Assembly: GCA_017647145.1 (NCBI GenBank)
Contig: JAGCLD010000016.1
Location: 1-64,000, forward strand
Direction: 5' to 3'
Length of the DNA: 64,000 bases
Source: Paludibacteraceae bacterium
Lineage (GTDB): Bacteria > Bacteroidota > Bacteroidia > Bacteroidales > Paludibacteraceae
The translations under genes and the position numbers were made by a program. Of this stretch, positions 1 through 64,000 are shown one piece after another (within the stretch, counting starts at the first letter, position 1; each line of letters starts with the position of its first letter). The notes under the pieces were generated by a model. That model searched no databases. It worked only from the letters and a program-made list of their open reading frames with translations, and had not been told where the DNA came from.

Positions 1-13
1 ATACAAGTAGTAT

Positions 14-57
14 ACACGTAGGATACACGTAGGATACACGTAGGATACACGTAAGAT
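14..57. repeat. 11-bp tandem repeat (4 copies)
   Basis: Four direct copies of ACACGTAGGAT at 14-24, 25-35, 36-46 and 47-57; the last has one substitution. No spacers are present, so this is not a CRISPR array. Three further arrays with the same 11-bp period but different units occur at 24240, 51848 and 53581. Confidence 0.9.
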
Positions 58-295
58 AAAAATATGTAGCAGCAACAAAAAAGGTAGCTCAAAAACAAAA
101 AATATACAAGAAACACCATCCTCCAGCCAGTTCAACAACCACATTTTAACAACTCTCCTCATCCAAAACTAACTAAAAAAAGCACTGTCCCCGCTCCAAG
201 GGGGACGAGTGTAGCGTAGTGTACACGGAGCGGAACGGAGGGGGTCTCTTTATGTAAAAAGTTACACTAATGCTCTCCAACCAGTGAAACGAGTT

Positions 296-407
296 CCCTA
301 TAGTTCACATAGTAAACGACCTGTAGCAAGCGAAGCGAGCATCCTGTAGTGAGTGAAACGAACGTCCTGTAGGCTCCGCCGTCCTGTAGCTCATATCGTG
401 AGCGTCC
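296..407 (-). repeat. Modular mini-hairpin array A
   Basis: Read on the minus strand this is a chain of modules of the form GGACG-core-CTACA. Unit lengths are 23, 17, 23, 23 and 23 nt. The cores are different short inverted repeats, for example GCTCACGATATGAGC and GGCGGAGCC. On the plus strand the CCTGTAG linkers start at 320, 343, 366 and 383. One module shares the string ACGTTCGTTnCACTCACT with arrays near 14.3 kb and 53.0 kb. Confidence 0.75.
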
Positions 408-590
408 TAACACCTACCAGACACGTAGGATAAAGATTGGAAGAAGACAGACATTACTATCACAATTTTTGCAAAGAACTAGAGAATATATTATAAGTTT
501 ATCACTGAGGCGGTTTATAAGGATTGACAACAACTGAGCCCGACTAAAGCCCACGTATCACCGATGAGAAATAAAATGAAACAAACAAAA

Positions 591-621
591 AAAAGAACGT
601 CGGGAATGACGTTCTTTTTTT
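591..621 (-). terminator. Rho-independent terminator after tRNA-Gln
   Basis: AAAAGAACGTC (591-601) pairs with GACGTTCTTTT (608-618) around a GGGAAT loop. The A/T tracts on both sides make it usable in either direction. It lies just 3' of the minus-strand tRNA-Gln and probably ends that transcript. Confidence 0.8.
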
Positions 622-623
622 GT

Positions 624-693
624 TGTCTCACCTGGATTCGAACCAAGACAAACAGAACCAAAACCTGTTGTGCTACCATTACACCATGAGACA
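624..693 (-). tRNA. tRNA-Gln (anticodon TTG)
   Basis: On the minus strand the acceptor TGTCTCA pairs with TGAGACA. It also has a D arm GTGTAATGGTAGCAC, an anticodon arm ACAGG-TTTTGGT-TCTGT with anticodon TTG, and a T arm CTTGG-TTCGAAT-CCAGG. The length is 70 nt and no CCA is encoded. It decodes CAA and, by wobble, CAG. It has its own promoter (720-752) and is followed by a terminator (591-621), so it is a monocistronic unit. Confidence 0.95.
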
Positions 694-719
694 AACTCTA
701 GTATTCTTATGAAATCGGT

Positions 720-752
720 GCAAAGGTACAACAATTTTCCGTTTCCACCAAA
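720..752 (-). promoter_or_regulatory. Promoter of tRNA-Gln
   Basis: Minus-strand -7 box TACCTTTG (721-728) and -33 box TTTG (749-752) are separated by 20 nt. This matches the Bacteroidota primary sigma factor consensus. It lies about 27 nt upstream of the mature tRNA. Confidence 0.8.
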
Positions 753-766
753 TCAATTGAGAATTT

Positions 767-2062
767 TTATTCAAAAATCAGCAGAAAATAATTTTTCTTG
801 CCTTTTTGTACAAGCAAATACTTATCATTAAGCAAGTGTTCTGAAGATATAAGCATCTCTTGGTCAGTGACTTTTTCTTTATTAAGGCTCACGCCCCCAC
901 TTTGAATCAATTTTCTCAACTCACCTTTAGAAGGGAACACTTGTGCATTATCTGTAAGGAGTTGCATAATCTTAATGCCTTCCTGCAAGTCATCACGCTT
1001 GAGTGTGAATTGCGGAACTCCTTCAAATACTGCGAGCAGGGTGTCTTCTTCTATCTTTTTCAAGGTATCGGAAGTAGCATTACCAAACAATATATTAGAA
1101 GCCTCCACAGCTGACTCATAAGCTTCTTGCGAGTGAACCATCACAGTCACTTCTTGAGCCAACCGCTTTTGCAGCGCACGCAAGTGTGGAGCTTGTTGGT
1201 GTTGCTCAATGAGAGCATTGATTTCTTCTTGTCCTAAAGAGGTGAATATCTTAATGTAGCGTTGAGCATCTTCATCACTCACATTCAACCAGAATTGATA
1301 GAACTTGTATGGCGATGTATAGCGTGGGTCCAACCAGATATTACCTGATTCGGTCTTACCAAATTTACCACCATCAGCTTTGGTGATAAGAGGACATGTC
1401 AATGCGAAAACTTCACCTCCATTAGTACGACGTATAAGTTCTGCACCTGTAGTGATATTGCCCCATTGGTCTGAACCTCCCATTTGGAGCTTGCAATTCT
1501 TATGTGTGTAGAGGTGCAAGAAGTCATACCCTTGCAGGAGTTGATAAGTAAATTCTGTGAATGACAAGCCATCTCTTGCTTCCCCATTGAGACGTTTTTG
1601 CACTGAGTCCTTAGCCATCATATAATTAACGGTGATGTGCTTACCCACTGTGCGAGCAAAGTCAAGAAAAGAAAACTCCTTCATCCAATCGTAGTTATTA
1701 ACCAGTTCGGCACTATTAGGTGCATCCGATTCAAAGTCAAGAAACTTACTTAACTGTTTCTTGATACATTCCTGATTATGTCGCAGCGTTTCTTCATCCA
1801 AAAGATTGCGCTCAGCCGATTTGCCGGATGGGTCACCAATCATACCAGTTGCTCCACCAATCAGAGCCAGCGGTTTGTGTCCACAACGTTGGAAATGTCG
1901 CAACATCATAACACCACACAAGTGTCCGATGTGAAGAGAGTCAGCCGTCGGGTCTATCCCGAGATATGCTGTAACCATTTCTTTTTCTAAAAGTTCTTTG
2001 GTGCCGGGCATTGTTGTATGCACCATACCACGCCATGTAAGTTCGTCTACAAAGTTCATCAT
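767..2062 (-). CDS. tyrS: Tyrosyl-tRNA synthetase
   Basis: Cytoplasmic class I aminoacyl-tRNA synthetase that charges tRNA-Tyr with tyrosine. The 431 residues match the bacterial TyrRS length. The HIGH signature (LHIGH, residues 43-47) and the KFGKT form of the KMSKS loop (about residue 230) are both present. The YQLLQGYDF and GGSDQWGN segments typical of the tyrosine/tRNA pocket can be seen. The C-terminus (about residues 365-431) is an S4-type RNA-binding domain. Two ATGs open the frame; either could start it. It lies 18 nt downstream of the DEAD-box helicase gene on the same strand and is probably co-transcribed from that gene's promoter. Nothing looks damaged. Confidence 0.97.
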
Positions 2063-2080
2063 CCTATATTTTATGAGTTA

Positions 2081-3346
2081 TTATTTATCTTTGGTTGTTT
2101 TTGTATTATTCTTTCTATTTCGCTGCTTGGCAGAGAAGTGTTTACGATTATTATGCCGCTGACCGACAAAGCTTTTGTGATGCGTTTTCTTCATCACCGG
2201 TTGATATAAGACTTGTTCCATTCCATCCGGAAGAGGAGTTTTTGTTATTTCTTTCTTCAGGAAGTCTTCAATTCTCTTGAAGTAGCGCTGATCTTCTTCC
2301 GAGACTAATGTAACAGCCTGTCCGCTGTTGGCTGCTCTTGCCGTTCGTCCTATGCGGTGTATGTAATCCTCAGCATCTCTCGGAACGTCATAATTGACTA
2401 CTAATGGGATATCATCCACATCAATTCCTCTTGAAACTATATCGGTTGCCACCAAGACCTCTACCCTATTATTTCGGAACTCATGCATGACCATATTGCG
2501 CTGTTCCTGCATTAAGTCAGAGTGCATTTCTTGCGCCTTCACACCCATTCGCCTCAAAGATTTGCTTATCTCTTTCACCTTTAATTTTGAAGATGAAAAA
2601 AGAATCACTTTGTTCATTTGTTTATCCTTGATCAGAGTTTGCAAGAGTTGGAACTTCTGAGACTCCTTACATATATACGCCGACTGCGTGATAGCTTCAG
2701 GAGGCATAGATACAGCCAACTTAAGTTCTACGGGATTATGCATAATAGTGCGTGCCAACTCACGAATTTTCTCCGGCATAGTAGCAGAAAACATAATGGT
2801 TTGGCGCTTAGCAGGCAATCTTTTCACGATTTGCATAATGTCATCATAGAATCCCATATCCAGCATTCTGTCCGCCTCATCCAAGATGAAATATTTCACA
2901 TGAGAAAAGTCTATCGGATAGAGATTGACGTGAGAGAGCAGTCTTCCCGGAGTAGCAATCACCACATCAGCCCCTTTTGTGAGTCCATTCTTCTGCACTT
3001 CCCATGCCTGTCCGTCATTACCTCCATAAACAGCCACAGAGGAAAAAGGCAAGAAGTAGGAAAAACCTTCCATTTGTTGGTCTATTTGCTGTGCCAATTC
3101 TCGTGTTGGAGCCATTATAATAGCATTCAGAGCATTTTCTTCATGATCATCTACGAGAAGATTATTAAGAAGCGGTAGTATAAAGGCAGCTGTTTTTCCT
3201 GTACCCGTTTGTGCACAAGCAATAATATCTTTTCCCTCGATGATCACAGGGATTGCTTGCTCTTGGATGGGGGTTGCTTCATGAAAATTCATTGCCTGTA
3301 AGCCATCCAGCACTTCATCTTCTAATGGTAACTCTTCAAACAGCAT
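2081..3346 (-). CDS. DEAD-box ATP-dependent RNA helicase
   Basis: RNA helicase of the RhlE/CshA-like DEAD-box group, probably involved in ribosome assembly or mRNA turnover. In order one sees the Q motif (TPIQEQAIP), Walker A (AQTGTGKT), PTRELAQQ, LDEADRML, SAT, and the C-terminal helicase motifs including HRIGRTAR. A basic, low-complexity tail rich in K/N/H (about the last 45 residues) follows, as is common for RNA-binding extensions. I place the start at MLFEELPL (ATG ending at 3346). The -7 box TACCTTTG at 3366-3373 overlaps the possible upstream ATGs, which would therefore lie at or before the transcription start. Protein length is 421 residues. Confidence 0.93.
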   Translation of the reverse strand: MLFEELPLEDEVLDGLQAMNFHEATPIQEQAIPVIIEGKDIIACAQTGTGKTAAFILPLLNNLLVDDHEENALNAIIMAPTRELAQQIDQQMEGFSYFLPFSSVAVYGGNDGQAWEVQKNGLTKGADVVIATPGRLLSHVNLYPIDFSHVKYFILDEADRMLDMGFYDDIMQIVKRLPAKRQTIMFSATMPEKIRELARTIMHNPVELKLAVSMPPEAITQSAYICKESQKFQLLQTLIKDKQMNKVILFSSSKLKVKEISKSLRRMGVKAQEMHSDLMQEQRNMVMHEFRNNRVEVLVATDIVSRGIDVDDIPLVVNYDVPRDAEDYIHRIGRTARAANSGQAVTLVSEEDQRYFKRIEDFLKKEITKTPLPDGMEQVLYQPVMKKTHHKSFVGQRHNNRKHFSAKQRNRKNNTKTTKDK

Positions 3347-3365
3347 ATATTTTGCGTCTTTCATG

Positions 3366-3397
3366 CAAAGGTACAACAAAAGCAGGACACATACAAC
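3366..3397 (-). promoter_or_regulatory. Promoter of helicase-tyrS operon
   Basis: Minus-strand -7 box TACCTTTG (3366-3373) and GTTG at -33 (3394-3397), with a 20-nt spacer. Its position decides the helicase start at 3346. Confidence 0.75.
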
Positions 3398-3494
3398 TGT
3401 TATATTTTTGCCTTACTGCCAATAGACCCAAGTCACCACATGAGGGCTCTGCGAAGCTAATGGAGCAGCACTCTAAGGGAGAGAAGGAATAAAA

Positions 3495-3535
3495 AAAAGA
3501 GGAATGACAACTCAAACATGAGTGGCAATTCCTCT
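3495..3535 (-). terminator. Terminator after the pRiA4b-like gene
   Basis: On the minus strand GAGGAATTGCCACTC and GAGTTGTCATTCCTC form a long stem with a TTTTTTTT tract after it. It ends the transcript of the minus-strand gene at 3578-4132. Confidence 0.8.
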
Positions 3536-3577
3536 ACATCCAAACTGCTCATTGCGTAATGAGCAGCAAGTTACTAT

Positions 3578-4132
3578 TTAGTACATAGAGTCATCTTGAA
3601 ACGATTCAAAATCTTCCATTCCTCCAAATCCTTCCTCATCCAATTCATCTACATCATAATCAGAATCTCCATAAAAATCAGCATCAAAACCAGACGTTTT
3701 ATCCATTCCCGCCAAAACATCAACTTCCATCATTTGAACAGGAGCATCACCTTCAGCTTGTACACATTGAGGTTGAGCAAGCGTTTTTCCAGTGATAATT
3801 TCTGTCAATTCACCATAGAATCCACGTTCGAAGAGAGAATCAAAGACATAGAATATCTTTTGTGACTCTTCAGAAATAAATTCTTCTATCCTTGTAGAGT
3901 CCATTACAAGGTTGTCATATTCTGAAGAAGAGTCCATTTCTATCAGTGTGATTTCCTGTCCTTTTTCCCAATTATCATTACACAAGAAGAAGGATGTAAT
4001 TTGTTCATCATTGAAGTTAACCGATTTTTGTATAGCCTTATGCAGGTCAAAAAACGTAGCTTCAGAATCCACATCAATAATTCTTACAAAGGCATCATCC
4101 TCATCAGAAATAAAAGTAAAACGATATACCAT
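3578..4132 (-). CDS. pRiA4b ORF-3-like family protein
   Basis: 184 residues. The N-terminal half (MVYRFTFISDEDD, followed by ATFFDLHKAIQKSVNF and FFLCNDNWEKGQEI) matches the plasmid pRiA4b ORF-3-like family (PF07929), named from plasmid- and IS-borne genes but common on Bacteroidales chromosomes. Biochemical function is unknown. The C-terminal 60 residues are very acidic (runs of D/E with GGMEDFESF). No signal peptide or membrane segment is seen, so it is probably cytosolic. It forms a single-gene unit with its own promoter (4161-4192) and a strong terminator. Confidence 0.8.
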   Translation of the reverse strand: MVYRFTFISDEDDAFVRIIDVDSEATFFDLHKAIQKSVNFNDEQITSFFLCNDNWEKGQEITLIEMDSSSEYDNLVMDSTRIEEFISEESQKIFYVFDSLFERGFYGELTEIITGKTLAQPQCVQAEGDAPVQMMEVDVLAGMDKTSGFDADFYGDSDYDVDELDEEGFGGMEDFESFQDDSMY

Positions 4133-4160
4133 AGTTCTTTTTATCTACAATTAACGTTTG

Positions 4161-4192
4161 CGAAAGTAAATTATTTTCTTGATTCCTCCAAA
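4161..4192 (-). promoter_or_regulatory. Promoter of the pRiA4b-like gene
   Basis: Minus-strand TTTG (4189-4192), 20-nt spacer and TACTTTCG (4161-4168). The -7 box differs from TAnnTTTG at one position. Transcription would start about 25 nt before the ATG at 4132. Confidence 0.6.
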
Positions 4193-4201
4193 CAATCTTC
4201 T

Positions 4202-4570
4202 TTATTTCTTAAACATGAAATAGACAGCAAGGACCAGCAACAGGAAAGCCACGATGTGATTCCAACGCAGGGTTTCCGTTTTGAAGGCAGTAACAGAAAA
4301 TATGGTAAAGACTGTGAGCGTGATAACCTCTTGTATTACTTTGAGTTGCATCAGGCTAAAAGGTCCACCATTTTCTCTAAACCCAATTCGATTAGCCGGC
4401 ACTTGAAAGATATATTCAAAAAAAGCTATTCCCCAACTAATTGCGATAACCACAATCAGCGGGAGCGCGTCAAACCATTTTAACTCTTTAAGTTTCAAGT
4501 GTCCATACCATGCGAAGGTCATAAAGACATTCGATATAATGAGCAATAATATGCTGTAGAGTCCTTTCAT
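4202..4570 (-). CDS. DMT-like membrane protein (DUF486)
   Basis: 122 residues with four hydrophobic helices (about 3-22, 35-54, 72-95 and 104-120). The central GFRENGGPFSLMQLKVIQE segment is typical of the DUF486 family, a short relative of the drug/metabolite transporter superfamily. Such half-size proteins usually act as dimers in the inner membrane; the substrate is unknown. It lies 15 nt downstream of the TtcA-like gene on the same strand and is likely co-transcribed with it. Confidence 0.85.
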   Translation of the reverse strand: MKGLYSILLLIISNVFMTFAWYGHLKLKELKWFDALPLIVVIAISWGIAFFEYIFQVPANRIGFRENGGPFSLMQLKVIQEVITLTVFTIFSVTAFKTETLRWNHIVAFLLLVLAVYFMFKK

Positions 4571-4585
4571 TGTGTGTGTGTGAAT

Positions 4586-5392
4586 TTAGTTGTTATACAC
4601 TTCCTTATTTGTTATTTTATGTGGCAAATATTGAGTTCGCACATTCTCCATGGAGCGCCAAATCGTCTGCAGGACGTTAGGATTTTGCTGTTTAAGCGTC
4701 TCCAAGAGCTCTTTCACGTCAGTGCGTGAGGATTCCTTTTCAAAAGGGCAGGTTTTGATTTGCTGCTTATATTCTTGGTAGGTTTCCCATCGCTTAAGGT
4801 CTTGTTCAAAATTCAGGCATAGAGGTCGAATGATGGTGAGGTCAAACTTATCCATCTTCAGTTTTGGAGGCATTGTACCCATTGTGCCTTGATAAACCAT
4901 ATTCAGCAAGAGGGTTTCCACGATGTCATCCATGTGGTGGCCTAATGCAATCTTATTACAATTTAAGGTTTGGGCAGCCTTAAAGAGGGTTTTTCGGCGT
5001 TGCCAAGAACAGATGAAACATTTGGACTTATCAGGTTCAATTGTCTCATCAAAGTCAGTGGTAAAATGATGGAATTTAACCCCCACCTTATCGCATTGTT
5101 CCTGCAAATATTGCAGGTCCACCTGATATCCAATATTTGTGACAGAAACATGCGCTGCCATTACCTCAATTTTGGGGACATGGATCTGCGCTTGTTTTCC
5201 TAAGAGTTGTAGTAGTGCGAGAGAATCCTTTCCTCCAGATAATCCAATCAAGATTCTGTCATTATCCTCTATCAAGGCATAATCACAGAGAGCCTTGCGA
5301 AAGCGTGCATTTACTTTAGCTTCTAATTTTCTTCTTTCTATCTGTTCTTGTTGCATGTAGAAGGAGGGAGGGGGATAGTCTTTAGTTATCAT
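4586..5392 (-). CDS. ttcA: TtcA-like tRNA 2-thiocytidine synthetase
   Basis: PP-loop ATPase of the TtcA family, which adenylates and thiolates C32 of tRNA with the help of a [4Fe-4S] cluster. The pyrophosphate loop SGGKDS is at about residues 53-58. A CxxC pair (KCFICSWQRR, about 125-128) and a later cysteine in the IIRPLC segment are the expected cluster ligands. The ALGHHMDDIVETLLLN stretch is characteristic. At 268 residues it is slightly short of E. coli TtcA. An alternative start is the in-frame ATG 12 codons downstream (MQQEQIERR). A terminator separates it from secG upstream. Confidence 0.85.
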   Translation of the reverse strand: MITKDYPPPSFYMQQEQIERRKLEAKVNARFRKALCDYALIEDNDRILIGLSGGKDSLALLQLLGKQAQIHVPKIEVMAAHVSVTNIGYQVDLQYLQEQCDKVGVKFHHFTTDFDETIEPDKSKCFICSWQRRKTLFKAAQTLNCNKIALGHHMDDIVETLLLNMVYQGTMGTMPPKLKMDKFDLTIIRPLCLNFEQDLKRWETYQEYKQQIKTCPFEKESSRTDVKELLETLKQQNPNVLQTIWRSMENVRTQYLPHKITNKEVYNN

Positions 5393-5398
5393 TAAAAT

Positions 5399-5432
5399 AG
5401 CCGACGAGATTAATATCTCGCCGGCTATACAT
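5399..5432 (-). terminator. Terminator after secG
   Basis: Minus-strand AGCCGGCGAGAT and ATCTCGTCGGCT pair around ATTA, followed by an AT-rich ATTTTAAT tail. It lies directly 3' of secG and 5' of the TtcA-like gene. Confidence 0.75.
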
Positions 5433-5445
5433 TATCAAACAAATC

Positions 5446-5790
5446 TTATTCTGCAGTTTCTTCACCTTCAGCTTGTTCGCTAAAGTCAGGAGTAGCAGCA
5501 GCGTTTTGCATTGCTTCTTGTTGTTCTAACACTTGTTCTTTGATTTGAGATTCATTCACCAAGGTATCCCCTGATTTAACTCCCACAGCCAAGATAGACA
5601 ATAAGATTACAGCAGTTGCTAAAATCCATGTTGTTTTTTCAAGGAAGTCAGTAGTTTTTCTTACTCCCATAATGTTGTTAGATGAAGAGAATCCTGAAGC
5701 CAATCCTCCTCCTTTAGAGTTTTGCACCAAAACAATCAAGATTAACAATATTGATGCAATTACGATAAGAATTGTAAAAAAAGTATACAT
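5446..5790 (-). CDS. secG: Preprotein translocase subunit SecG
   Basis: Small inner-membrane partner of SecYE. Two hydrophobic helices (about residues 3-22 and 53-71) flank the conserved cytoplasmic loop (LVQNSKGGGLASGFSSSNN), as in all SecG proteins. A 35-residue acidic C-terminal tail ending in EGEETAE follows and is common in Bacteroidota. It is the last gene of the operon sigma-54 activator, lptE, TPR-like gene and secG, and ends at a clear terminator. Confidence 0.93.
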   Translation of the reverse strand: MYTFFTILIVIASILLILIVLVQNSKGGGLASGFSSSNNIMGVRKTTDFLEKTTWILATAVILLSILAVGVKSGDTLVNESQIKEQVLEQQEAMQNAAATPDFSEQAEGEETAE

Positions 5791-5803
5791 ATCACGTTAA
5801 TTA

Positions 5804-6403
5804 TTAATTTATTTCACTCTGTTTATCGGTCGTTTCCTTAGAGAATTCAACTAATTTCTCAAGAAACCGTAATTGGTCTGCAAAGTAACTGATTTTTTTT
5901 TGATTATTCAAATTTAATTGCTTCAAAATTACGATAGCCTGCTCATAGTTTCCATCTTTTACGGCCGTCTGCAAATCATGTTCGTTAAATTCCGTTTGTT
6001 TTTTACTTGGAGAAGGCAAAGATTCCTGCATACTTTCTCTTGCTTTACGCAATCTTCCAGCTAGTTCTTTCAGGGAAGTAACAGAAGACTCACCACTTTC
6101 AATTTGTTCGACCCAATCAAAATATCCGCCCGTGTGTTGGGAGGTTCTTTTGTTCTTTTTTTCCTCCGCTTTTTCCGCCATCACCACCTCAGCCAAAGCC
6201 GCAGGAGACTCAGCAAACAGCACTGTTTTTTTTCTCTCATGGGGGTAGTGCAAATTATTGGTCATGTAGAGCGAGCGCAAGTAGAGCACACGCAGAGAGG
6301 CACAATAGGGGGCGTATTGCAGGGCTTCTTTAAGTTCAGTTGTATGCTTGTCAGTAAGTTCTTGCGGATGTTGCAAAAGAAACATCAAATCATCGATACT
6401 CAT
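5804..6403 (-). CDS. Conserved protein between lptE and secG
   Basis: 199 residues without signal peptide or membrane helix. The N-terminus (about 1-60, ALQYAPYCASLRVLYLRSLY) and the C-terminus (about 140-190, VKDGNYEQAIVILKQLNL) look like isolated tetratricopeptide-like helical pairs. The middle is a charged linker rich in K/E/S. Bacteroidales genomes carry a protein of this kind at this place, usually annotated as TPR protein or hypothetical. Start is 4 nt after lptE and the end is 13 nt before secG, so it is co-translated with envelope export genes. Function is unknown. Confidence 0.75.
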   Translation of the reverse strand: MSIDDLMFLLQHPQELTDKHTTELKEALQYAPYCASLRVLYLRSLYMTNNLHYPHERKKTVLFAESPAALAEVVMAEKAEEKKNKRTSQHTGGYFDWVEQIESGESSVTSLKELAGRLRKARESMQESLPSPSKKQTEFNEHDLQTAVKDGNYEQAIVILKQLNLNNQKKISYFADQLRFLEKLVEFSKETTDKQSEIN

Positions 6404-6407
6404 ATTG

Positions 6408-6923
6408 TTACCACTTAGCTACCGTATCATTATAAATACTCTCAGTGATGTCTTGTGTCATCAAGGTAATGAGTTCATCTTGCACATCTGTGAGCATTCG
6501 ACTACTATCAAAGTTTTGCGATGCAGAATATTGTTTTTCAAAGCTATCCTCCGGATTAACATTATTCGTAAATCTCACTTTGACAGTCAGAGTAAGTTTT
6601 GTTTCCGCTGCATAACTATCGGCACTAATTGCCATTGGCGCAATGTCATATCCAACTATTTCGCCTTCGAGTTCGAGGTCACCCCCTTTGTTAAGTATCT
6701 GCAAGCGTGTTTGACGACTATATATATCACGCAATGCTTCCATAAACTGATTAGCCAAAGGCGGATAGACCGACTCAGCGATATTTGGGAAGTCGGCAAT
6801 AGCAATGGTTTTTATTTTAGAATAGTCAATCGATGCCCCGTTGAATTTATATGACACAGTGCAACTCAGTCCCAAGAAGATTCCCAAGACGCATATCAGC
6901 CTCCACAAATATTTGGGTTTCAT
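6408..6923 (-). CDS. lptE: LptE-like outer-membrane lipoprotein
   Basis: 171 residues. The signal sequence ends in a lipobox (LGLSC), giving a mature lipoprotein. The following CTVSYKFNGASIDYSKIKTI segment and the ADFPN motif are typical of the Bacteroidota LptE family (LptE/LPS-assembly). This protein is expected to plug the LptD barrel that inserts lipopolysaccharide into the outer leaflet. Its ATG overlaps the stop of the sigma-54 activator (ATGA, 6920-6923), implying translational coupling. Family assignment is from sequence; the role in LPS transport is inferred from relatives. Confidence 0.85.
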   Translation of the reverse strand: MKPKYLWRLICVLGIFLGLSCTVSYKFNGASIDYSKIKTIAIADFPNIAESVYPPLANQFMEALRDIYSRQTRLQILNKGGDLELEGEIVGYDIAPMAISADSYAAETKLTLTVKVRFTNNVNPEDSFEKQYSASQNFDSSRMLTDVQDELITLMTQDITESIYNDTVAKW

Positions 6924-8227
6924 TTGTTGGTTTTCTTTTTAGGTTCAAACAAATCATACTCTTTCAGTTTTCGATAGAGTGTACGTTCCGATATATTGAG
7001 TGCGGCAGCCGTCGCATTACGCTTGCCTTTATTCTCAATCAATGTACGCCTAATCATCTCCTTCTCAACCTCCTGCAATGTGTTGCCTTGCACTTGAATA
7101 TCTGCATTTTCATTATATTCAACAGCCTCTTGATAGTCAAGATCATCCACTATGTGTGCCAGAGAATCGTGTTCCTCATTTTTGGCAGATGTGTTTACCT
7201 GTTGCAATGTTCTGACCGGTGTTGCATAAGGAGTGGTCTCTTCGGGATACTGCTTGATAAGTTGCATATCCTCCGGTGAGATATTATTTTGATTAATAAT
7301 GTTATGAACAAGTTTTTTCAAGTCATTCACATCTTTTTTCATATCAAACAAGACCTCATAGAGAATTTCCCTTTCAGAATTGAAGGTTTTACCTTTGGTA
7401 TTGTTTCTTTGCCACAACATTGGTGTACGTCCCATTTCATTCTCAGGGAGATAATGTCTCAATATATCCGGTGTGATTTCTCTATTTTGTTCAATGATTG
7501 AAATTTGTTCGGTCACATTTTTCAGTTGTCGAACATTACCATTCCAATAATAATTACACAACATTGCTCTTGCTTCATCCGTCAAACGCAGTGGCGGCAT
7601 TCGGTATTTCTCCGATATATCAGCAGCAAACTTTCTAAACAGCAATGGTATATCTTGTTTTCTATCTCTGAGTGCAGGCACTGAGATGGGCACTGTATTC
7701 AGTCGATAATAGAGGTCTTCTCTAAAGCGTCCTTCCGAGACAGCTTGCATAACATCTACGTTAGTAGCAGCAACAACACGCACATTTGTCTTTTGGACTT
7801 TAGAAGCCCCTACTCTAATAAACTCACCCGTTTCTAACACACGCAACAGGCGTGCTTGCGTTGACAGGGGCAGTTCTCCCACTTCATCCAAGAAGAGAGT
7901 ACCTCCATCAGCCACTTCAAAATATCCTTTTCTTTCCGTGTTAGCACCGGTGAAGGAGCCTTTTTCATGTCCGAATAATTCAGAATCAATAGTTCCTTCA
8001 GGTATAGCTCCGCAGTTGATAGCAAAGTAAGGTCCGTGTTTACGCAGGCTATAAGCGTGTATTACTTGCGGGAATACTTCCTTTCCCACTCCACTTTCCC
8101 CCGTAATCAGCACAGACAGATCAGTAGGTGCTACCTGCACTGCCACGTCAAGAGCTCTGTGGAGTGCAGGTGAAGTGCCTATTATTCCGAATTTTTGTTT
8201 TACAGTTTGTAATCCCAATTCATTCAT
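6920..8227 (-). CDS. Sigma-54-dependent transcriptional activator
   Basis: 435 residues. A central AAA+ domain starts almost at the N-terminus: Walker A GESGVGKE (about 43-50), the sigma-54 contact loop as GSFTGA (consensus GAFTGA, about 92-97), and Walker B FLDEVGELP. A long variable linker (about 265-380) leads to a C-terminal Fis-type helix-turn-helix with SERTLYRKLKEY. There is no receiver, PAS or GAF domain, so no input domain is visible. Its gene overlaps lptE by 4 nt and heads the operon, an arrangement seen in other Bacteroidales. The A-to-S change in the GAFTGA loop is worth noting but is known in functional members. Confidence 0.9.
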   Translation of the reverse strand: MNELGLQTVKQKFGIIGTSPALHRALDVAVQVAPTDLSVLITGESGVGKEVFPQVIHAYSLRKHGPYFAINCGAIPEGTIDSELFGHEKGSFTGANTERKGYFEVADGGTLFLDEVGELPLSTQARLLRVLETGEFIRVGASKVQKTNVRVVAATNVDVMQAVSEGRFREDLYYRLNTVPISVPALRDRKQDIPLLFRKFAADISEKYRMPPLRLTDEARAMLCNYYWNGNVRQLKNVTEQISIIEQNREITPDILRHYLPENEMGRTPMLWQRNNTKGKTFNSEREILYEVLFDMKKDVNDLKKLVHNIINQNNISPEDMQLIKQYPEETTPYATPVRTLQQVNTSAKNEEHDSLAHIVDDLDYQEAVEYNENADIQVQGNTLQEVEKEMIRRTLIENKGKRNATAAALNISERTLYRKLKEYDLFEPKKKTNK

Positions 8228-8308
8228 ACTGTCTTTTTTTTACACTAACAAGTTTCTACGACTTTTGTTGGATTCGGGGAGGGGTATTGTTTTGTTTTAT
8301 GCAAGACT

Positions 8309-9499
8309 TTATTGTGCCAGACATTCATATACGAGCGTCAGCTTTGTGCTATGGTCGCCCTTTTCATCGTGGAAAGTGTAGTCTATCACATATTCTCCCG
8401 GAGCATCAGCATCGTAGTGTCCATACCACGAACCATTGTTAAGTTGATAGGTTTCAGAAGCAGGCACACACAACATTCCAGTACAGAAAGTTTGTTTAGC
8501 GAACTCAGCCGGTTCTTTCACTGCAACAGTAACATAAATCGGTTCAGCACATTCCACTCTACCATCAATTTGCAATGAAGTTACTTTACCAGCCTCATAA
8601 GGTTTAGCAACACGAAGTGTGTCACCTTCTTTTAGGATATTGCCTTCCAGGTCGCGCAATGTAAATTCCACACAAGTAGGTTGATCGCCCACTACAGGAG
8701 TTTCCACACAATTGATTACTTCATGCGTATCAATGTCAATCAATACTGCCACAATGTTGCAATTTTGCATATCCCAGTTTTCATCAAACCCACATGTAAG
8801 TTCTTTTTCCCATGTATCACCAGCTTGGATAGGTGCGATATTTTCTCCCCATGTTCCGTTGAGGACAGTACGCAAGACATGATTATGTTCATAGTCATGT
8901 TGTTCACCTTCCGAGAATGCTTGTGGTGCGATAATTCCATCTTCCGTAATCATGAGTACCAATGCAGCATTCATAACATCCGTTTGTGCAGTGATAGTCA
9001 CCTTTACATCTGCCACGCCTTCAGCTTTTTGTGGGATAACAGAAGTTTCTATTGCTGCAAGGACTTCCGGCATCGCATTAAGTTCAGCCGTCATCAAAGC
9101 TTCCCAGTTTCCATCATTTTGAAGATAGAGATTGTTGTATTTTTTCCAGTTAAAAACACCCTTTGGGAATGATGTAGTCGGCGCTCCTCCGAAGTACTTA
9201 TAATATTCATCCGCTTCAGGACAGCGCAAATCATAAATATCATCAAAAGGTTGTGTGAAGGAATTGCTTGCCGGGTGCATTGCCACCACAACTATATTTT
9301 CAGGATATGTTTCTAAGAGTGAGTGTGCTAATTCCGCTGCTCTTGGGCAGTTCACACATTTCATACCTGTGAATTCAGTAAGCAAAATACGCTTTTGACT
9401 ATCTACCGGTTGTACAGGTTTAATTCTATCTCCCTCGGGGATAATATCACAAGCCATCATGCTTACTGCAAGCGTAATCAAGGAAAATATTTTTTTCAT
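8309..9499 (-). CDS. Omp28-related lipoprotein with thioredoxin-like domain
   Basis: 396 residues. The lipoprotein signal has Cys17 as probable acylation site (SMMAC). Next comes a thioredoxin-like fold with ILLTEFTGMKCVNCP; the CxxC pair is at 48-51. The later segments fit the Omp28 family, first described as a surface antigen of Porphyromonas gingivalis. The C-terminal 120 residues look like a beta-sandwich. It probably sits in the outer membrane. The CxxC suggests a thiol-based role, which is inference. It is the last gene of the operon beginning at the sugar nucleotidyltransferase, 53 nt after the S9 peptidase gene. Confidence 0.85.
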   Translation of the reverse strand: MKKIFSLITLAVSMMACDIIPEGDRIKPVQPVDSQKRILLTEFTGMKCVNCPRAAELAHSLLETYPENIVVVAMHPASNSFTQPFDDIYDLRCPEADEYYKYFGGAPTTSFPKGVFNWKKYNNLYLQNDGNWEALMTAELNAMPEVLAAIETSVIPQKAEGVADVKVTITAQTDVMNAALVLMITEDGIIAPQAFSEGEQHDYEHNHVLRTVLNGTWGENIAPIQAGDTWEKELTCGFDENWDMQNCNIVAVLIDIDTHEVINCVETPVVGDQPTCVEFTLRDLEGNILKEGDTLRVAKPYEAGKVTSLQIDGRVECAEPIYVTVAVKEPAEFAKQTFCTGMLCVPASETYQLNNGSWYGHYDADAPGEYVIDYTFHDEKGDHSTKLTLVYECLAQ

Positions 9500-9552
9500 T
9501 TTGTTTTATAATTATATATGTTTGGGTTTATATTTTTTCAAAAATCATGCCG

Positions 9553-11649
9553 TTATTCCTTCAACCACTTATCCAACCAGCTAATAAATGTTCTATGCCA
9601 CAAGATGCTATTTTGTATTTGTATCACCCAGTGGTTTTCATCAGGATAGATGAGAAGTTGCGCTGGCACGCCTCTGAGTTTTGCTGCATTAAAGGCACTC
9701 ATCCCTTGTGATGCCAATATTCTGTAGTCTTTTTCACCATGAATACAAAGAATCGGTGTATCCCATTTGTCAACAAATTTGTGTGGAGAATTAGCAAATG
9801 TAGTTTGCGCTATTTGATTATCCTTATCCCAATATGCTCCGCCCATATCCCAATTTACGAACCACATTTCTTCTGTTTCCAAGTATTGTTGTTCCATATT
9901 AAAGATACCATCATGTGCGATGAACGCCTTGAATCTTTTTTCATGATGTCCGGCCATCCAATAGACAGAGTATCCACCGAAACTTGCACCCACGCATCCT
10001 AGGCGTTGTTCGTCAACATAAGATTCTTTAGCCACTTCATCGATTGCTGTGCGCAAGTCTCTCATACATTGTCCGCCATAGTCACCACTAATCGCAGCAT
10101 TCCACTCTTCTCCAAATCCATCCAATCCTCTTCTATTAGGAGCCACAACAATGTATCCTGCTGCCGCCATTATTTGCATATTCCATCTTGTGCTCCAGAA
10201 TTGGCTAACCGGACTTTGCGGTCCACCTTGGCAATAAAGAAGAGCCGGATATTTTTTATTAAGATCAAAGTCAGGAGGAAATATTACCCATGTGTGTAAA
10301 GGCTTACCATCTGTAGCTGTGAGCCATCTGGGTTCTACTTTTCCCATGTCCACTTGGTCCAAGAGATGTTTGTTTTCAAATGTGATTTGTGTTTGTTCTC
10401 CTGTTTGTTCATTAATCGCATAAATTTCATTAGGCATGCTCATGCTGTGACGAACACCGAGGAGTCCATTTGCAGTTTGTGCAACAGACTCATAGTCATG
10501 TTGTCCTTCAGTAATCTTTGCTATTTGCTTGCTCATCACATTTATGTTATAAATTTGTGTTGTAGCATGCCAGCAACTGATGAAATAGATAGACTGAGCA
10601 TCCTTTGCCCATACGAAAGAAGAAATGCTTTGGTCAAATGCAGCAGTAAAGTCCGCTTTCAATTTTGTATCGAGGTCCATGATATACAGGCGATTTTTAT
10701 CGCTTTCATAGCCATCGTTTTTCATGCTTAACCATGCGATTTTGCTTCCATCCGGAGAGAATGCTGGGTTGATGTCATATCCCATATTTTTATCTTCCCC
10801 ATCAAAATCTTTACACAAGTTGACAGTTTCTTTTGTCTCTATATCATACAAATAGATATCAGAGTCAGTAGATACGCTATATTGCAATCCTGTTTTTTTG
10901 CGTGATGTATAAGCGATTTTCTTTGAATCAGGAGAGAATGCAATTTGCTCAACCCCTCCGAATGGTTTCATAGGTGCTTCATATGGTTCATCCTGTAAGA
11001 GGTCAACTGCAGTACCCACAGCAGTATTTTCCAACTTATATAAGAATGGGTGTGGAACAGAAGTGACCCATTCATCCCAATGTTTATACATCAGGTCATC
11101 CACTACTATGCCTGTGGTTTTATCCAGGTCAGGATGTCTATCCTGGGTAGTCAATCCATATTTAACATTTGCCACTACCAGAATGTAATTTTCATCAGGA
11201 GAATATTTAAAGTCTGCGATACCACCGGGGTGTTGTGTTATTTGTTGTGGTTGTGTTCCGTCGGGGTTCATTTCCCAGACTTGCATTTCTCCACTTTTTG
11301 CACTCATATAGGCAATTTTCTGTCCGTTTCTCACCCATTTAGCACCATATTCACTTTCTGCAGAATGTGTTATTTGGGCATTTTGTGTACCATCAATATT
11401 GCACACAAATATTTCTCTGTTGCCTTTATTCTGTGGGATGTCATTGTATCTAACTCCGTAGCACACTTTGGTGCCATCAGGTGAAACCTGTGCGTCAGAC
11501 AATTGTCCGAACGACCATAGCAGTTCAGGAGTCATTTTTCTATTTTCTACAACTCTATTGCTTTTTGATATGATTTGCGTGTTGTCTTGTGTTGTAGTAC
11601 AAGCAGTGATTGCGGCTACTAATGCCATTGTTGCTAAAATTTTATTCAT
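9553..11649 (-). CDS. S9 family prolyl-oligopeptidase-type peptidase
   Basis: 698 residues. A lipoprotein-like signal (AITAC) is followed by an N-terminal beta-propeller of TolB/WD40-like repeats (many SPDGxKIA-type strands, about 40-430). A C-terminal alpha/beta-hydrolase follows. The nucleophile serine is in GASFGGY (about residue 555). Asp in GEKDYRI (about 640) and His in ENHWV (about 672) complete the triad. The family removes dipeptides or acylated amino acids from oligopeptides in the periplasm of asaccharolytic and saccharolytic Bacteroidales; the exact specificity (DPP4, DPP5 or acyl-peptidase) is not clear. It lies 23 nt after galE. Confidence 0.93.
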   Translation of the reverse strand: MNKILATMALVAAITACTTTQDNTQIISKSNRVVENRKMTPELLWSFGQLSDAQVSPDGTKVCYGVRYNDIPQNKGNREIFVCNIDGTQNAQITHSAESEYGAKWVRNGQKIAYMSAKSGEMQVWEMNPDGTQPQQITQHPGGIADFKYSPDENYILVVANVKYGLTTQDRHPDLDKTTGIVVDDLMYKHWDEWVTSVPHPFLYKLENTAVGTAVDLLQDEPYEAPMKPFGGVEQIAFSPDSKKIAYTSRKKTGLQYSVSTDSDIYLYDIETKETVNLCKDFDGEDKNMGYDINPAFSPDGSKIAWLSMKNDGYESDKNRLYIMDLDTKLKADFTAAFDQSISSFVWAKDAQSIYFISCWHATTQIYNINVMSKQIAKITEGQHDYESVAQTANGLLGVRHSMSMPNEIYAINEQTGEQTQITFENKHLLDQVDMGKVEPRWLTATDGKPLHTWVIFPPDFDLNKKYPALLYCQGGPQSPVSQFWSTRWNMQIMAAAGYIVVAPNRRGLDGFGEEWNAAISGDYGGQCMRDLRTAIDEVAKESYVDEQRLGCVGASFGGYSVYWMAGHHEKRFKAFIAHDGIFNMEQQYLETEEMWFVNWDMGGAYWDKDNQIAQTTFANSPHKFVDKWDTPILCIHGEKDYRILASQGMSAFNAAKLRGVPAQLLIYPDENHWVIQIQNSILWHRTFISWLDKWLKE

Positions 11650-11672
11650 ATATACGTGTGTTTTTCAGGTGT

Positions 11673-12692
11673 CTATTTTTTTTGATTTTGCTCCCACTTC
11701 CATGCATTTTTCAATGTTTCCGTCAGAGGTGTGAGTGCTTTCCATTGTAGTGTGTTGTTAGCATGCGTAGGGTCAGCCCATACTTGTTCTATGTCACCTT
11801 TTCTTCTTGCTACAATTTTGTGTGGTACTTTCAGTTTGTTTACTTCTTGGAAGGTAGTAAGCATTTCGAGCACAGAGAGTCCTCTACCCGTTCCGACATT
11901 AAACACTTCCACTTGTTTTTCCTGTTTATTATTGAGCAGATGTGTCAGTGCTGCCAGATGTGCCTTTGCCAAGTCCACTACATCAATATAGTCTCTGATG
12001 CAAGTACCATCCGGTGTATTATAATCGTTACCGTAAATTTTCAATTCTGTTCTTTTGCCAGCAGCTGTCTGTGCAATGTAGGGCATGAGGTTATTAGGTA
12101 TTCCATTAGGTATTTCCCCTATATGTGCGCTTGGATGTGCTCCTATGGGGTTGAAATATCTCAGTACAACAGCTTTAAGTTGTTTATTAGCAGCCGCCAA
12201 ATCAGTGATTATCTCCTCGGCAATCTGCTTTGTATTACCATAGGGAGACTCTGCTTTTTTGATAGGCGCTTTTTCATCAACAGGCAATTTGTCGGGCTGT
12301 CCATACACTGTACAAGAAGAAGAAAAAACGATATTAGGTATCTTGTAGTTGAGCATTAGTTCCAACAAATTAATCAGAGAGAGGAGATTATTTCTGTAAT
12401 ACATAAGTGGTTTTTCCACAGACTCTGCCACTGCTTTACTTGCTGCAAAGTGTATTACTGCGTCTATATTTGGGTATTTATTCAAGACACGTTCCATCTG
12501 CACATAATCAGTGCAATCAACATTTTCGAATGCAGGATTAATTCCCGTTATTTTGTATATACCTTCAAGAACTTGCACATTGGAGTTAGACAAGTTATCT
12601 ACGATAATTACCTCATTTCCATTCTGCAATAGTTCAACCACTGTATGTGATCCAATGTATCCTGTTCCTCCCGTAACCAATATCTTTGCCAT
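11673..12692 (-). CDS. galE: UDP-glucose 4-epimerase
   Basis: 339 residues, the normal length for GalE. The NAD-binding Rossmann motif GGTGYIGSH is at the very N-terminus. The catalytic SSSCTVYG and YGNTK (YxxxK) motifs are in place. The substrate region VVLRYFNPIGAHPS is typical. It interconverts UDP-glucose and UDP-galactose for glycan synthesis. It is 46 nt downstream of the sugar nucleotidyltransferase gene and 23 nt upstream of the S9 peptidase gene. The pairing with a nucleotidyltransferase suggests nucleotide-sugar supply. Confidence 0.95.
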   Translation of the reverse strand: MAKILVTGGTGYIGSHTVVELLQNGNEVIIVDNLSNSNVQVLEGIYKITGINPAFENVDCTDYVQMERVLNKYPNIDAVIHFAASKAVAESVEKPLMYYRNNLLSLINLLELMLNYKIPNIVFSSSCTVYGQPDKLPVDEKAPIKKAESPYGNTKQIAEEIITDLAAANKQLKAVVLRYFNPIGAHPSAHIGEIPNGIPNNLMPYIAQTAAGKRTELKIYGNDYNTPDGTCIRDYIDVVDLAKAHLAALTHLLNNKQEKQVEVFNVGTGRGLSVLEMLTTFQEVNKLKVPHKIVARRKGDIEQVWADPTHANNTLQWKALTPLTETLKNAWKWEQNQKK

Positions 12693-12738
12693 ATAGTAGT
12701 GTATGTGTTACTGTTTTTAGATGGTTATGAATTTTTAT

Positions 12739-13644
12739 TTAGAATAGTCTTTCCGGATAGACACCCTTTCTTATCAGTTCGTTGATTTTCATTATCACTT
12801 GCGGTTTATCCTCTGCATAAGTAACTCCACACCATGTTGATGGAGTGTCAAGCACTTGACATTTAATTGTGCCTTGTTCTATCAATGTATTTACAGCCGT
12901 AGGGATGTAGTATTCCGATTTTAGTTCTTCCGAATGTTTTTTTAGGAACATATGAAAGAGTTGTTCAGAATGTTCGAAATAATCAGTTGTAAATCCCCAC
13001 ATATTCATTGAGACCAATGTATCAGGTAACAATACTACATCTTGTCCATCTTGGTCGGGATAGACAATTTGTCCTGCTTTTTCCTCGATGTGTATTCTTT
13101 CCGTAATCGTTGTCAAGTATCCATTTTCATCACATTGACACACCCCCCTATTCACTGTTCCGCTTTCAGAAAGTGTATTGTTAATGTGATAAGCCACCAT
13201 GCAATATTGGTTTTGTTTTCCTTCCAGTGTTTTCAAGTAATCAGCCAATATTTGGAAAGATTCTTTTCCATAGAAATCATCCGAATTAATGACTGCAAAA
13301 GGTTCTTGAATACATTCTTTTCCCATGAGGACAGCGTGGTTAGTGCCCCAAGGTTTTTCTCTTTTAGGGTCAACCGGGTATCCTTGTGGAATTTTATCAA
13401 TTGCCTGATAACACACTTCGCATGGTATTTTATGTTCAAATTTGCTGAGTACTTTATTTTTAAAATCTTCCGCAAAGGTTTCTCTGATCACAAATACTAT
13501 TTTTCCGAAACCTGCTCTGATTGCATCATAGACAGAGTAGTCCATGATTGTTTCTCCCGAAGGTCCTATCTCGTCGAGTTGTTTGAGTCCTCCGTATCTG
13601 CTTCCCATTCCAGCAGCGAGTACAAATAAAGTTGGTTTTATCAT
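12739..13644 (-). CDS. Sugar-phosphate nucleotidyltransferase
   Basis: 301 residues. The N-terminal signature LAAGMGSRYGGLKQLDEIGP (one glycine-rich loop and the catalytic Lys) places it in the NTP_transferase family. NSDDFYGKE carries the metal-binding Asp of this fold. It would join a sugar 1-phosphate to UTP, TTP or another NTP. The exact nucleotide and sugar cannot be read from sequence, though adjacency to galE favours UDP-hexose chemistry. First gene of a four-gene operon driven by the promoter at 13708-13737. Confidence 0.85.
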   Translation of the reverse strand: MIKPTLFVLAAGMGSRYGGLKQLDEIGPSGETIMDYSVYDAIRAGFGKIVFVIRETFAEDFKNKVLSKFEHKIPCEVCYQAIDKIPQGYPVDPKREKPWGTNHAVLMGKECIQEPFAVINSDDFYGKESFQILADYLKTLEGKQNQYCMVAYHINNTLSESGTVNRGVCQCDENGYLTTITERIHIEEKAGQIVYPDQDGQDVVLLPDTLVSMNMWGFTTDYFEHSEQLFHMFLKKHSEELKSEYYIPTAVNTLIEQGTIKCQVLDTPSTWCGVTYAEDKPQVIMKINELIRKGVYPERLF

Positions 13645-13707
13645 GGTGTAATGTATTGTTTATATTCGTTACTTGACTGTTGTATATTTGATTTTAGTTT
13701 TAGTTTA

Positions 13708-13737
13708 CAAAGGTAGTAAATTAGTCTTGAATACAAA
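13708..13737 (-). promoter_or_regulatory. Promoter of nucleotidyltransferase-galE operon
   Basis: Minus-strand TTTG (13734-13737), 18-nt spacer and TACCTTTG (13708-13715). It gives a leader of about 60 nt. Confidence 0.75.
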
Positions 13738-13874
13738 AGTAGGCACTGCCGACATCAGCAACTATTCATCAAGGTATTCATCAAAAAATGACAAGAGAAA
13801 GTCTATCTAATCAGGCAGGTGAATCAAAGATACAGCGATAATAGAGTTCGTCATTTAAAAAAATTGCCTTTTGT

Positions 13875-13907
13875 GTTGTTGTTTTTCAGAAAAGTTTGTA
13901 TATTTGC
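13875..13907 (+). promoter_or_regulatory. Promoter of tRNA-Lys
   Basis: Plus-strand GTTG (13875-13878), 20-nt spacer, TATATTTG (13899-13906). It lies 30 nt upstream of the tRNA. Confidence 0.75.
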
Positions 13908-13936
13908 ACCCGCATTTGCAATGAATATTAAGCGTT

Positions 13937-14012
13937 GACTTCGTAGCTCAGTTGGTAGAGCAACTGACTCTTAATCAGTGGGTCGAGAGTTCGAGCCTCT
14001 CCGAGGTCACCA
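13937..14012 (+). tRNA. tRNA-Lys (anticodon CTT)
   Basis: A 76-nt cloverleaf with acceptor GACTTCG/CGAGGTC, D arm GCTCAGTTGGTAGAGC, and anticodon arm ACTGA-CTCTTAA-TCAGT with anticodon CTT. The T arm is GAGAG-TTCGAGC-CTCTC, and an encoded CCA occupies 14010-14012. It reads AAG codons. It is followed at once by a hairpin terminator, so it forms a one-gene unit. It borders a short accessory patch, which is common for tRNA genes used as insertion sites; no att duplication was found. Confidence 0.96.
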
Positions 14013-14014
14013 AA

Positions 14015-14048
14015 GAAGAATCACTTGAAAGGGTGATTCTTCTTTTTT
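14015..14048 (+). terminator. Terminator after tRNA-Lys
   Basis: AGAAGAATCAC (14015-14025) and GTGATTCTTCT (14033-14043) pair, followed by TTTTT. The stem starts just after the CCA end. Confidence 0.9.
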
Positions 14049-14283
14049 GTTTGTACAAACATACACGGCAGAGGCAGCGGGATAATGAATCGGGTAGTTT
14101 TCAAATATCCCTTATTAGCAACTTCGGAATGACGTTAAAATACATTTCATGCGTTATTGAGAAGTTGCTATTATCCTTTTCCTATTTTCTTCCTATCTCC
14201 ATCTTATTTAGATCCTATCTGTTTTGTATCTTTATCCCACGTGTATCCTACGCAATGGTAACGGTATGGTAACGGTGAAGATT

Positions 14284-14334
14284 GGACGTTCACGAAGTGA
14301 ACTACAGAACGTTCGTTGCACTCACTATAGGGAC
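14284..14334 (+). repeat. Modular mini-hairpin array B
   Basis: Two 23-nt modules. The first is GGAC-GTTCACGAAGTGAAC-TACA with a perfect GTTCAC/GTGAAC inverted repeat. The second runs from GAACGTTCGTT to ACTATA. It then ends in GGGAC. The second module matches one module each of the arrays at 296-407 and 52918-53009. Confidence 0.75.
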
Positions 14335-14494
14335 TACCCCCTGTTCTGTTCAGAACTCCGTCGTATCGGGAATGATGAATGACGTAGATACACTGAAAAG
14401 TGAAAATTGCGGGTAAACAAGAGCAATCTTCCCTACATGGAGCGATAGTGCGATTAGTTCCTGAATGCGAGATGATTGCACAGGTAAATTCTAC

Positions 14495-14547
14495 AGGTAT
14501 CTCGCTTGCGCCCCTAACTTAGGGTAGAGTTTTGCTGAGCGAGATGG
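14495..14547. repeat. 50-bp palindromic element, copy 1
   Basis: Terminal arms CTCGCT (14501-14506) and AGCGAG (14538-14543) enclose GCGCCCCTAACTTAG and GGTAGAGTTTT. It is closely similar to 38914-38965 across its whole length. Its end lies a few bases beyond the stop of the minus-strand endonuclease gene, so it may also fold at that transcript's 3' end. Confidence 0.7.
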
Positions 14548-14554
14548 GCTGGGA

Positions 14555-15607
14555 TTACATAAAATGCTTCAGTCCTACATCTAAAATCATTTTTGCAAAA
14601 TCATTACCATTAATAAGTCGAACATTCGCTTCTTGTGCTTTTCTCTTAGCTTCTTCGGTGAAATCTTCCGCATTAGAAACGACCCATAATTGTACATTAT
14701 AATCCTCGTTTTGATTCATGTGATTGTTTTTATACAATTCTATTTGATTTACAGACCAATCATCCGTGGAATAATCATGCTTCTTAATTTGTACCATGAC
14801 TGCAACTTTTAGTTGCTCAAAATATGCCACTCTATCAGCATCGCCTTCATCAGTAGAACTTTCATTTGGCGCAGGTTTGAGTACTTCGTTCGCGCCTATT
14901 GCCCTCAGGTATTTTTCCACTAAATCCTCATAAGTTATATGCTGTACATAGTCATTAATAATCTTTTTTGCAGCAGGTAATGTGCATTGCATCAATTCCT
15001 TGTAAATGCATATCGGATTTTTGTTTTTTGCACGTTTAATACTTTCCTCAACACTTTCGTCTAAATCAGAAATATCAGCATTGGTTTGCATAATCTTCAT
15101 ACGAGAGAACAGTGCTTGATCAGCATATTCTTGACGAGGTAAGTTTGCACATATAGGTTCTACTCGGCGATAGAATCCTAAGTCAATAAAATTACCGTTT
15201 GCATCGTACAAATAACCATCTTTCACTTGAGCAAGACTGCCATTCCAATCTATCAGTTGATCTGAAGCAAGTAATTGATGTATAGACTCATTGGTATATA
15301 CATTATCATCCGCTATTTTAAATATGCTAAATTCCCCCCAAGTAGGCACCACAACAATGTCCCCCTTTTTCATGCTTAAATAACGCCACAGGCTATGGCG
15401 ATTTCGCATGTATCCATACTCATTAGCAAATTGTTTTTGAAATTCATCCCAGTTGTTTTTAGACGCCTTAACAAAGTCATCTGTGGATAGTTCTGCCCAA
15501 CCTGTTGCTAAAACATTGTTGTTAAATAGCAACGGATAGGATAACACAAGACCATTTTCACCTCCTTTAATTCTATGTATCCAATATCTTTTGTCTAATT
15601 CTGCCAT
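14555..15607 (-). CDS. Mrr-like restriction endonuclease, probable type IV
   Basis: 350 residues, no signal peptide. The C-terminal 110 residues fit the Mrr-type PD-(D/E)xK nuclease fold: acidic pair at D256/D258 after a GAN segment, then QIK at 273-275 (the QxK variant), then LWVVSNAEDFTEEAKRKAQE, VRLINGNDFAKMI. The last two pieces are typical of Mrr_cat domains. The N-terminal 170 residues (YWIHRIKGG, GWAELS, KGDIVVVP, FSIFKI) resemble a PUA/EVE-like reader fold, as expected for an enzyme that recognises modified DNA, but that is inference. No methyltransferase gene lies nearby, which favours modification-dependent (type IV) restriction. It sits alone among repeats next to tRNA-Lys, suggesting horizontal gain. 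Confidence 0.7.
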   Translation of the reverse strand: MAELDKRYWIHRIKGGENGLVLSYPLLFNNNVLATGWAELSTDDFVKASKNNWDEFQKQFANEYGYMRNRHSLWRYLSMKKGDIVVVPTWGEFSIFKIADDNVYTNESIHQLLASDQLIDWNGSLAQVKDGYLYDANGNFIDLGFYRRVEPICANLPRQEYADQALFSRMKIMQTNADISDLDESVEESIKRAKNKNPICIYKELMQCTLPAAKKIINDYVQHITYEDLVEKYLRAIGANEVLKPAPNESSTDEGDADRVAYFEQLKVAVMVQIKKHDYSTDDWSVNQIELYKNNHMNQNEDYNVQLWVVSNAEDFTEEAKRKAQEANVRLINGNDFAKMILDVGLKHFM

Positions 15608-15842
15608 AGATTTTATTTTTAAGTGTTATAAATCAACCACGAAGTTGCAACCTTTTTTTTAAATTTGCAAGGATTTATATAATTTTTACCGAGTTTGGCA
15701 GAAATGAACTACACCCAAGAAGTTAGTACCTGAATGCAAAAGAGTTATGCCAACACACCCAACGAATAAATGGGCAGCATTTACTCAGACAAAATCGAGA
15801 AAATTTATGCCTTCAAATTTCGATGTGCACACACCTGACGAA
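15608..15842. other. Gene-free AT-rich spacer
   Basis: No frame, hairpin or promoter that I can support. It separates the endonuclease gene start from the stop of the retroelement-like fragment. Confidence 0.4.
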
Positions 15843-15851
15843 ATTTAATTA

Positions 15852-16046
15852 CTGAACCAGACACACGGATTGCCCGATGCAGCGATCGTAGTTGAACATG
15901 TAGATTTCATGAGGATTGAAGTTAAGGAGACACGCGCTGCCTGAACCATCAGGAGTGGACGACCAATAGTAGCCAGCCCCACCTACGCCACCTACATTAC
16001 CATCGCAATCGCGGACGCCCGCAGCCGGCAAAAAAAGGTAGTGTAT
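15852..16046 (-). pseudogene. C-terminal fragment of a FISUMP/C-lectin-like variable protein
   Basis: Minus-strand frame ending at the TAA codon at 15852-15854. It encodes LFLPAAGVRDCDGN, then GYYWSSTPDGSG, then LNFN and GQSVCLVQ. These are the landmarks of the FISUMP/C-type-lectin-like C-terminus (usual forms LPAAGYR, GYYWSST, GQSVRLVQ) found in big multi-copy families of Bacteroidales, some of them targets of diversity-generating retroelements. Only the last ~65 residues remain; upstream of LFLPAAG the homology stops and there is no plausible start or signal peptide. At positions where relatives have Asn (AAC/AAT), codons here are GTC, GAT, TGC, CAT, TAC, TTC, CTC and ATC. Most of these differ from AAC/AAT only at the adenines. 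The R-to-C codon TGT fits a C-to-T decay change instead. Confidence 0.7.
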
Positions 16047-16181
16047 ATCTGCAAGAAAAACAAATGGGAAATGATAGAACACGCGCGGAGTGAGCTGAAA
16101 GGAGTATGTCTAAATAGAACTGAAAAGGGCGACAGGGAGGTTAGTATTTACAAGAGGGAATTGGGGGTTTAGAATAAAAAT

Positions 16182-16216
16182 AATGCGGAGTTGTTATCTG
16201 TGTAACAACTCCGCAT
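16182..16216 (-). terminator. Terminator after the winged-helix gene
   Basis: A 15-bp perfect stem AATGCGGAGTTGTTA/TAACAACTCCGCATT with a TCTGTG loop. On the minus strand it is followed by ATTTTTATT. It ends the gene at 16242-16439. Confidence 0.9.
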
Positions 16217-16241
16217 TTTGATATTAGTATGAGAAGGGGTA

Positions 16242-16439
16242 TTAGATCAAGTTGATGATAAGTTCTCCTTCAACTTCGTTGAATGCTATTTTTCCTTCTC
16301 TTGCCAACCAGCCATATGCTTGGTTGAGTTCAGTTTCTTTCAGTTTAGTTGCTTTTTTGATGGCTTTTGTGCTCAATGCACCGTTTTGCAAGGCGTTCCA
16401 TACCAACCCGGCATTCTCGCCCATTTTTCCAATTAACAT
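16242..16439 (-). CDS. Small winged helix-turn-helix protein (DUF2582-like)
   Basis: 65 residues forming one winged-helix domain: ENAGLVWNALQNG, then the helix STKAIKKATKLKETELNQAYGWL, then the wing EGKIAFNE. This is the DUF2582 family, short DNA-binding-like proteins common in Bacteroidota. The target is unknown. It has its own promoter (16498-16529) whose -33 box lies just past the stop of fadD, and a strong terminator. The expression unit is thus independent of its neighbours. Confidence 0.85.
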   Translation of the reverse strand: MLIGKMGENAGLVWNALQNGALSTKAIKKATKLKETELNQAYGWLAREGKIAFNEVEGELIINLI

Positions 16440-16497
16440 AATTCTTTTTTACCTTAAAATATTAAACATTTCGAATGAGTGTCTCTCATTTCAGGTG

Positions 16498-16529
16498 CAA
16501 AGTTACGGAAAATCGGGCAGTTGAGCAAA
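16498..16529 (-). promoter_or_regulatory. Promoter of the winged-helix gene
   Basis: Minus-strand TTTG (16526-16529), exactly 20 nt, then TAACTTTG (16498-16505). The leader is about 50 nt. Confidence 0.8.
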
Positions 16530-16535
16530 TTCCAT

Positions 16536-18374
16536 CTACTTCACCACGAATGTTTCAGGAGAAGATTCGTACATGGCATCAATTTGCGCTGCATATTTTT
16601 GGTAAATTATTGCACGACGCAGTTTGAGTGTATTTGTAAGTTCGCCTGCCTCGATGGTGAATCCTTTCTTGATAAGGGTAAATTTCTTAATACGTTCAAA
16701 GTTAGCCATATTCGCTTGGTGTTTAGCGATTCTACTTTCGTAGAATTTATAAACACGTTCGTCCGCCACAAGCGCATCATCATTGTCGGCAGGTATGTTG
16801 TTTTCTTGAGCATACTTGCGCAATGCCACCAGATTAGGAACAATAATTGCCGTAACATAATTTCGTTGGTCGCCAATAACAGCAACTTGCTCGAAATACA
16901 TATCGCTTGTTAGGAGTGTTTCGATTTGTTGAGGAGCTATATACTTGCCATTGCTTGTCTTAAAGAGGTCTTTAATGCGTTCAGTGAGGTAGAGATGTTG
17001 ACCTTTGAGATAGCCAGCATCACCTGTACGGAAGAATCCATCCTCAGTGAATGCAGCAGCATTGGCCTCGGGTTTGTTGTAATAGCCTTTCGTTACTGTA
17101 GCCCCTTTGAGTTGTATTTCATTATCTTCGCCGATTCTCACTTCGAGGTTAGGCATAATGCTACCGATAGAGCCGATTTCATAACCTGTGTAGTCATAGC
17201 AGCACACAGTGGCATAAGATTCTGTAAGTCCGTATCCATAGGTAATGGGTATTCCGATGCTACGGAAGAAGAGTGCTATATGGTCAGAGAGCGCTGCTCC
17301 GGCGGTTGGGAAGAGATGACCATTTTCAATACCGATGGTTCTTTTCACTTTCGAGAAAATGAGTTTGTCAGCCACTTTATATTTGAGTGCGAGCCATGCA
17401 GAAGGTTTGATGTTTTGGCGCAGGCAATCGATGTTGTGCTTTTTTCCTACTGCCAACGCCCACGCAACGATTCCCAGCATGAGTGGAGGATAGCTGTCCA
17501 GCTTTTCTTTCACTGCGATGTACACTTTTTCCCAAAAACGTGGTACAGAACACATGCATGTAGGTTTGATTTCTTTTACGGTTTGCTGTATGTCAGCCGG
17601 ACGAAGGTTGATAACAATCTCAATCCCTGTGTAGAGACAGAGGTAGCTCCAAAGACGTTCGAAGACGTGTGAGAGCGGAAGGAATGCAATGCTGACATCC
17701 TTGTCAGAGAGCGATGGGAGACGCTGTTCGTGATTGAACATTGCCCAATTGTATCCTTCATGAATGAGCATTACTCCCTTTGGATCGCCCGTAGTACCAG
17801 AAGTATATAGGATAGCAGCAAGGTCTTGTTCATTAGCCGCTTGACGGCGTTGTTCAACAAGTTCTTCCAATTCTTCAGAAGCGCCTAAGTTCATAAAGTC
17901 AGTGAAATACATTGACATGTCCTTGCATTGTTCAGAGAAACGAATAGAAGGATCAATTGCGACAATCCACTCCAATCCCGGGCAATCTTTTTGCGCTTCA
18001 CACGCCTTGTCATACTGTACTTGTTCACCCACCAAGAGGATTTTAAGGCCAGAGTCGTTGATGATGTATGCCACTTGTGACACAGAAGATGTAGCATAGA
18101 TTGGCACGAGAACCCCTCTATTAGCATACATTGCAAAGTCAGTGACCAACATTTCGGGCACATTTTGTGAGAATTCTCCCAATTTATCTTCCTCTTTAAA
18201 TCCCAATTTGGCCAAGGCTCTTGCCACCATTTTGATTTCTTCACCAAAAGACTTCCATGATTTAGACTGCCATTCACCATTTTTCAAACTCTTAAATCTC
18301 AAGGCTGTCTTTTCGCCATACTTTTTTGCTTGCGCCAGAATAAAGCGCGAAAAATGAAATTCTGCCATACACAA
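16536..18374 (-). CDS. Long-chain fatty acid-CoA ligase
   Basis: 612 residues. AMP-forming adenylating enzyme of the ANL superfamily, activating a fatty acid with ATP and CoA. The P-loop YTSGTTGDPKGVML (about 188-201), the YGLTESYA motif, and the FFRTGDAG/RIKDLFKTSNGKYI motif are all present. The length and motif pattern are those of FadD-type long-chain ligases. Start is either Met1 or Met3. It follows rnc by 36 nt in the acpP-fabF-rnc-fadD cluster, so it probably supplies acyl-CoA for recycling exogenous fatty acids into lipids. Confidence 0.92.
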   Translation of the reverse strand: MCMAEFHFSRFILAQAKKYGEKTALRFKSLKNGEWQSKSWKSFGEEIKMVARALAKLGFKEEDKLGEFSQNVPEMLVTDFAMYANRGVLVPIYATSSVSQVAYIINDSGLKILLVGEQVQYDKACEAQKDCPGLEWIVAIDPSIRFSEQCKDMSMYFTDFMNLGASEELEELVEQRRQAANEQDLAAILYTSGTTGDPKGVMLIHEGYNWAMFNHEQRLPSLSDKDVSIAFLPLSHVFERLWSYLCLYTGIEIVINLRPADIQQTVKEIKPTCMCSVPRFWEKVYIAVKEKLDSYPPLMLGIVAWALAVGKKHNIDCLRQNIKPSAWLALKYKVADKLIFSKVKRTIGIENGHLFPTAGAALSDHIALFFRSIGIPITYGYGLTESYATVCCYDYTGYEIGSIGSIMPNLEVRIGEDNEIQLKGATVTKGYYNKPEANAAAFTEDGFFRTGDAGYLKGQHLYLTERIKDLFKTSNGKYIAPQQIETLLTSDMYFEQVAVIGDQRNYVTAIIVPNLVALRKYAQENNIPADNDDALVADERVYKFYESRIAKHQANMANFERIKKFTLIKKGFTIEAGELTNTLKLRRAIIYQKYAAQIDAMYESSPETFVVK

Positions 18375-18410
18375 AATTTTATGCGGTTTCCCGCTGATTA
18401 ATACTTATTT

Positions 18411-19121
18411 TTAAGCCGATTGATATTTACGTCTAAGCCTTTTAAGCGCCAGTTCAGCAGCTTTTCTTTGCGCGTCTTTTTTGTTGGTTCCCACCGCTTG
18501 GCTAATTTCCACTCCATCCACTACCACAGCCACCAAGAAGAGGTGCTTATTATCCGGCAGACGTTCGTCTTTCAGCAGTTTATATTCCAATTCCTTATTA
18601 TTTTTCTGGCACCATACAGCCAGTTTTTGTTTACTCTCCGTGAGTTTTTCCTTTTGGGGCGGGCAACTGAAGATAGTTTGCTTAATAAACTTCTTGCAAG
18701 CCAGATATCCCCTATCCTTATAAAGCGCACCCACAACCGCTTCCAATGCATTACCACCGAGATCCTCCCCCTGCATAGCACCTCCGCACATCAATCTGGA
18801 AGTAAGTCCGATATTCTGAGCAACCACATTCAGGTTGCGTCTTTTAACCAATTCTGTTCTTTTTTTTGTCAGTTCACCCTCCGAATCCATCGGATAGGCT
18901 TCATAGAGCAAGTCAGCCACCACCATATCAATCACAGCATCTCCGAGAAATTCCAAGCGTTCGTTATTTTCACCCACTTTAGGCATTTTTGAAACATGAA
19001 TCAAGGCTTTTTCATAGAGATTTAGTTGGCGCGGAGCGACCTTCAATACATTTTTCCAAAACAAGTAGGACTCGTCCCGACGCATCGAGACGAGTCCTGC
19101 TATATGTGTTATGATTCCCAC
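18411..19121 (-). CDS. rnc: Ribonuclease III
   Basis: 236 residues. Double-strand-specific endonuclease that processes rRNA and other transcripts. The catalytic signature ERLEFLGDAVIDMVVADLLY is intact (about 57-76), and a second acidic cluster occurs in GDLGGNALEAVVGALY-like sequence (here EDLGGNALEAVVGALYKDRG). The C-terminal 70 residues form a dsRNA-binding domain ending in AQRKAAELALKRL. Start is 5 nt after the fabF stop, in the conserved acpP-fabF-rnc order. Confidence 0.95.
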   Translation of the reverse strand: MGIITHIAGLVSMRRDESYLFWKNVLKVAPRQLNLYEKALIHVSKMPKVGENNERLEFLGDAVIDMVVADLLYEAYPMDSEGELTKKRTELVKRRNLNVVAQNIGLTSRLMCGGAMQGEDLGGNALEAVVGALYKDRGYLACKKFIKQTIFSCPPQKEKLTESKQKLAVWCQKNNKELEYKLLKDERLPDNKHLFLVAVVVDGVEISQAVGTNKKDAQRKAAELALKRLRRKYQSA

Positions 19122-19126
19122 TCTAA

Positions 19127-20386
19127 TTATTGAGTTATTTTCTTAAAGACCACACTTGCATTATGACCCCCAAATCCGAATGTATTAGAGAGAGCAGCGC
19201 GGACAACACGTTTTTGTGCTTTACCAAACGTGAAGTTAAGTTTATAATCAATTTCAGGATCTTCATCACCCTCAGTGAAATTGATGGTAGGTGGAACGAT
19301 GTCATTCTTAACCGCCAATACACATGCTACTGCTTCAGCAGCACCCGTAGCACCCAAGAGGTGACCCGTCATAGACTTAGTAGAACTAATATTCAGTTTG
19401 TAAGCATGTTCACCAAATAGTTGCTTAATCGCCTTACATTCAGCGATGTCACCCAACGGCGTAGATGTACCATGCACATTGATATAGTCAATATCCTCTA
19501 CGCTGAGTCCGCCATCTTCGACAGCCAATTTCATCACATTCAATGCTCCGACACCCTCCGGATGAGGCGCAGTCATGTGATGAGCATCTGCCGTCATTCC
19601 GGCGCCCACCATTTCCGCATAGATTTTAGCACCACGCGCTTTAGCGTGTTCGTATTCTTCCAGCACCAAGCAGGCAGCACCTTCTCCGATAACGAATCCA
19701 TCACGGCTCTTGCTGAAAGGTCTTGAAGCCGTTTCCGGTGAGTCATTACGAGTGGAGAGAGCATGCATAGCAGTGAAACCACCTACACCTCCCGGTGTGA
19801 CAGCCGCTTCAGATCCCCCTGTAACAATCACATCCGCTTTACCCAAACGAATGTAATTGAAGGCATCAGCGATGGCGTGAGTAGAAGAAGCACAAGCCGA
19901 TACGGTGCTATAGTTCACACCTCTAAAGCCGTATTTCATTGAAATATGTCCCGGCGCGAGGTCAACAATTATCTTAGGAATGAAGAACGGATTGAAGTGA
20001 GGGACTCCATCCCCTTTGGCAAAGTCAAGCATCTCGCTTTCAAATGTTTTAATACCACCGATGCCTGTACCCCAAATCACTCCAACTCTATCCAGATTAA
20101 CTTTATCCAATTCAAAAGCAGCATCCTCCACAGCTTCTTTAGCCACTGCGAGCGCATACTGACAGAATTTATCATACTTTCTTGCTTCTTTTCTATCCAA
20201 GATAGCATTAACATCAAAGTTTTTGACTTCGCAAGCTATTTGGCTCTTGAAATTAGAAGCGTCAAAACCGGCAATCTTGGCTCCTCCGCTTACCCCATCA
20301 AGCAAACCGTTCCAGTATTCCGGAACGGTATTGCCTATAGGAGTAAGGGCTCCAAGCCCAGTTACCACAACTCTTTTTAATTCCAT
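19127..20386 (-). CDS. fabF: Beta-ketoacyl-ACP synthase II
   Basis: Condensing enzyme of fatty acid elongation in the cytosol. The proper start is MELKRVVVTGLGALTP (ATG at 20384-20386), giving 419 residues, the usual FabF length; the longer frame would run into acpP. The active-site Cys is in the STVSACASSTHAI segment, and the two catalytic histidines are in VHGTSTPLGD and STKSMTGHLLGA. It starts 16 nt downstream of acpP. Confidence 0.96.
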   Translation of the reverse strand: MELKRVVVTGLGALTPIGNTVPEYWNGLLDGVSGGAKIAGFDASNFKSQIACEVKNFDVNAILDRKEARKYDKFCQYALAVAKEAVEDAAFELDKVNLDRVGVIWGTGIGGIKTFESEMLDFAKGDGVPHFNPFFIPKIIVDLAPGHISMKYGFRGVNYSTVSACASSTHAIADAFNYIRLGKADVIVTGGSEAAVTPGGVGGFTAMHALSTRNDSPETASRPFSKSRDGFVIGEGAACLVLEEYEHAKARGAKIYAEMVGAGMTADAHHMTAPHPEGVGALNVMKLAVEDGGLSVEDIDYINVHGTSTPLGDIAECKAIKQLFGEHAYKLNISSTKSMTGHLLGATGAAEAVACVLAVKNDIVPPTINFTEGDEDPEIDYKLNFTFGKAQKRVVRAALSNTFGFGGHNASVVFKKITQ

Positions 20387-20402
20387 ATAGGTCTTAAAAC
20401 AA

Positions 20403-20639
20403 TTATTGTGCGTTAGCTTCGATATAAGCAACTGCATCACCTACAGTTGTAATTTTCTCAGCTTCTTCATCAGGAATTGACAAGCCGAATTCTTTTTCAA
20501 ATTCCATGATCAATTCAACGGTGTCCAAAGAGTCAGCACCAAGGTCATTGGTGAAGCTGGCTTCCATAGTCACTTCGTTTTCTTCTACACCTAATTTTTC
20601 TACAATGATAGCTTTTACTTTTGATTCAATTGCTGACAT
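20403..20639 (-). CDS. acpP: Acyl carrier protein
   Basis: 78 residues, acidic. The phosphopantetheine attachment motif [17 protein letters not shown] carries the modified serine (DSL, about residue 37). It carries growing acyl chains for FabF encoded just downstream. A possible -7 box at 20689-20695 precedes it. Confidence 0.97.
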
Positions 20640-20688
20640 AATCTTTTTCCTTTAGAATAAATAAAAAATTGTTATTATTTTTGCGTTG

Positions 20689-20725
20689 CAAAGTAAAGCA
20701 TTTTTTTTCACATGACCATACTTTG
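20689..20725. promoter_or_regulatory. Divergent promoter region acpP / purN
   Basis: Two -7-like boxes face away from each other: TACTTTG on the minus strand (20689-20695, for acpP) and TACTTTG on the plus strand (20719-20725, for purN). Each is one base shorter than TAnnTTTG and no clear -33 box is visible, so this is less sure than the other promoters in the window. Confidence 0.4.
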
Positions 20726-20790
20726 CCCTATTTTTTTGAGTAAAAACTGCACAAGGACGTTTTTTTTGTGCACAAAAACAGCGATTAACC

Positions 20791-21360
20791 ATGCAACGAA
20801 ACATTGCCATTTTTGCCTCAGGCTCAGGCTCTAACGCCCAAAACATCATTGAAGAACTAGAAGGAAAGAGCACTTTGCACTTCCCATTCATTTTAACCAA
20901 TAAAGCAGACGCATATGTACTGGAACGAGCACGCAAATTAGGTGTTCCTGGACATTATTTTCCCAAGTCAAGCTTTGATGAAGGAGAAGAATTAGTATCT
21001 TTTTTACGAGAACATAACATTGACGGAATTGTACTGGCAGGTTTTCTTTTAAAAGTATCTGCACCTCTTTTAGAAGCATATCCCAATAAGATTATCAATA
21101 TTCATCCAGCATTATTGCCACGGTATGGAGGCAAGGGCATGTATGGTCATCATGTGCATGAAGCCGTGAAAAATGCAGGAGAGACAGAAAGCGGAATCAC
21201 CATCCACTATGTGAACGAGCAGTATGACGCAGGAGACATTATTTTCCAAGCCAAATGTCCTGTATTGCCCCATGACAATGCTGACGACATAGCTGCCAAG
21301 GTACATGAGTTGGAGTATGCACATTTTCCACACGTCATTCAAGAAGTATTTGAACGATAA
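20791..21360 (+). CDS. purN: Phosphoribosylglycinamide formyltransferase
   Basis: 189 residues. Transfers a formyl group from 10-formyl-THF to GAR in purine synthesis. The N-terminus RNIAIFASGSGSNAQNIIEE binds substrate phosphate. The catalytic Asn/His region NIHPALLPRYGGKGMYG and the Asp in YDAGDIIFQ are present. It stands alone on the plus strand between acpP and gldD and ends at a bidirectional terminator. Confidence 0.96.
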   Translation: MQRNIAIFASGSGSNAQNIIEELEGKSTLHFPFILTNKADAYVLERARKLGVPGHYFPKSSFDEGEELVSFLREHNIDGIVLAGFLLKVSAPLLEAYPNKIINIHPALLPRYGGKGMYGHHVHEAVKNAGETESGITIHYVNEQYDAGDIIFQAKCPVLPHDNADDIAAKVHELEYAHFPHVIQEVFER

Positions 21361-21383
21361 TCCCCCACTCTTTCCAGAAAAAG

Positions 21384-21415
21384 AAAGTTCCAACCCTTGA
21401 GTTGGAACTTTTTTT
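21384..21415. terminator. Bidirectional terminator purN / gldD
   Basis: AAAGTTCCAAC (21384-21394) and GTTGGAACTTT (21401-21411) form a perfect 11-bp stem with T-rich and A-rich flanks, between convergent genes. Confidence 0.9.
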
Positions 21416-21466
21416 ATATACTCATCTTAACGCCACGTCAGGCTAAAATCGTGCAAAGGGCGTGTG

Positions 21467-22075
21467 TTATTTCCACTGGAAGGTTTCTATCATGCGCATG
21501 ATATCTTCTTGTATATAGTCAAAGACAGGCGCGATAGAGTCCTGATTAGGACGTGAATTAAAGTACAATGCCGCTCGGAAGAAATGGTGTGTGCTATCGG
21601 TCAATACAAATTGCAGGGACGAAGCCGTATTACCTTGTAGTTCATAATACAACCCATAAACGTCCTGCGACGGATTTTCATATGCTTTTTCCGGTATAGC
21701 CTCCGCCTTGATTGCATGATTATAGACAAATTGTCTTGCCTCTTCGCTGAGTTCTCTCAAATTATTTTTAAGCGGCTTATAACTACAGTGAATTGTCGCA
21801 TTGAGTGTGGGATAAGTGAGGTTAATCCAATTATTTTCGCCCGGGTCAGCCTTTGCAGGAAGAGCTGTAGCATGGCATGATTTGTCAAAGCTATAGGGCA
21901 ATGTGTCCACATTCAAAGAGTGATAGCATGTATCGGGCAATTCAATGCGCATGTAGCCATAGGGTTTAGGTATGTATTTTTTGCCACATCCTACCCCTGT
22001 GAGCATCATAAGTAGCAGGGTGACAGTCACAAATATTTTTCCCTTGCTATTCTTCATCATCATTTGTTTTTTCAC
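21467..22075 (-). CDS. gldD: GldD-like gliding/T9SS lipoprotein
   Basis: 202 residues. Lipoprotein signal with lipobox GVGC. The mature N-terminus KKYIPKPYGYMRIELPD is the mark of GldD, a lipoprotein needed for gliding motility and linked to type IX secretion in Flavobacterium; non-gliding Bacteroidales also keep it. Several in-frame ATGs exist (22075, 22063, 22057). Even the latest overlaps the end of gldE, implying coupled translation. Confidence 0.88.
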   Translation of the reverse strand: MKKQMMMKNSKGKIFVTVTLLLMMLTGVGCGKKYIPKPYGYMRIELPDTCYHSLNVDTLPYSFDKSCHATALPAKADPGENNWINLTYPTLNATIHCSYKPLKNNLRELSEEARQFVYNHAIKAEAIPEKAYENPSQDVYGLYYELQGNTASSLQFVLTDSTHHFFRAALYFNSRPNQDSIAPVFDYIQEDIMRMIETFQWK

Positions 22076-23408
22076 TAATAGTAAGTTTGAGTTTTAATAT
22101 TCTTCTATCATCCACTTCCAATACTTCAAACGAATAAGGTCCATAACTAACGACATCCGATTTAGCCGGTATTTCCCCTTTGAGTTCCAACACCAGTCCT
22201 GCCAGGGTTTCGACTTCCTCTGTTATTTCATCAAATTCACTTTCCTCCACATCAATTACTTTATAGAAGTCATTCAGGAGCATCTTAGCCTCAAAGATAT
22301 AATGATTGTCATCAATTTTCACATAGAGTTTTTCTTCGTCATCATACTCATCACTAATATCCCCTACAATTTCTTCCAAGATGTCTTCCATGGTGACGAT
22401 TCCAGATGTGCCTCCATATTCATCCACCACAACCGCCAAATGGACTTTATTTTCCTGGAATTCACGTAAGAGGTCGTCAATCTTTTTTGACTCAGGAACA
22501 AAATAGGCTTGTCTGACAAGACTCTGCCATCTGAAATTAGCCGGTTTGTCAAGATGTGGCAATAAGTCTTTGCTGTAGATGACACCCTTAATATTATCAT
22601 GATTACCAGCATAGACCGGGATTCGAGAATAGCCCGATTCGATGATAATACGCATGAGATCTTTATAAGAAGACTTGACATCGACATCCACTACATCCAC
22701 CCGGGGACGCATAATATCGACCACTTGTATATTACCAAATTTGATAATACCCTCCAGCATATCTTTCTCTTCTTCTTCCGTATCTGTTGTCAGTTCTAAA
22801 GCCTGAGATAGTTCGTCCATCGATATGTTGTTGCGTTGTTTTACACGTTCCGTGGGCATAATAGCAGAGGATTTGACCAATACATAGACAAATGGAGAAA
22901 GCACGCGTTGCAATCCCAAGAAAGTTCCTGCTGCGCGCAGTGCCATTTTGCGAGCATTCTGTGTAGCAAAAATCTTAGGCAGGATTTCACCAAACAGCAA
23001 CAACAAGAATGTGATGATGACAGACTGTACCACAAATCCCATTATGGGGTTTTGTGAGAAGTCGAATAACTTGGTAGAGAAATAGGTAATTAAGATAATG
23101 ATTGCCACATTCACAAAGTTATTAGCAATCAAGATGGTTGCCAATAGCCTTTGCGGAGTTTCCAAAAGTTTCAATACATTTTGAGATGCTTTCGTTTCTT
23201 TTTCCTTTATCTCATCAATATCTTGCGGTTCTAAGGAGAAATAGGCCACTTCAGAAGCAGAGACAAAGGCTGAGCATGCGAGCAACAATATGCCCAAAGC
23301 AAGTGAAATGTAAGCAGACACAGAAAGGGGGTCTGACGAAATGATTCCCATAAGAATGGGACTAAATGAATCAGGGTCCAAGAATACTGATTTAGATGAA
23401 ACATACAT
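22047..23408 (-). CDS. gldE: GldE-like CNNM/CorC family membrane protein
   Basis: 453 residues. Three or four N-terminal hydrophobic helices of the DUF21/CNNM type (about 30-190) are followed by a CBS pair (about 225-350) including IVTMEDILEEIVGDISDEYD, and a CorC_HlyC domain (about 365-445). CNNM/CorC proteins move Mg2+ or other cations. Genes of this architecture directly upstream of gldD are named gldE. Promoter at 23432-23463. The start at 23408 leaves a very short leader; Met20 (MGIISSD) is an alternative. Confidence 0.88.
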   Translation of the reverse strand: MYVSSKSVFLDPDSFSPILMGIISSDPLSVSAYISLALGILLLACSAFVSASEVAYFSLEPQDIDEIKEKETKASQNVLKLLETPQRLLATILIANNFVNVAIIILITYFSTKLFDFSQNPIMGFVVQSVIITFLLLLFGEILPKIFATQNARKMALRAAGTFLGLQRVLSPFVYVLVKSSAIMPTERVKQRNNISMDELSQALELTTDTEEEEKDMLEGIIKFGNIQVVDIMRPRVDVVDVDVKSSYKDLMRIIIESGYSRIPVYAGNHDNIKGVIYSKDLLPHLDKPANFRWQSLVRQAYFVPESKKIDDLLREFQENKVHLAVVVDEYGGTSGIVTMEDILEEIVGDISDEYDDEEKLYVKIDDNHYIFEAKMLLNDFYKVIDVEESEFDEITEEVETLAGLVLELKGEIPAKSDVVSYGPYSFEVLEVDDRRILKLKLTISEKTNDDEE

Positions 23409-23431
23409 AGGACGGAATTTTTCCGTCGTTG

Positions 23432-23463
23432 CAAAGGTATAAAATAGTAGTCACATCTGCAAC
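23432..23463 (-). promoter_or_regulatory. Promoter of gldE-gldD
   Basis: Minus-strand GTTG (23460-23463), 20-nt spacer and TACCTTTG (23432-23439). Confidence 0.75.
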
Positions 23464-23517
23464 TTTTAGGCATAATAAGCCCACATGGTTAGCAGAATAG
23501 AAGGCAGTTGATGCAGA

Positions 23518-23943
23518 TTAGGATTTTGCTGTTTGGTCAATAGAGGCTCCGAAGACAACATGTCGTTGGTAGAAGTACTCCGTCACAAAATTGAGCAACA
23601 TGTTTATAGCTGTCACCAGATAGCCATTCCACATGAGTGTATCAGCCAAATAGTCTCCCAGCAATGTTGTAGCCGGCGTGAATACTGCATAGAATCCCAG
23701 GACTTTGAGCATAGCAATAGGCACATTAGCGGCAGAACGGAACGTAAACTTACGATTGAGCGTGAAGTTCCATAGAATAGAGCACAGAAGTGCCAACAAG
23801 TAACATGGCCAATAAGGCCACGCGGTCAGTTCATTTAAGAGTGCGAACACTCCCATTTCAATCAGCCCAGCGCTAACCGAAAAGAATGTAAACAATGCGA
23901 ATCTAATATATTCTTTCATAATCTCTGTCTTAATTTCACTCAT
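23518..23943 (-). CDS. GtrA family membrane protein
   Basis: 141 residues with four hydrophobic helices. FTLNRKFTF and a final YFYQRHVVF segment are typical of GtrA-like proteins. The family is thought to flip or handle polyprenyl-linked sugars in cell-surface glycan synthesis. Met1 or Met9 (MKEYIRFALF) may start it. It is a lone gene here; no glycosyltransferase partner is adjacent. Confidence 0.85.
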   Translation of the reverse strand: MSEIKTEIMKEYIRFALFTFFSVSAGLIEMGVFALLNELTAWPYWPCYLLALLCSILWNFTLNRKFTFRSAANVPIAMLKVLGFYAVFTPATTLLGDYLADTLMWNGYLVTAINMLLNFVTEYFYQRHVVFGASIDQTAKS

Positions 23944-24289
23944 GAATCACAGATAGATGTGATTACACGAAGCATTGGTATGTAGTTCGTAAAATTCCTA
24001 TCCTTTGACAGTGATGCACCTGCTACAGACATAACCATCTAAAGACTTGAGAAGCGGCAAACACAATTCTCTTTTCATCCGATTTATAGGCAAGCGATTA
24101 CAAGTGGCGTTTGCTCTGGTTCGTGCAGGCAAAGTTACGGAATAATTTTGTATTTTCTATGAGCGCCAAGAGCAGAACCGGCAAAAGCATTGGCTACAAC
24201 GCTGAGTTTATGTTGTTTATAACTTAATTGTATCTGAATAACCTACTAATAACCTACTAATAGCCTACTAATGTTTGCTGCAATAATGC
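23944..24289. other. Intergenic region with weak promoter and 11-bp repeat
   Basis: No coding frame. It has a minus-strand box TAACTTTG at 24130-24137 (possible GtrA promoter, -33 not recognisable) and the 11-bp tandem repeat at 24240-24272. The remainder is unremarkable. Confidence 0.5.
24240..24272. repeat. 11-bp tandem repeat (3 copies)
   Basis: AACCTACTAAT at 24240-24250 and 24251-24261, then AGCCTACTAAT at 24262-24272. It lies 3' of the minus-strand esterase gene. Confidence 0.85.
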
Positions 24290-25369
24290 TTAATTTTCGC
24301 CTTGGCAGGAAGCATAGCGGGCAGCAGTGGCGTTGTTTGCAAAAATAAATATTTCTTGAATATTCGCTCCTTGCAAATGACCATGTTGCAGTTCAGGAAT
24401 CAATATCATACCTGCATTCAGAGCAGTATTTGCACATATTTCAGTAGCGTCAACGGCAAAATACGGGTCTCCCTTCCAGTTAATAAAGAGTATGGGCGTA
24501 CGACAATTTCTCAGCATTTCAACATTGTCCCACAAAAAAGAGCACCTTGGATAAGTGTCATAGAGCGTACCGAAAATTCCTGATGTACCAGCCATAGCAA
24601 CTGCCCCGTACACAGGGGCAGCAAAGGCAAAACGGTCGTCATATGCAACTGCATTCGTTGCAATCACGCCACCCCAAGAAATGCCCGTAAGCCCTATTTT
24701 CCTGCTATCAACTTGCTCAAAGGACGACAAAAATGAGTTTGCTACAATAGTTCCAGCTATAGCGTGATAAATGAATTGTTCATTTGCCGGCTTAGCATAA
24801 TCTCCATAGTTTGTATTGCTGGGGCCATGATGCATTATGCTTTCAAAAGCAAGATCAGAAGCAGAATTTAAGTTTGCGCTTTCAGAGGGGATTCTACCCT
24901 CCGTGTCAATTGCGATAGCTGCATAGCCCCAATCGTTCCACATTTTAACCCAGTCATAAAAAGCAGTGCCGCCACCACCATGGATCAGCACAACACCAGG
25001 AACAGGATTGTACTTTGTAGCAATGGACGGAATACCCACATATGCAAAAACATGAGTTGGTGCATCGTTATAAGGTACGCTTTGCAGAAAATAGGCTTCC
25101 ACTCCTTGGTCCTGTCTGTCGTATTGAGTCGCTCTTTCAAAAGCAGGAGTATCCCACAACTGATTCGGGAATTGAACCTCGTCAATACCGGAATAATATT
25201 GTCTATCATCAACTATATTTTCTTTTGGGGAAAAATCATATTCCGGTATTTCGTAAGGTTGGTCAATATCTTCATTTTGATTTGTGTCATCACACGAAAT
25301 ACATAAACCGCTACTTAAAGTAACAATTAAAATTGCTACGATTATTTTTATCACACGGAGTTCTTTCAT
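24290..25369 (-). CDS. Alpha/beta-hydrolase esterase lipoprotein
   Basis: 359 residues. The signal ends in CISC, a plausible lipobox. The hydrolase has an oxyanion HGGGG segment (VVLIHGGGGTAFYDW), the nucleophile serine in GISWGG (about 230), the acid Asp in NWKGDPYF (about 300) and His in LQHGHLQG (about 328). The fold and the GxSxGG motif resemble acetylxylan esterase and dienelactone hydrolase-like proteins. It follows the GH39-like gene by 95 nt on the same strand, so de-esterification of a plant or algal glycan is a fair guess; the substrate is not known. Confidence 0.75.
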   Translation of the reverse strand: MKELRVIKIIVAILIVTLSSGLCISCDDTNQNEDIDQPYEIPEYDFSPKENIVDDRQYYSGIDEVQFPNQLWDTPAFERATQYDRQDQGVEAYFLQSVPYNDAPTHVFAYVGIPSIATKYNPVPGVVLIHGGGGTAFYDWVKMWNDWGYAAIAIDTEGRIPSESANLNSASDLAFESIMHHGPSNTNYGDYAKPANEQFIYHAIAGTIVANSFLSSFEQVDSRKIGLTGISWGGVIATNAVAYDDRFAFAAPVYGAVAMAGTSGIFGTLYDTYPRCSFLWDNVEMLRNCRTPILFINWKGDPYFAVDATEICANTALNAGMILIPELQHGHLQGANIQEIFIFANNATAARYASCQGEN

Positions 25370-25464
25370 TGCACAAGACTTTTTTTGTCACTATTTGGCT
25401 ACTTTATATTATAAGAGAACAACTCTGCTTCTTCATACTTTTCGATTGGATTTCTATATCTTTC

Positions 25465-27132
25465 TTACTCTATATGAATAAACCAAACAGTATTGGGAGG
25501 GAGGGTAAGATCAAAGGTGAGAGTTCCCGGAGCGCAAGATTGTATTGTACTCGTCTCAGGTGTTAGTTCACTACATATCTTGTATTTTGAAATCAATGAC
25601 TTGTATTGTTCTTTTGCCCATTCATTGTTGAGGGTGTGGAGAATGCCGCAAGCATCGTCGGGTGACTGCTTAAACATGGTATTCTCTATTCCTAAATTAC
25701 GGCGGTCATCCACCCATTCGTCAAACCAATTGCAATTATTGTCAACTTTATATGTACTTATATTGTAGTCTTCTTTTAGTGACTCTGTTTTTATAGAAAG
25801 GTTTACTTTAGCTTTTGATGCATAAGTCAGCGAATTCCCAAAATTGTATATCATGATGCTTATCTTGCCACTTTGCACATCAACACCTGCAACAGCACTC
25901 ACCTCGGTTTTCAAGAGGGAGTGGCTGGCTTTGACATCAGTTTGTATTCTGTTCATACCTGTCATCGCATGAACACCCTTGGCTACATGGTATGAGATAC
26001 TGGGATTTCCTTCAAAAAGACTTTCTGAGAGATAATCCCATGAAGACAAGTATGACCCACCTGCATTCAGTAGATGTGCATACAATCTTGCGTCATATGC
26101 CGCCATATATGTATGTCCGACCGTACGTGAAAATAGGTCGCGAGATGTTGCTCCCGGTTCGCCATAGAGCATTCTTCCCTCGTCCACTCCATAGTTCAAG
26201 TTAGTAAGTCCATATTTCTCAGCAGTAGTCTTTAGGAAATTGATGCATTCAGCAAGTTGTTTGCCTGATGTTGGGATTCCTGGTTCCACATCATAGAAAG
26301 AGGTTGACAAATAACTTATTCGTGTGCCGACTTTCCCAGTACAATGATTCTTTCCTGTAGCAAGGTGGCGGATAAAAATCTCTTCGTCCCATAATCCTTC
26401 AGTTACAGTCATCGAGTGTGCTCCAATATAAATATCTTCACCGAGTACATCGATTACAGCTTGTACAGTCCAGTCATACAATTTGCAAAATTCATCGGCT
26501 GCGCTTTCAGGAGTTCCATCTATCCCAATAAACCAGTCGGAATTCTCATATTCCGTGAATACTCCCCAGCGCCATTTCTTCACTTCTTCCTTACCAAAAG
26601 TATCAGCCAGGGCTTGAACTATCGCTTTGATGTAACGATAGTAGGCTTCATAGTCCTCTGGTGCGCAAACATTTACACCAAAAGCCGCGGTTTTATACTC
26701 CTTTGTAAACTTTGAAGGCACATTGCCCAATTTGATATGCGGTTTGCAACCGAGAGATAAAATACCCCTGCAATTTTCAATAAGATTATCAAATTTGTAG
26801 TCCTCGTAAGTAGATTTATCCTCCGGATTTAAGAAAAGATCCCTTTCGGGTGATCCACCAGTGGCAGTCATCAACTGAATGTATTCAACGAAATCAAAAA
26901 TGTTGTTTTCTTCGTTCGGAGATGGACTCTTGAATGTGCTGGACATATTCCAAACATTTAGATTTGAAACCAAGTTGGGAATCACCTTTCCTCTGGATGT
27001 AGCGTCCACATCAATGCTATAGTGAAGAGTAACATTATCGTCCAGGTCATATGTATCTTGGCATGCTGACAAGAGAATACCGCATATGATAGATAAAGCG
27101 ATGTTTGCTAAAATAATCCTTAAATTTCGCAT
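25465..27132 (-). CDS. GH39-like glycoside hydrolase lipoprotein
   Basis: 555 residues. Lipoprotein signal with lipobox LLSAC. The mid region looks like a clan GH-A (beta/alpha)8 barrel: the likely acid/base Glu in WGVFTEYENSDW (about 196) and the likely nucleophile Glu in NYGVDEGRML (about 317). The ~120-residue spacing is close to that of GH39 xylosidases/iduronidases. A C-terminal beta-sandwich (about 420-555) follows, as in GH39. Family assignment is by motif only and other GH-A families remain possible. It is transcribed with a neighbouring esterase, without SusC/SusD genes. Confidence 0.65.
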   Translation of the reverse strand: MRNLRIILANIALSIICGILLSACQDTYDLDDNVTLHYSIDVDATSRGKVIPNLVSNLNVWNMSSTFKSPSPNEENNIFDFVEYIQLMTATGGSPERDLFLNPEDKSTYEDYKFDNLIENCRGILSLGCKPHIKLGNVPSKFTKEYKTAAFGVNVCAPEDYEAYYRYIKAIVQALADTFGKEEVKKWRWGVFTEYENSDWFIGIDGTPESAADEFCKLYDWTVQAVIDVLGEDIYIGAHSMTVTEGLWDEEIFIRHLATGKNHCTGKVGTRISYLSTSFYDVEPGIPTSGKQLAECINFLKTTAEKYGLTNLNYGVDEGRMLYGEPGATSRDLFSRTVGHTYMAAYDARLYAHLLNAGGSYLSSWDYLSESLFEGNPSISYHVAKGVHAMTGMNRIQTDVKASHSLLKTEVSAVAGVDVQSGKISIMIYNFGNSLTYASKAKVNLSIKTESLKEDYNISTYKVDNNCNWFDEWVDDRRNLGIENTMFKQSPDDACGILHTLNNEWAKEQYKSLISKYKICSELTPETSTIQSCAPGTLTFDLTLPPNTVWFIHIE

Positions 27133-27164
27133 TGGTAAGAATCTTAGGGGTATAGATGACAGAG

Positions 27165-27172
27165 CAAAGATA
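27165..27172 (-). promoter_or_regulatory. -7 box of the GH39-like gene
   Basis: Minus-strand TATCTTTG, 33 nt before the ATG. A -33 box would fall in the terminator stem of the upstream transcript (27179-27210); no clear TTTG is visible there. Confidence 0.5.
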
Positions 27173-27178
27173 AATAAA

Positions 27179-27210
27179 AAATCCCTGCAACCATGTGATT
27201 ACAGGGATTT
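27179..27210 (-). terminator. Terminator of the GGGtGRT operon
   Basis: AAATCCCTG (27179-27187) and CAGGGATTT (27202-27210) pair; on the minus strand a TTTTTTATTTA tail follows. Confidence 0.85.
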
Positions 27211-27231
27211 AATATTGAGAATTAGTTTAGA

Positions 27232-28242
27232 CTACTTATTCAAAGCTTGAGCTACGTCAACAGCACAAGCAACTGTGCAACCAACCATAGGGTTGTTACC
27301 GATACCGAGGAAGCCCATCATCTCAACGTGAGCAGGAACAGAAGAAGAGCCTGCGAACTGAGCGTCAGAGTGCATACGACCCATAGTGTCGGTCATACCA
27401 TAAGAAGCAGGACCAGCAGCCATGTTGTCTGGGTGAAGAGTACGGCCAGTACCACCACCAGATGCAACTGAGAAGTAAGGTTTGCCAGCGAGTACACGTT
27501 CTTTCTTATAAGTACCAGCAACCGGGTGTTGGAAGCGAGTTGGGTTAGTAGAGTTACCAGTGATAGACACATCTACACCTTCTTTCCACATGATAGCCAC
27601 GCCTTCACGTACATCATCAGCACCATAGCAATTTACTTTAGCACGAGGTCCATCGCTATAAGCAATGCGACGTACTTCTTTAAGTTCACCGCTATAGTAG
27701 TCAAATTCAGTTTGCACATAAGTAAAGCCATTGATACGGCTGATGATTTGTGCTGCATCTTTACCCAAACCGTTCAAGATAACGCGTAAAGGTTCTTTGC
27801 GCACTTTGTCAGCTTTAGCAGCAATCTTGATAGCACCTTCAGCAGCAGCGAAAGATTCGTGTCCAGCCAAGAAAGCAAAACATTTTGTTTCTTCACGGAG
27901 CAACATAGCAGCCAAGTTACCGTGTCCAAGACCTACTTTACGGTCATCAGCCACAGAACCCGGGATACAGAATGCTTGCAATCCGATACCGATAGCTTCA
28001 GCAGCTTCAGCAGCAGTTTTCACACCTTTCTTGATTGCGATAGCACAACCCACCACGTATGCCCACTTTGCATTTTCAAAGCAGATTGGTTGTGTTTCTT
28101 CACATGCCAAATAAGGGTCTAATCCATATTGGTCACAAATAGCATTAGCTTCTTCAATATCTTTGATACCGTTTTCATTCAAAGCAGCCAAAATCTGCTT
28201 CATACGACGGTCTTGACTTTCAAATTTAACTTCTCTAATCAT
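27232..28242 (-). CDS. GGGtGRT protein
   Basis: 336 residues, cytosolic. Named after the conserved glycine-rich motif SGGGTGRTLHPDNMAAG (about 270-286). Nine or more cysteines, several conserved-looking (YLACEETQPIC, VVGC, AFCIPG, MVGCTVAC), suggest metal or Fe-S binding. A second conserved block MGRMHSDAQFAGSSSVPAH follows. The family is widespread and highly conserved in anaerobes and almost always sits next to an IscU-like scaffold gene, as here (18 nt downstream of it). I know of no settled biochemical function; a link to Fe-S metabolism is inferred from the neighbour. Confidence 0.85.
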   Translation of the reverse strand: MIREVKFESQDRRMKQILAALNENGIKDIEEANAICDQYGLDPYLACEETQPICFENAKWAYVVGCAIAIKKGVKTAAEAAEAIGIGLQAFCIPGSVADDRKVGLGHGNLAAMLLREETKCFAFLAGHESFAAAEGAIKIAAKADKVRKEPLRVILNGLGKDAAQIISRINGFTYVQTEFDYYSGELKEVRRIAYSDGPRAKVNCYGADDVREGVAIMWKEGVDVSITGNSTNPTRFQHPVAGTYKKERVLAGKPYFSVASGGGTGRTLHPDNMAAGPASYGMTDTMGRMHSDAQFAGSSSVPAHVEMMGFLGIGNNPMVGCTVACAVDVAQALNK

Positions 28243-28260
28243 AATTCATTCCTCCTATTA

Positions 28261-28962
28261 TTATTCGTGACGTGGATCAATGTGTTTAACAGCACCTTGT
28301 TCTTCAGTGAAGCGTCCGTAAGTACCCGTTACTTTTTTCAAAGCTTCGTTAGCGTCTGTACCTTTCTTGATTTCATCCATGAATTTTCCAAGGTGAACAA
28401 ATTCATATCCGCACACTTCGTCGTTTTTGTCCAAAGCAACGCGTTTGATGTAACCTTCAGCCATTTCGAGATAGCGAGGACCTTTTGCCAATGTACCATA
28501 AAGAGTACCTACTTGGCTACGAAGACCTTTACCCAAGTCTTCCAATCCAGCACCAATCATCAAACCACCTTCAGAGAAAGCAGATTGAGTACGTCCGTAT
28601 ACAATTTGCAAGAAGAGTTCGCGCATTGCAGTGTTGATAGCGTCGCACACCAAGTCAGTGTTCAAAGCTTCCAAAAGTGTTTTACCCGGAAGGATTTCAG
28701 ATGCCATAGCAGCAGAGTGAGTCATTCCTGAGCATCCAATAGTTTCAACCAATGCTTCTTGTATGATACCTTCTTTAACGTTCAAAGTGAGTTTGCAAGC
28801 ACCTTGTTGAGGCGCACACCAACCAATACCGTGAGTTAAACCAGAAATATCCTTGATATCTTTTGCTTTTACCCATTTACCTTCTTCAGGTATAGGAGCC
28901 GGACCGTGATTAGGACCTTTTTTTACGACACACATGTGTTCTACTTCGTGTGAATAAACCAT
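28261..28962 (-). CDS. IscU/NifU-like Fe-S scaffold family protein
   Basis: 233 residues. The central region resembles IscU/NifU-N: TIGCSGMTHSAAMASE corresponds to the second scaffold cysteine motif (GCGSAIASS), and GWCAPQQGACKL is a candidate for the first. The third ligand, normally in an HCS-like motif, is not found at the corresponding place (YGRTQSAFSEGGL). An N-terminal extension and a C-terminal tail (EVCGYEFVHLGKFMDEI) are specific to the form paired with GGGtGRT. So it is probably a specialised scaffold or carrier, not a housekeeping IscU. First gene of a two-gene operon. Confidence 0.85.
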   Translation of the reverse strand: MVYSHEVEHMCVVKKGPNHGPAPIPEEGKWVKAKDIKDISGLTHGIGWCAPQQGACKLTLNVKEGIIQEALVETIGCSGMTHSAAMASEILPGKTLLEALNTDLVCDAINTAMRELFLQIVYGRTQSAFSEGGLMIGAGLEDLGKGLRSQVGTLYGTLAKGPRYLEMAEGYIKRVALDKNDEVCGYEFVHLGKFMDEIKKGTDANEALKKVTGTYGRFTEEQGAVKHIDPRHE

Positions 28963-29020
28963 AGTCGTTTTTGTTATTGTGTTAATAATTAATAATGTAA
29001 TTTCATTTGTAAATGGAGTG

Positions 29021-29052
29021 CAAAGATACTAAAAAAACGTTACACAGGCAAC
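29021..29052 (-). promoter_or_regulatory. Promoter of IscU-like/GGGtGRT operon
   Basis: Minus-strand GTTG (29049-29052), 20-nt spacer, TATCTTTG (29021-29028). Leader about 50 nt. Confidence 0.75.
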
Positions 29053-29061
29053 CCTACGTCA

Positions 29062-29541
29062 CTAATCTGCGATAACATCTGCCAGTTGTGCTTTTGTGAG
29101 AGCGATTAAGGCATTAGCCTCCACCTTTGCCTGCATGCCCCTCACCCCTGCGCTGACGTATATATAGGGAAAATCCACGCAGGAGTTGTGGAAATAAGTA
29201 GGATAGAGTTTTTTCATTCCGACAGGCGAACATCCACCTCTAATGTACCCTGTCGTGGGGAGCAATTCTTTCTGTTGTAATGGCGCACAACTTTTATTTC
29301 CACTCACCTTTGCAATCTTTTTCAGGTCCACCTCTTTATCTCCCGGCAACACCACTACCAAGACTCCCGTCTTATCACCTCTCAAGACAATCGTCTTAAA
29401 GACTTGTTCAATGGGTTCACCTAATTGTTGTGCCACATGCAATGCACCTAAGTCATGTTCCTCCACATGATAGGCTATCAACTCGTAAGGCACTTTGGCC
29501 GCATCGAGCAAGCGCGCCGCATTCGTTTTAGGAAGTTTCAT
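29062..29541 (-). CDS. ybaK: Cys-tRNA(Pro)/prolyl-tRNA deacylase YbaK
   Basis: 159 residues. Free-standing editing enzyme that hydrolyses mischarged Cys-tRNA(Pro). KTIVLRGDKTGVLVVVLPGD and the GYIRGGCSPVGMKKLYPTY motif are diagnostic of the YbaK/EbsC branch; SAGVRGMQAKVEA follows. Last gene of a minus-strand run from rsmE, 12 nt after the glycosyltransferase. Confidence 0.93.
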   Translation of the reverse strand: MKLPKTNAARLLDAAKVPYELIAYHVEEHDLGALHVAQQLGEPIEQVFKTIVLRGDKTGVLVVVLPGDKEVDLKKIAKVSGNKSCAPLQQKELLPTTGYIRGGCSPVGMKKLYPTYFHNSCVDFPYIYVSAGVRGMQAKVEANALIALTKAQLADVIAD

Positions 29542-29553
29542 TACAAGAATTAT

Positions 29554-30564
29554 TTAGGTTCTTTTGTGTCTGACGTGATAATCCCACACAATACAACGTT
29601 TGACGATACCAAAAGGTTGTGTCACACACATTTTTTCCATATTCTCACTTCGTTTTTGCACAAATTCCGGCATACGTTTCATGCGTTGATAATCACAACG
29701 CGCCTTCAAAACAGCACGAAATGAGCCCCATTTTCCTTTCAGCAAGAACATTAAGGCCGCCATATAATCCAGCAAAAAACGCACCATCATCACCTTCCAT
29801 AATCGGTTCTTGGGAAGATTTTTATAGAGCATCAACAGGTTGTTGCGAAAATTGAGGTAATCTTTGCGTGGGTTTTCCTTAGGCAGGCTTCCGCCTCCGA
29901 CATGATAGACCACACTTTGCGGCACATAAGCCACTTCCCAACCACGAGAAGCCAATCGCCAGCACAAATCAATTTCCTCCATGTGGGCAAAAAAGTCTTT
30001 ATCCAGTCCACCCACCTCCTGATAAGAAGAACTTCTTATACACAAGCAAGCACCCGTTGCCCAAAAGATGCGTGTGGGGAGTTCATATTGACCTTTATCT
30101 TCCTCCACCGCGTCAAACATTCTGCCGTAGCAATAAGGATAACCCCATTCATCCATCATCCCCCCACATGCACCGGCATGCTCGAAATAGGCACGACGAT
30201 GATAGCTTCTTATTTTGGGCTGACACGCTGCCACTTGAGGATGTTCATCCATATACTGCACTAATCCATCCAACCATCCTGGGGTGACCTCCACATCACT
30301 GTTAAGCAGCACAAACAACTCAGCATCCACAGCCGACAATGCCCGGTTATACCCTTCTGCAAAACCATAATTCTGCTCCAACGGCAACCAATCCACAGTA
30401 GGGAAAGACTTCACAAGCCCTTGTGAACCATCCGTCGAGCCATTATCTGCCACCACAATTCTCACTCCTTCTCCTTGCGAGCAAGCCACAACAGAAGGCA
30501 AGAAGTCAGAGAGAAATTTCTCTCCGTTCCAATTCAATATAACAACAGCTACTTTCATTTTCAT
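29554..30564 (-). CDS. Family 2 glycosyltransferase
   Basis: About 336 residues from MKMKVAVVILNWNGEKF; the longer upstream frame would overlap the acyltransferase gene by 128 nt and is not used. The GT-A fold is shown by VVADNGSTDGS, VLLNSDVEVTPGWLDGL (DxD-like Asp), and GACLCIRSSSY. Near the end, about 20 hydrophobic residues (MVRFLLDYMAALMFLLKG) suggest membrane contact. It resembles rhamnosyl/N-acetylglucosaminyl-type transferases for surface glycans; acceptor unknown. It starts 13 nt after the acyltransferase stop. Confidence 0.87.
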   Translation of the reverse strand: MKMKVAVVILNWNGEKFLSDFLPSVVACSQGEGVRIVVADNGSTDGSQGLVKSFPTVDWLPLEQNYGFAEGYNRALSAVDAELFVLLNSDVEVTPGWLDGLVQYMDEHPQVAACQPKIRSYHRRAYFEHAGACGGMMDEWGYPYCYGRMFDAVEEDKGQYELPTRIFWATGACLCIRSSSYQEVGGLDKDFFAHMEEIDLCWRLASRGWEVAYVPQSVVYHVGGGSLPKENPRKDYLNFRNNLLMLYKNLPKNRLWKVMMVRFLLDYMAALMFLLKGKWGSFRAVLKARCDYQRMKRMPEFVQKRSENMEKMCVTQPFGIVKRCIVWDYHVRHKRT

Positions 30565-30577
30565 AAGCAGATTATCA

Positions 30578-31423
30578 TTAAGGTTTATGTTTCCAGCGGT
30601 TATGACTCCACAGCCAGAAAGCCGGTGCCCGATTGATGGTATTCTCCAAACGTCGCGCATAGGCTTCGGTGATAGCATGCATTTTCTCTTGTTGCGGATG
30701 TTCACTCAGCAAGATCAATTCACAGCGGTAATAGCCTCGCTTCACAAATTGGTTGTCCATATAAAACACCGGATAACCAAACTTCTTTGCCAGCACTTCA
30801 GTACCGGTCAATACTGCAGTTGGTTGATTTAAGAACTCTGTCCAGTAATGTATATTTTGGCGTGAAGGTGACTGATCTGCTACCATTCCATAGAACACAG
30901 GGGCACCCTCTTTACGTGCCACCACCATGTGGCGCAACAACATTTGCTTCTCCACATTGATTGAACCATGCGCAGAACGGATGGTAGCCATCAATTTGTC
31001 AAAATACGCATTAGAAAGACGTCGATACACATTAAAGAAACGCTTATTTGGCAACACACTATGATTACCAAGAATGGTGAGCCACTCCCAATTTCCATAA
31101 TGGCTTGTCATCAGCATACACCCTCCGTATTGCTGAGCCATTCGGTCGACTTCTTCCCAGTTTACAACCTCTATGCGCTCGAAGGTTTCCTGTTCAGACA
31201 TACAGCGGAAATAAGGAATTTCCACCAACAAGTCGGCAAAGAAATGATAGAAGTTCTTTTCGGTTGATTTAAGCCATGCCTCATCAGCCTCCGGATAGGC
31301 ATTCCGAAGATTCTTCCTCACCACCTTCTTTCTGTATCGCACAATATATCGCAAGAAAGGATACAGGCACACATCAGCGCACCAATAACGAAATCGCAGA
31401 GGCAAACAAGAGGACAAGCACAT
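30578..31423 (-). CDS. LpxL/HtrB-like lysophospholipid acyltransferase
   Basis: 281 residues. An N-terminal hydrophobic helix is followed by the HxxxxD/E-type active site as TSHYGNWEWL (His about 106). VFYGMVADQSP and GTEVLAKKFGYPVFYMDN are hallmarks of the lipid A biosynthesis acyltransferase family. It adds a secondary acyl chain to lipid A or a related lipid at the inner membrane. Sits in a row with a glycosyltransferase, hinting at cell-envelope glycolipid synthesis. Confidence 0.88.
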   Translation of the reverse strand: MCLSSCLPLRFRYWCADVCLYPFLRYIVRYRKKVVRKNLRNAYPEADEAWLKSTEKNFYHFFADLLVEIPYFRCMSEQETFERIEVVNWEEVDRMAQQYGGCMLMTSHYGNWEWLTILGNHSVLPNKRFFNVYRRLSNAYFDKLMATIRSAHGSINVEKQMLLRHMVVARKEGAPVFYGMVADQSPSRQNIHYWTEFLNQPTAVLTGTEVLAKKFGYPVFYMDNQFVKRGYYRCELILLSEHPQQEKMHAITEAYARRLENTINRAPAFWLWSHNRWKHKP

Positions 31424-31457
31424 AGGCTCTCAAAAAAAACAATTTAGAGGGAAAGTA

Positions 31458-31781
31458 CTATTCTTCCGGTGTATATACACCGATAGAAACGCCATATTGG
31501 AACTCACCTTCAAGGATTTGAGCAATCAACTCATCGTTCAAGTTTACACCATCCTTGCGAGCTGCTTTCGCAATAAACTCAAACATCTTTTCTTCATCAA
31601 TGTTTGCTTCTTCGGCAGTATCTTCGTCTATTAAACCTTCACTTTCGTAGTATTCATAAATAACATCCAACACATATTGAATATCATCTTTTGAAAGTTG
31701 TTCACGATCATTTTTATCCAAGAAATCATAGATAAATTCTACTGCGCGATCGTCATCATAGGTAAGCAAATCTTCTGTCAT
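31458..31781 (-). CDS. Conserved acidic hypothetical protein
   Basis: 107 residues, strongly acidic, no signal peptide, mainly helical by eye. Motifs such as YDDDRAVEFIYDFLD and ILEGEFQYGVSIGVYTPEE are conserved in Bacteroidales proteins of unknown function. It sits between rsmE and the acyltransferase, 32 nt after rsmE. I do not recognise a domain. Confidence 0.7.
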   Translation of the reverse strand: MTEDLLTYDDDRAVEFIYDFLDKNDREQLSKDDIQYVLDVIYEYYESEGLIDEDTAEEANIDEEKMFEFIAKAARKDGVNLNDELIAQILEGEFQYGVSIGVYTPEE

Positions 31782-31813
31782 AATCTTAATTATTTGATGT
31801 TACTATATTTTTC

Positions 31814-32515
31814 TTATACTTGATTAATCAATGCCACTGTGTGACATGCCACCACTCCTGCTGTCTCCGTGCGCAAGCGACTTTCGCCCAAGGACACCGG
31901 CACATAGCCCAGAGTCATTGCCTTTTTCACCTCTTCTTCACTAAAGTCACCCTCCGGTCCTATCAACACCACCACATCCGTAGCCAGACGCAGTTCCTGT
32001 TGCAAGAGGCGTTTTTCATCCTTATAACAATGCGCAATAAAGCGTTGTTCACACGATGTATTCTCTACAAACTCCTCAAATGAGCACATGTCATTCAATT
32101 TAGGCATGTATGCTTTGAGCGATTGCTTTGCAGCCGACACCATTATTTTGTGCAGTCGTTCCGTCTTCACCACTTTTCTCTCCGAGAATCTGCATAAGAG
32201 TGGTGTTATTTCATCCACACCAATTTCCGTACATTTCTCCACCATCCACTCCAGTCTATCCATGTTTTTTGTTGGAGCAATAGCCACATGCAGTCGATAA
32301 GGGCGCTTATTCACTTGTTGTTCCGAAGACAGCACTTCAAAAGCACAATGTTTCGGGTGTGGATTGGTAATGCGAGCCTGATATGTATTTCCCTTACCAT
32401 CCGTAAGCAGAATATCATCACCGGCCGTAAGTCTCAGCACTCGTACACAATGTTGAGATTCCTCTTCATCCAGTTCCCAACAACGATCTATCTCAGGCAC
32501 ATAAAACAAATACAT
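31814..32515 (-). CDS. rsmE: 16S rRNA (uracil1498-N3)-methyltransferase
   Basis: SPOUT-class methyltransferase. Start at MYLFYVPEIDR (ATG at 32513-32515), since the promoter at 32537-32568 lies inside the longer frame; length 233 residues. The N-terminal PUA-like part includes ESQHCVRVLRLTAGD. The trefoil-knot motifs are LIGPEGDFSEEEV and SLGESRLRTETAGVVA. It modifies U1498 of 16S rRNA. Confidence 0.94.
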   Translation of the reverse strand: MYLFYVPEIDRCWELDEEESQHCVRVLRLTAGDDILLTDGKGNTYQARITNPHPKHCAFEVLSSEQQVNKRPYRLHVAIAPTKNMDRLEWMVEKCTEIGVDEITPLLCRFSERKVVKTERLHKIMVSAAKQSLKAYMPKLNDMCSFEEFVENTSCEQRFIAHCYKDEKRLLQQELRLATDVVVLIGPEGDFSEEEVKKAMTLGYVPVSLGESRLRTETAGVVACHTVALINQV

Positions 32516-32536
32516 AACTTTCTCTGTTTTTTTTCG

Positions 32537-32568
32537 CAAACTTAATAAACTTTCCCAATATGTACAAA
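32537..32568 (-). promoter_or_regulatory. Promoter of the rsmE operon
   Basis: Minus-strand TTTG (32565-32568), 20-nt spacer, TAAGTTTG (32537-32544). It excludes the upstream ATGs of the rsmE frame. Confidence 0.75.
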
Positions 32569-32648
32569 TCACCACTATCACTCTCTACCTGCAAGTTCAG
32601 ATTATCCTTCCACAAATGCAAGCATCACTATTTGCACGCAGACACAAG

Positions 32649-32680
32649 TTTGGCGTTTTCGAATGGTTTTTATACTTTTG
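32649..32680 (+). promoter_or_regulatory. Promoter of rlmH
   Basis: Plus-strand TTTG (32649-32652), 20-nt spacer, TACTTTTG (32673-32680). Divergent from the rsmE promoter. Confidence 0.75.
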
Positions 32681-32725
32681 GGACTTGTTTGGTATTCCCA
32701 AATAAACTGAATAAAATAACACCGT

Positions 32726-33199
32726 ATGAAGATTGTTTTTATTGTGGTAGGCAAAACTGTAGATACACACCTACAAGCACTAGCAGCTGATTATGCAAAG
32801 CGAATAGGTTTTTATGTTCCGTTTGAAGTCCAGATGGTACCCGACCTAAAAAACACCAAGAATATGGCAGAAACAGAACAGAAAGAGCGAGAGGGAGAAC
32901 TCATCTTAAAAATGTTACAGCCATCTGACTATTTGGTGTTATTAGATGAGCGTGGCAAAGAGTTTCGCTCTGTAGAATTTGCTCAGTATATTCAAGACCG
33001 GATGTTAACTTCTTGCAAGCGCTTATGTTTCTTGATAGGCGGTCCTTATGGTTTTTCCGAAGCCGTTTATCAGCGAAGCAATGCCAAGGTTTCGTTATCC
33101 AAGATGACCTTCTCACATCAAATGGTAAGGGTGATATTCCTTGAACAACTTTATCGTGCCTTGACCATCCTTAAGGGCGAGCCTTATCATCATGAATGA
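32726..33199 (+). CDS. rlmH: 23S rRNA (pseudouridine1915-N3)-methyltransferase
   Basis: 157 residues, normal RlmH length. SPOUT fold with the LLDERGKEFRSVEFAQY segment, the FLIGGPYGFS SAM-binding knot and the closing SLSKMTFSHQMVRVIFLEQLYRA motif. It methylates Psi1915 in helix 69 of 23S rRNA. Single plus-strand gene between two minus-strand operons; converges on the GGGPS gene 7 nt away. Confidence 0.96.
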   Translation: MKIVFIVVGKTVDTHLQALAADYAKRIGFYVPFEVQMVPDLKNTKNMAETEQKEREGELILKMLQPSDYLVLLDERGKEFRSVEFAQYIQDRMLTSCKRLCFLIGGPYGFSEAVYQRSNAKVSLSKMTFSHQMVRVIFLEQLYRALTILKGEPYHHE

Positions 33200-33206
33200 T
33201 GCAGCA

Positions 33207-33959
33207 TCAAGGCTTCCACTGATGAATATAGGCTGTAAAAGGGAGTATATCTTCCGGATGTGCCTCAAAATGATTACCTATTACAACAAGATTGGCTCCT
33301 GCTTGCAAGGCGGCATCGATTTGTTGTATAGAGCGAATACCTCCCCCTACGATAAGAGGAATGGAAAGACCTTCAGATACAGTTTGAACAGTAGCAGCCG
33401 ATATGGCATGCGCCGCTCCACTCCCTGCTTCCAGATAGACCAACTTCATACCTAAGAGTTGCCCTGCCAATGCAGTAGAAAGTATTGCGTGTGGGTTATC
33501 CTCCGAAAGCGGTTGTGTTTGACTGACACGTTCCACAGAAGATTGCTTACCCCCATCCACCAGAATATACCCTGTGGGCAACACTTCCACACCCGATGTT
33601 GCAATAGCACATGCCGCTTTGACGTGTTGTCCGATGAGTAAGTCGGGGTTTCGTCCCGAAATTAGCGACAGAAGCAGTAGCCCATCAGCATGAGGCGTAA
33701 ATTGCTGTACATCTCCAGGAAAGAGAACAACCGGAATATCTACATGCTGCTTGAGCGCCAACACAAAATCTTCAATAGAATGATTGATTCCACTTCCTCC
33801 CACAAAGATAAAATCAGGTTGTGCCTTGCCGATTTCCCTGTAAGGTACTTGCTCCGAACCGGTATATTTATCCGGATCAAGCAAGACAGCTATCATCTTC
33901 TTCCGAAGGTTTTTCTGTTGCAGAATATACGAATACAGTTTATCCCTCTTTGATTCCAT
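33207..33959 (-). CDS. GGGPS/PcrB-family prenyl-glyceryl-phosphate synthase
   Basis: About 250 residues from MESKRDKLYSYILQQK (ATG at 33957-33959), which overlaps the end of the PPTase gene by 20 nt. TIM barrel that joins glycerol-1-phosphate and an isoprenyl diphosphate. IAVLLDPDKY, LFPGDVQQ, LPTGYILVDGGKQSSV, YLEAGSGA and VGGGIRS mark the phosphate and prenyl sites. Bacteroidota members are of the larger GGGPS type, related to the archaeal ether-lipid enzyme; product chain length cannot be told here. Product use in bacteria is poorly known. Confidence 0.87.
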   Translation of the reverse strand: MESKRDKLYSYILQQKNLRKKMIAVLLDPDKYTGSEQVPYREIGKAQPDFIFVGGSGINHSIEDFVLALKQHVDIPVVLFPGDVQQFTPHADGLLLLSLISGRNPDLLIGQHVKAACAIATSGVEVLPTGYILVDGGKQSSVERVSQTQPLSEDNPHAILSTALAGQLLGMKLVYLEAGSGAAHAISAATVQTVSEGLSIPLIVGGGIRSIQQIDAALQAGANLVVIGNHFEAHPEDILPFTAYIHQWKP

Positions 33960-34560
33960 AGACCAGCATGTAGTGTAACAAATGCGATTGATAGTACAAA
34001 GTAAGTTTTTGGGTTGTAGGAACATGCTCCACTCTCACCACACCTTTTTCCCCAGCAGAAAATGGATGTATGCACAAGGAAGCACGAAAGTCAGTAGCCG
34101 TATGACCCATGATTTTATATGCCGCTTCTTTTGCACACCAAGCAATCAACATGGTAGTCAAATCATCTTCCGGCAAGTAATTGAGTTCATGCTCACTCAT
34201 AAATCGTGAAGCCACTCTGAGCACCCTATCTGTGGTACATTCAATATCAACGCCTATTGGCAAGGATTGATGCGTAGCAAGCACCACCCATTGTTTTGAA
34301 TGCGACAGGCTGATGGACGCATATTCATTGCAATAAGGACATCCGTCTGCCTCATGATATATCTTCAAAATACCCGCCAAGGACATCAACAGATGTGTAA
34401 CAATGATTTCTCGACGTCGCTGTTCGCTTGCAATGTCAGTCAATTCAAGCCTCCAGCCTAAGTTGCGCACTTGCTCCAGTAGCGCATCATTGCTTTCTGT
34501 GGTTTCCCAAATCCAAATATGCGTTGCTTCGTTGGGAGTGATGTGTTGATGAAGAGGCAT
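33940..34560 (-). CDS. 4'-phosphopantetheinyl transferase superfamily protein
   Basis: 206 residues, Sfp-like size. The motifs GVDIECTTDRV (Mg-binding Asp/Glu) and WCAKEAAYKIMG (catalytic Glu/Lys) are intact, and ISLSHSKQWVVLA is the substrate-binding start. It transfers phosphopantetheine from CoA to carrier proteins. It lies between a PKD lipoprotein gene and the GGGPS gene in one operon; the acpP of this window is a possible client. Confidence 0.9.
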   Translation of the reverse strand: MPLHQHITPNEATHIWIWETTESNDALLEQVRNLGWRLELTDIASEQRRREIIVTHLLMSLAGILKIYHEADGCPYCNEYASISLSHSKQWVVLATHQSLPIGVDIECTTDRVLRVASRFMSEHELNYLPEDDLTTMLIAWCAKEAAYKIMGHTATDFRASLCIHPFSAGEKGVVRVEHVPTTQKLTLYYQSHLLHYMLVYGIKEG

Positions 34561-34574
34561 GTCAGGAGTTCAGT

Positions 34575-36077
34575 CTAACGTTTCTGATTGTCAAGCACCA
34601 ATCCTGTAGCTTGAATGTCAGCCATTTTCGTTGCTTCTTCAATAAGAATATTGCTTTGAGTTGTGAACAGACGAATCGCCTTTATTCCTTCCGCATCAAC
34701 ATAATACAGACGATTAGTAGCGTTATCAACCCACATAGCCTCCGCGCAATTATCCGCTATCTTGCTTGCATTTCTTCCATCCATATTGCACACCCACAAT
34801 TCATTAGCGTTTCCGGCCGGAGTGAGATAATAGATTTTACGTTGAATAGCATCCATACGGAAATGCTTAATAGCGACCTGGTCTAATATCCGTCCGCTTT
34901 CAGGCACCGGGGTGTTTGCTGTTGCCGGAGCAGGAAGAATGTCATCTTGCGTAAAGCGATAGAGTCCGGTTCCACTGCCGTATTTTGCCCAGAAATAGGT
35001 ATCAGCATAGAGTGCTATACCACCCGTAGCCTGTCCTTTTGCAAGTCCTTTGTCATAATAGCCCAGGTAGTCCACTCCCGCTAAGAAGAAGGAAGAGTTG
35101 GCCGGATTAGCACTATCCCACACAAAGTTTGCATTCGTCGTGCTTATCGGCAGTTGAAACAAATAGTCGTCATAGTTGCTCCAGTAGATACTTCCGCCAT
35201 GTAGTGATGCTCTACTGATGTGGAGTCGCGGATGTTGTTGTATGGTGAGCAAGGTATACTGTTGTTGCGTAGTAAGGTCATATCCCAGCAGTTGGCATGT
35301 TCCCACCACATCTTCTGCCACTTGAGTTGGGTCTTCTTGTATGTCTGATGTCACCAGGTAGAGTATATCACCATTTACACCCACAGGGAAGAGTTTTTGC
35401 GCACTTTCTGAAAGTTTAACAGGAGTTTCAATTCCGTTTTCATACAGACGTTGTCTCCACAAGGCACCATCTTGGTCGGTCATATACAGCGCACGCCCTT
35501 TAGCATCATGCACATACACCGTGCGTTCCACATGATAAGCCGAATCCCCAATCATCACATCCAGCGTGATAGTTTCGGTAGTATTGAAGTGGTTGTAGTG
35601 CAAACTCAGTTGTGTCTCTGCGCTGTGTCCATCCACAATCTTCTCTGAGACAGCGTGTGAGGAAAATCCCCAATCACAAGTCACTTTTTTATTGTAAGGA
35701 TTATAGATAAGTGCTCGCACTGTGAAGTCTTCATAATACACCACTGAGTCGGTCTCAATATGGATATAAGGTAAGGTGTCATAGACAGTGATGTCCTGAC
35801 TGGTCACATAGTGCTTGTTGGAGTCCACACACAGCGTCACGGTGTATCTACCCGGTTTTTTATACACCTTTGATGGATTTTTATAACTGGAATACGTACC
35901 GTCACCAAAGTCCCATCCCCAATATTCACCTTCATTGGTCAGATTAACAAAACTGATGCTTTGTCCTGCACGTGGTTCTTCCGGTGTATAAGAGAAAGAA
36001 GGATTGATGGATGGCTGACATCCTATAATGAGTGTTGCAAGGATTGCAAGTGTAGTAATAATGAATGATTTACGCAT
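34575..36077 (-). CDS. PKD-domain lipoprotein with C-terminal beta-propeller
   Basis: 500 residues. The lipobox is LIIGC (Cys20). A PKD domain (about 25-100) shows the classic WDFGDGTYSSYKNPSKVYKK pattern. A second Ig-like segment runs to about 190. The remaining 300 residues are beta repeats resembling a YWTD-type propeller (YYLTPAGNANELWVCNMDGR, RLYYVDAEG). It is probably a surface or periplasmic binding protein; the ligand is unknown. It is first in the operon with the PPTase and GGGPS genes, 14 nt before the PPTase. Confidence 0.82.
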   Translation of the reverse strand: MRKSFIITTLAILATLIIGCQPSINPSFSYTPEEPRAGQSISFVNLTNEGEYWGWDFGDGTYSSYKNPSKVYKKPGRYTVTLCVDSNKHYVTSQDITVYDTLPYIHIETDSVVYYEDFTVRALIYNPYNKKVTCDWGFSSHAVSEKIVDGHSAETQLSLHYNHFNTTETITLDVMIGDSAYHVERTVYVHDAKGRALYMTDQDGALWRQRLYENGIETPVKLSESAQKLFPVGVNGDILYLVTSDIQEDPTQVAEDVVGTCQLLGYDLTTQQQYTLLTIQQHPRLHISRASLHGGSIYWSNYDDYLFQLPISTTNANFVWDSANPANSSFFLAGVDYLGYYDKGLAKGQATGGIALYADTYFWAKYGSGTGLYRFTQDDILPAPATANTPVPESGRILDQVAIKHFRMDAIQRKIYYLTPAGNANELWVCNMDGRNASKIADNCAEAMWVDNATNRLYYVDAEGIKAIRLFTTQSNILIEEATKMADIQATGLVLDNQKR

Positions 36078-36127
36078 GTTTAATAGTTTCTTACCTTATG
36101 ACAATCTGTTGTCTTTAAATCGTATGG

Positions 36128-36159
36128 CAAAGTTAGGACAAAATATCTATTTCTACAAC
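36128..36159 (-). promoter_or_regulatory. Promoter of the PKD lipoprotein operon
   Basis: Minus-strand GTTG (36156-36159), 20-nt spacer, TAACTTTG (36128-36135). Confidence 0.7.
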
Positions 36160-36288
36160 ACTTTATCCTGCTTGATGTCGGAGGACGTTCATTACATGCG
36201 TTGAAGGAGGCACTTTGTGCCGGTGGGAGTTTTTCGGATGTGATTTTTGGTGTGTTTTCGTTTTTTTTAGCAGACTGCAATATTAAAA

Positions 36289-36319
36289 AACAAGGACTAC
36301 CTTCTCGGCAGTCCTTGTT
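36289..36319 (-). terminator. Terminator after the small DNA-binding gene
   Basis: Stem CAAGGACT(A)CC / GG(C)AGTCCTTG with minus-strand TTTTTTAATATT tail, 20 nt past the stop of the gene at 36340. Confidence 0.8.
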
Positions 36320-36339
36320 GGCTATTAGTCTTACTATTT

Positions 36340-36585
36340 TTATTTATTGTTTTCCCACGCAATACGAAGAGCCACTTCTAAAATTTTTGTGTCATCCAAC
36401 ATCACCAAACCTCCGTCAGGTCCCGGTTCGATGTGAAATCCTGCACCATTAGCTTTTTTACCTCCAAAGTAGCTACGTACTTCCTCTGCATCAATACCCA
36501 ATTCTTGTGCAATTGCGTCCATACTACCTGAAGGCAGGCTGTCTTTTACTTTGCGTAACTCGTTAAATGTGATGGTCTTCATCAT
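36340..36585 (-). CDS. Small putative DNA-binding protein
   Basis: 81 residues. The N-terminal 45 residues form a likely helix-turn-helix (FNELRKVKDSLPSGSMDAIAQELGIDAEEVRSYFGG), followed by HIEPGPDGGLVMLDDTKILE. This protein type is common and conserved in Bacteroidales as a short DNA-binding protein of unknown target. Single-gene unit ended by a clear terminator. Confidence 0.75.
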   Translation of the reverse strand: MMKTITFNELRKVKDSLPSGSMDAIAQELGIDAEEVRSYFGGKKANGAGFHIEPGPDGGLVMLDDTKILEVALRIAWENNK

Positions 36586-36724
36586 GGTTCTTATAATATT
36601 AAAAGGTTAATACTATTGTTATTTCTTTTCACGCCCTAAATTTAATACATTTCTTTGAATTAGCAATACATTTTGGGCATATTTTTGAAAATATTTATTT
36701 TATTCCTTGAAAAGGCTATATTTG

Positions 36725-38539
36725 TTACTCAAACTTCTCGTCAATCAAATTGATTTTGGTTTCAATCAGTTTCAATTCTTCTTTCAGAGAAGTGATCTTT
36801 CGTTCCATGTCTGTGAGCAGTTTTTCTGCTTTTTTGCTTTTAGCCGAGAAGAAACAAATATTGTTTTCGCTGATAGCAATATCGTTTTTCAGTTTATCAT
36901 ATTGGCGAAGCAGTCGTTTGCGTTCTTCAACGAGTTTTCCTTCCCCTTTGCTCTCCATGTCGGCCAGGTTGATTTTAAATGAGTCCAGACGTCTGTGTGT
37001 AGCATCCACATTCAGTTTGTCAAACTTCTCATCCACTGCTTTCTTGAATTGTTCTTGCAGTTTGTTTTTATCTTTGAGAGGCACGAATCCCACTGCGTTG
37101 TAGTCACTGATGAGTTTGCGCAATGTTTCTTGTGCGTTTTTCTCTTCCGTGTTGAGCGCTTCGATTTGCGCTACTATTTCTCTCTTCTTTTGCAGATTAG
37201 CTTGTTCGTCCTTGCGTTGTTCTGCAAAGTTTTGTTTCTTTTGTGCGAAGAAATAGTCACATGCTGCTGTAAAACGTTTCCACAATTCATCAGAATATTT
37301 ATGTGGCACTGCTCCCACTTCTTTCCATTGTTTCTGCAATGCCACCAGCTTATCTCCGGTGGATTTCCAGTCTGTGCTATCCTTGAGCGCTTCTGCTTCT
37401 CCACAGAGTGAGCGTTTGCGTTCGAGGTTTTTGGTCAATTCACTCTTCACCTGTTTGTAGAAATTGGCTTTTTGTTCGAAGAACAAGTCACAGGCTTTTC
37501 TGTAGCGTTCGTAGATAGATTGATTGTGTTTTTTGGGTGCAAATCCCGTTTTTCTCCATTCTTCTTGCCATGTGGTGATGAGTTGTGAGGCCTCTTCCCA
37601 TTGCTTAAAGGTGGTCAAGGCGGTAATATCTATATTTTCAATTCGCTCACAAATAATGGTTTTCACCTGTAGGTTTTCTTCTTCCTTTTGGTGAATTTGG
37701 TCGAAGTATGCTTGGTGTTTTTTATTGACTATGGCTGTGGCTTCTTTGAAGCGGTTCCATATCACATCCTTCATTTCTCTCGCCACCGGTCCGATTTCTT
37801 GCCATTGCTCATGCAGGAGTTGGAGTTCTCTGCATGCTTCTACAATATCCTCGCGTGTGGTGAGTTGTTCAGCTGCTTCACACAACAAGGTTTTCGCTTC
37901 GAGGTTTTTCTTAAAATCATACTCGCGCAACTCATTGCTGATTTCCACGAGGTCATAGAATTGTTCTCTATAGGTAGCAAATGTTTTGTTGATTTCCTTG
38001 GCATTGGTTTCAGGAATCTTGCCAATTTCTTTCCATTCCTGTTGTAATGCTCTGAACTGAGGGAACTTATTAGCCGCATCCGCCCCTTCTTCTATCAGCG
38101 CCTTGAGTTGTTCCAATATGTTTTGTTTGCGCAATAGGTTTTGTTCCATTTCTTTTAAGACAGCCGCTGTTTTTGCTGCACGCAGTTCTTTGAAGGTAAG
38201 TAGGAGTTGTTTGAATTCCACTTCCATTTCATCGGGTTGTGCCACATATTCCAGTTCTTGTTCGGCAGCCTTACGACGCGCTTCCTCCACTTCAGCATTC
38301 AGCAATTTGTAGAAATTCAGACGAATATTATCCACCACCACTTTCTGTCCAAGGTCTTGTGCTTCTACAATCGTGCGCAACTTCTCCAGCAATCCCTCTC
38401 TGTTGATAGGTTCTACTGTTTCTGCAGGCGTTGCAGTTACTTCATTTTCCACTTCATTCATTACGTTGTTCTCCATTTCTGCGTTTGCTGTGTTATCAAC
38501 AAGCATGTTTTCCTTCATTTCCACTGAATCCATAATCAT
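36725..38539 (-). CDS. DUF349 repeat protein
   Basis: 604 residues, highly charged, helical. Five DUF349 repeats are visible, each with a W-x-E/K-x-G-x-x-P signature: QQEWKEIGKIPE (about 167), HEQWQEIGPVARE (about 243), WQEEWRKTGFAPKK (about 324), LQKQWKEVGAVPHK (about 401) and the weaker ISDYNAVGFVPLKD (about 477). An acidic N-terminus (about 1-60) precedes them. The C-terminus (about 530-604) is a coiled coil. No enzymatic motif is present. Function is unknown; cytosolic scaffold or RNA-related roles are only speculation. Confidence 0.85.
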   Translation of the reverse strand: MIMDSVEMKENMLVDNTANAEMENNVMNEVENEVTATPAETVEPINREGLLEKLRTIVEAQDLGQKVVVDNIRLNFYKLLNAEVEEARRKAAEQELEYVAQPDEMEVEFKQLLLTFKELRAAKTAAVLKEMEQNLLRKQNILEQLKALIEEGADAANKFPQFRALQQEWKEIGKIPETNAKEINKTFATYREQFYDLVEISNELREYDFKKNLEAKTLLCEAAEQLTTREDIVEACRELQLLHEQWQEIGPVAREMKDVIWNRFKEATAIVNKKHQAYFDQIHQKEEENLQVKTIICERIENIDITALTTFKQWEEASQLITTWQEEWRKTGFAPKKHNQSIYERYRKACDLFFEQKANFYKQVKSELTKNLERKRSLCGEAEALKDSTDWKSTGDKLVALQKQWKEVGAVPHKYSDELWKRFTAACDYFFAQKKQNFAEQRKDEQANLQKKREIVAQIEALNTEEKNAQETLRKLISDYNAVGFVPLKDKNKLQEQFKKAVDEKFDKLNVDATHRRLDSFKINLADMESKGEGKLVEERKRLLRQYDKLKNDIAISENNICFFSAKSKKAEKLLTDMERKITSLKEELKLIETKINLIDEKFE

Positions 38540-38603
38540 TCATTTTCTATACACAAGACCATAGGATGATAAGCCTTGTTGGGGTTGTTTGTAGTTAGAT
38601 ATG

Positions 38604-38636
38604 CAAAACTAAACATTTTTTTTGTTAATCAGCAAT
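38604..38636 (-). promoter_or_regulatory. Promoter of the DUF349 gene
   Basis: Minus-strand -7 box TAGTTTTG (38604-38611) with ATTG (38633-38636) 21 nt upstream. Confidence 0.55.
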
Positions 38637-38753
38637 AAAAAGCACAAAACTTTTCATTTTGTTTACCGCTAAAGCCTTTTTGTTGCAATTAGATGGGTTT
38701 TAGGACGCTCATTGCATGAGCTGTAAGAGTAGTGAGGCTATGAGGAGTTGGGG

Positions 38754-38807
38754 GCTAGTGAGGCTAGTGAGGCTAGTGAGGCTAGTGAGGCTAGTGGGAC
38801 TAGTGAG
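38754..38807. repeat. 9-bp tandem repeat (6 copies)
   Basis: GCTAGTGAG repeated from 38754; the last two copies are GCTAGTGGG and ACTAGTGAG. Confidence 0.9.
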
Positions 38808-38913
38808 CTGGTGACGGACCCCCTCCCCTAACGGGAGTCTAAAGACCCTCCGTCGCATTGGGGGACAATGCTCCCCTCGCTCAACACAGATTGACATTTA
38901 GTCAATCTTCTAA

Positions 38914-38965
38914 AGGTCTCGCTACGCCCCTAACCTAGTGGTAGAGTTTGTGCGGAGCGAGGTGG
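38914..38965. repeat. 50-bp palindromic element, copy 2
   Basis: CTCGCT (38918-38923) and AGCGAG (38956-38961) enclose ACGCCCCTAACCTAG and GGTAGAGTTTGTG. It is a near copy of 14495-14547. Confidence 0.7.
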
Positions 38966-38988
38966 AGGAAGATGGGGGAAAAAGAAAA

Positions 38989-39013
38989 CAAGGATTGCGT
39001 TGGCAATCCTTGT
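38989..39013 (-). terminator. Terminator of the giant-protein operon
   Basis: ACAAGGATTGC (38989-38999) pairs with GCAATCCTTGT (39003-39013); the minus strand continues TTTTCTTTTTCCC. Confidence 0.85.
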
Positions 39014-39038
39014 TTGTTTTGTGTTATTTTTTTGTTTG

Positions 39039-39587
39039 TTATTTTCGGAAGAATGTATAGATAGCTGCGAGGAGTGTGAGTAGCAGATAGGGTGTATTAC
39101 CCACCGGTAGGAATGGGTCGGCAGGCCATCCTCCCGGTCCCGGTAACACACGTTGCATCAGGGGTTGTTCCGCCGTGGTGGTTTGTGCCAACTGTTTGTC
39201 TTCCCTTCTCACTGCCGGCAGCAGGATAGAAGTAGAGTGAAATCCCTGTGTGGAGCCATTCACCCGCGATGTAACACTCGTCACATTCGATGGTGCAAAT
39301 CCTATATTTCCTCCCCCGTAAGAAGCATATCCCTCTTGTTGCGAAGGCGCATACAGTTTTTGAGGTGAATAGTTCACATCCTTGAGTGGTGAATACGAGT
39401 TGGTCACTCTTTCCGCTCTGTACACCACCGGAGTAGCCGGTCTTAAAGCCTCAGCCGCTCTGTGTGGTTCAGTGAGTACAACAGTAGGTTGAGCATACGT
39501 AGCTTTAGGTTCCACCGCCATGCTTTGAGCGTTCATAGCCATTACAGCCATTGTCAACATTACAAGTATAATCGTCATCTTTTTCAT
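39039..39587 (-). CDS. Small exported protein with C-terminal hydrophobic anchor
   Basis: 182 residues. A cleavable signal peptide (about 1-20) precedes a Pro/Ala/Ser/Thr-rich body without a known domain. The C-terminus is PVGNTPYLLLTLLAAIYTFFRK: a Pro-x-Gly-Asn turn, one hydrophobic helix and a short basic tail, at the very end of the protein. Such tripartite tails are either simple membrane anchors or sorting signals. It begins 14 nt after the giant T9SS-sorted protein and ends at a terminator, so it is the last gene of that operon. Function unknown. Confidence 0.7.
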   Translation of the reverse strand: MKKMTIILVMLTMAVMAMNAQSMAVEPKATYAQPTVVLTEPHRAAEALRPATPVVYRAERVTNSYSPLKDVNYSPQKLYAPSQQEGYASYGGGNIGFAPSNVTSVTSRVNGSTQGFHSTSILLPAVRREDKQLAQTTTAEQPLMQRVLPGPGGWPADPFLPVGNTPYLLLTLLAAIYTFFRK

Positions 39588-39601
39588 ATTCTCTTCCCTC
39601 C

Positions 39602-42600
39602 TTATTCTACCACAGCTTGTAATGTTTCAGTTCTTTGTTGGCTTTTCACTCTCACGAAATAAACACCTGCTTGACCCAAGTGGTAAGCCCTTTGGTAAGC
39701 CGTTGTCGTTTCGTTCACCAGCAGTTTGCCCACAGCATCATACACCCACACTTGAGCCTGTTGTGGCAAGTTGTTCACATAGAGCATGCGTTGGTGTGAT
39801 GTGACATAGCTGTGTCCATCCCTACCCTCCGTGATGTCGGTAGGCGCCTTAGGATGGAGCGTCACAGCAAGCGTGAATCGTCCGCTTCCGTCGGTCTTTC
39901 CGGTAGAGAAAGAGTAGTCCTCTTGCATCAAGTTGATGTATGCACTTTCCGTAGCATCATGCAGCCACACTTCCTTCACACGGCTGAGGTCGCTTCTGCG
40001 GTCGAGTGAGAAGGTATATTCCCCATTTTGAGCGGTGTATGTACCCATGCTTATCGGCTGAGCGGCTTGCTCCTCGTTGATGGCATTGAATGCACGTTGT
40101 TGCTTGTCGGCACCAATGGTATAGAGCACCGGCTTGGTGTAGTAGCGATAGTAGTCGCCAAACCACTTGAAGAAGTCGGCATTCATTTCATAGTCATCGG
40201 TGTATTTATTATCGATGACAAGAGAAGTCTTGTCGCTCTCGCCCTTGGCATTGGTGAGAGACACACCGACAATTACCGGTTCGTCCGGTTCATTCACGCT
40301 GCTTGGCGCACGTCGAGCAATGGAAGCACGTCCACGATTATCGCCATCAAACATCACATCTTTTTTCTCTCCATTGTTTTCAGTTTCCGGATTTCCCACT
40401 TGCACAAAGTAAGACGTGAACGGCAACAAGTCAGTTTCTGACACCAGCACTTGGTTGTAGGCACTCCATCCGCCATCAACCGGAACTACCACGTATGGGC
40501 AATTTTGTGTTACTCCATTCCATTCGCCTGAGTCTTCCCAGTAGCCAGTTGAAGTATTAAGCACGTACTCACCACCCAGACGAAGTCCGTTGAAGGTATT
40601 GAGTTTATCCTTTTGGTAGTAGTTTAAGTAAGGATTACCCACGAGGTTCCATCCCTTGTGTGTGGGTCGCATATCTTCGTCCACTCCCCAAGCATATACC
40701 GGAACAGTCTTGTCCGTTCCTGCAACCTCTTGTGCCAGCACTTCTTTACTCATCGGGAAGCGGAGTTCGTATTTCACTTTAGACTTCGTCGGATGTCCTG
40801 CAATACCCACAATGTATCCCACGCCCGCTTTAAGAGTTGTGCCATGGAACTCAGCCCAGCATCCTCCGCTTTGTGTAGCCGCACGCTTTTCACCATCATA
40901 AGTAGAGAGGAACCAGTCCACGCCATACTTAGCCGGAGTTCCATCCACCCATGTCACATCCTCGATGTCGCAGTCATACGGGAGCGTGAACCAATGCCAG
41001 TTCTCTGCATTCACGCGCACATCCACATAAACAGGCTTATCAGAAGAAGCTGTGATGTTGAGGTTACTGCTTAATTGAGCATTAGCAACAGCATCTTCCA
41101 CACGACGGAACGAAACAGAATTTACTTTATAGTCATTACCCGTTTCAGGGACAATCAATTGACCACCCGGATAAACATATACGTTACGCACTTGGTTGAC
41201 GTCGTTAGGTGTTGCAGCTTCTGCTTTAGTGAGTGTTGCTCCGTTCAGCACAACCACATCACAGGTAGAGCAACGTGTCTTACTTGCATCCAAGTCACCA
41301 TTAATTATATTGCTAAACAAAGCGTCAGTAGTAGTGTTAGCAGCAGTTACCAAGATTGGTACTTGAGCTGTTTGTTCAGTGAGCACTGTTCCATTTACCG
41401 GGTCATTAATTTGCACTTGGATGTTCAGACATGAATATTGTGCCACATTATCAATTGTCAATTTATACAAGTTTTCCTCCGGTTTGTAGTTAAATTGATC
41501 CAAAGTCTTAGAGTCATCCAAAGTTTCAAATTCACGGTAATACTTATTATAGTCAAATCCGCCAACATAGCCCAAACCATCACAAGTGGCCTCTTTCACT
41601 TCTTCATCATTACTATTTCCACTACCAATGCGGAATCCTGCCCATTCAGAACATAGGGTAACAAAAGTAGAAGACAAATCACCACATGCAGCACCAGCTT
41701 CAGCTTTATTATTAGTTACTGCATTTTCTCCGCTTGTTACGGTGTTTTTACGAATCAACAAACAACGGTTGGTAGAGATTGCATAATCTGTTTCCACCTC
41801 ATCCGTTTTGATATTATCACCATTGAAGCAGAAGAAAGAAGATTGGTCATTAACACTAATTCCTTCAACGTATAATCTAACATCCTCATCTCCACATTCA
41901 CTAGATTTACCTATTTTGGTCAAACTACCATCGTTGCTATATGTAGAACCTATCACATCGATAAGTACATCATCTTTATACAAACCGATACTACCACGAC
42001 CGGAGAATGCCAACACACTCTTATTCGCCAACTTATGCCATTTTTCATATCCTTCTTGCTCTTGAGCACAAGGTTCTGCCGAATGATCAGGGATGTCGTC
42101 TTCATTACTATCAGTCACATCATAATACACCAAAATAATTTCCTCATTAGGAGCTACTGTTCCTTTAGTTTGGCCAAATTGAGATAAATCCAAGGCACCA
42201 TTTTCAGATTTAATTTCATATCCACTCAGGTCTATCGGAGCTCCGGTTCCATTATAGATTGCCAACAATTTATTTTCCCCATGTGCTTCAAAATATTTCG
42301 AGAAGAACAATTCTGTAGCCATTACGCCACTACCGGTGTTATGTTCCACTTCACCTTTGATGACCACTTTTGGGTTTACATTTTCATCTTTATCCACTTG
42401 AATAATGATTCCATCAGTCATCCATTCTACGATGTCGATATCAGGACCGGTAGTCTTAAATTCTCCACTCAACGCACATTCGGCGGCATCAACAGGAGTG
42501 ATTGTGAAGGTATATTCGGTGGTTTCTGCCAATCCATCAATCAGCACAGGCGATGCTGTACTTGCTACGCTTTTCACTAAAGTGCTATTAGACTTCAGAT

Positions 42601-45600
42601 ATACATCCACCTTACATGCAGCCACATTGGTCCACGCAATGGTTGCCGTCACACGCGCCGCTGACACCATCACATTAGTGGGTTGTTCCGTACATTCCAC
42701 TTCCAAGAAACGGAACACATCTGCTCCACTCTTGTACATACCGAAGTTGCTTCCATACATTCGCAGACGACGATTATCCTCAGTCACGGCAGTACAAGCA
42801 ATGGTGTATATCTCTCCATCCTCAGTGTAGATATTCCATTCATATTGATCATCACTACTATCGGCAGAAGCCCAGTTGCGTATACTAGTGTTATTTGTTG
42901 CGTCACTTGCCCACAAGCAGGCTCCATTGTTTCCAACAAATCGCACTGCTGTACCATTTACACCGAAGCGGTCTTTATGCACAGCTTTCAGCGCATACAA
43001 GTGAGTTTTAGGAGCTGCCACAACTGCACTCTTATCCCCATTCAGACTCACATTAAAGCCTGGATAAACTCCGGCTTCCGGCATATTGGCCGGTAGTGCA
43101 TAATAGGTAGATGCCTTATCCACTACTACTGCAAATGTCTCTGGCAAACTGCGACCGTTTAGTGTAAAGGTTGTTGTAGTCAGAGTTTCATCTCCGTTCT
43201 TTGCGGTGAGAGTTATGGTTGCATCTTCTTTAGTGTCAAAAGCATTTGGAGTGTAGGTCACAACTACATTATGTTCCCCATTACCCACATTGTCCAGTTG
43301 AGTCACCACAAAGTTTTCGTTAGCGCATGTACCAGTGATAGTAGCATTGTTTGCAAATGACTTAACTGCAATAGGCACATTTACTTTCACGCTCTGAGCA
43401 TTAGATGATGTTACCCACATACCCTCTTTGGCTACGATAGTAGGGCCGCAACTTGGTGAGGTAGTGTAGTTGTAGCTACCGCTGGTAGCCACTTTCACTT
43501 CGTCCAAGAAGAAACGACTGTCCGATGCTTGGAAACCTGCGAAAGTTATACGCGTGGAAGATGTACCGCCCGTGATGGTAACTTCATAATCTTTCCATGC
43601 ACCTTTGGTCAGTGTAACACTTGTTTGGCTAAGACTTCCACCTCCTTCAATAGAGAGCACCAAGGTTGTTTTCTCGCCAGAAGCATTCCATGCAGCCGCT
43701 TTAAATGAGAGAGTTGCATTTCCACTAAGATTAGTCAAAGCCGGAGTTATAACATAACCTTTCTTTGATCCACTTCCTAACTTCATACATTTATATGCAC
43801 CAAAGAAATTATCACCATCCCAACCATCATTATCGACATAGGCGTCACTGGTAGCAATAGAACCGCTCCATTTACCATCATTTCCGCCTGTTCCTTCTGT
43901 ATCATCAAACGACTCATAGAAAATTGTTTCGCCAGCACCTGAAGTGGTGGCTTTTTTCCATACTGCATAATATGTCACATCATTTGTAATTGCTGGAGTA
44001 GATATGAGCGTTGGTTTGGTTGCATCCTCTGTTGCTTTTTCAGTTTCTGTCCATCCTTCAAATATATATCCGTCGCACGCATAGTTGGCAGCAGATGGGG
44101 CATCCGGCAATTCTAAGTTTGCTCCACTAAGATATTTATCTTCTTGCACAACATACACTTGTCCGCTTGCCATGAAAGTAACGGTGTATAGTTCTGCCCA
44201 GTGTGCATAATAGGTTACATCCGCTGTTGGTTTGTTGGTCTCACCCACTTCCGTAACTTGTGTCCCATCAGTAGGGGCAGTAAACCAACCTGTGAATTTA
44301 TATCCAGCACGAGTTGGGTCAGTCGGCATGGCAATTTCTTCACCATCGTAAATATAATTGCTTGTAGTAGCCTCCGGACAATCAGTATAGTTTTGATCCC
44401 ATGTGATTGTGATATTTTTGGCCGTCCAAGATGCATAGAAAGTTGTGTTGTCATCCACGGTTACTGTGGCTCCGGCTGCATAGGTTTTAGTTCCGTCTGA
44501 CCATCCGGTAAAGTTATAGCCCGTCTTAGTAGGAGTTTGATTACACAAAGTAAATTCAACACCTTTAGTTACCTTTTGCGACTCACAAATTGCACCTGTG
44601 CCACCATTGAGGTCGTAGTTTACTGTAGCTTTTGTATTGTCACAAAGCGTGGTATAAGCGGTGTAAGTGGTAGAGGATAAAGTTCCAGCAACAGTTACCT
44701 CCAACAGAACATCATCAATACGTGCATTAGCACTATTTGATGTATTTTTTATGGTTATAGTACAGTTTTCAAGACTTACATTAGAATTTGTAAGTAACCA
44801 TTCGCAATTAGAGCCACTAACTTTAATATCATTATTGGGTGATACTGATACCGAAAACGTAGTTTTATTTGATTTAAATGAAAGAGACATCTCTTGTGCA
44901 CCAGCTACAGGTACATTATAAATATACCAAGAACCATTTTCTTTTGACAACAACAATTCTGGGCTTTCTCCTTTTGCATAGTTTTCATTATAAGCTTTGG
45001 TGTTATTATTTGACTGATTATAGGTAATAGATGCTTCTCCATAAATAGTTGTTCCTGCACCTATACCTGCATCGCTAGGTTTTTTTGTTTCAAAATGGTT
45101 AAACTTTTCTGCCCATAAAACCGTACCTACTTTAGCGCCACTACCACTTCCCGGGATTTCATCTGCCCACACCGCATGATAAGTTACATTTGCCGTTACT
45201 GGAGGGAAGTCCGCAAGTACTTTACATAGCTTTGAGGGGGGGGTATCAGTCTCGGTATCAATCACTTCTGTCGTCCATCCAACAAAGACTTTAGTAGAAC
45301 ATCCGGCAGGAGCAGCGGGTACATCAGGGAGGGCTTGAATAGAATTACCACTTGTAATCTCAGTTGTAAACATGTTATCACCTGTCGGAGTAATCGGTTC
45401 GCCATTTACCATCCATGTGACGGTGTAAGTAGGGAGAGCTCTCCATTGTGCAGTGAATACCACATCCTCGTCTGGCATAGTCATACCGGATGTATATTTT
45501 GGGGTCCACTCTACAAATTCATAACCATTACGCACTGGTTTTTCCGGTGCCTCAATGAGTTCACCATATTCGTAAGTTTTAACGATATTGCCTGCATTAC

Positions 45601-48571
45601 CATTCCAATTACCTTCGGCAGGTTTCCATGTGACGGTGTGGGTATTAATGGTGAAAGTAGCCTTAATCTCGGCATCTTCAGTCAGCGTATACACATCGCC
45701 GGAAGTGAAAGGTACATCATTCACCGTCAGTGATGCGAGTGAATATCCTTCATTAGCCGTAGCAGTAATGGTCAACAGACATGTATGCGCCAAATCTCTG
45801 TCACCAGCAGTAAAGTCCTTAACCTCTGTTTCATCGTGATGGATGTATTGCACAGTGATTGTACCATTGGTTGGTTCAATAATCTTGGCATTCCACATCT
45901 TCATGCCCTCAGTGATATCGTAGTTGTAGAAGTCGCAGTTGTTGTTGTTATCATCACCACCCTTGGAGCGTAAAGTTGTAGGCGTAACTGTTACTGCTGC
46001 TAAAGTGACAGGAAGCGTTTCAAATGCTGTAGCTTGTGTAGCCGCCCAATCATCGCCAGTTTTTGTTTTATAAATAGAGTTGCCATCGGACCAACAACCA
46101 TTATTAGCAATATGCCAAACATCGAAGTTATCATATTTGCCTGTTGTTACCTTATAAAGATTAGCAGTACCAGGCACCAATGTCATCGCATGTTTGCTAT
46201 TATGATCACTATGTCCGATACGGTAATAGATTTTGTTTTTACCATCTGCGTTATTTGAATTTGTCCAGTTGAGCACATTATTATCCAAATAAATCACTTT
46301 ACCGGCAGCTTGATGAGCAGAAGGATAAATTATAGATACTTTGAGTTTTGTCAGATCGGAATAGTTGACATTAAACACATAGGTACCAAACTTTGTAGTT
46401 TTTAAACCGCAATATGCATCTGCGTTCATTTCCACATCTGTGCACCATTCGCTATGAATATCTCCGTTGAAGCCGTACCAGTTGCCGCAACCATCAGTGA
46501 TTTTGAAATAGTAAGTGTAGTTTGCATTTTGAAATTCAATATTGATAGTAGCCGTGGTGCCCTCCCCTTTCTTCAATGGCGCATTAAAAACATCCGATTT
46601 ATTGTCATAGTACACATACAATTGTAGGCACTTCACATCATAGTCAGCAATTGCGTCGCAATATACTTCAGAGGAAACAACACATCTGTAGTTGCCCGCA
46701 TCTGCAATTGTAGCTGCATCCTTGGTATAAGTGGTTGTGGTTGCGCCTGCTATATCAGTCCAATCTGAGCCAACTAATTTCTGCCATTGATAAGTGTAAG
46801 GTACTGCGTCAGCAGGAGGAGTAACGGTTAGAGTGATAGTTTCACCAGGGAAGAAATGGTATGTACCACTGATTGACGCAAAACCTTCTAATGACATACA
46901 AGCATCACAATCAGTGCGGTATCCCGTCAGGGCTTTTTCGGTCCAATGGGCAGTAACAGTTTGATTACCAGTAGTACCTTTGGCAATAGATGCAGGATCC
47001 CAACCAGTGAAGTTGTAACCCTTTGGTAAATTGGTAAGAGCTGCGAATGTTATTTCATCCTCAATAGTGTAAGTTGTTGGGTTCGCATTAGCTGCATCTT
47101 TTGTATCGTTGTATGTGATGGTATATTCGATTGGTTCCCACTTTGCATAGAGATTGATAGCCGTGCTGTTGAGACCTGTAAGCGTTTGTTTGTCAGTATA
47201 CATTGCATTACCATTGGCTGAAGTTGCCCAACCAGCGAAATTGTAACCCGTGCGAGTGAATGGACATGCAGGAAGGGTGTAACTAGTCTCTTCTGTGGTA
47301 TATTCTTTAACCTCATTTGGAGTACCGCCATTAGGGTTCAAAGTAATGGTAGATTCGGTGGTACATGAGGGAGAGGTTGTGTAATAAACGGAATTTCCTC
47401 CTGAATATGTCACAGAAAGATAATTTAAATATAATCGGCTATTTTTATCTGTGCCTTTACATGTAAATAGAACACTTGATGCTTCAATCTCGCTTAAAGT
47501 AAATTTACCATTCGCTGCAATTGACTGATCAGAACTTTCTGTACCTCCATCAATTTTGTATGAAACAGATGTTTTCATAGCAGATCCAATAGTGATACTA
47601 GTTAGTGTCTTATCATTGTTACCAGTAATAGTTAGTGTTCCTCCGTTTTGGTAAATGCGGATTTGGTTATCATTAACCGCAGGAGCAGTACCAGCAGATC
47701 CTTTAGCGGCTTCATAACTAACATTTGCATCATTGTTTACATTTCCACTGACGGCACTAAACGAAGACATCGCAACCGTAGTACTTCCGCCAACACCTTC
47801 ATCGGTATGACTATAGACTGCATAATAAGGACCAGCACCATCAACTGTAGTTACTAAATCCATTACTGCGGTATTATTTTGGGCGGGACGCTGAGTTTTA
47901 CTCCATCCTTCAAACACCCACTCGGGCGAACAACCTCCTTGATCTCCCGTGCCGTCTATATCATCCAATGCTGTACCTTCTTCAACATCATTAATAGTTT
48001 CTGTTACACCATTACGACTAAGGGTAACATTGTAAGTTTGAGCTGCAGCTTTAGTATAAGTAATAACAATCTGAGTAATTCTGACTTGAGGATTACTATT
48101 AGTATTATTCGTTGAAACCAATGATACGCTGTTTCCTTCCGTCAATGTACCAGACCAAGTCTTGGATGAATAGGAGCCCGTACCTGTTTTTATCGCAAGA
48201 ACACCTGAATTTTCAGATGTATGAGTAAAAACTATTTTGCTTATTGTGATGCCTTTTTTAGGGGTAAATGAAATCGTACCACCATTGGTCGCACTCTTTA
48301 CACCATATATGCGCAAACCACCAGAAGTATAATAGGTCGGGGCTGTTCCTGCGCTGTTTTTTGCTAACGATATTGTTGCTGATGTCGCGGTAATTGATGA
48401 TTGTACAGTTGCATTACTCCATCCAAAATCAGACAATGTAATGGTCTCTGTCTCTCCCCACGCATTTGCACTGACCATCAGTGTTAGTAACATAACAAGC
48501 ATAAGGCGGAGGGATGCCAAGTTAGTTTTTGCGAAATTGTTATATATAGTATGTAAAGTTTTCATAATCAT
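39602..48571 (-). CDS. Giant InlB-repeat surface protein with T9SS sorting domain
   Basis: 2989 residues. A signal peptide ends near residue 39 (VSANAWG). At least six InlB B-repeats (Listeria-Bacteroides repeat, Flg_new) follow, seen by GYNFAGWAT/LYAKW (about 455-485), GYNFTGWDP/TAHW (about 520), GYEFVEWTP/FTAQW (about 1025), GYNFTGWSD/FYASW (about 1357), GYKFTGWFT/YYAHW (about 1427) and GYIFEGWTE/YYAVW (about 1504). An Ig-like domain lies near 550-630, a choice-of-anchor-J-like domain near 1555-1695 (IFYESFDD), a lamin-tail-like domain near 2087-2200 (AIYNGTGAPIDLSGYEI), and a type A T9SS sorting domain in the last 70 residues (VWVYDAVGKLLVNE, GVYFVRVKSQQ). It should cross the outer membrane by the type IX system and be attached to the cell surface. 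Probable adhesin or matrix protein. Confidence 0.88.
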   Translation of the reverse strand: MIMKTLHTIYNNFAKTNLASLRLMLVMLLTLMVSANAWGETETITLSDFGWSNATVQSSITATSATISLAKNSAGTAPTYYTSGGLRIYGVKSATNGGTISFTPKKGITISKIVFTHTSENSGVLAIKTGTGSYSSKTWSGTLTEGNSVSLVSTNNTNSNPQVRITQIVITYTKAAAQTYNVTLSRNGVTETINDVEEGTALDDIDGTGDQGGCSPEWVFEGWSKTQRPAQNNTAVMDLVTTVDGAGPYYAVYSHTDEGVGGSTTVAMSSFSAVSGNVNNDANVSYEAAKGSAGTAPAVNDNQIRIYQNGGTLTITGNNDKTLTSITIGSAMKTSVSYKIDGGTESSDQSIAANGKFTLSEIEASSVLFTCKGTDKNSRLYLNYLSVTYSGGNSVYYTTSPSCTTESTITLNPNGGTPNEVKEYTTEETSYTLPACPFTRTGYNFAGWATSANGNAMYTDKQTLTGLNSTAINLYAKWEPIEYTITYNDTKDAANANPTTYTIEDEITFAALTNLPKGYNFTGWDPASIAKGTTGNQTVTAHWTEKALTGYRTDCDACMSLEGFASISGTYHFFPGETITLTVTPPADAVPYTYQWQKLVGSDWTDIAGATTTTYTKDAATIADAGNYRCVVSSEVYCDAIADYDVKCLQLYVYYDNKSDVFNAPLKKGEGTTATINIEFQNANYTYYFKITDGCGNWYGFNGDIHSEWCTDVEMNADAYCGLKTTKFGTYVFNVNYSDLTKLKVSIIYPSAHQAAGKVIYLDNNVLNWTNSNNADGKNKIYYRIGHSDHNSKHAMTLVPGTANLYKVTTGKYDNFDVWHIANNGCWSDGNSIYKTKTGDDWAATQATAFETLPVTLAAVTVTPTTLRSKGGDDNNNNCDFYNYDITEGMKMWNAKIIEPTNGTITVQYIHHDETEVKDFTAGDRDLAHTCLLTITATANEGYSLASLTVNDVPFTSGDVYTLTEDAEIKATFTINTHTVTWKPAEGNWNGNAGNIVKTYEYGELIEAPEKPVRNGYEFVEWTPKYTSGMTMPDEDVVFTAQWRALPTYTVTWMVNGEPITPTGDNMFTTEITSGNSIQALPDVPAAPAGCSTKVFVGWTTEVIDTETDTPPSKLCKVLADFPPVTANVTYHAVWADEIPGSGSGAKVGTVLWAEKFNHFETKKPSDAGIGAGTTIYGEASITYNQSNNNTKAYNENYAKGESPELLLSKENGSWYIYNVPVAGAQEMSLSFKSNKTTFSVSVSPNNDIKVSGSNCEWLLTNSNVSLENCTITIKNTSNSANARIDDVLLEVTVAGTLSSTTYTAYTTLCDNTKATVNYDLNGGTGAICESQKVTKGVEFTLCNQTPTKTGYNFTGWSDGTKTYAAGATVTVDDNTTFYASWTAKNITITWDQNYTDCPEATTSNYIYDGEEIAMPTDPTRAGYKFTGWFTAPTDGTQVTEVGETNKPTADVTYYAHWAELYTVTFMASGQVYVVQEDKYLSGANLELPDAPSAANYACDGYIFEGWTETEKATEDATKPTLISTPAITNDVTYYAVWKKATTSGAGETIFYESFDDTEGTGGNDGKWSGSIATSDAYVDNDGWDGDNFFGAYKCMKLGSGSKKGYVITPALTNLSGNATLSFKAAAWNASGEKTTLVLSIEGGGSLSQTSVTLTKGAWKDYEVTITGGTSSTRITFAGFQASDSRFFLDEVKVATSGSYNYTTSPSCGPTIVAKEGMWVTSSNAQSVKVNVPIAVKSFANNATITGTCANENFVVTQLDNVGNGEHNVVVTYTPNAFDTKEDATITLTAKNGDETLTTTTFTLNGRSLPETFAVVVDKASTYYALPANMPEAGVYPGFNVSLNGDKSAVVAAPKTHLYALKAVHKDRFGVNGTAVRFVGNNGACLWASDATNNTSIRNWASADSSDDQYEWNIYTEDGEIYTIACTAVTEDNRRLRMYGSNFGMYKSGADVFRFLEVECTEQPTNVMVSAARVTATIAWTNVAACKVDVYLKSNSTLVKSVASTASPVLIDGLAETTEYTFTITPVDAAECALSGEFKTTGPDIDIVEWMTDGIIIQVDKDENVNPKVVIKGEVEHNTGSGVMATELFFSKYFEAHGENKLLAIYNGTGAPIDLSGYEIKSENGALDLSQFGQTKGTVAPNEEIILVYYDVTDSNEDDIPDHSAEPCAQEQEGYEKWHKLANKSVLAFSGRGSIGLYKDDVLIDVIGSTYSNDGSLTKIGKSSECGDEDVRLYVEGISVNDQSSFFCFNGDNIKTDEVETDYAISTNRCLLIRKNTVTSGENAVTNNKAEAGAACGDLSSTFVTLCSEWAGFRIGSGNSNDEEVKEATCDGLGYVGGFDYNKYYREFETLDDSKTLDQFNYKPEENLYKLTIDNVAQYSCLNIQVQINDPVNGTVLTEQTAQVPILVTAANTTTDALFSNIINGDLDASKTRCSTCDVVVLNGATLTKAEAATPNDVNQVRNVYVYPGGQLIVPETGNDYKVNSVSFRRVEDAVANAQLSSNLNITASSDKPVYVDVRVNAENWHWFTLPYDCDIEDVTWVDGTPAKYGVDWFLSTYDGEKRAATQSGGCWAEFHGTTLKAGVGYIVGIAGHPTKSKVKYELRFPMSKEVLAQEVAGTDKTVPVYAWGVDEDMRPTHKGWNLVGNPYLNYYQKDKLNTFNGLRLGGEYVLNTSTGYWEDSGEWNGVTQNCPYVVVPVDGGWSAYNQVLVSETDLLPFTSYFVQVGNPETENNGEKKDVMFDGDNRGRASIARRAPSSVNEPDEPVIVGVSLTNAKGESDKTSLVIDNKYTDDYEMNADFFKWFGDYYRYYTKPVLYTIGADKQQRAFNAINEEQAAQPISMGTYTAQNGEYTFSLDRRSDLSRVKEVWLHDATESAYINLMQEDYSFSTGKTDGSGRFTLAVTLHPKAPTDITEGRDGHSYVTSHQRMLYVNNLPQQAQVWVYDAVGKLLVNETTTAYQRAYHLGQAGVYFVRVKSQQRTETLQAVVE

Positions 48572-48608
48572 TTCTTTCTTTTAATTGGTTAATACTATTT
48601 ATTTCGCA

Positions 48609-49826
48609 TTAATTTTCATAATCCGCAAAGACGGCGTAGAAGGTAGTTTCGCCTGTAATTACAGGAAGATTTTCTGTCGTATAAATCGTCAATGTAGATG
48701 CATCTTTCAATTGTCCTTCAATAGGAGCAGTTACCCAACCCACAAACTTATCACCGCAGATTTGTCCAGGCTCCAATGTAGGTAGTACAGGCGTCGATCC
48801 ATGAACTACACCTCCTGTTTGCTTTACAATACCATCAACCACCCATGTAATGACATAAGATTTTGTTGTCCACTGCGCGTAGAGAGTAGTGTTGGAAGTT
48901 ATGTTCCATGTTCTTGCACTGGTACCGTCAGCTTTGTAGTATTGTGTGCCACCTGAGGTTGCATCAAAATAGCCGTTGAAGGTGTAGCCATCACGAGTAG
49001 GCATCGTTGCCGCAGGCATCGCTTGTCCATAAGTGGCAGTTACAGAAGATGTGCCGCCTGTTCCAGATTGGCTATTGAGGGTGACGGTGTATTGGTTGGC
49101 ATTGAAGGAAGCAGTAACGGTTCCCACAGAACGCGCTTTAACTGTTGCTGCAGATGCGGAATTCGCATTACTTAGTGTGATATCGCCAGTAGTAACTGCC
49201 CAGTTTAGAAATGAATAACCAGCATTCGGAGTTGCTTTAGGGAGGGTTACAGCATCAATATTTCCAGCTGTTACACTTGAGCTAGCGACTGTTCCTCCTG
49301 TTCCCGCTTTTACAGTAACAGTGTAAGTTGGGTTATATGTGAATGTTATTTTGTAATTGCTGCTATTGTTTGAATACCACACATTACATTCTCCTTCTCC
49401 GTTAGAGAACCATATCTCTAATGTGTAATTGCCACCGACTAATCCTGAAAGCACATTTTCATCCATACTCTCGGTTTGAAAATGCTTGGTACTAGCATTC
49501 CAATCATTTGGGTTGAGAATGTTATAATTTTTAGTTACACCATTCACTCGATAGTACATCCTTGTATTTTGACATACATTACCATTGGCAATTTCAGCCC
49601 AAAAGCCTTTGAGATAAAAACTACTGATTGTACCCAATTGGAGAGTAGTCGAACTTACGCTCCACCATTGATCACCACTCTTGGTATTAACATAGTATTT
49701 TATTCCTGCACCAGTAAAATTTGTTCCCCACACTTGTCCTATTCCCATGGTGAGGAGTATTGTTAATACCATAGCAAGGCGTTTGCCTAAAGCGGTTAAT
49801 TGATTAAAAGTAGTAGATTGTTTCAT
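48609..49826 (-). CDS. InlB-repeat exported protein, short paralogue
   Basis: 405 residues. The signal peptide (LTILLTMGIGQVWG) is followed by a ~150-residue beta domain and three repeats of the InlB type: GYSFLNWAV (about 215), GYTFNGYFD/LYAQW (about 280-320), and the Cys-containing variant CGDKFVGWVTAP ending FYAVFADYEN. The stop follows directly after this repeat. Unlike the giant protein 37 nt downstream, it has no T9SS sorting domain, anchor or other C-terminal tail. Either it is a truncated duplicate or it is secreted in free form. The terminal repeat type also occurs inside the giant protein, supporting common origin. Confidence 0.78.
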   Translation of the reverse strand: MKQSTTFNQLTALGKRLAMVLTILLTMGIGQVWGTNFTGAGIKYYVNTKSGDQWWSVSSTTLQLGTISSFYLKGFWAEIANGNVCQNTRMYYRVNGVTKNYNILNPNDWNASTKHFQTESMDENVLSGLVGGNYTLEIWFSNGEGECNVWYSNNSSNYKITFTYNPTYTVTVKAGTGGTVASSSVTAGNIDAVTLPKATPNAGYSFLNWAVTTGDITLSNANSASAATVKARSVGTVTASFNANQYTVTLNSQSGTGGTSSVTATYGQAMPAATMPTRDGYTFNGYFDATSGGTQYYKADGTSARTWNITSNTTLYAQWTTKSYVITWVVDGIVKQTGGVVHGSTPVLPTLEPGQICGDKFVGWVTAPIEGQLKDASTLTIYTTENLPVITGETTFYAVFADYEN

Positions 49827-50218
49827 AATCTGTATATTTTTAGTTTCTTATTTCATTTTCCTCTGACATAATATGCCTTACTTGTTGGTTAGTGTTCTCG
49901 GCGAGGTAAGGCCGAGAGCTAAACAGTTGGGGGCGTTTTATTAGTTCTTTGGCCTTCACATCTATTACTAATTCATCACACGAAAAATCTGCCCGTCCTA
50001 TTCATAAATAGCCATTGCCTAAGAACATTTTTGCTATCGAGAAGGCATTCCTACTTCGCGTTCCCCGAACGCAAAGTGATTTTTGAAATGCTGACATAAT
50101 TGGGAGATTAGACCACTAACGCTGTTAGAAAGGTTAGGTAATAATAGAAACGAAATAGAGTCATATGACCCTATTTCATTTGGATGGTACAAAAAAGTTT
50201 GTTACTGTGGTATCGCGT
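49827..50218. other. Intergenic region with leader hairpin
   Basis: No gene. On either strand TCTCGGC (49896-49902) and GCCGAGA (49911-49917) form a 7-bp hairpin, which would lie in the 5' leader of the short InlB-repeat gene. A minus-strand CACTTTGC near 50080 is only a weak promoter candidate. The rest shows nothing I can name. Confidence 0.4.
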
Positions 50219-51367
50219 TTATCTCATATTCTTGCGTAGCCACAGAGCAAAGACCGGGTCGGCAAATACAACCTTGCTTTTTGTTTGCGTATCAATCAAT
50301 TCTTTCTCAACAAGCGCACCTTTGACACGAGCGATATTGCTGTAAGCTCCCAATTGATATTGTTCACGGATATTCTCTTTGCCAAAATCGGCATCTACTC
50401 CATCAAGCATCGCGTAAAGGAAATTCAGTTGATAAGGTGTCAGTTGCTCTGTCTGCTGAATAAACAAAGCAGCATTTTCATTGATGAGGTCATTAATACC
50501 CCACTGCAATGTTTCTTCGGAAGCGACTTGCTTCGTATTGAGCAGTGTCAGCCAAGCCAGTTGCTGGACGTACGACGGATGCAACTGCACCGATGTGCAA
50601 ATCTGACAAGCAATGTCCTCTGGCAATTCTTTGCCCCATGAACGGAAGCCTTGTTGCAGATACGGAATCCACAAATCCTCTCTTATCGGTTCAAGCGGAA
50701 TAATGTCGCCGAACTTATAAAACGGATAACTGCTCTTGAGAAACATATTTTGCAACAAATGTTTTTTGCTACCAAACAAGCAGTAATTGACATGTTGCTG
50801 GTGCTGCCATACACTGCGCATGCGCTTCTGCACGGTCAAACTGTCTGCAAACTCGCCAATTTGCTGAAACTCATCAATGCACACAATCAAATGAATATTC
50901 TTTCGCTGCGCGATGATTTCCGGCAACTGCAACACCTCCTCCGGCGAGTGTGTACGGGGCGTAATGCCCAACGAAACGGAATACTCCTCCGACGATGGCA
51001 TGTTGTACGAAATCTTTGGTGTCAAACGCGTAAGAAACTCTACTGCTGTCTCTGTCCACTGCTCAAACTTGGAATTAGTTTGATGGAGAATAGACTCGGC
51101 AAAATGGTTATAGAACTCATATTCATTGCGACAGAAATAGGCATCAATATACACCACTTTGATATTGTCGCTTTGAATCTCAGCCATTGTTCGTTTGACC
51201 AGTGACGTCTTACCCCAACGGCGAGGAGCCATGAGTATGGTGTTGATGCCATGCGCAAAGTTGGCTGCCAAGCGTTGTTGCTCACGTTCTCTACCGATGA
51301 AGTGATTGTCGCCAATCACTTGACCAAAAACAAAGGGCTTTTGCAGTTCTTTTTGTGATGATTTCAT
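50219..51367 (-). CDS. AAA+ ATPase of the archaeal-type ATPase family
   Basis: 382 residues from MKSSQKELQKPFVFG (ATG at 51365-51367). The longer frame to 51469 is rejected because the promoter lies inside it. The N-terminus has FIGREREQQRL, then the Walker A loop MAPRRWGKTSLVKR (APRRWGKT) and the Walker B ICIDEFQQIGEF-like strand (LIVCIDEFQQ). A central GSKKHLLQNMF sensor-like segment and a C-terminal winged-helix-like part (about 320-382) follow. This matches PF01637-type ATPases, widespread in Bacteroidota and archaea. No toxin, nuclease or transposase partner is adjacent. Its role is unknown; DNA-related or defence functions have been suggested for relatives but are not shown here. Confidence 0.82.
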   Translation of the reverse strand: MKSSQKELQKPFVFGQVIGDNHFIGREREQQRLAANFAHGINTILMAPRRWGKTSLVKRTMAEIQSDNIKVVYIDAYFCRNEYEFYNHFAESILHQTNSKFEQWTETAVEFLTRLTPKISYNMPSSEEYSVSLGITPRTHSPEEVLQLPEIIAQRKNIHLIVCIDEFQQIGEFADSLTVQKRMRSVWQHQQHVNYCLFGSKKHLLQNMFLKSSYPFYKFGDIIPLEPIREDLWIPYLQQGFRSWGKELPEDIACQICTSVQLHPSYVQQLAWLTLLNTKQVASEETLQWGINDLINENAALFIQQTEQLTPYQLNFLYAMLDGVDADFGKENIREQYQLGAYSNIARVKGALVEKELIDTQTKSKVVFADPVFALWLRKNMR

Positions 51368-51392
51368 AGTACCTGTGTTTGAAAATTCGTTG

Positions 51393-51445
51393 CAAAGGTA
51401 CAACTTTTCTGGAATCACACAAACTTGTGTGACACAAACTTGTGT
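51393..51445 (-). promoter_or_regulatory. Promoter with tandem palindromic operator
   Basis: Minus-strand -7 box TACCTTTG (51393-51400) and -33 box TTTG (51420-51423), 19-nt spacer. Two copies of the palindrome ACACAAACTTGTGT occupy 51417-51430 and 51432-51445, one base apart. The -33 box lies inside the first copy, so a protein bound there would block RNA polymerase. This predicts repression; the regulator is not identified in the window. Confidence 0.8.
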
Positions 51446-51847
51446 TAATTCTATATTATTGAAAATCACCGATATGCATTGCGTATTTTTATAAAATATT
51501 TGTATTTATTCTAAAAAAAAACAAGCATTCACTGCACTTTTACCAAGCTGGGTGGGAAATTCGCCTAAAAGGTGTAAAATCCAATTATGTCAATACGTCA
51601 AAGATCACTCTCTTCAGTTGTAAGAAAAAAAAGTGACAACCTAAATCAGCAAATCACACTTCTTCACATCAGGGTATAGCAAGGGCTATACATCCTAATG
51701 AGTGCAAAGTTAATTAAGATATTTTATATAAGTATTATATAACTGTAAAAATATGTTGCTAAATATGTTTTTTATCTGTATGGATTCGTTTTACTGTTGT
51801 GACAAGGGGTTTCTGATTGGGGTCTATACCCTATCTTATTCCTTGCT

Positions 51848-51880
51848 AGTGGTCCCGGAGTGGTCCCGAGGTGGTCACGG
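51848..51880. repeat. 11-bp tandem repeat (3 copies)
   Basis: AGTGGTCCCGG (51848-51858), AGTGGTCCCGA (51859-51869), GGTGGTCACGG (51870-51880). GC-rich, unlike the other 11-bp arrays in the window. Confidence 0.8.
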
Positions 51881-51913
51881 GGAGGATAGGACGGTCGCGG
51901 GGCGAGCTGGAGG

Positions 51914-51969
51914 GATATGAGGATATGAGGTTATGAGGATGTGAGGTTATGAGGTTATGAGGATATGAG
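51914..51969. repeat. 8-bp tandem repeat (7 copies)
   Basis: Seven consecutive units of G(A/T)T(A/G)TGAG form, e.g. GATATGAG and GTTATGAG, ending 20 bp before the -33 box of the hemolysin III gene. Confidence 0.85.
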
Positions 51970-51989
51970 GATAGGGGCGAGGTGGGGGA

Positions 51990-52021
51990 TTTGGTTTAGT
52001 GGGGATTTGTGTGTACTTTTG
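51990..52021 (+). promoter_or_regulatory. Promoter of the hemolysin III gene
   Basis: TTTG (51990-51993), 20-nt spacer, TACTTTTG (52014-52021). The start codon at 52049 follows at about 22 nt from the predicted transcription start. Confidence 0.8.
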
Positions 52022-52048
52022 CATGCACTAACCCAAATTCAAAAAATC

Positions 52049-52696
52049 ATGCAAGTTCGCTATTCTCAATCGGAAGAATTCTGGAATGCCGGCACTCATA
52101 TCTTTGGCACTATTTGCGGTCTTATTGTCAGCGTGTGGCTCCTACATCTCGCTGCCGCTTGGCACTCTCTCTGGGCATACATCGGAGTGACTCTCTACGC
52201 CCTCGGCATGCTGGCATCTTATGCCACCTCCTCGCTCTACCACGCACTTGATGCTCACCACCCCGGCAAACAACGCTTGCGCAAATGGGACCACGCCGCC
52301 ATTTATTGGCATATTGCCGGAAGCTACTCTCCGCTTATGCTCACCGCCATGCGACAAGAAGGGGCATGGGGATGGTCATTATTTGCATTCGTGTGGGCAA
52401 GTGCTGCGCTGGGCACAGTCCTGAGCTTCACGCGACTAAAGGAACGTAATTATTTGGAAACATTCTGTTATGTCATGATGGGACTATCCATACTCGTGGC
52501 ATTCAAACCGCTGAGCAACACTGTTTCCCACGCAACCATTGCCTGGATTATTGGCGAGGGTGTGTGCTATATCTTTGGGGCTGTGCTGTACGCCTTTTTC
52601 AAACGTCCATACATGCACACCGTGTTCCACTTCTGCGTACTGGGCGGCTCGGCGTGCCACATCATGGCTGTGGTGAATGTGCTCACCCACAGCTGA
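52049..52696 (+). CDS. Hemolysin III (PAQR) family membrane protein
   Basis: 215 residues from MQVRYSQSEEFWNAGTHIFG; upstream ATGs lie before the promoter and are not used. Seven hydrophobic helices fit the hemolysin III/PAQR fold. The metal-site residues are present: SSLYHALDAHH (Ser/His), DHAAIYWHIAGSYSPL (Asp) and HTVFHFCVLGGSACHI (two His). Members are Zn-dependent integral membrane proteins, possibly ceramidase-like; the hemolysin name is historical. Single gene. Confidence 0.9.
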   Translation: MQVRYSQSEEFWNAGTHIFGTICGLIVSVWLLHLAAAWHSLWAYIGVTLYALGMLASYATSSLYHALDAHHPGKQRLRKWDHAAIYWHIAGSYSPLMLTAMRQEGAWGWSLFAFVWASAALGTVLSFTRLKERNYLETFCYVMMGLSILVAFKPLSNTVSHATIAWIIGEGVCYIFGAVLYAFFKRPYMHTVFHFCVLGGSACHIMAVVNVLTHS

Positions 52697-52771
52697 AAAT
52701 AGGAGAATTACATCCTTTGTAAGATTTTCCTTAAAACATGTTCCACAACATTATATTTTATTTAAGGAATA

Positions 52772-52804
52772 TTTGCAAATGTAAAAAATAAGGTATACCT
52801 TTGC
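52772..52804 (+). promoter_or_regulatory. Promoter of a putative small RNA
   Basis: TTTG (52772-52775), exactly 20 nt, TACCTTTG (52796-52803): a consensus promoter with no coding frame after it. Confidence 0.75.
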
Positions 52805-52809
52805 ACCAA

Positions 52810-52886
52810 TGTAAGATAAATTTTTCATAGTTAAGGTTTAGGTTAATGGCGGAAGGTTATTGTGAAATAGCCTTCCGTCTTTTTTA
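52810..52886 (+). ncRNA. Putative small RNA of about 75 nt
   Basis: A full promoter (52772-52804) and a strong intrinsic terminator frame about 75 nt without an open reading frame. The terminator stem is GGCGGAAGG (52848-52856) with CCTTCCGTC, extended inward by TTAT/ATAG, then TTTTTTA. The 5' part (AATGTAAGATAAATTTTTCATAG) is A/U-rich and mostly unstructured. There is no similarity that I recognise to known RNA families. Exact ends are estimates. Confidence 0.6.
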
Positions 52887-52917
52887 TCCCCCATCCCTTC
52901 CTGCCGGATAGTTTAGA

Positions 52918-53009
52918 GGACGCTGCGCTACAGGACAGTCATAGACCTACAGGAGGCTTTGCTGTAGAACGTTCGTTACACTCACTGTAGGACGGCTTCG
53001 CCTGCAGAC
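52918..53009 (+). repeat. Modular mini-hairpin array C
   Basis: Five modules of 15, 19, 15, 23 and 17 nt joined by TACAGGA, TGTAGAA and TGTAGGAC linkers: GGACGCTGCGCTACA, GGACAGTCATAGACCTACA, GGAGGCTTTGCTGTA, then a 23-nt unit with GTTCGTTACACTCAC, then GGACGGCTTCGCCTGCA. It begins about 30 nt after the small-RNA terminator. Confidence 0.75.
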
Positions 53010-53580
53010 ATAACTCTCTCATATACAAGTAGTAACCGCACTATCGCCCTTTAAGTAGCGTAGCGAAGCCTTTAAGATATCACTACAACCGAGCACATAG
53101 CGATAAATTTATATATTCTATTCGCTACACAAACAAGCATATCTCTCTCCCACACAAACACTAACCACACTGTCGCCTTTTAGGGGGCGTAGCGGGGGGG
53201 GTAACATTAGAGTGGGTTTAGCGCCTCGACACGACGGAGTCCCGAGCGTAGCGGAGGGGGATAACCCCAGCGAGGTCCATAGCGCAGCTCTTATGAACGT
53301 AATGCTGTAGGGAAAAGTGCGAGTAAGCGAAAGCAGAATCAAGTTCGCTTAAATTATGCTGAGCGTGAGCACTTTATATAAACGGCGTGCCGTGTCCGCC
53401 AATTATATTATTAGATTTATTAGATTCGCTATTTACTTATTTACTCTCGGACACGGCACGCCGTGTCCCTACTTCCCACTACTTTCCCCTACTTTCTCCC
53501 CAGCCCCAAGCCTCCTACCAAACACCTATCATCTCCGCGACCATCTCGCAACCACTACCTAGGATATAGATACAAAACAG

Positions 53581-53635
53581 ATAGGAACTAGATAGGAACT
53601 AGATAGGAACTAGATAGGAACTAGATAGGAACTAG
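53581..53635. repeat. 11-bp tandem repeat (5 copies)
   Basis: ATAGGAACTAG five times without interruption. It ends 11 bp before the -33 box of the envelope operon promoter. Confidence 0.92.
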
Positions 53636-53646
53636 ATACCATCAGA

Positions 53647-53678
53647 TTTGGTTTACTAAAAAAAAATACCTACCTTTG
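53647..53678 (+). promoter_or_regulatory. Promoter of the envelope operon
   Basis: TTTG (53647-53650), 20-nt spacer, TACCTTTG (53671-53678). The predicted transcript starts near 53684. Confidence 0.8.
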
Positions 53679-53729
53679 TATGTTTATAGTTTACATGTTA
53701 TATACTCTGTATATACCCATCTAATTGAA

Positions 53730-54605
53730 ATGAAAAGAATGATTATGTTTAAGAGGATTTATGTGAGGTATGCTGTAGTGCTAGTGGTGGTGGCGTGCTG
53801 CTCGGCTTGCGAGGTATTCCGACAAAAAACGGAGGGGAAACCCATTGTGGAAGTGTCGGGTAACTTCTTGTATGAGCAGGACTTAAGGAAGGTAATCCCC
53901 CATGGTGTAAACGAGGAGGACAGCACACGCATTGCACAACGCTTCATCAAACGATGGGCAACCGACGTGCTCATGCACGAAGCCGCCAAGAGAAATGTAG
54001 CCAACGAAGCACACATCGAGCGTATGGTAGCCGACTACAAGAAAGACCTCCTGCTGCATGAGTATGAGCGACGAATTGTGGCGGAACGCCTGAACAGAGA
54101 TGTAAGCGAAGAAGAACTCACCGAATTCTACGAACAATATGCCACCTCCATGCGCCTGACAGAAGCCATTGTCAAAGGGCTGCTGATTGTGTTGCCCCAC
54201 CAGGCTCCTCACATGGACGAGGTGAAAAAGTGGGTCAACCAACCGGACTCTGACGCTGTGGACAAGATTGAAAAATACGTGGTGCAAAATGCCGTGAGCT
54301 ACGACTATTTCATGGACAGATGGATACCATTCTCTGAGGTAAGACGTCTGTTGCCACAAGCGGTGGAACAGGCTGACGACTTCCTGAAAACGCATAACGG
54401 ATTCGTGCAGTTCTCCGACTCGCTGAAAACAGGTCTGCTTTTCCTCAAAGAAAGCAAACTCACCGGCGAAGTACGCCCCTACGACTATGCCCGAGAGGAA
54501 ATAAAAGAATTGCTCATCAACCGAAGAAAAGTGGAATTGGTACAGAAATTGGAACAAGACATCTACGAAGAGGCCATGCAAAACGGAGACATCGTGTTGT
54601 GGTAG
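53730..54605 (+). CDS. SurA/PpiC-like periplasmic lipoprotein chaperone
   Basis: 291 residues from MKRMIMFKRIYV, though Met3 or Met6 could also start; the ATG at 53676 lies within the promoter and is excluded. Lipobox CSAC follows the hydrophobic core. The body is helical with SurA-N features (EVSGNFLYEQDLRKVIP, RFIKRWATDVLMHEAAKR). A canonical parvulin catalytic domain is not evident, so it looks like a chaperone-only member. It stands first in an operon with a full SurA-type isomerase, suggesting a pair that escorts outer membrane proteins. Confidence 0.78.
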   Translation: MKRMIMFKRIYVRYAVVLVVVACCSACEVFRQKTEGKPIVEVSGNFLYEQDLRKVIPHGVNEEDSTRIAQRFIKRWATDVLMHEAAKRNVANEAHIERMVADYKKDLLLHEYERRIVAERLNRDVSEEELTEFYEQYATSMRLTEAIVKGLLIVLPHQAPHMDEVKKWVNQPDSDAVDKIEKYVVQNAVSYDYFMDRWIPFSEVRRLLPQAVEQADDFLKTHNGFVQFSDSLKTGLLFLKESKLTGEVRPYDYAREEIKELLINRRKVELVQKLEQDIYEEAMQNGDIVLW

Positions 54606-54683
54606 TGCCCACCGTAGCGTATGCCTAAAACATAAAACAAGATAAATCAGCTTTTAAGAACAAAACACATAAGAATACCAACA

Positions 54684-56051
54684 ATGAGAACAGTAAATCT
54701 GTGGACCAAAAGAGTGCTAACTGCCTGCGCCGCCCTACTCTGCTTAGCCGGAGTTTCTGCACAGGACAATGTAATCGACGAAGTGATATGGGTAGTGGGT
54801 GACGAAGCCATATTGCGATCTGAGGTGGAAGAACAACGCCTGAGAAACCAATACGAGGGCGTCAGAATAGACGGCGACCCATATTGCGTCATACCGGAGC
54901 AAATCGCCCTGCAAAAACTGTATTTACACCAAGCTGAGCTGGACAGTGTAGTGGCTAACGAAAACACAGTGAACACGCAAGTGGAAATGAGACTCAACTA
55001 CTTCATCACGCAAATTGGCTCTAAAGAGAAAATGGAGGAATACTTCCGCAAACCGATGGCGGAAATCAGGGAGGATATGTATGAACTGGTGCACAACCAA
55101 ATGGTCATACAGCAAATGCAACAAGAACTGGTGAGCGGACTGAAATCGACTCCTGCTGAGATAGCCAAATTCTATGAGCAACTGCCTGCCGACAGCATTC
55201 CCCTAATCCCTACACAAGTGGAAGTGCAGCTTATCACCATCGAACCTCCCGTACCTCAAGAGGAGATCGACCGTATCAAGGAACGATTACGCGGATTTGC
55301 CGAACGCGTAAACAATGGTTCATCAAGCTTCTCCATGTTGGCACGTCTCTACTCGGAAGACACACAGAGCGCCACAAGAGGAGGTGAACTGGGCTTTGTC
55401 GGAAAAGGACAATTAGTACCGGAGTTTGCAGCCGTAGCCTTTGCACTCACTAATCCTAACCATGTGTCACGCGTGGTGGAAACAGAGTTTGGTTATCACA
55501 TCATCCAATTGATTGAACGCCGAGGCGACCGCGTGAACTGCCGACACATATTGCTCAGACCTCGCGCTTCCGCGAGTGACAAGGAAAAGGCCAGCAACTT
55601 GCTGGACTCAGTGGCAACACTGGTGAGAACGGAAAAAATCACCTATGACCAGGCCGCCATGATCTACTCGCAAGATAAAAACACCGTGATGAATGCCGGA
55701 CTGATGAGCAACCCCAACACAGGCACATCGAAGTTTGAGTATCAAGACTTGCCACAAGAAGTGGCAAAGGTGGTGTATGGCATGAAGGTGGGCGAAATAT
55801 CCGAACCTTTCACCATGATGGACCCTGCCAAAAACAAGGAAGTGTGCGTGCTGGTAAAACTCAAATCGAGAACCGAAACACACAAAGCTAATCTGAAAGA
55901 CGACTACCAGGTAATCAAACAATACATGGAAGAGCAACGCAACCAAGCCTTCCTGGATGAGTGGATCAAACAAAAACAAGCCGACACATACATAGACATC
56001 GCACCGGAATGGAAGAATTGTGATTTCCAATATCCGGGATGGGTAAAGTAA
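54684..56051 (+). CDS. SurA-like peptidyl-prolyl cis-trans isomerase
   Basis: 455 residues. A signal peptide ends near residue 27 (GVSAQ). The SurA N-terminal domain (about 28-170) contains DEVIWVVGDEAILRSEVEEQ. Two rotamase (PpiC) domains follow, about 176-280 (ARLYSEDTQSATRGGELGFV and VVETEFGYHIIQLIERR) and about 286-395 (CRHILLRPRASASDKEKA). It folds outer membrane proteins in the periplasm. It sits 4 nt before the OstA-like gene. Confidence 0.92.
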   Translation: MRTVNLWTKRVLTACAALLCLAGVSAQDNVIDEVIWVVGDEAILRSEVEEQRLRNQYEGVRIDGDPYCVIPEQIALQKLYLHQAELDSVVANENTVNTQVEMRLNYFITQIGSKEKMEEYFRKPMAEIREDMYELVHNQMVIQQMQQELVSGLKSTPAEIAKFYEQLPADSIPLIPTQVEVQLITIEPPVPQEEIDRIKERLRGFAERVNNGSSSFSMLARLYSEDTQSATRGGELGFVGKGQLVPEFAAVAFALTNPNHVSRVVETEFGYHIIQLIERRGDRVNCRHILLRPRASASDKEKASNLLDSVATLVRTEKITYDQAAMIYSQDKNTVMNAGLMSNPNTGTSKFEYQDLPQEVAKVVYGMKVGEISEPFTMMDPAKNKEVCVLVKLKSRTETHKANLKDDYQVIKQYMEEQRNQAFLDEWIKQKQADTYIDIAPEWKNCDFQYPGWVK

Positions 56052-56055
56052 AAGG

Positions 56056-57699
56056 ATGAGAAAAATCGTGAAATACGGACTGTGCGCACTCCTACTCAGT
56101 GTGGGACTGATGATGACATGGGCACAAGACCCTGAACCTCAGAAGCAAAACAAAGTGACCTTGGTGTATCTGGAACATTCGGAAACGCTCTCCTTTGATG
56201 AGGCCAACCTTCCGGAAACGCAGGTACTCAGAGGGAACGTGCGCTTCCGACACGACAGTGCCCTACTCTATTGCGATAGTGCCTACTTCTATGAAAAAAG
56301 AAACTCCCTTGACGCCTTCGGACGTGTGCGCATAGTGCAAGGCGACACATTGGTAGGACACGGAGACAAACTCTACTATGACGGCAACAGAAAGATGGCA
56401 CGCTTCAGAAGAAACGTGCGTCTGGAAGATGGGAGAATGACGCTCTACACGGATAGTCTGAACTACGACCGACTGAACGACATCGCCTACTACTACTCGG
56501 GAGGACGTGTGTGCGACAGCCTAAACACCTTGACTTCGGTATGGGGACAGTATGTGCCCGCCACAAAGAAAGCGTCTTTCAAAAACAATGTCAGATTGGT
56601 CAATCCTGATTTCACCTTGATGTCTGACACACTGAACTATCACACACAGACAAATGTGGCCGACATAGTGGGTCCCACCAAGATGATTTACAAGGAGGAA
56701 ACCACAATCTACTCCACCAAGGGATGGTACAACACCCAAAACGACCAAACTTCACTACTCAAGCGCTCACTTATTGAGCAGAATGATGGCAAGACAATGA
56801 CGGGTGACTCCATCTTCTATGACCAAAAGGAAGGATGGGGAGAGATGTTTGGAGCCATGCAACTGACCGACTCTGCGCAAATGGTGACTCTGAGCGGAAA
56901 TTATGGCTACTATAACGAAGAGACTGAGTATGGATGGGCCACGGATAGCGCATTGATGGTGGACTGGTCATCGAAAGACACTATGTATATGCACGCCGAC
57001 AGTATGTTTATGCTCAAAGACACTCTGGGACAAATGATGAGGGCCTACCGACACGTGCGCATCTACCGAAATGACATGCAAGCCATCTGCGACTCAATGG
57101 TCTATACAGAGCATGACTCCACGATACGACTGTTCCATCAACCCGTGATGTGGAACGAAGAACAACAAGTGTCAGCCAACTTCATTGAAGTGTTTATAAA
57201 AGACAGCGTTATCGACCGGGCACATCTCGTAGATGCTGCCTTTGTGACACGTGAAGTGGACTCCATTCGATATGACCAAATGTCGGGCAAGGAAATGTAT
57301 GCCTACATGAAAAATGGCGAGATTAATCATGTATCGGTGAGCGGTAATGCCGAAACCGTATTCTTTCCCAAAGAGGATGACGGCACATTGATGGGAGTCA
57401 ATAAAACACAGAGCAGCTATGTGAATGTGTATATGAAAGAGGGTGAAGTGGACAAGGTGGTACTGACTGCGGCCTCTAATGGTACTATGTATCCTATAGA
57501 CCAATTGAGCAAAGAACAAACCCTGCTGAAAGGCTACTTCTGGGCTGAAGAAGAGCGACCCAAAGACAAGATGGACGTGTTCAGACACCCGGGAGAGAAG
57601 GTGCGCACTGATGAATCAGCCCCTGCCATTAGCGACCAAGAAGCAAAGGCACTCAACAAAAAAGAGCGAAACAAGGGAGACAAAGCTAACGAAAACTAA
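56056..57699 (+). CDS. OstA-like/LptA-family protein
   Basis: 547 residues. A signal peptide ends near residue 23 (MTWAQ). The body is a long series of short beta strands of the OstA/LptA jelly-roll type, with recurrent YCDSAYFYEKRNSLDAFGRV-like, LYTDSLNYD and SDTLNYHTQT units. The family forms the periplasmic bridge that carries lipopolysaccharide. Proteins this long, with extended C-terminus, are characteristic of Bacteroidota OstA-like proteins. The last 40 residues are charged and probably unstructured. Confidence 0.88.
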   Translation: MRKIVKYGLCALLLSVGLMMTWAQDPEPQKQNKVTLVYLEHSETLSFDEANLPETQVLRGNVRFRHDSALLYCDSAYFYEKRNSLDAFGRVRIVQGDTLVGHGDKLYYDGNRKMARFRRNVRLEDGRMTLYTDSLNYDRLNDIAYYYSGGRVCDSLNTLTSVWGQYVPATKKASFKNNVRLVNPDFTLMSDTLNYHTQTNVADIVGPTKMIYKEETTIYSTKGWYNTQNDQTSLLKRSLIEQNDGKTMTGDSIFYDQKEGWGEMFGAMQLTDSAQMVTLSGNYGYYNEETEYGWATDSALMVDWSSKDTMYMHADSMFMLKDTLGQMMRAYRHVRIYRNDMQAICDSMVYTEHDSTIRLFHQPVMWNEEQQVSANFIEVFIKDSVIDRAHLVDAAFVTREVDSIRYDQMSGKEMYAYMKNGEINHVSVSGNAETVFFPKEDDGTLMGVNKTQSSYVNVYMKEGEVDKVVLTAASNGTMYPIDQLSKEQTLLKGYFWAEEERPKDKMDVFRHPGEKVRTDESAPAISDQEAKALNKKERNKGDKANEN

Positions 57700-57765
57700 A
57701 AACGTGCAGGAATAAAAAGGCATTTATGCACGCAAACATAAAACAAAGATTAAGATCATAAAGAC

Positions 57766-58473
57766 ATGAACAAAAGACTATTTTGCAGCTTAGCAGCATG
57801 CTTGTGTATAACCATGATGAGTTTCGGACAGGTAGGTGTGCAACTGGGATTCAATCAATCCATCGAACGTAACAAGATTGGCAGCGAAGGTAAATTCAAC
57901 TCACAACCTGCCATGAATGGGGTTAAAGTGGGAGTGTTTTATGACCATACATTCAAGTATGGCTTGGGCCTATATTACGGAGCCAACTATAGTCTGCTAC
58001 ACAACCAAACGAAATGGAACGGTTTAGGGAACGGATGGTATGAACGCTCTCAAGCCATAATGCACAATCTGGACATACCGCTACACTTCCAATACAAACT
58101 GACCATTGCTAACGACACTTACTTAATGGCCTATGTAGGACCTACCTTTGCATTGGGTCTTGCAGGACAAGAAACCATCAGCACTAAAAATGGTTTACCG
58201 GAAAATAATCCGCTCTTCCAATTTAACAGCACGCAATATGACCTCTACAAAAAGGACAACAACCTCGACGGATTTGCCGACATCCAACGTTTTGACTTGT
58301 TGCTCTCTGTAGGACTGGGCTTGCAATACAAGAACATTCAACTGAAAGGGGGATATGACTTCGGTATGCTCAACCGCTATGGAAATGCATACATGGACGG
58401 CAGCAGATGGTTTGACCGTCGTAACGAATGGAGCATTAAAGTGGCTTATCTGTTTGGCAAATGGAAGTGGTAA
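57766..58473 (+). CDS. Outer membrane beta-barrel protein
   Basis: 235 residues. A signal peptide (about 1-21, SFGQ) is followed by alternating strands such as VGVQLGFNQSIE, LGLYYGANYSLL and LLLSVGLGLQYKNIQL, ending in VAYLFGKWKW with the aromatic terminal residue typical of outer membrane barrels. It fits the beta-barrel family PF13568. Specific role unknown. The gene overlaps the next one by 13 nt. Confidence 0.82.
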   Translation: MNKRLFCSLAACLCITMMSFGQVGVQLGFNQSIERNKIGSEGKFNSQPAMNGVKVGVFYDHTFKYGLGLYYGANYSLLHNQTKWNGLGNGWYERSQAIMHNLDIPLHFQYKLTIANDTYLMAYVGPTFALGLAGQETISTKNGLPENNPLFQFNSTQYDLYKKDNNLDGFADIQRFDLLLSVGLGLQYKNIQLKGGYDFGMLNRYGNAYMDGSRWFDRRNEWSIKVAYLFGKWKW

Positions 58474-58766
58474 ACAACTTGAAATACCCACCACTATGGT
58501 TCTGCTGCATAATGGATGCAGTGGGAATCTTATCAAGTTTGTCCCTATTAACGGAATGGATAGACATCTGCTGGGCACCCATCTCTGCCTATGTATTCTA
58601 CCAAACATTCGGAGGACGAACCGGAAAACTGGGCGCCATGCTCAACTTAGCTGAGGAAGCATTACCCTTTGCTGACTTTCTACCCACCTACACCTTAGCC
58701 TATTTCTATCAACGCCGACAAGCTAAAAAGCAAAAAGGCAATGACACAAGCGAGAAGCTTGCTTAA
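58461..58766 (+). CDS. Small membrane protein of the envelope operon
   Basis: 101 residues. Two hydrophobic stretches (about 11-33 and 35-50), then LGAMLNLAEEALPFADFLPTYTLAYFY and a basic C-terminal tail QRRQAKKQKG. This small protein is conserved in Bacteroidota; its function is unknown. It overlaps the beta-barrel gene by 13 nt, consistent with co-translation, so it is very likely real. Confidence 0.72.
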   Translation: MEVVNNLKYPPLWFCCIMDAVGILSSLSLLTEWIDICWAPISAYVFYQTFGGRTGKLGAMLNLAEEALPFADFLPTYTLAYFYQRRQAKKQKGNDTSEKLA

Positions 58767-58792
58767 AGATAAACAAGAAAAAAGAGACGAAT

Positions 58793-60091
58793 ATGAAGCG
58801 ATTGACTTGGATAGTGCTGTTAATCGGATGTCTGATAAACATCCAAGCACAACGTACCGACAAGAAAGACTATGTAACCATCGTCATGCAACCCAAGCAC
58901 GACGACTGGACCTATAAGCTAAACGAAAAGGTGGAACTAAAAGTGGAGGTAGTGAAACACTACTGCCCGATAAAGGACGTGGAAGTAAGTTATGAGTGGG
59001 GACCTGAGCTCGGGAAGGCACTCCTCAAACAAACGATTCACCTAAAGAAAGAATCGGCCATAGTGACACTACCGGGAGCAAAAGAACCGGGATTTCACAC
59101 CTTTACTGCCTCTGTAAATATAGATGGAAAGGAATACACCAACTACATCAATCTGGCTTTTGAACCGGACAGAATTGAGCCTACCACGCAAATGCCGAAG
59201 GATTTCCACTCATTCTGGAAAGATGCCATCGAAGGTGTGAGAAACCTACCATTTGAAACCCTAATGACACTGCAACCGCAACTGTGCACGCCTCATGCGG
59301 ATGTGTATCACGTGCGTTTTCAGAACACACGAAAAGGTCAATACATCTATGGCATGTTAGCCATACCTAAAGGGGAAGGTCCTTTTCCTGCAGTGCTCAA
59401 AGTGCCGGGAGCGGGAGTGAGACCTTATGCCGGAGAGACCAAGTTCTTCCCACAAGCAGGAGTGATAACGTTAGAGATAGGAATTCACGGCATACCCGTC
59501 AACATGGAGCAACCCTTGTACGACAATCTACGCTACAACGCATTGGCTGACTATAACACTTCACACAACGACGACAGAGATCGCTATTACTACAAGCGTG
59601 TGTACTTGGGTTGTGTAAGGGCGGTGGACTGGCTGTGCACACTTCCACAAGTGGACACAACACGACTCGCCGTGTATGGCGGAAGTCAAGGGGGAGCTCT
59701 ATCCATAGTGACTGCTGCGCTACACGAGAAAATCACATGCCTGTCTGCCAACTATCCTGCTTTATGCGAAATAGCAGGATTTTATCACGGAAGAGCAGGA
59801 GGATGGCCCAAGATTTTTAAGGACAAAGAGGAAGTGGCATTGGCAGAAAAAGTGCGCGTGAGTGAATACTATGATGTGGTAAACTTCGCACGATGTGTGC
59901 GTGTGCCCGGATTCTATTTGTGGGGATATAACGACCAAGTGTGTTGCCCGACATCGGTGTATTCGGCCTACAACGTCATCACGGCTCCCAAAGAACGTTA
60001 TCTCTTTCTGGACGGAGCACACTGGATGCACTCGCAACATCGAGAACAACAAGCAATGTGGCTCATAGACCACCTGACGAAAGGGAAATAA
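58793..60091 (+). CDS. Acetylxylan esterase family protein (CE7-like)
   Basis: 432 residues. A signal peptide ends near residue 20 (INIQAQ). An N-terminal beta-sandwich (about 25-125) precedes an alpha/beta-hydrolase of the acetylxylan esterase/cephalosporin-C deacetylase type: nucleophile Ser in VYGGSQGGAL (about 297), Asp in GYNDQVCCP (about 381), and His in LDGAHWMHSQH (about 410). It would remove acetyl groups from glycans in the periplasm. Lying between envelope-assembly genes is unusual for a polysaccharide-degrading enzyme; the substrate may be a self glycan. Confidence 0.85.
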   Translation: MKRLTWIVLLIGCLINIQAQRTDKKDYVTIVMQPKHDDWTYKLNEKVELKVEVVKHYCPIKDVEVSYEWGPELGKALLKQTIHLKKESAIVTLPGAKEPGFHTFTASVNIDGKEYTNYINLAFEPDRIEPTTQMPKDFHSFWKDAIEGVRNLPFETLMTLQPQLCTPHADVYHVRFQNTRKGQYIYGMLAIPKGEGPFPAVLKVPGAGVRPYAGETKFFPQAGVITLEIGIHGIPVNMEQPLYDNLRYNALADYNTSHNDDRDRYYYKRVYLGCVRAVDWLCTLPQVDTTRLAVYGGSQGGALSIVTAALHEKITCLSANYPALCEIAGFYHGRAGGWPKIFKDKEEVALAEKVRVSEYYDVVNFARCVRVPGFYLWGYNDQVCCPTSVYSAYNVITAPKERYLFLDGAHWMHSQHREQQAMWLIDHLTKGK

Positions 60092-60105
60092 ACGAAGGCA
60101 CTGGA

Positions 60106-61233
60106 ATGAAGTATTTTCTCATAGCCGGAGAGGCTTCTGGAGACATGCATGGTGCACACCTGATGGAAGCACTAAAGCAACAAGACCCAAGCGCACAGTT
60201 TGTAGGGTTGGGAGGAGATCTCATGCAAAGGCAAGGCATGAAACTGCTACAACACTACCGAACAATGGCATATATGGGATTTGTAGCTGTAATACGCCAT
60301 CTACCGCAGGTGATACGCAACATACGCACAGCCCAAAGGGCTTTAACAGAAGAACAACCCGACGCACTAATACTGATTGACTACCCAAGCTTTAACCTAC
60401 GCATGGCGCGTTATGCAAAAGAACATCTCAATTGTCGGGTGTGCTATTACATCTCGCCCAAACTATGGGCATGGAAGGAATATCGCATCAAGGACATACG
60501 ACGCTATGTGGACCAAATGTACACCATCTTCCCTTTTGAAACGGAGTTTTATGCCCGACATAATTATAAGGTGCACTATGTAGGAAACCCCACACAAGAG
60601 ACTGTGGAGCGTCACCTCGCAATCCCTACTGATGAAACAACATTCAGACAGCAACACACACTGGATGAACGACCCATCATTGCCCTGCTGGCTGGAAGCC
60701 GAAAGCAGGAAATTTGTGCTTGCCTGCCCATAATGACACGAGTGACACAAATGTTCCCACACTATCAGGCTGTCATTGCCGGAGCACCGGGCATAGAGAT
60801 GTCGCTATATAAGGAAATAGCGAACGGAGTGAAAGTGGTGAGCGGATGTACCTACGAACTTTTACGCCACGCACACACAGCCGTGGTCAATTCCGGAACC
60901 GCCACATTGGAAACTGCATTGTTTGACCTTCCACAAGTGGTGGTGTATCATGTGATGGGAGGACGCATAGCCTACCTACTCAAAGAGTGGTTTATACACA
61001 CAAAGTACGTATCACTGGTAAACATCATAGCCGGACGTGAAGTAGTGAAAGAACTCATTGCACATCTCTTCACAGAAAACAATCTGCAGAGAGAGTTAGA
61101 ACGACTACTCACTGACGAAGTACACCGAGAAATGGTGCGCAGTGGATATGCCGACCTAAGACGAACTTTAGGACACAAATCTGCAGCAGAGAATGCCGCA
61201 AGGGACATTGTGCACAAGCTGCAAAAGAATTAG
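60106..61233 (+). CDS. lpxB: Lipid A disaccharide synthase
   Basis: 375 residues from MKYFLIAGEASGDMHGAHLM (ATG at 60106), 14 nt after the esterase gene; the longer frame overlaps that gene and is rejected. The LpxB landmarks are MKYFLIAGEASGD, DYPSFNLRMARYAK, YYISPKLWAWKEYRIKDI, GNPTQETV and LAGSRKQEI. It condenses UDP-2,3-diacylglucosamine and lipid X to form the lipid A disaccharide. Its presence shows LPS synthesis in this cell and fits the LptA/LptE-type genes in the window. Confidence 0.96.
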   Translation: MKYFLIAGEASGDMHGAHLMEALKQQDPSAQFVGLGGDLMQRQGMKLLQHYRTMAYMGFVAVIRHLPQVIRNIRTAQRALTEEQPDALILIDYPSFNLRMARYAKEHLNCRVCYYISPKLWAWKEYRIKDIRRYVDQMYTIFPFETEFYARHNYKVHYVGNPTQETVERHLAIPTDETTFRQQHTLDERPIIALLAGSRKQEICACLPIMTRVTQMFPHYQAVIAGAPGIEMSLYKEIANGVKVVSGCTYELLRHAHTAVVNSGTATLETALFDLPQVVVYHVMGGRIAYLLKEWFIHTKYVSLVNIIAGREVVKELIAHLFTENNLQRELERLLTDEVHREMVRSGYADLRRTLGHKSAAENAARDIVHKLQKN

Positions 61234-61294
61234 GACATAGTGTTACACAGAATAAGGAATAAATGATTATCTTCGCAACCAAAACAGAAAAGGT

Positions 61295-62965
61295 ATGAAT
61301 GGAATGAAACGCATAGCAACAATTTGTATTTTACTCATAGCTTGGAGTCTGCTACTCACAGCACAAACCACCGACTATCAACTTTACCCGGTGAAACAAA
61401 GCGAGGGATGGTATCGTGTGAGCAAGAAGTTTGGCTTATCACAGGAAGAACTCCGAGCAGCCAATCCGCAATGTGGCGATGCTCTCCGACTGGGAGACAC
61501 ACTGCGCATACCCACAAAAAACAAGCTTGCAGAAACAGAAACTGCACTCCCTCCAATTGACACTGCGCAATACGTCATTCACACCCTACAACCCAAAGAA
61601 ACACTCTATGGATTGAGCCGTCGATATGGCGTGAGTATGGAAGATATCATCCGATGGAATGGAGATAAAGCAACACGCATGGCCATCGGAACACAACTGC
61701 GCATACAGAAAGCAACGACACAAGCGACGGTTAAACCCACTGTTCAGACAACAGAAAACATCACGGTCGATACGCAAGTGTCCAACACTCCATCTGTTAA
61801 GCCGGAGAATACACAAGAGAAAGCTGCTTATGTATTACCTACATTGGACATACAGCAAGATATGCCGGCATTGCAACCATCTGAACTACCCATCCGCATG
61901 GCATTTCTACTCCCATTTATGCTGGACATGACCGGACAAGATGCTGCCCGCTCACGTTTTGTAGAGTTTTATGAAGGAGCCTTGCTGGCTATAAAGGATG
62001 CCAAAGCACAGGGAGTAAACATAGAGCTACACACATTTGACGTTGAAAAGAGCGACATCAAAGTACAACTCCTACTTCAACAGCCTCAACTAAAACTCAT
62101 GGACGCTATTATCGGACCGGCATATCCGGCGCAAGTGGAGTACATATCTAACTTTGCATTTGACAACAAGATTAACACATTCATTCCCTTCACATCGGAA
62201 GTACCTGCACTGCAAATCAATCCTTATTTATTCCAATTTAACGTACCCTCTAACTACGAGGCGGAATGTCTCACCAATGTACTCATGCAAGAACACCCAA
62301 CCGCCAACTACATCCTGATCAACAATGGCGGAAACGCTTCTTCTTTAGGTAAGAAAGTAGCCAAAGAATTAGAGGCGCATGCCGTAAAGGTAAAGCAGGT
62401 ATCTATAGCTGTGGACGAAGCTGACACATTGCGCCACTACTTGCGTGAAGACATTATGAATGTACTGATTTTCTCTGACAACCGATATGCCTACGCTAAG
62501 CCTTATCTTCAGAAATTAGACAACTGGAGAAGCATGCCTACCGAAGTGGTGGGTGGATACACATGGCAAACGCATGAAGCTGAAATAGGGGTACCTTACT
62601 ATTATTCATCTTTATTCCTGCCATCTGCCGGAACTGCGCGTCGTGAAAGTTATCTGGCTAACTACAGCCACTACTTCATGCATCAGGTATCATCACACCA
62701 TCCGCGCTATGACATGTTGGGATATGACTTGACTAGTTTAATCATTAGCGCTATCAATCAATATGGTGCGGGAGGATTACAAGAGAAGATAGTTGAACTT
62801 CAGTACAGAGGTATTCAATCTGACATATCCTTTGTACGCCCCAATCCAATGGGAGGCTATGTAAATCTGTTGCTCAACATACAACGATACGACAATGGTG
62901 CAACCCATACCCTAAAATCGTTTAAAGGAAACTTTAACTCCGAAACACAGGACATGCCTCAATGA
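61295..62965 (+). CDS. LysM peptidoglycan-binding protein with receptor-like domain
   Basis: 556 residues. A signal peptide ends near residue 24. Two LysM repeats lie at about 29-75 (GWYRVSKKFGLSQEELRAAN) and 91-138 (LYGLSRRYGVSMEDIIRWN). A linker rich in T and Q follows. The C-terminal 350 residues resemble the periplasmic ligand-binding fold of ABC-type receptors (IRMAFLLPFML, AIIGPAYPAQVEYI, NYILINNGGNASSLGKKVAKEL). It probably anchors to peptidoglycan in the periplasm. Ligand unknown. Met4 is a possible later start. Confidence 0.87.
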   Translation: MNGMKRIATICILLIAWSLLLTAQTTDYQLYPVKQSEGWYRVSKKFGLSQEELRAANPQCGDALRLGDTLRIPTKNKLAETETALPPIDTAQYVIHTLQPKETLYGLSRRYGVSMEDIIRWNGDKATRMAIGTQLRIQKATTQATVKPTVQTTENITVDTQVSNTPSVKPENTQEKAAYVLPTLDIQQDMPALQPSELPIRMAFLLPFMLDMTGQDAARSRFVEFYEGALLAIKDAKAQGVNIELHTFDVEKSDIKVQLLLQQPQLKLMDAIIGPAYPAQVEYISNFAFDNKINTFIPFTSEVPALQINPYLFQFNVPSNYEAECLTNVLMQEHPTANYILINNGGNASSLGKKVAKELEAHAVKVKQVSIAVDEADTLRHYLREDIMNVLIFSDNRYAYAKPYLQKLDNWRSMPTEVVGGYTWQTHEAEIGVPYYYSSLFLPSAGTARRESYLANYSHYFMHQVSSHHPRYDMLGYDLTSLIISAINQYGAGGLQEKIVELQYRGIQSDISFVRPNPMGGYVNLLLNIQRYDNGATHTLKSFKGNFNSETQDMPQ

Positions 62966-63582
62966 AACGCCTGCTACTCATTTTGTTCTTACTCCTACCG
63001 CTTGGACTAATGGCACAAGTGCGACTTGAACATCCGGAGATGTATCTGGGCGTGCATGCCGGAGCCACCGGTAGCATGGTAAACTTTTCACCGTCTGTAC
63101 AGATGGAACCGTTTATGGCACTGGGAACAACTGCGGGTATTGGTTGGCGCTATATAGCTGAGCGACACTTCGGACTACAGTTGGAACTCAACTACGCGCA
63201 ACGAGGATGGAAAGAAAAGGAAGGTTTTCAGCGACAAGCTGACTACATAGAACTCCCGATGATGACCCACCTCTACGTGGGAAAGAAAGTACGAGGCTAC
63301 CTGAACATTGGACCCAAAGTGGCTTACTTGCTAGCGCAACGTGCATGGGGCACACCCACCAATGCACCACAACATGCTCCGGCTGACAACCGATTTGACT
63401 ATGGATTTTGCGGAGGGCTGGGCATGCAAGTGATAACAAATGCCGGATGCTATGCACTGGACGCACGGTTTAATTATAGTTTAGGTAACTATTTCGGAGC
63501 AAGAAAAAGCGACTACTTCACCACATCCAACCACATGAATATCGCCATCACCTTCTCTTGGATGTGGGCATTTCAACATTAA
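62962..63582 (+). CDS. PorT-like outer membrane beta-barrel protein
   Basis: 206 residues. Signal peptide ends near residue 19 (GLMAQ). The body has alternating strands such as AERHFGLQLELNYAQRGW and GYLNIGPKVAYLL and ends in a terminal aromatic/His stretch ITFSWMWAFQH. It matches the PorT family, in which PorT itself is a component needed for T9SS; several paralogues have other roles, so the exact identity is open. Start overlaps the stop of the LysM gene by 4 nt (ATGA). Confidence 0.8.
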   Translation: MKRLLLILFLLLPLGLMAQVRLEHPEMYLGVHAGATGSMVNFSPSVQMEPFMALGTTAGIGWRYIAERHFGLQLELNYAQRGWKEKEGFQRQADYIELPMMTHLYVGKKVRGYLNIGPKVAYLLAQRAWGTPTNAPQHAPADNRFDYGFCGGLGMQVITNAGCYALDARFNYSLGNYFGARKSDYFTTSNHMNIAITFSWMWAFQH

Positions 63583-63629
63583 GTAGTATTTTTATACAAA
63601 TAATAGGAGGAAAATGTCAATTCCTCTAC

Positions 63630-63660
63630 ATTGTTGTATCTAAATATTTTTTTATCTTTG
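63630..63660 (+). promoter_or_regulatory. Promoter of kduI
   Basis: ATTG (63630-63633), 19-nt spacer, TATCTTTG (63653-63660). Gives a leader of about 75 nt. Confidence 0.65.
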
Positions 63661-63741
63661 TAAAGTGGTAATAAGTCGCACCGGTATGGACTGCTGCCAT
63701 TCTGACAAACGAAATAATTAACAACTATAAAATAGACTTCT

Positions 63742-64000
63742 ATGAAAACAAATTATGAAATCCGTTATGCCGCTCATCCTGAAGACGCAAAGGCATATGA
63801 CACCCAACGCATACGTCGTGATTTTCTGATTGAAAAAGTATTTGCTGCTGACGAAGTAAACATGGTGTATAGCATGTACGACCGCATGGTTGTAGGAGGC
63901 GCAATGCCGGTTAATGAAGAACTCACCCTCGAAGCTATTGACCCACTAAAAGCCCCTTATTTCCTTACACGCCGTGAGATGGGTATATTCAATGTAGGAC
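63742..64000 (+). CDS. kduI: 5-dehydro-4-deoxy-D-glucuronate isomerase, partial
   Basis: The first 86 residues are present; the gene continues past the window end. MKTNYEIRYAAHPEDAKAYD, then IRRDFLIEKVF, YDRMVVGGAMPV and YFLTRREMGIFNVG are typical KduI N-terminal sequence. The enzyme converts 5-keto-4-deoxyuronate to 2,5-diketo-3-deoxygluconate in pectin or glycosaminoglycan breakdown. It has its own promoter and is separated from the envelope operon by about 160 nt. Confidence 0.93.
   Translation, partial: MKTNYEIRYAAHPEDAKAYDTQRIRRDFLIEKVFAADEVNMVYSMYDRMVVGGAMPVNEELTLEAIDPLKAPYFLTRREMGIFNVG

Follow-up and report, generated by a model that had tools for sequence, protein, structure and literature searches.

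Three hairpin arrays in a Paludibacteraceae contig

The window analyzed in this study is a stretch of 64,000 nt (contig JAGCLD010000016.1, positions 1 to 64,000) from the draft genome of a Paludibacteraceae bacterium (GCA_017647145.1; 2.0 Mb in 47 contigs; hereafter G000), whose gene context was obtained with a simple ORF caller. It contains three arrays of short head-to-tail units (Table 1). The first-pass annotation of this DNA had described them as built of GGACG-core-CTACA units, and direct reading of the sequence located all three to the base; one module, GTTCGTTnCACTCAC, was indeed found in each of them. All three arrays lie past the predicted terminator of the preceding gene. The leader of array 3, AGTTTAGAGGACG, is common to arrays of other Paludibacteraceae. 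Array 1 is embedded in a composite intergenic repeat, for which blastn matches of 83-91% were obtained at five further sites of the genome, with the modules combined differently in at least five places.

Table 1. Positions of the arrays, their cores, and other features in the window
Feature	Position	Strand	Remarks
Composite intergenic repeat	1-432	no strand	holds array 1; 11-bp ATACACGTAGG minisatellite, unique-looking spacer, CTCCGTTCCGC module, hairpin array, terminal ACACGTAGGATA
Minisatellite	1-58		spacer; period 11 or 8
Degenerate sixth module ACTCGTTTCACTGGT	280-294	-	after array 1; identical tail in a second genomic copy (L123)
Array 1	295-408	-	five units and a degenerate sixth; contig start, tRNA-Gln side; sequence reading and chain detector
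Core GTTTACTATGTGAAC	303-317	-	array 1
Core GCTCGCTTCGCTTGC	326-340	-	array 1
Core GTTCGTTTCACTCAC	349-363	-	array 1
Core GGCGGAGCC	372-380	-	array 1
Core GCTCACGATATGAGC	389-403	-	array 1
Predicted terminator	588-621	-	between tRNA-Gln and array 1
Predicted terminator	14012-14045	+	between tRNA-Lys and array 2
Array 2	14284-14333	+	two units; linker CTACAGAACG
Core GTTCACGAAGTGAAC	14288-14302	+	array 2
Core GTTCGTTGCACTCAC	14311-14325	+	array 2
Minisatellite	24237-24272		spacer; period 11 or 8
Gene for a 2989-aa protein	39605-48571	-	five stretches of Listeria-Bacteroides repeats; weak Ig-like and lamin-tail matches
Minisatellite	51848-51973		spacer; period 11 or 8
Predicted terminator	52848-52879	+	between HlyIII-family gene and array 3
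Array 3	52910-53007	+	five units; leader AGTTTAG
Core GCTGCGC	52922-52928	+	array 3
Core AGTCATAGACC	52937-52947	+	array 3
Core GCTTTGC	within 52952-52967	+	array 3
Core GTTCGTTACACTCAC	52971-52985	+	array 3
Core GGCTTCGCC	52994-53002	+	array 3
Minisatellite	53560-53639		spacer; period 11 or 8

Structure of the unit and copy number in the genome

The unit can be written as AGGAC-[G arm loop arm' C]-TACAG, with consecutive units overlapping by two letters. Core lengths in G000 are mostly 7, 9, 11, 15, or 16 nt, resulting in units of 15, 17, 19, 23, and 24 nt. A constant part of approximately 10 bp is thus combined with a variable, self-complementary part of 7-16 bp, whose stems are mostly 2-6 bp long and variable in sequence. 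The linker contains no stop codon in any of the forward frames. The unit pattern reported at first pass holds with regard to its conserved linker and needs revision in two respects: the linker is degenerate, the tail being CTACAG in only 44 of 75 units (CTGTAG in eight and CTATAG in seven), and the shared module GTTCGTTnCACTCAC falls short of a perfect palindrome, with covariation around a pair of conserved mismatches.

A genome-wide pattern search, as the first-pass annotation had proposed, revealed many further copies. In the 2.0-Mb genome there are 36 exact copies of the linker CTACAGGACG, compared with three occurrences of a reversed-pattern control. Linked unit pairs (AGGACG-N(3-19)-CTRYAGGACG) were found 34 times versus none for the control, and single units (AGGACG-N(3-13)-CTRYAG) 59 times versus nine. 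By using a detector that tolerates one mismatch per unit, 75 units in 21 arrays were identified in the window and in the stretches around pattern matches, so that these counts are lower bounds. Many arrays or linkers are located less than 2.5 kb from contig ends (L111, L114, L116, L120, L123, L126, L129, and the window start, on contigs C3, C10, C13, C18, C22, C36, C42, and C14), as if composite repeats had broken the assembly there.

Self-complementarity of the arms

The claim that a conserved linker joins free but self-complementary arms, a pattern of compensatory change, was examined by scoring arm pairing without the fixed outer G-C pair. In G000, 152 of 219 arm positions are paired (0.694), against 0.249 ± 0.030 in shuffled cores. 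A fairer control is to take the 3' arm from another unit of equal length, since the cores have common composition and ancestry; this arm-swap control gave 0.481 ± 0.025, and the observed excess is approximately 8 sd. The pattern is even stronger in the relative richest in arrays (G062), where 220 of 231 positions are paired (0.952) compared with 0.301 in shuffled and 0.590 in swapped cores, and where 64 distinct cores were found. The claim therefore holds against the proposed comparison with shuffled sequence. Altogether, 140 distinct cores were collected over four genomes, and they have no consensus stem.

The cores of G000 fall into near-perfect palindromes (such as GCTCACGATGTGAGC, GGCGGAGCC, and GCTGCGC) and an imperfect class represented by GTTCGTTnCACTCAC. 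The latter has constant mismatches at positions 3/13 (T.C or T.T) and 4/12 (C.T), while the pairs at 2/14, 5/11, and 6/10 vary. For 15 cores of this class, which were chosen by their pairing pattern and compared with a shuffle control that ignores relatedness, the covariation score was 0.567 versus 0.300 for shuffled cores. When six cores from relatives and one from array 2 of the window were included, the score was 0.552 versus 0.299; none of the 500 shuffles reached this value, which is also much higher than that of slid versions. In view of this selection and this control, the covariation amounts to support, short of proof.

For a perfect 15-mer, folding with DNA energy rules gave approximately -5 kcal/mol whichever strand was used; neither strand of the imperfect core GTTCGTTTCACTCAC had a stable fold. 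An unusually stable bottom-strand hairpin formed by tandem sheared G.A pairs was considered for the imperfect type; it is unsupported by the energy model and remains conjecture. An excess of GNA loops on one strand was also rejected, as the strand preference is inconsistent (8 top versus 2 bottom in G000, 7 versus 12 in three relatives).

Distribution among genomes

We scanned approximately 85,000 species with the pattern CTACAGGACG-N(7-14)-CTACAGGACG and obtained 36 stretches. The stretches whose cores are palindromic belong to metagenome-assembled genomes titled Paludibacteraceae or uncultured Bacteroidales and, where a source is named, mostly from the ruminant gut. Among 200 Paludibacteraceae genomes, the pattern was matched in 19, several of which represent chance or another repeat (G108 and G123). 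Hairpin arrays are present in G000 and in several species of genus g22 of the same family, including G062 (RGIG7219), which agrees in contig positions and counts with G149 of the family set; G061 and G063-G068 were placed by sequence similarity only. They were not found in two congeners of G000. The leader AGTTTAGAGGACG and the linker are identical in both genera, though Mfd of G000 is only approximately 59% identical to Mfd of G065. A second linker, CTGTAGATCG, bears similar cores (GCTTCGC, GCCCTGCGGGC, GCTCGCTTTGCTCAC, and others, including the imperfect type) in G061, G062, G066, and G068, and pairs linked by it were absent from the other 12 genomes tried.

A wide distribution was rejected, because the scan matches outside Bacteroidales have cores that by eye are unlike the hairpin series, with the exception of a 12-bp repeat in Candidatus Poribacteria (OY282374.1). 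In this genome, tandem arrays of (GCGCTAYAGRAC)n occur at no fewer than five loci (L038, L045, L048, L059, and L066). They have the linker letters of the present family, CTAYAGRACG, and may be either related or coincidental. The matches in G108 and G123 (genus g32) belong to a different, non-hairpin repeat: dispersed sequences such as AGGACG-ATGGGAAAGAAA-CTATAGGACG without a hairpin core, often in pairs 133 bp apart (L215 and L216). Carriage by phages was likewise dismissed: of two IMG/VR pattern matches, L241 has cores that are not palindromes and L240 contains no array according to the detector.

Arrays inside genes of relatives

In-frame insertion of palindromic repeats into genes is familiar mainly from Rickettsiales and some REP-rich genomes. 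In G061, G062, and G068, a mechanical test placed 20 of 57 arrays of at least two units within long ORFs, in both orientations. In G000, one array (L128) falls close to where a mechanical ORF ends; the remaining arrays appear to be intergenic. The in-frame arrays of relatives were found in mfd, ygiQ, tilS, aroE, mtaB, rho, and genes for NlpC/P60 and GH20 proteins. Arrays in mfd occur at one position in four species. The sequence enclosed by the conserved flanks is GGCTCTGCGAGCC in two of these and GGCGCAGAGCGCC in the other two, that is, a T-A to G-C exchange together with a new loop. Orthologue alignment, in which the empty sites come from genus g22 and not from the species of the window, revealed an insert in aroE of G062 and another, unlike it, in G068; aroE of G061, G066, G198, G023, G118, G185, and G222 has no insert. 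Similarly, tilS has an insert in G062 and a remnant in G068, and lacks one in most of these genomes.

Pfam domains are still recognized in several of the array-bearing proteins. The domain match spans the insert in TilS and YgiQ, and only the N-terminal domain was matched in AroE. In the AlphaFold model of G062 AroE (mean pLDDT 84.5), the insert forms a loop at residues 145-162 with pLDDT below 50. The in-gene arrays in this other genus are located at loops that tolerate extra residues. The loop of YgiQ (L190-L201) has a different repeat in nearly every species, either hairpin arrays of the two linker types or microsatellites such as GGAAAAT. The variable N-terminal region of Rho is partly made of arrays in G062 (L152, 2642-4651, minus strand) and G061 (L163).

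Two comparisons indicate how arrays multiply. A four-unit array of approximately 81 bp (AGTTTAG...CTATAG) is present with one mismatch in two G062 genes, one with a weak AAA match (L146) and the other ygiQ (L151). The genes and the flanks of the two copies are unrelated; therefore, arrays are copied as blocks. By eye, no target-site duplication was seen at this single pair. Within a near-identical flanking block, G062 has seven units and G068 has three; two copies of a 34-bp dimer account for the difference, and units therefore also duplicate in tandem.

A probable family of modular palindromic repeats

Block dispersal, insertion in genes, and tandem growth together constitute the behavior of REP/RPE-like palindromic repeats, which the first-pass annotation had not named. 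On balance, we consider that the arrays probably represent a non-autonomous, modular RPE/REP-like family whose copies are passengers rather than regulatory RNA. The best reading is that the family itself is new and its kind already known. In its unit, a mini-hairpin with arms that vary freely but stay complementary is enclosed by a fixed linker (AGGAC / TAYAG). As the data above show, such units are dispersed, are copied as whole multi-unit blocks, and multiply when one or two of them duplicate in tandem; the same kinds of core occur on two linkers, and in another genus arrays lie in frame within genes. Copying may proceed via a single-stranded or replication-fork hairpin intermediate, which would select for self-complementarity whatever the letters and spare the linker; the linker, in turn, might be the part recognized by a cellular or element-borne enzyme, or provide microhomology for annealing. 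A DNA-hairpin step during spread is the likeliest reason for the self-complementarity of the arms. In the genome of the window, the arrays would be tolerated passengers in spacers past terminators. Some points count against this reading: no mobilizing enzyme was found; no target-site duplication was seen at the copied block; the evidence of empty sites comes from genus g22; and the GTTCGTTnCACTCAC class has conserved mismatches and folds weakly by DNA energy rules, although the pairs flanking these mismatches covary, something that pairing in DNA alone would have no obvious reason to maintain.

A bolder version is possible, though we doubt it: a mobile repeat of a new kind, whose identity resides in the linker and self-complementarity and not in the hairpin letters, with cores swapped as cassettes between linkers and copied by an unrecognized hairpin-dependent enzyme or replication mechanism, and which in relatives supplies new peptide loops in frame, among them the variable region at the N terminus of Rho.

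Apart from this bolder version, a Bacteroidales family with free arms and fixed linkers makes the hairpin requirement and the sequence requirement, which are usually confounded, separable, so that spread of such repeats without a dedicated transposase becomes a testable question. It also shows that AroE, TilS, YgiQ, Mfd, and Rho gain extra loops from hairpin repeats.

A purely mutational origin would need no transposition enzyme, since slippage at the linker would multiply units and quasi-palindrome template switching would keep the arms complementary. The two-unit tandem duplications, the many period-8 and period-11 minisatellites in array-bearing spacers, and the different simple repeats held per species by tolerant loops such as that of YgiQ all agree with this. 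Replication slippage and quasi-palindrome correction can explain tandem growth and arm matching, but not the sharp-ended four-unit block in two unrelated genes; nor do they explain the copies dispersed throughout the genome and the linker and leader common to two genera. We consider this origin alone unlikely.

We also compared the arrays with REP sequences moved by a Y1/RAYT transposase (TnpA-REP), including REPINs and BIMEs. Known REPs carry a GTAG tag, and in Escherichia coli their mismatches are required (PMC8266576, PMC3733652). The bottom strand of the present units reads 5'-TGTAG-hairpin-CGTCC, with a GTAG foot ahead of the hairpin (CTACAG in the 44 units of G000 noted above), and one core class has conserved mismatches as in E. 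coli REPs. Both families consist of dispersed, mostly intergenic mini-hairpins and form mosaic arrays. However, the arms are not conserved and the foot varies: among 151 units of G061, G062, and G068, ATAG (CTATAG) is found in 67 and GTAG in 59, and ACAG accompanies the CTGTAGATCG linker. The arrays are head-to-tail, an order that is rare in REPs, and PF01797 has no match in G000, G062, G063, G066, or G068. Mobilization by such an enzyme thus appears very unlikely. Weak partial PF01797 matches were obtained in G061, G064, G065, and G067; the match in G023 was better. The Y1-like protein of G061 (L106, 754-1863, minus strand) has 369 aa and a long C-terminal extension, and its gene adjoins one whose product by eye resembles a type I restriction specificity subunit.

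The first-pass annotation had likened the pattern to that of structured RNA or protein-bound hairpin DNA. RNA elements kept by selection, such as 3' UTR stabilizers, attenuators, or protein-binding RNA, would agree with the location of many arrays downstream of genes and with the covariation of the imperfect class around its conserved mismatches (0.552 versus 0.299, 0/500). However, the 21 arrays show no strand bias relative to neighboring genes, no Rfam family was matched (the window gave only two tRNAs), and cores, lengths, and unit numbers vary freely by locus. The position of the window arrays past terminators, together with the lack of a consistent strand relation and the inclusion of array 1 in a recurring composite, agrees better with passengers in DNA that is transcribed weakly or not at all than with RNA elements, and the arrays in long ORFs of relatives, in either orientation, are in-frame passengers as well. 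Neither alternative of the earlier proposal has thus been demonstrated, and we regard a selected RNA role as highly improbable. A note of caution follows for similar cases: covariation in repeats need not imply functional RNA.

Comparison with known repeat systems

The known CGTC tag stands at the 5' end, as in the Neisseria dRS3 repeat; in the present units, the bottom strand has CGTC(C) on the 3' side of the hairpin, and there is no consensus stem of 8-9 bp. Tagged REPs comprise GTAG and CGTC super-families, the latter including RPE-4 and RPE-6, without a known transposase and with described intragenic members (PMC3733652). CGTC-tagged families have been reported mostly from alpha-proteobacteria, whereas the present family belongs to Bacteroidales. 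The Rickettsia RPEs are similar in that they are palindromes located both between genes and in frame within genes, where they encode short extra peptides (PMC3733652), and differ in having stems of 8-9 bp with a consensus instead of head-to-tail units of 15-24 bp with free arms and a fixed linker.

The BrickBuilt MITE of Porphyromonas gingivalis is likewise an intergenic element of Bacteroidales and contains a spacerless 23-nt tandem repeat, but it never lies within genes, is bounded by terminal inverted repeats of the IS5 type, and includes leader/tail segments (PMC4596501). Moreover, a single sequence recurs, imperfectly, in its 23-mers, whereas the present units are variable hairpins. A MITE of this type was rejected, as the ends of the AGTTTAG...CTATAG block are not inverted repeats and no duplication was seen (one pair, by eye). 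CRISPR arrays, which have constant repeats of at least 23 bp and unique spacers, do not fit a constant part of about 10 bp with a self-complementary variable part, and for both CRISPR and DNA-uptake sequences the architecture and copy number are wrong. Palindromic elements of organelles, for example in Volvox carteri, are also reported to spread as apparently selfish DNA, in eukaryotic organelles (PMC2670323), and palindromes within coding sequence are reported from Nematomorpha (PMC6649704). The present family is set apart from each of these systems, because at least one defining feature (consensus stem, tag, transposase, or terminal inverted repeats) is missing, and it still works like RPE/REP. 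Paludibacteraceae were not named among the best matches in the open-license literature on palindromic repeats.

Other features of the window

Besides the arrays, the spacers of the window contain the minisatellites listed in Table 1, with the sequences ATACACGTAGG, AATAACCTACT, AGTGGTCCCGG, GGATATGA, and AGATAGGAACT, some of which adjoin hairpin arrays elsewhere in the genome. The 2989-aa protein encoded in the window is probably a large surface protein.
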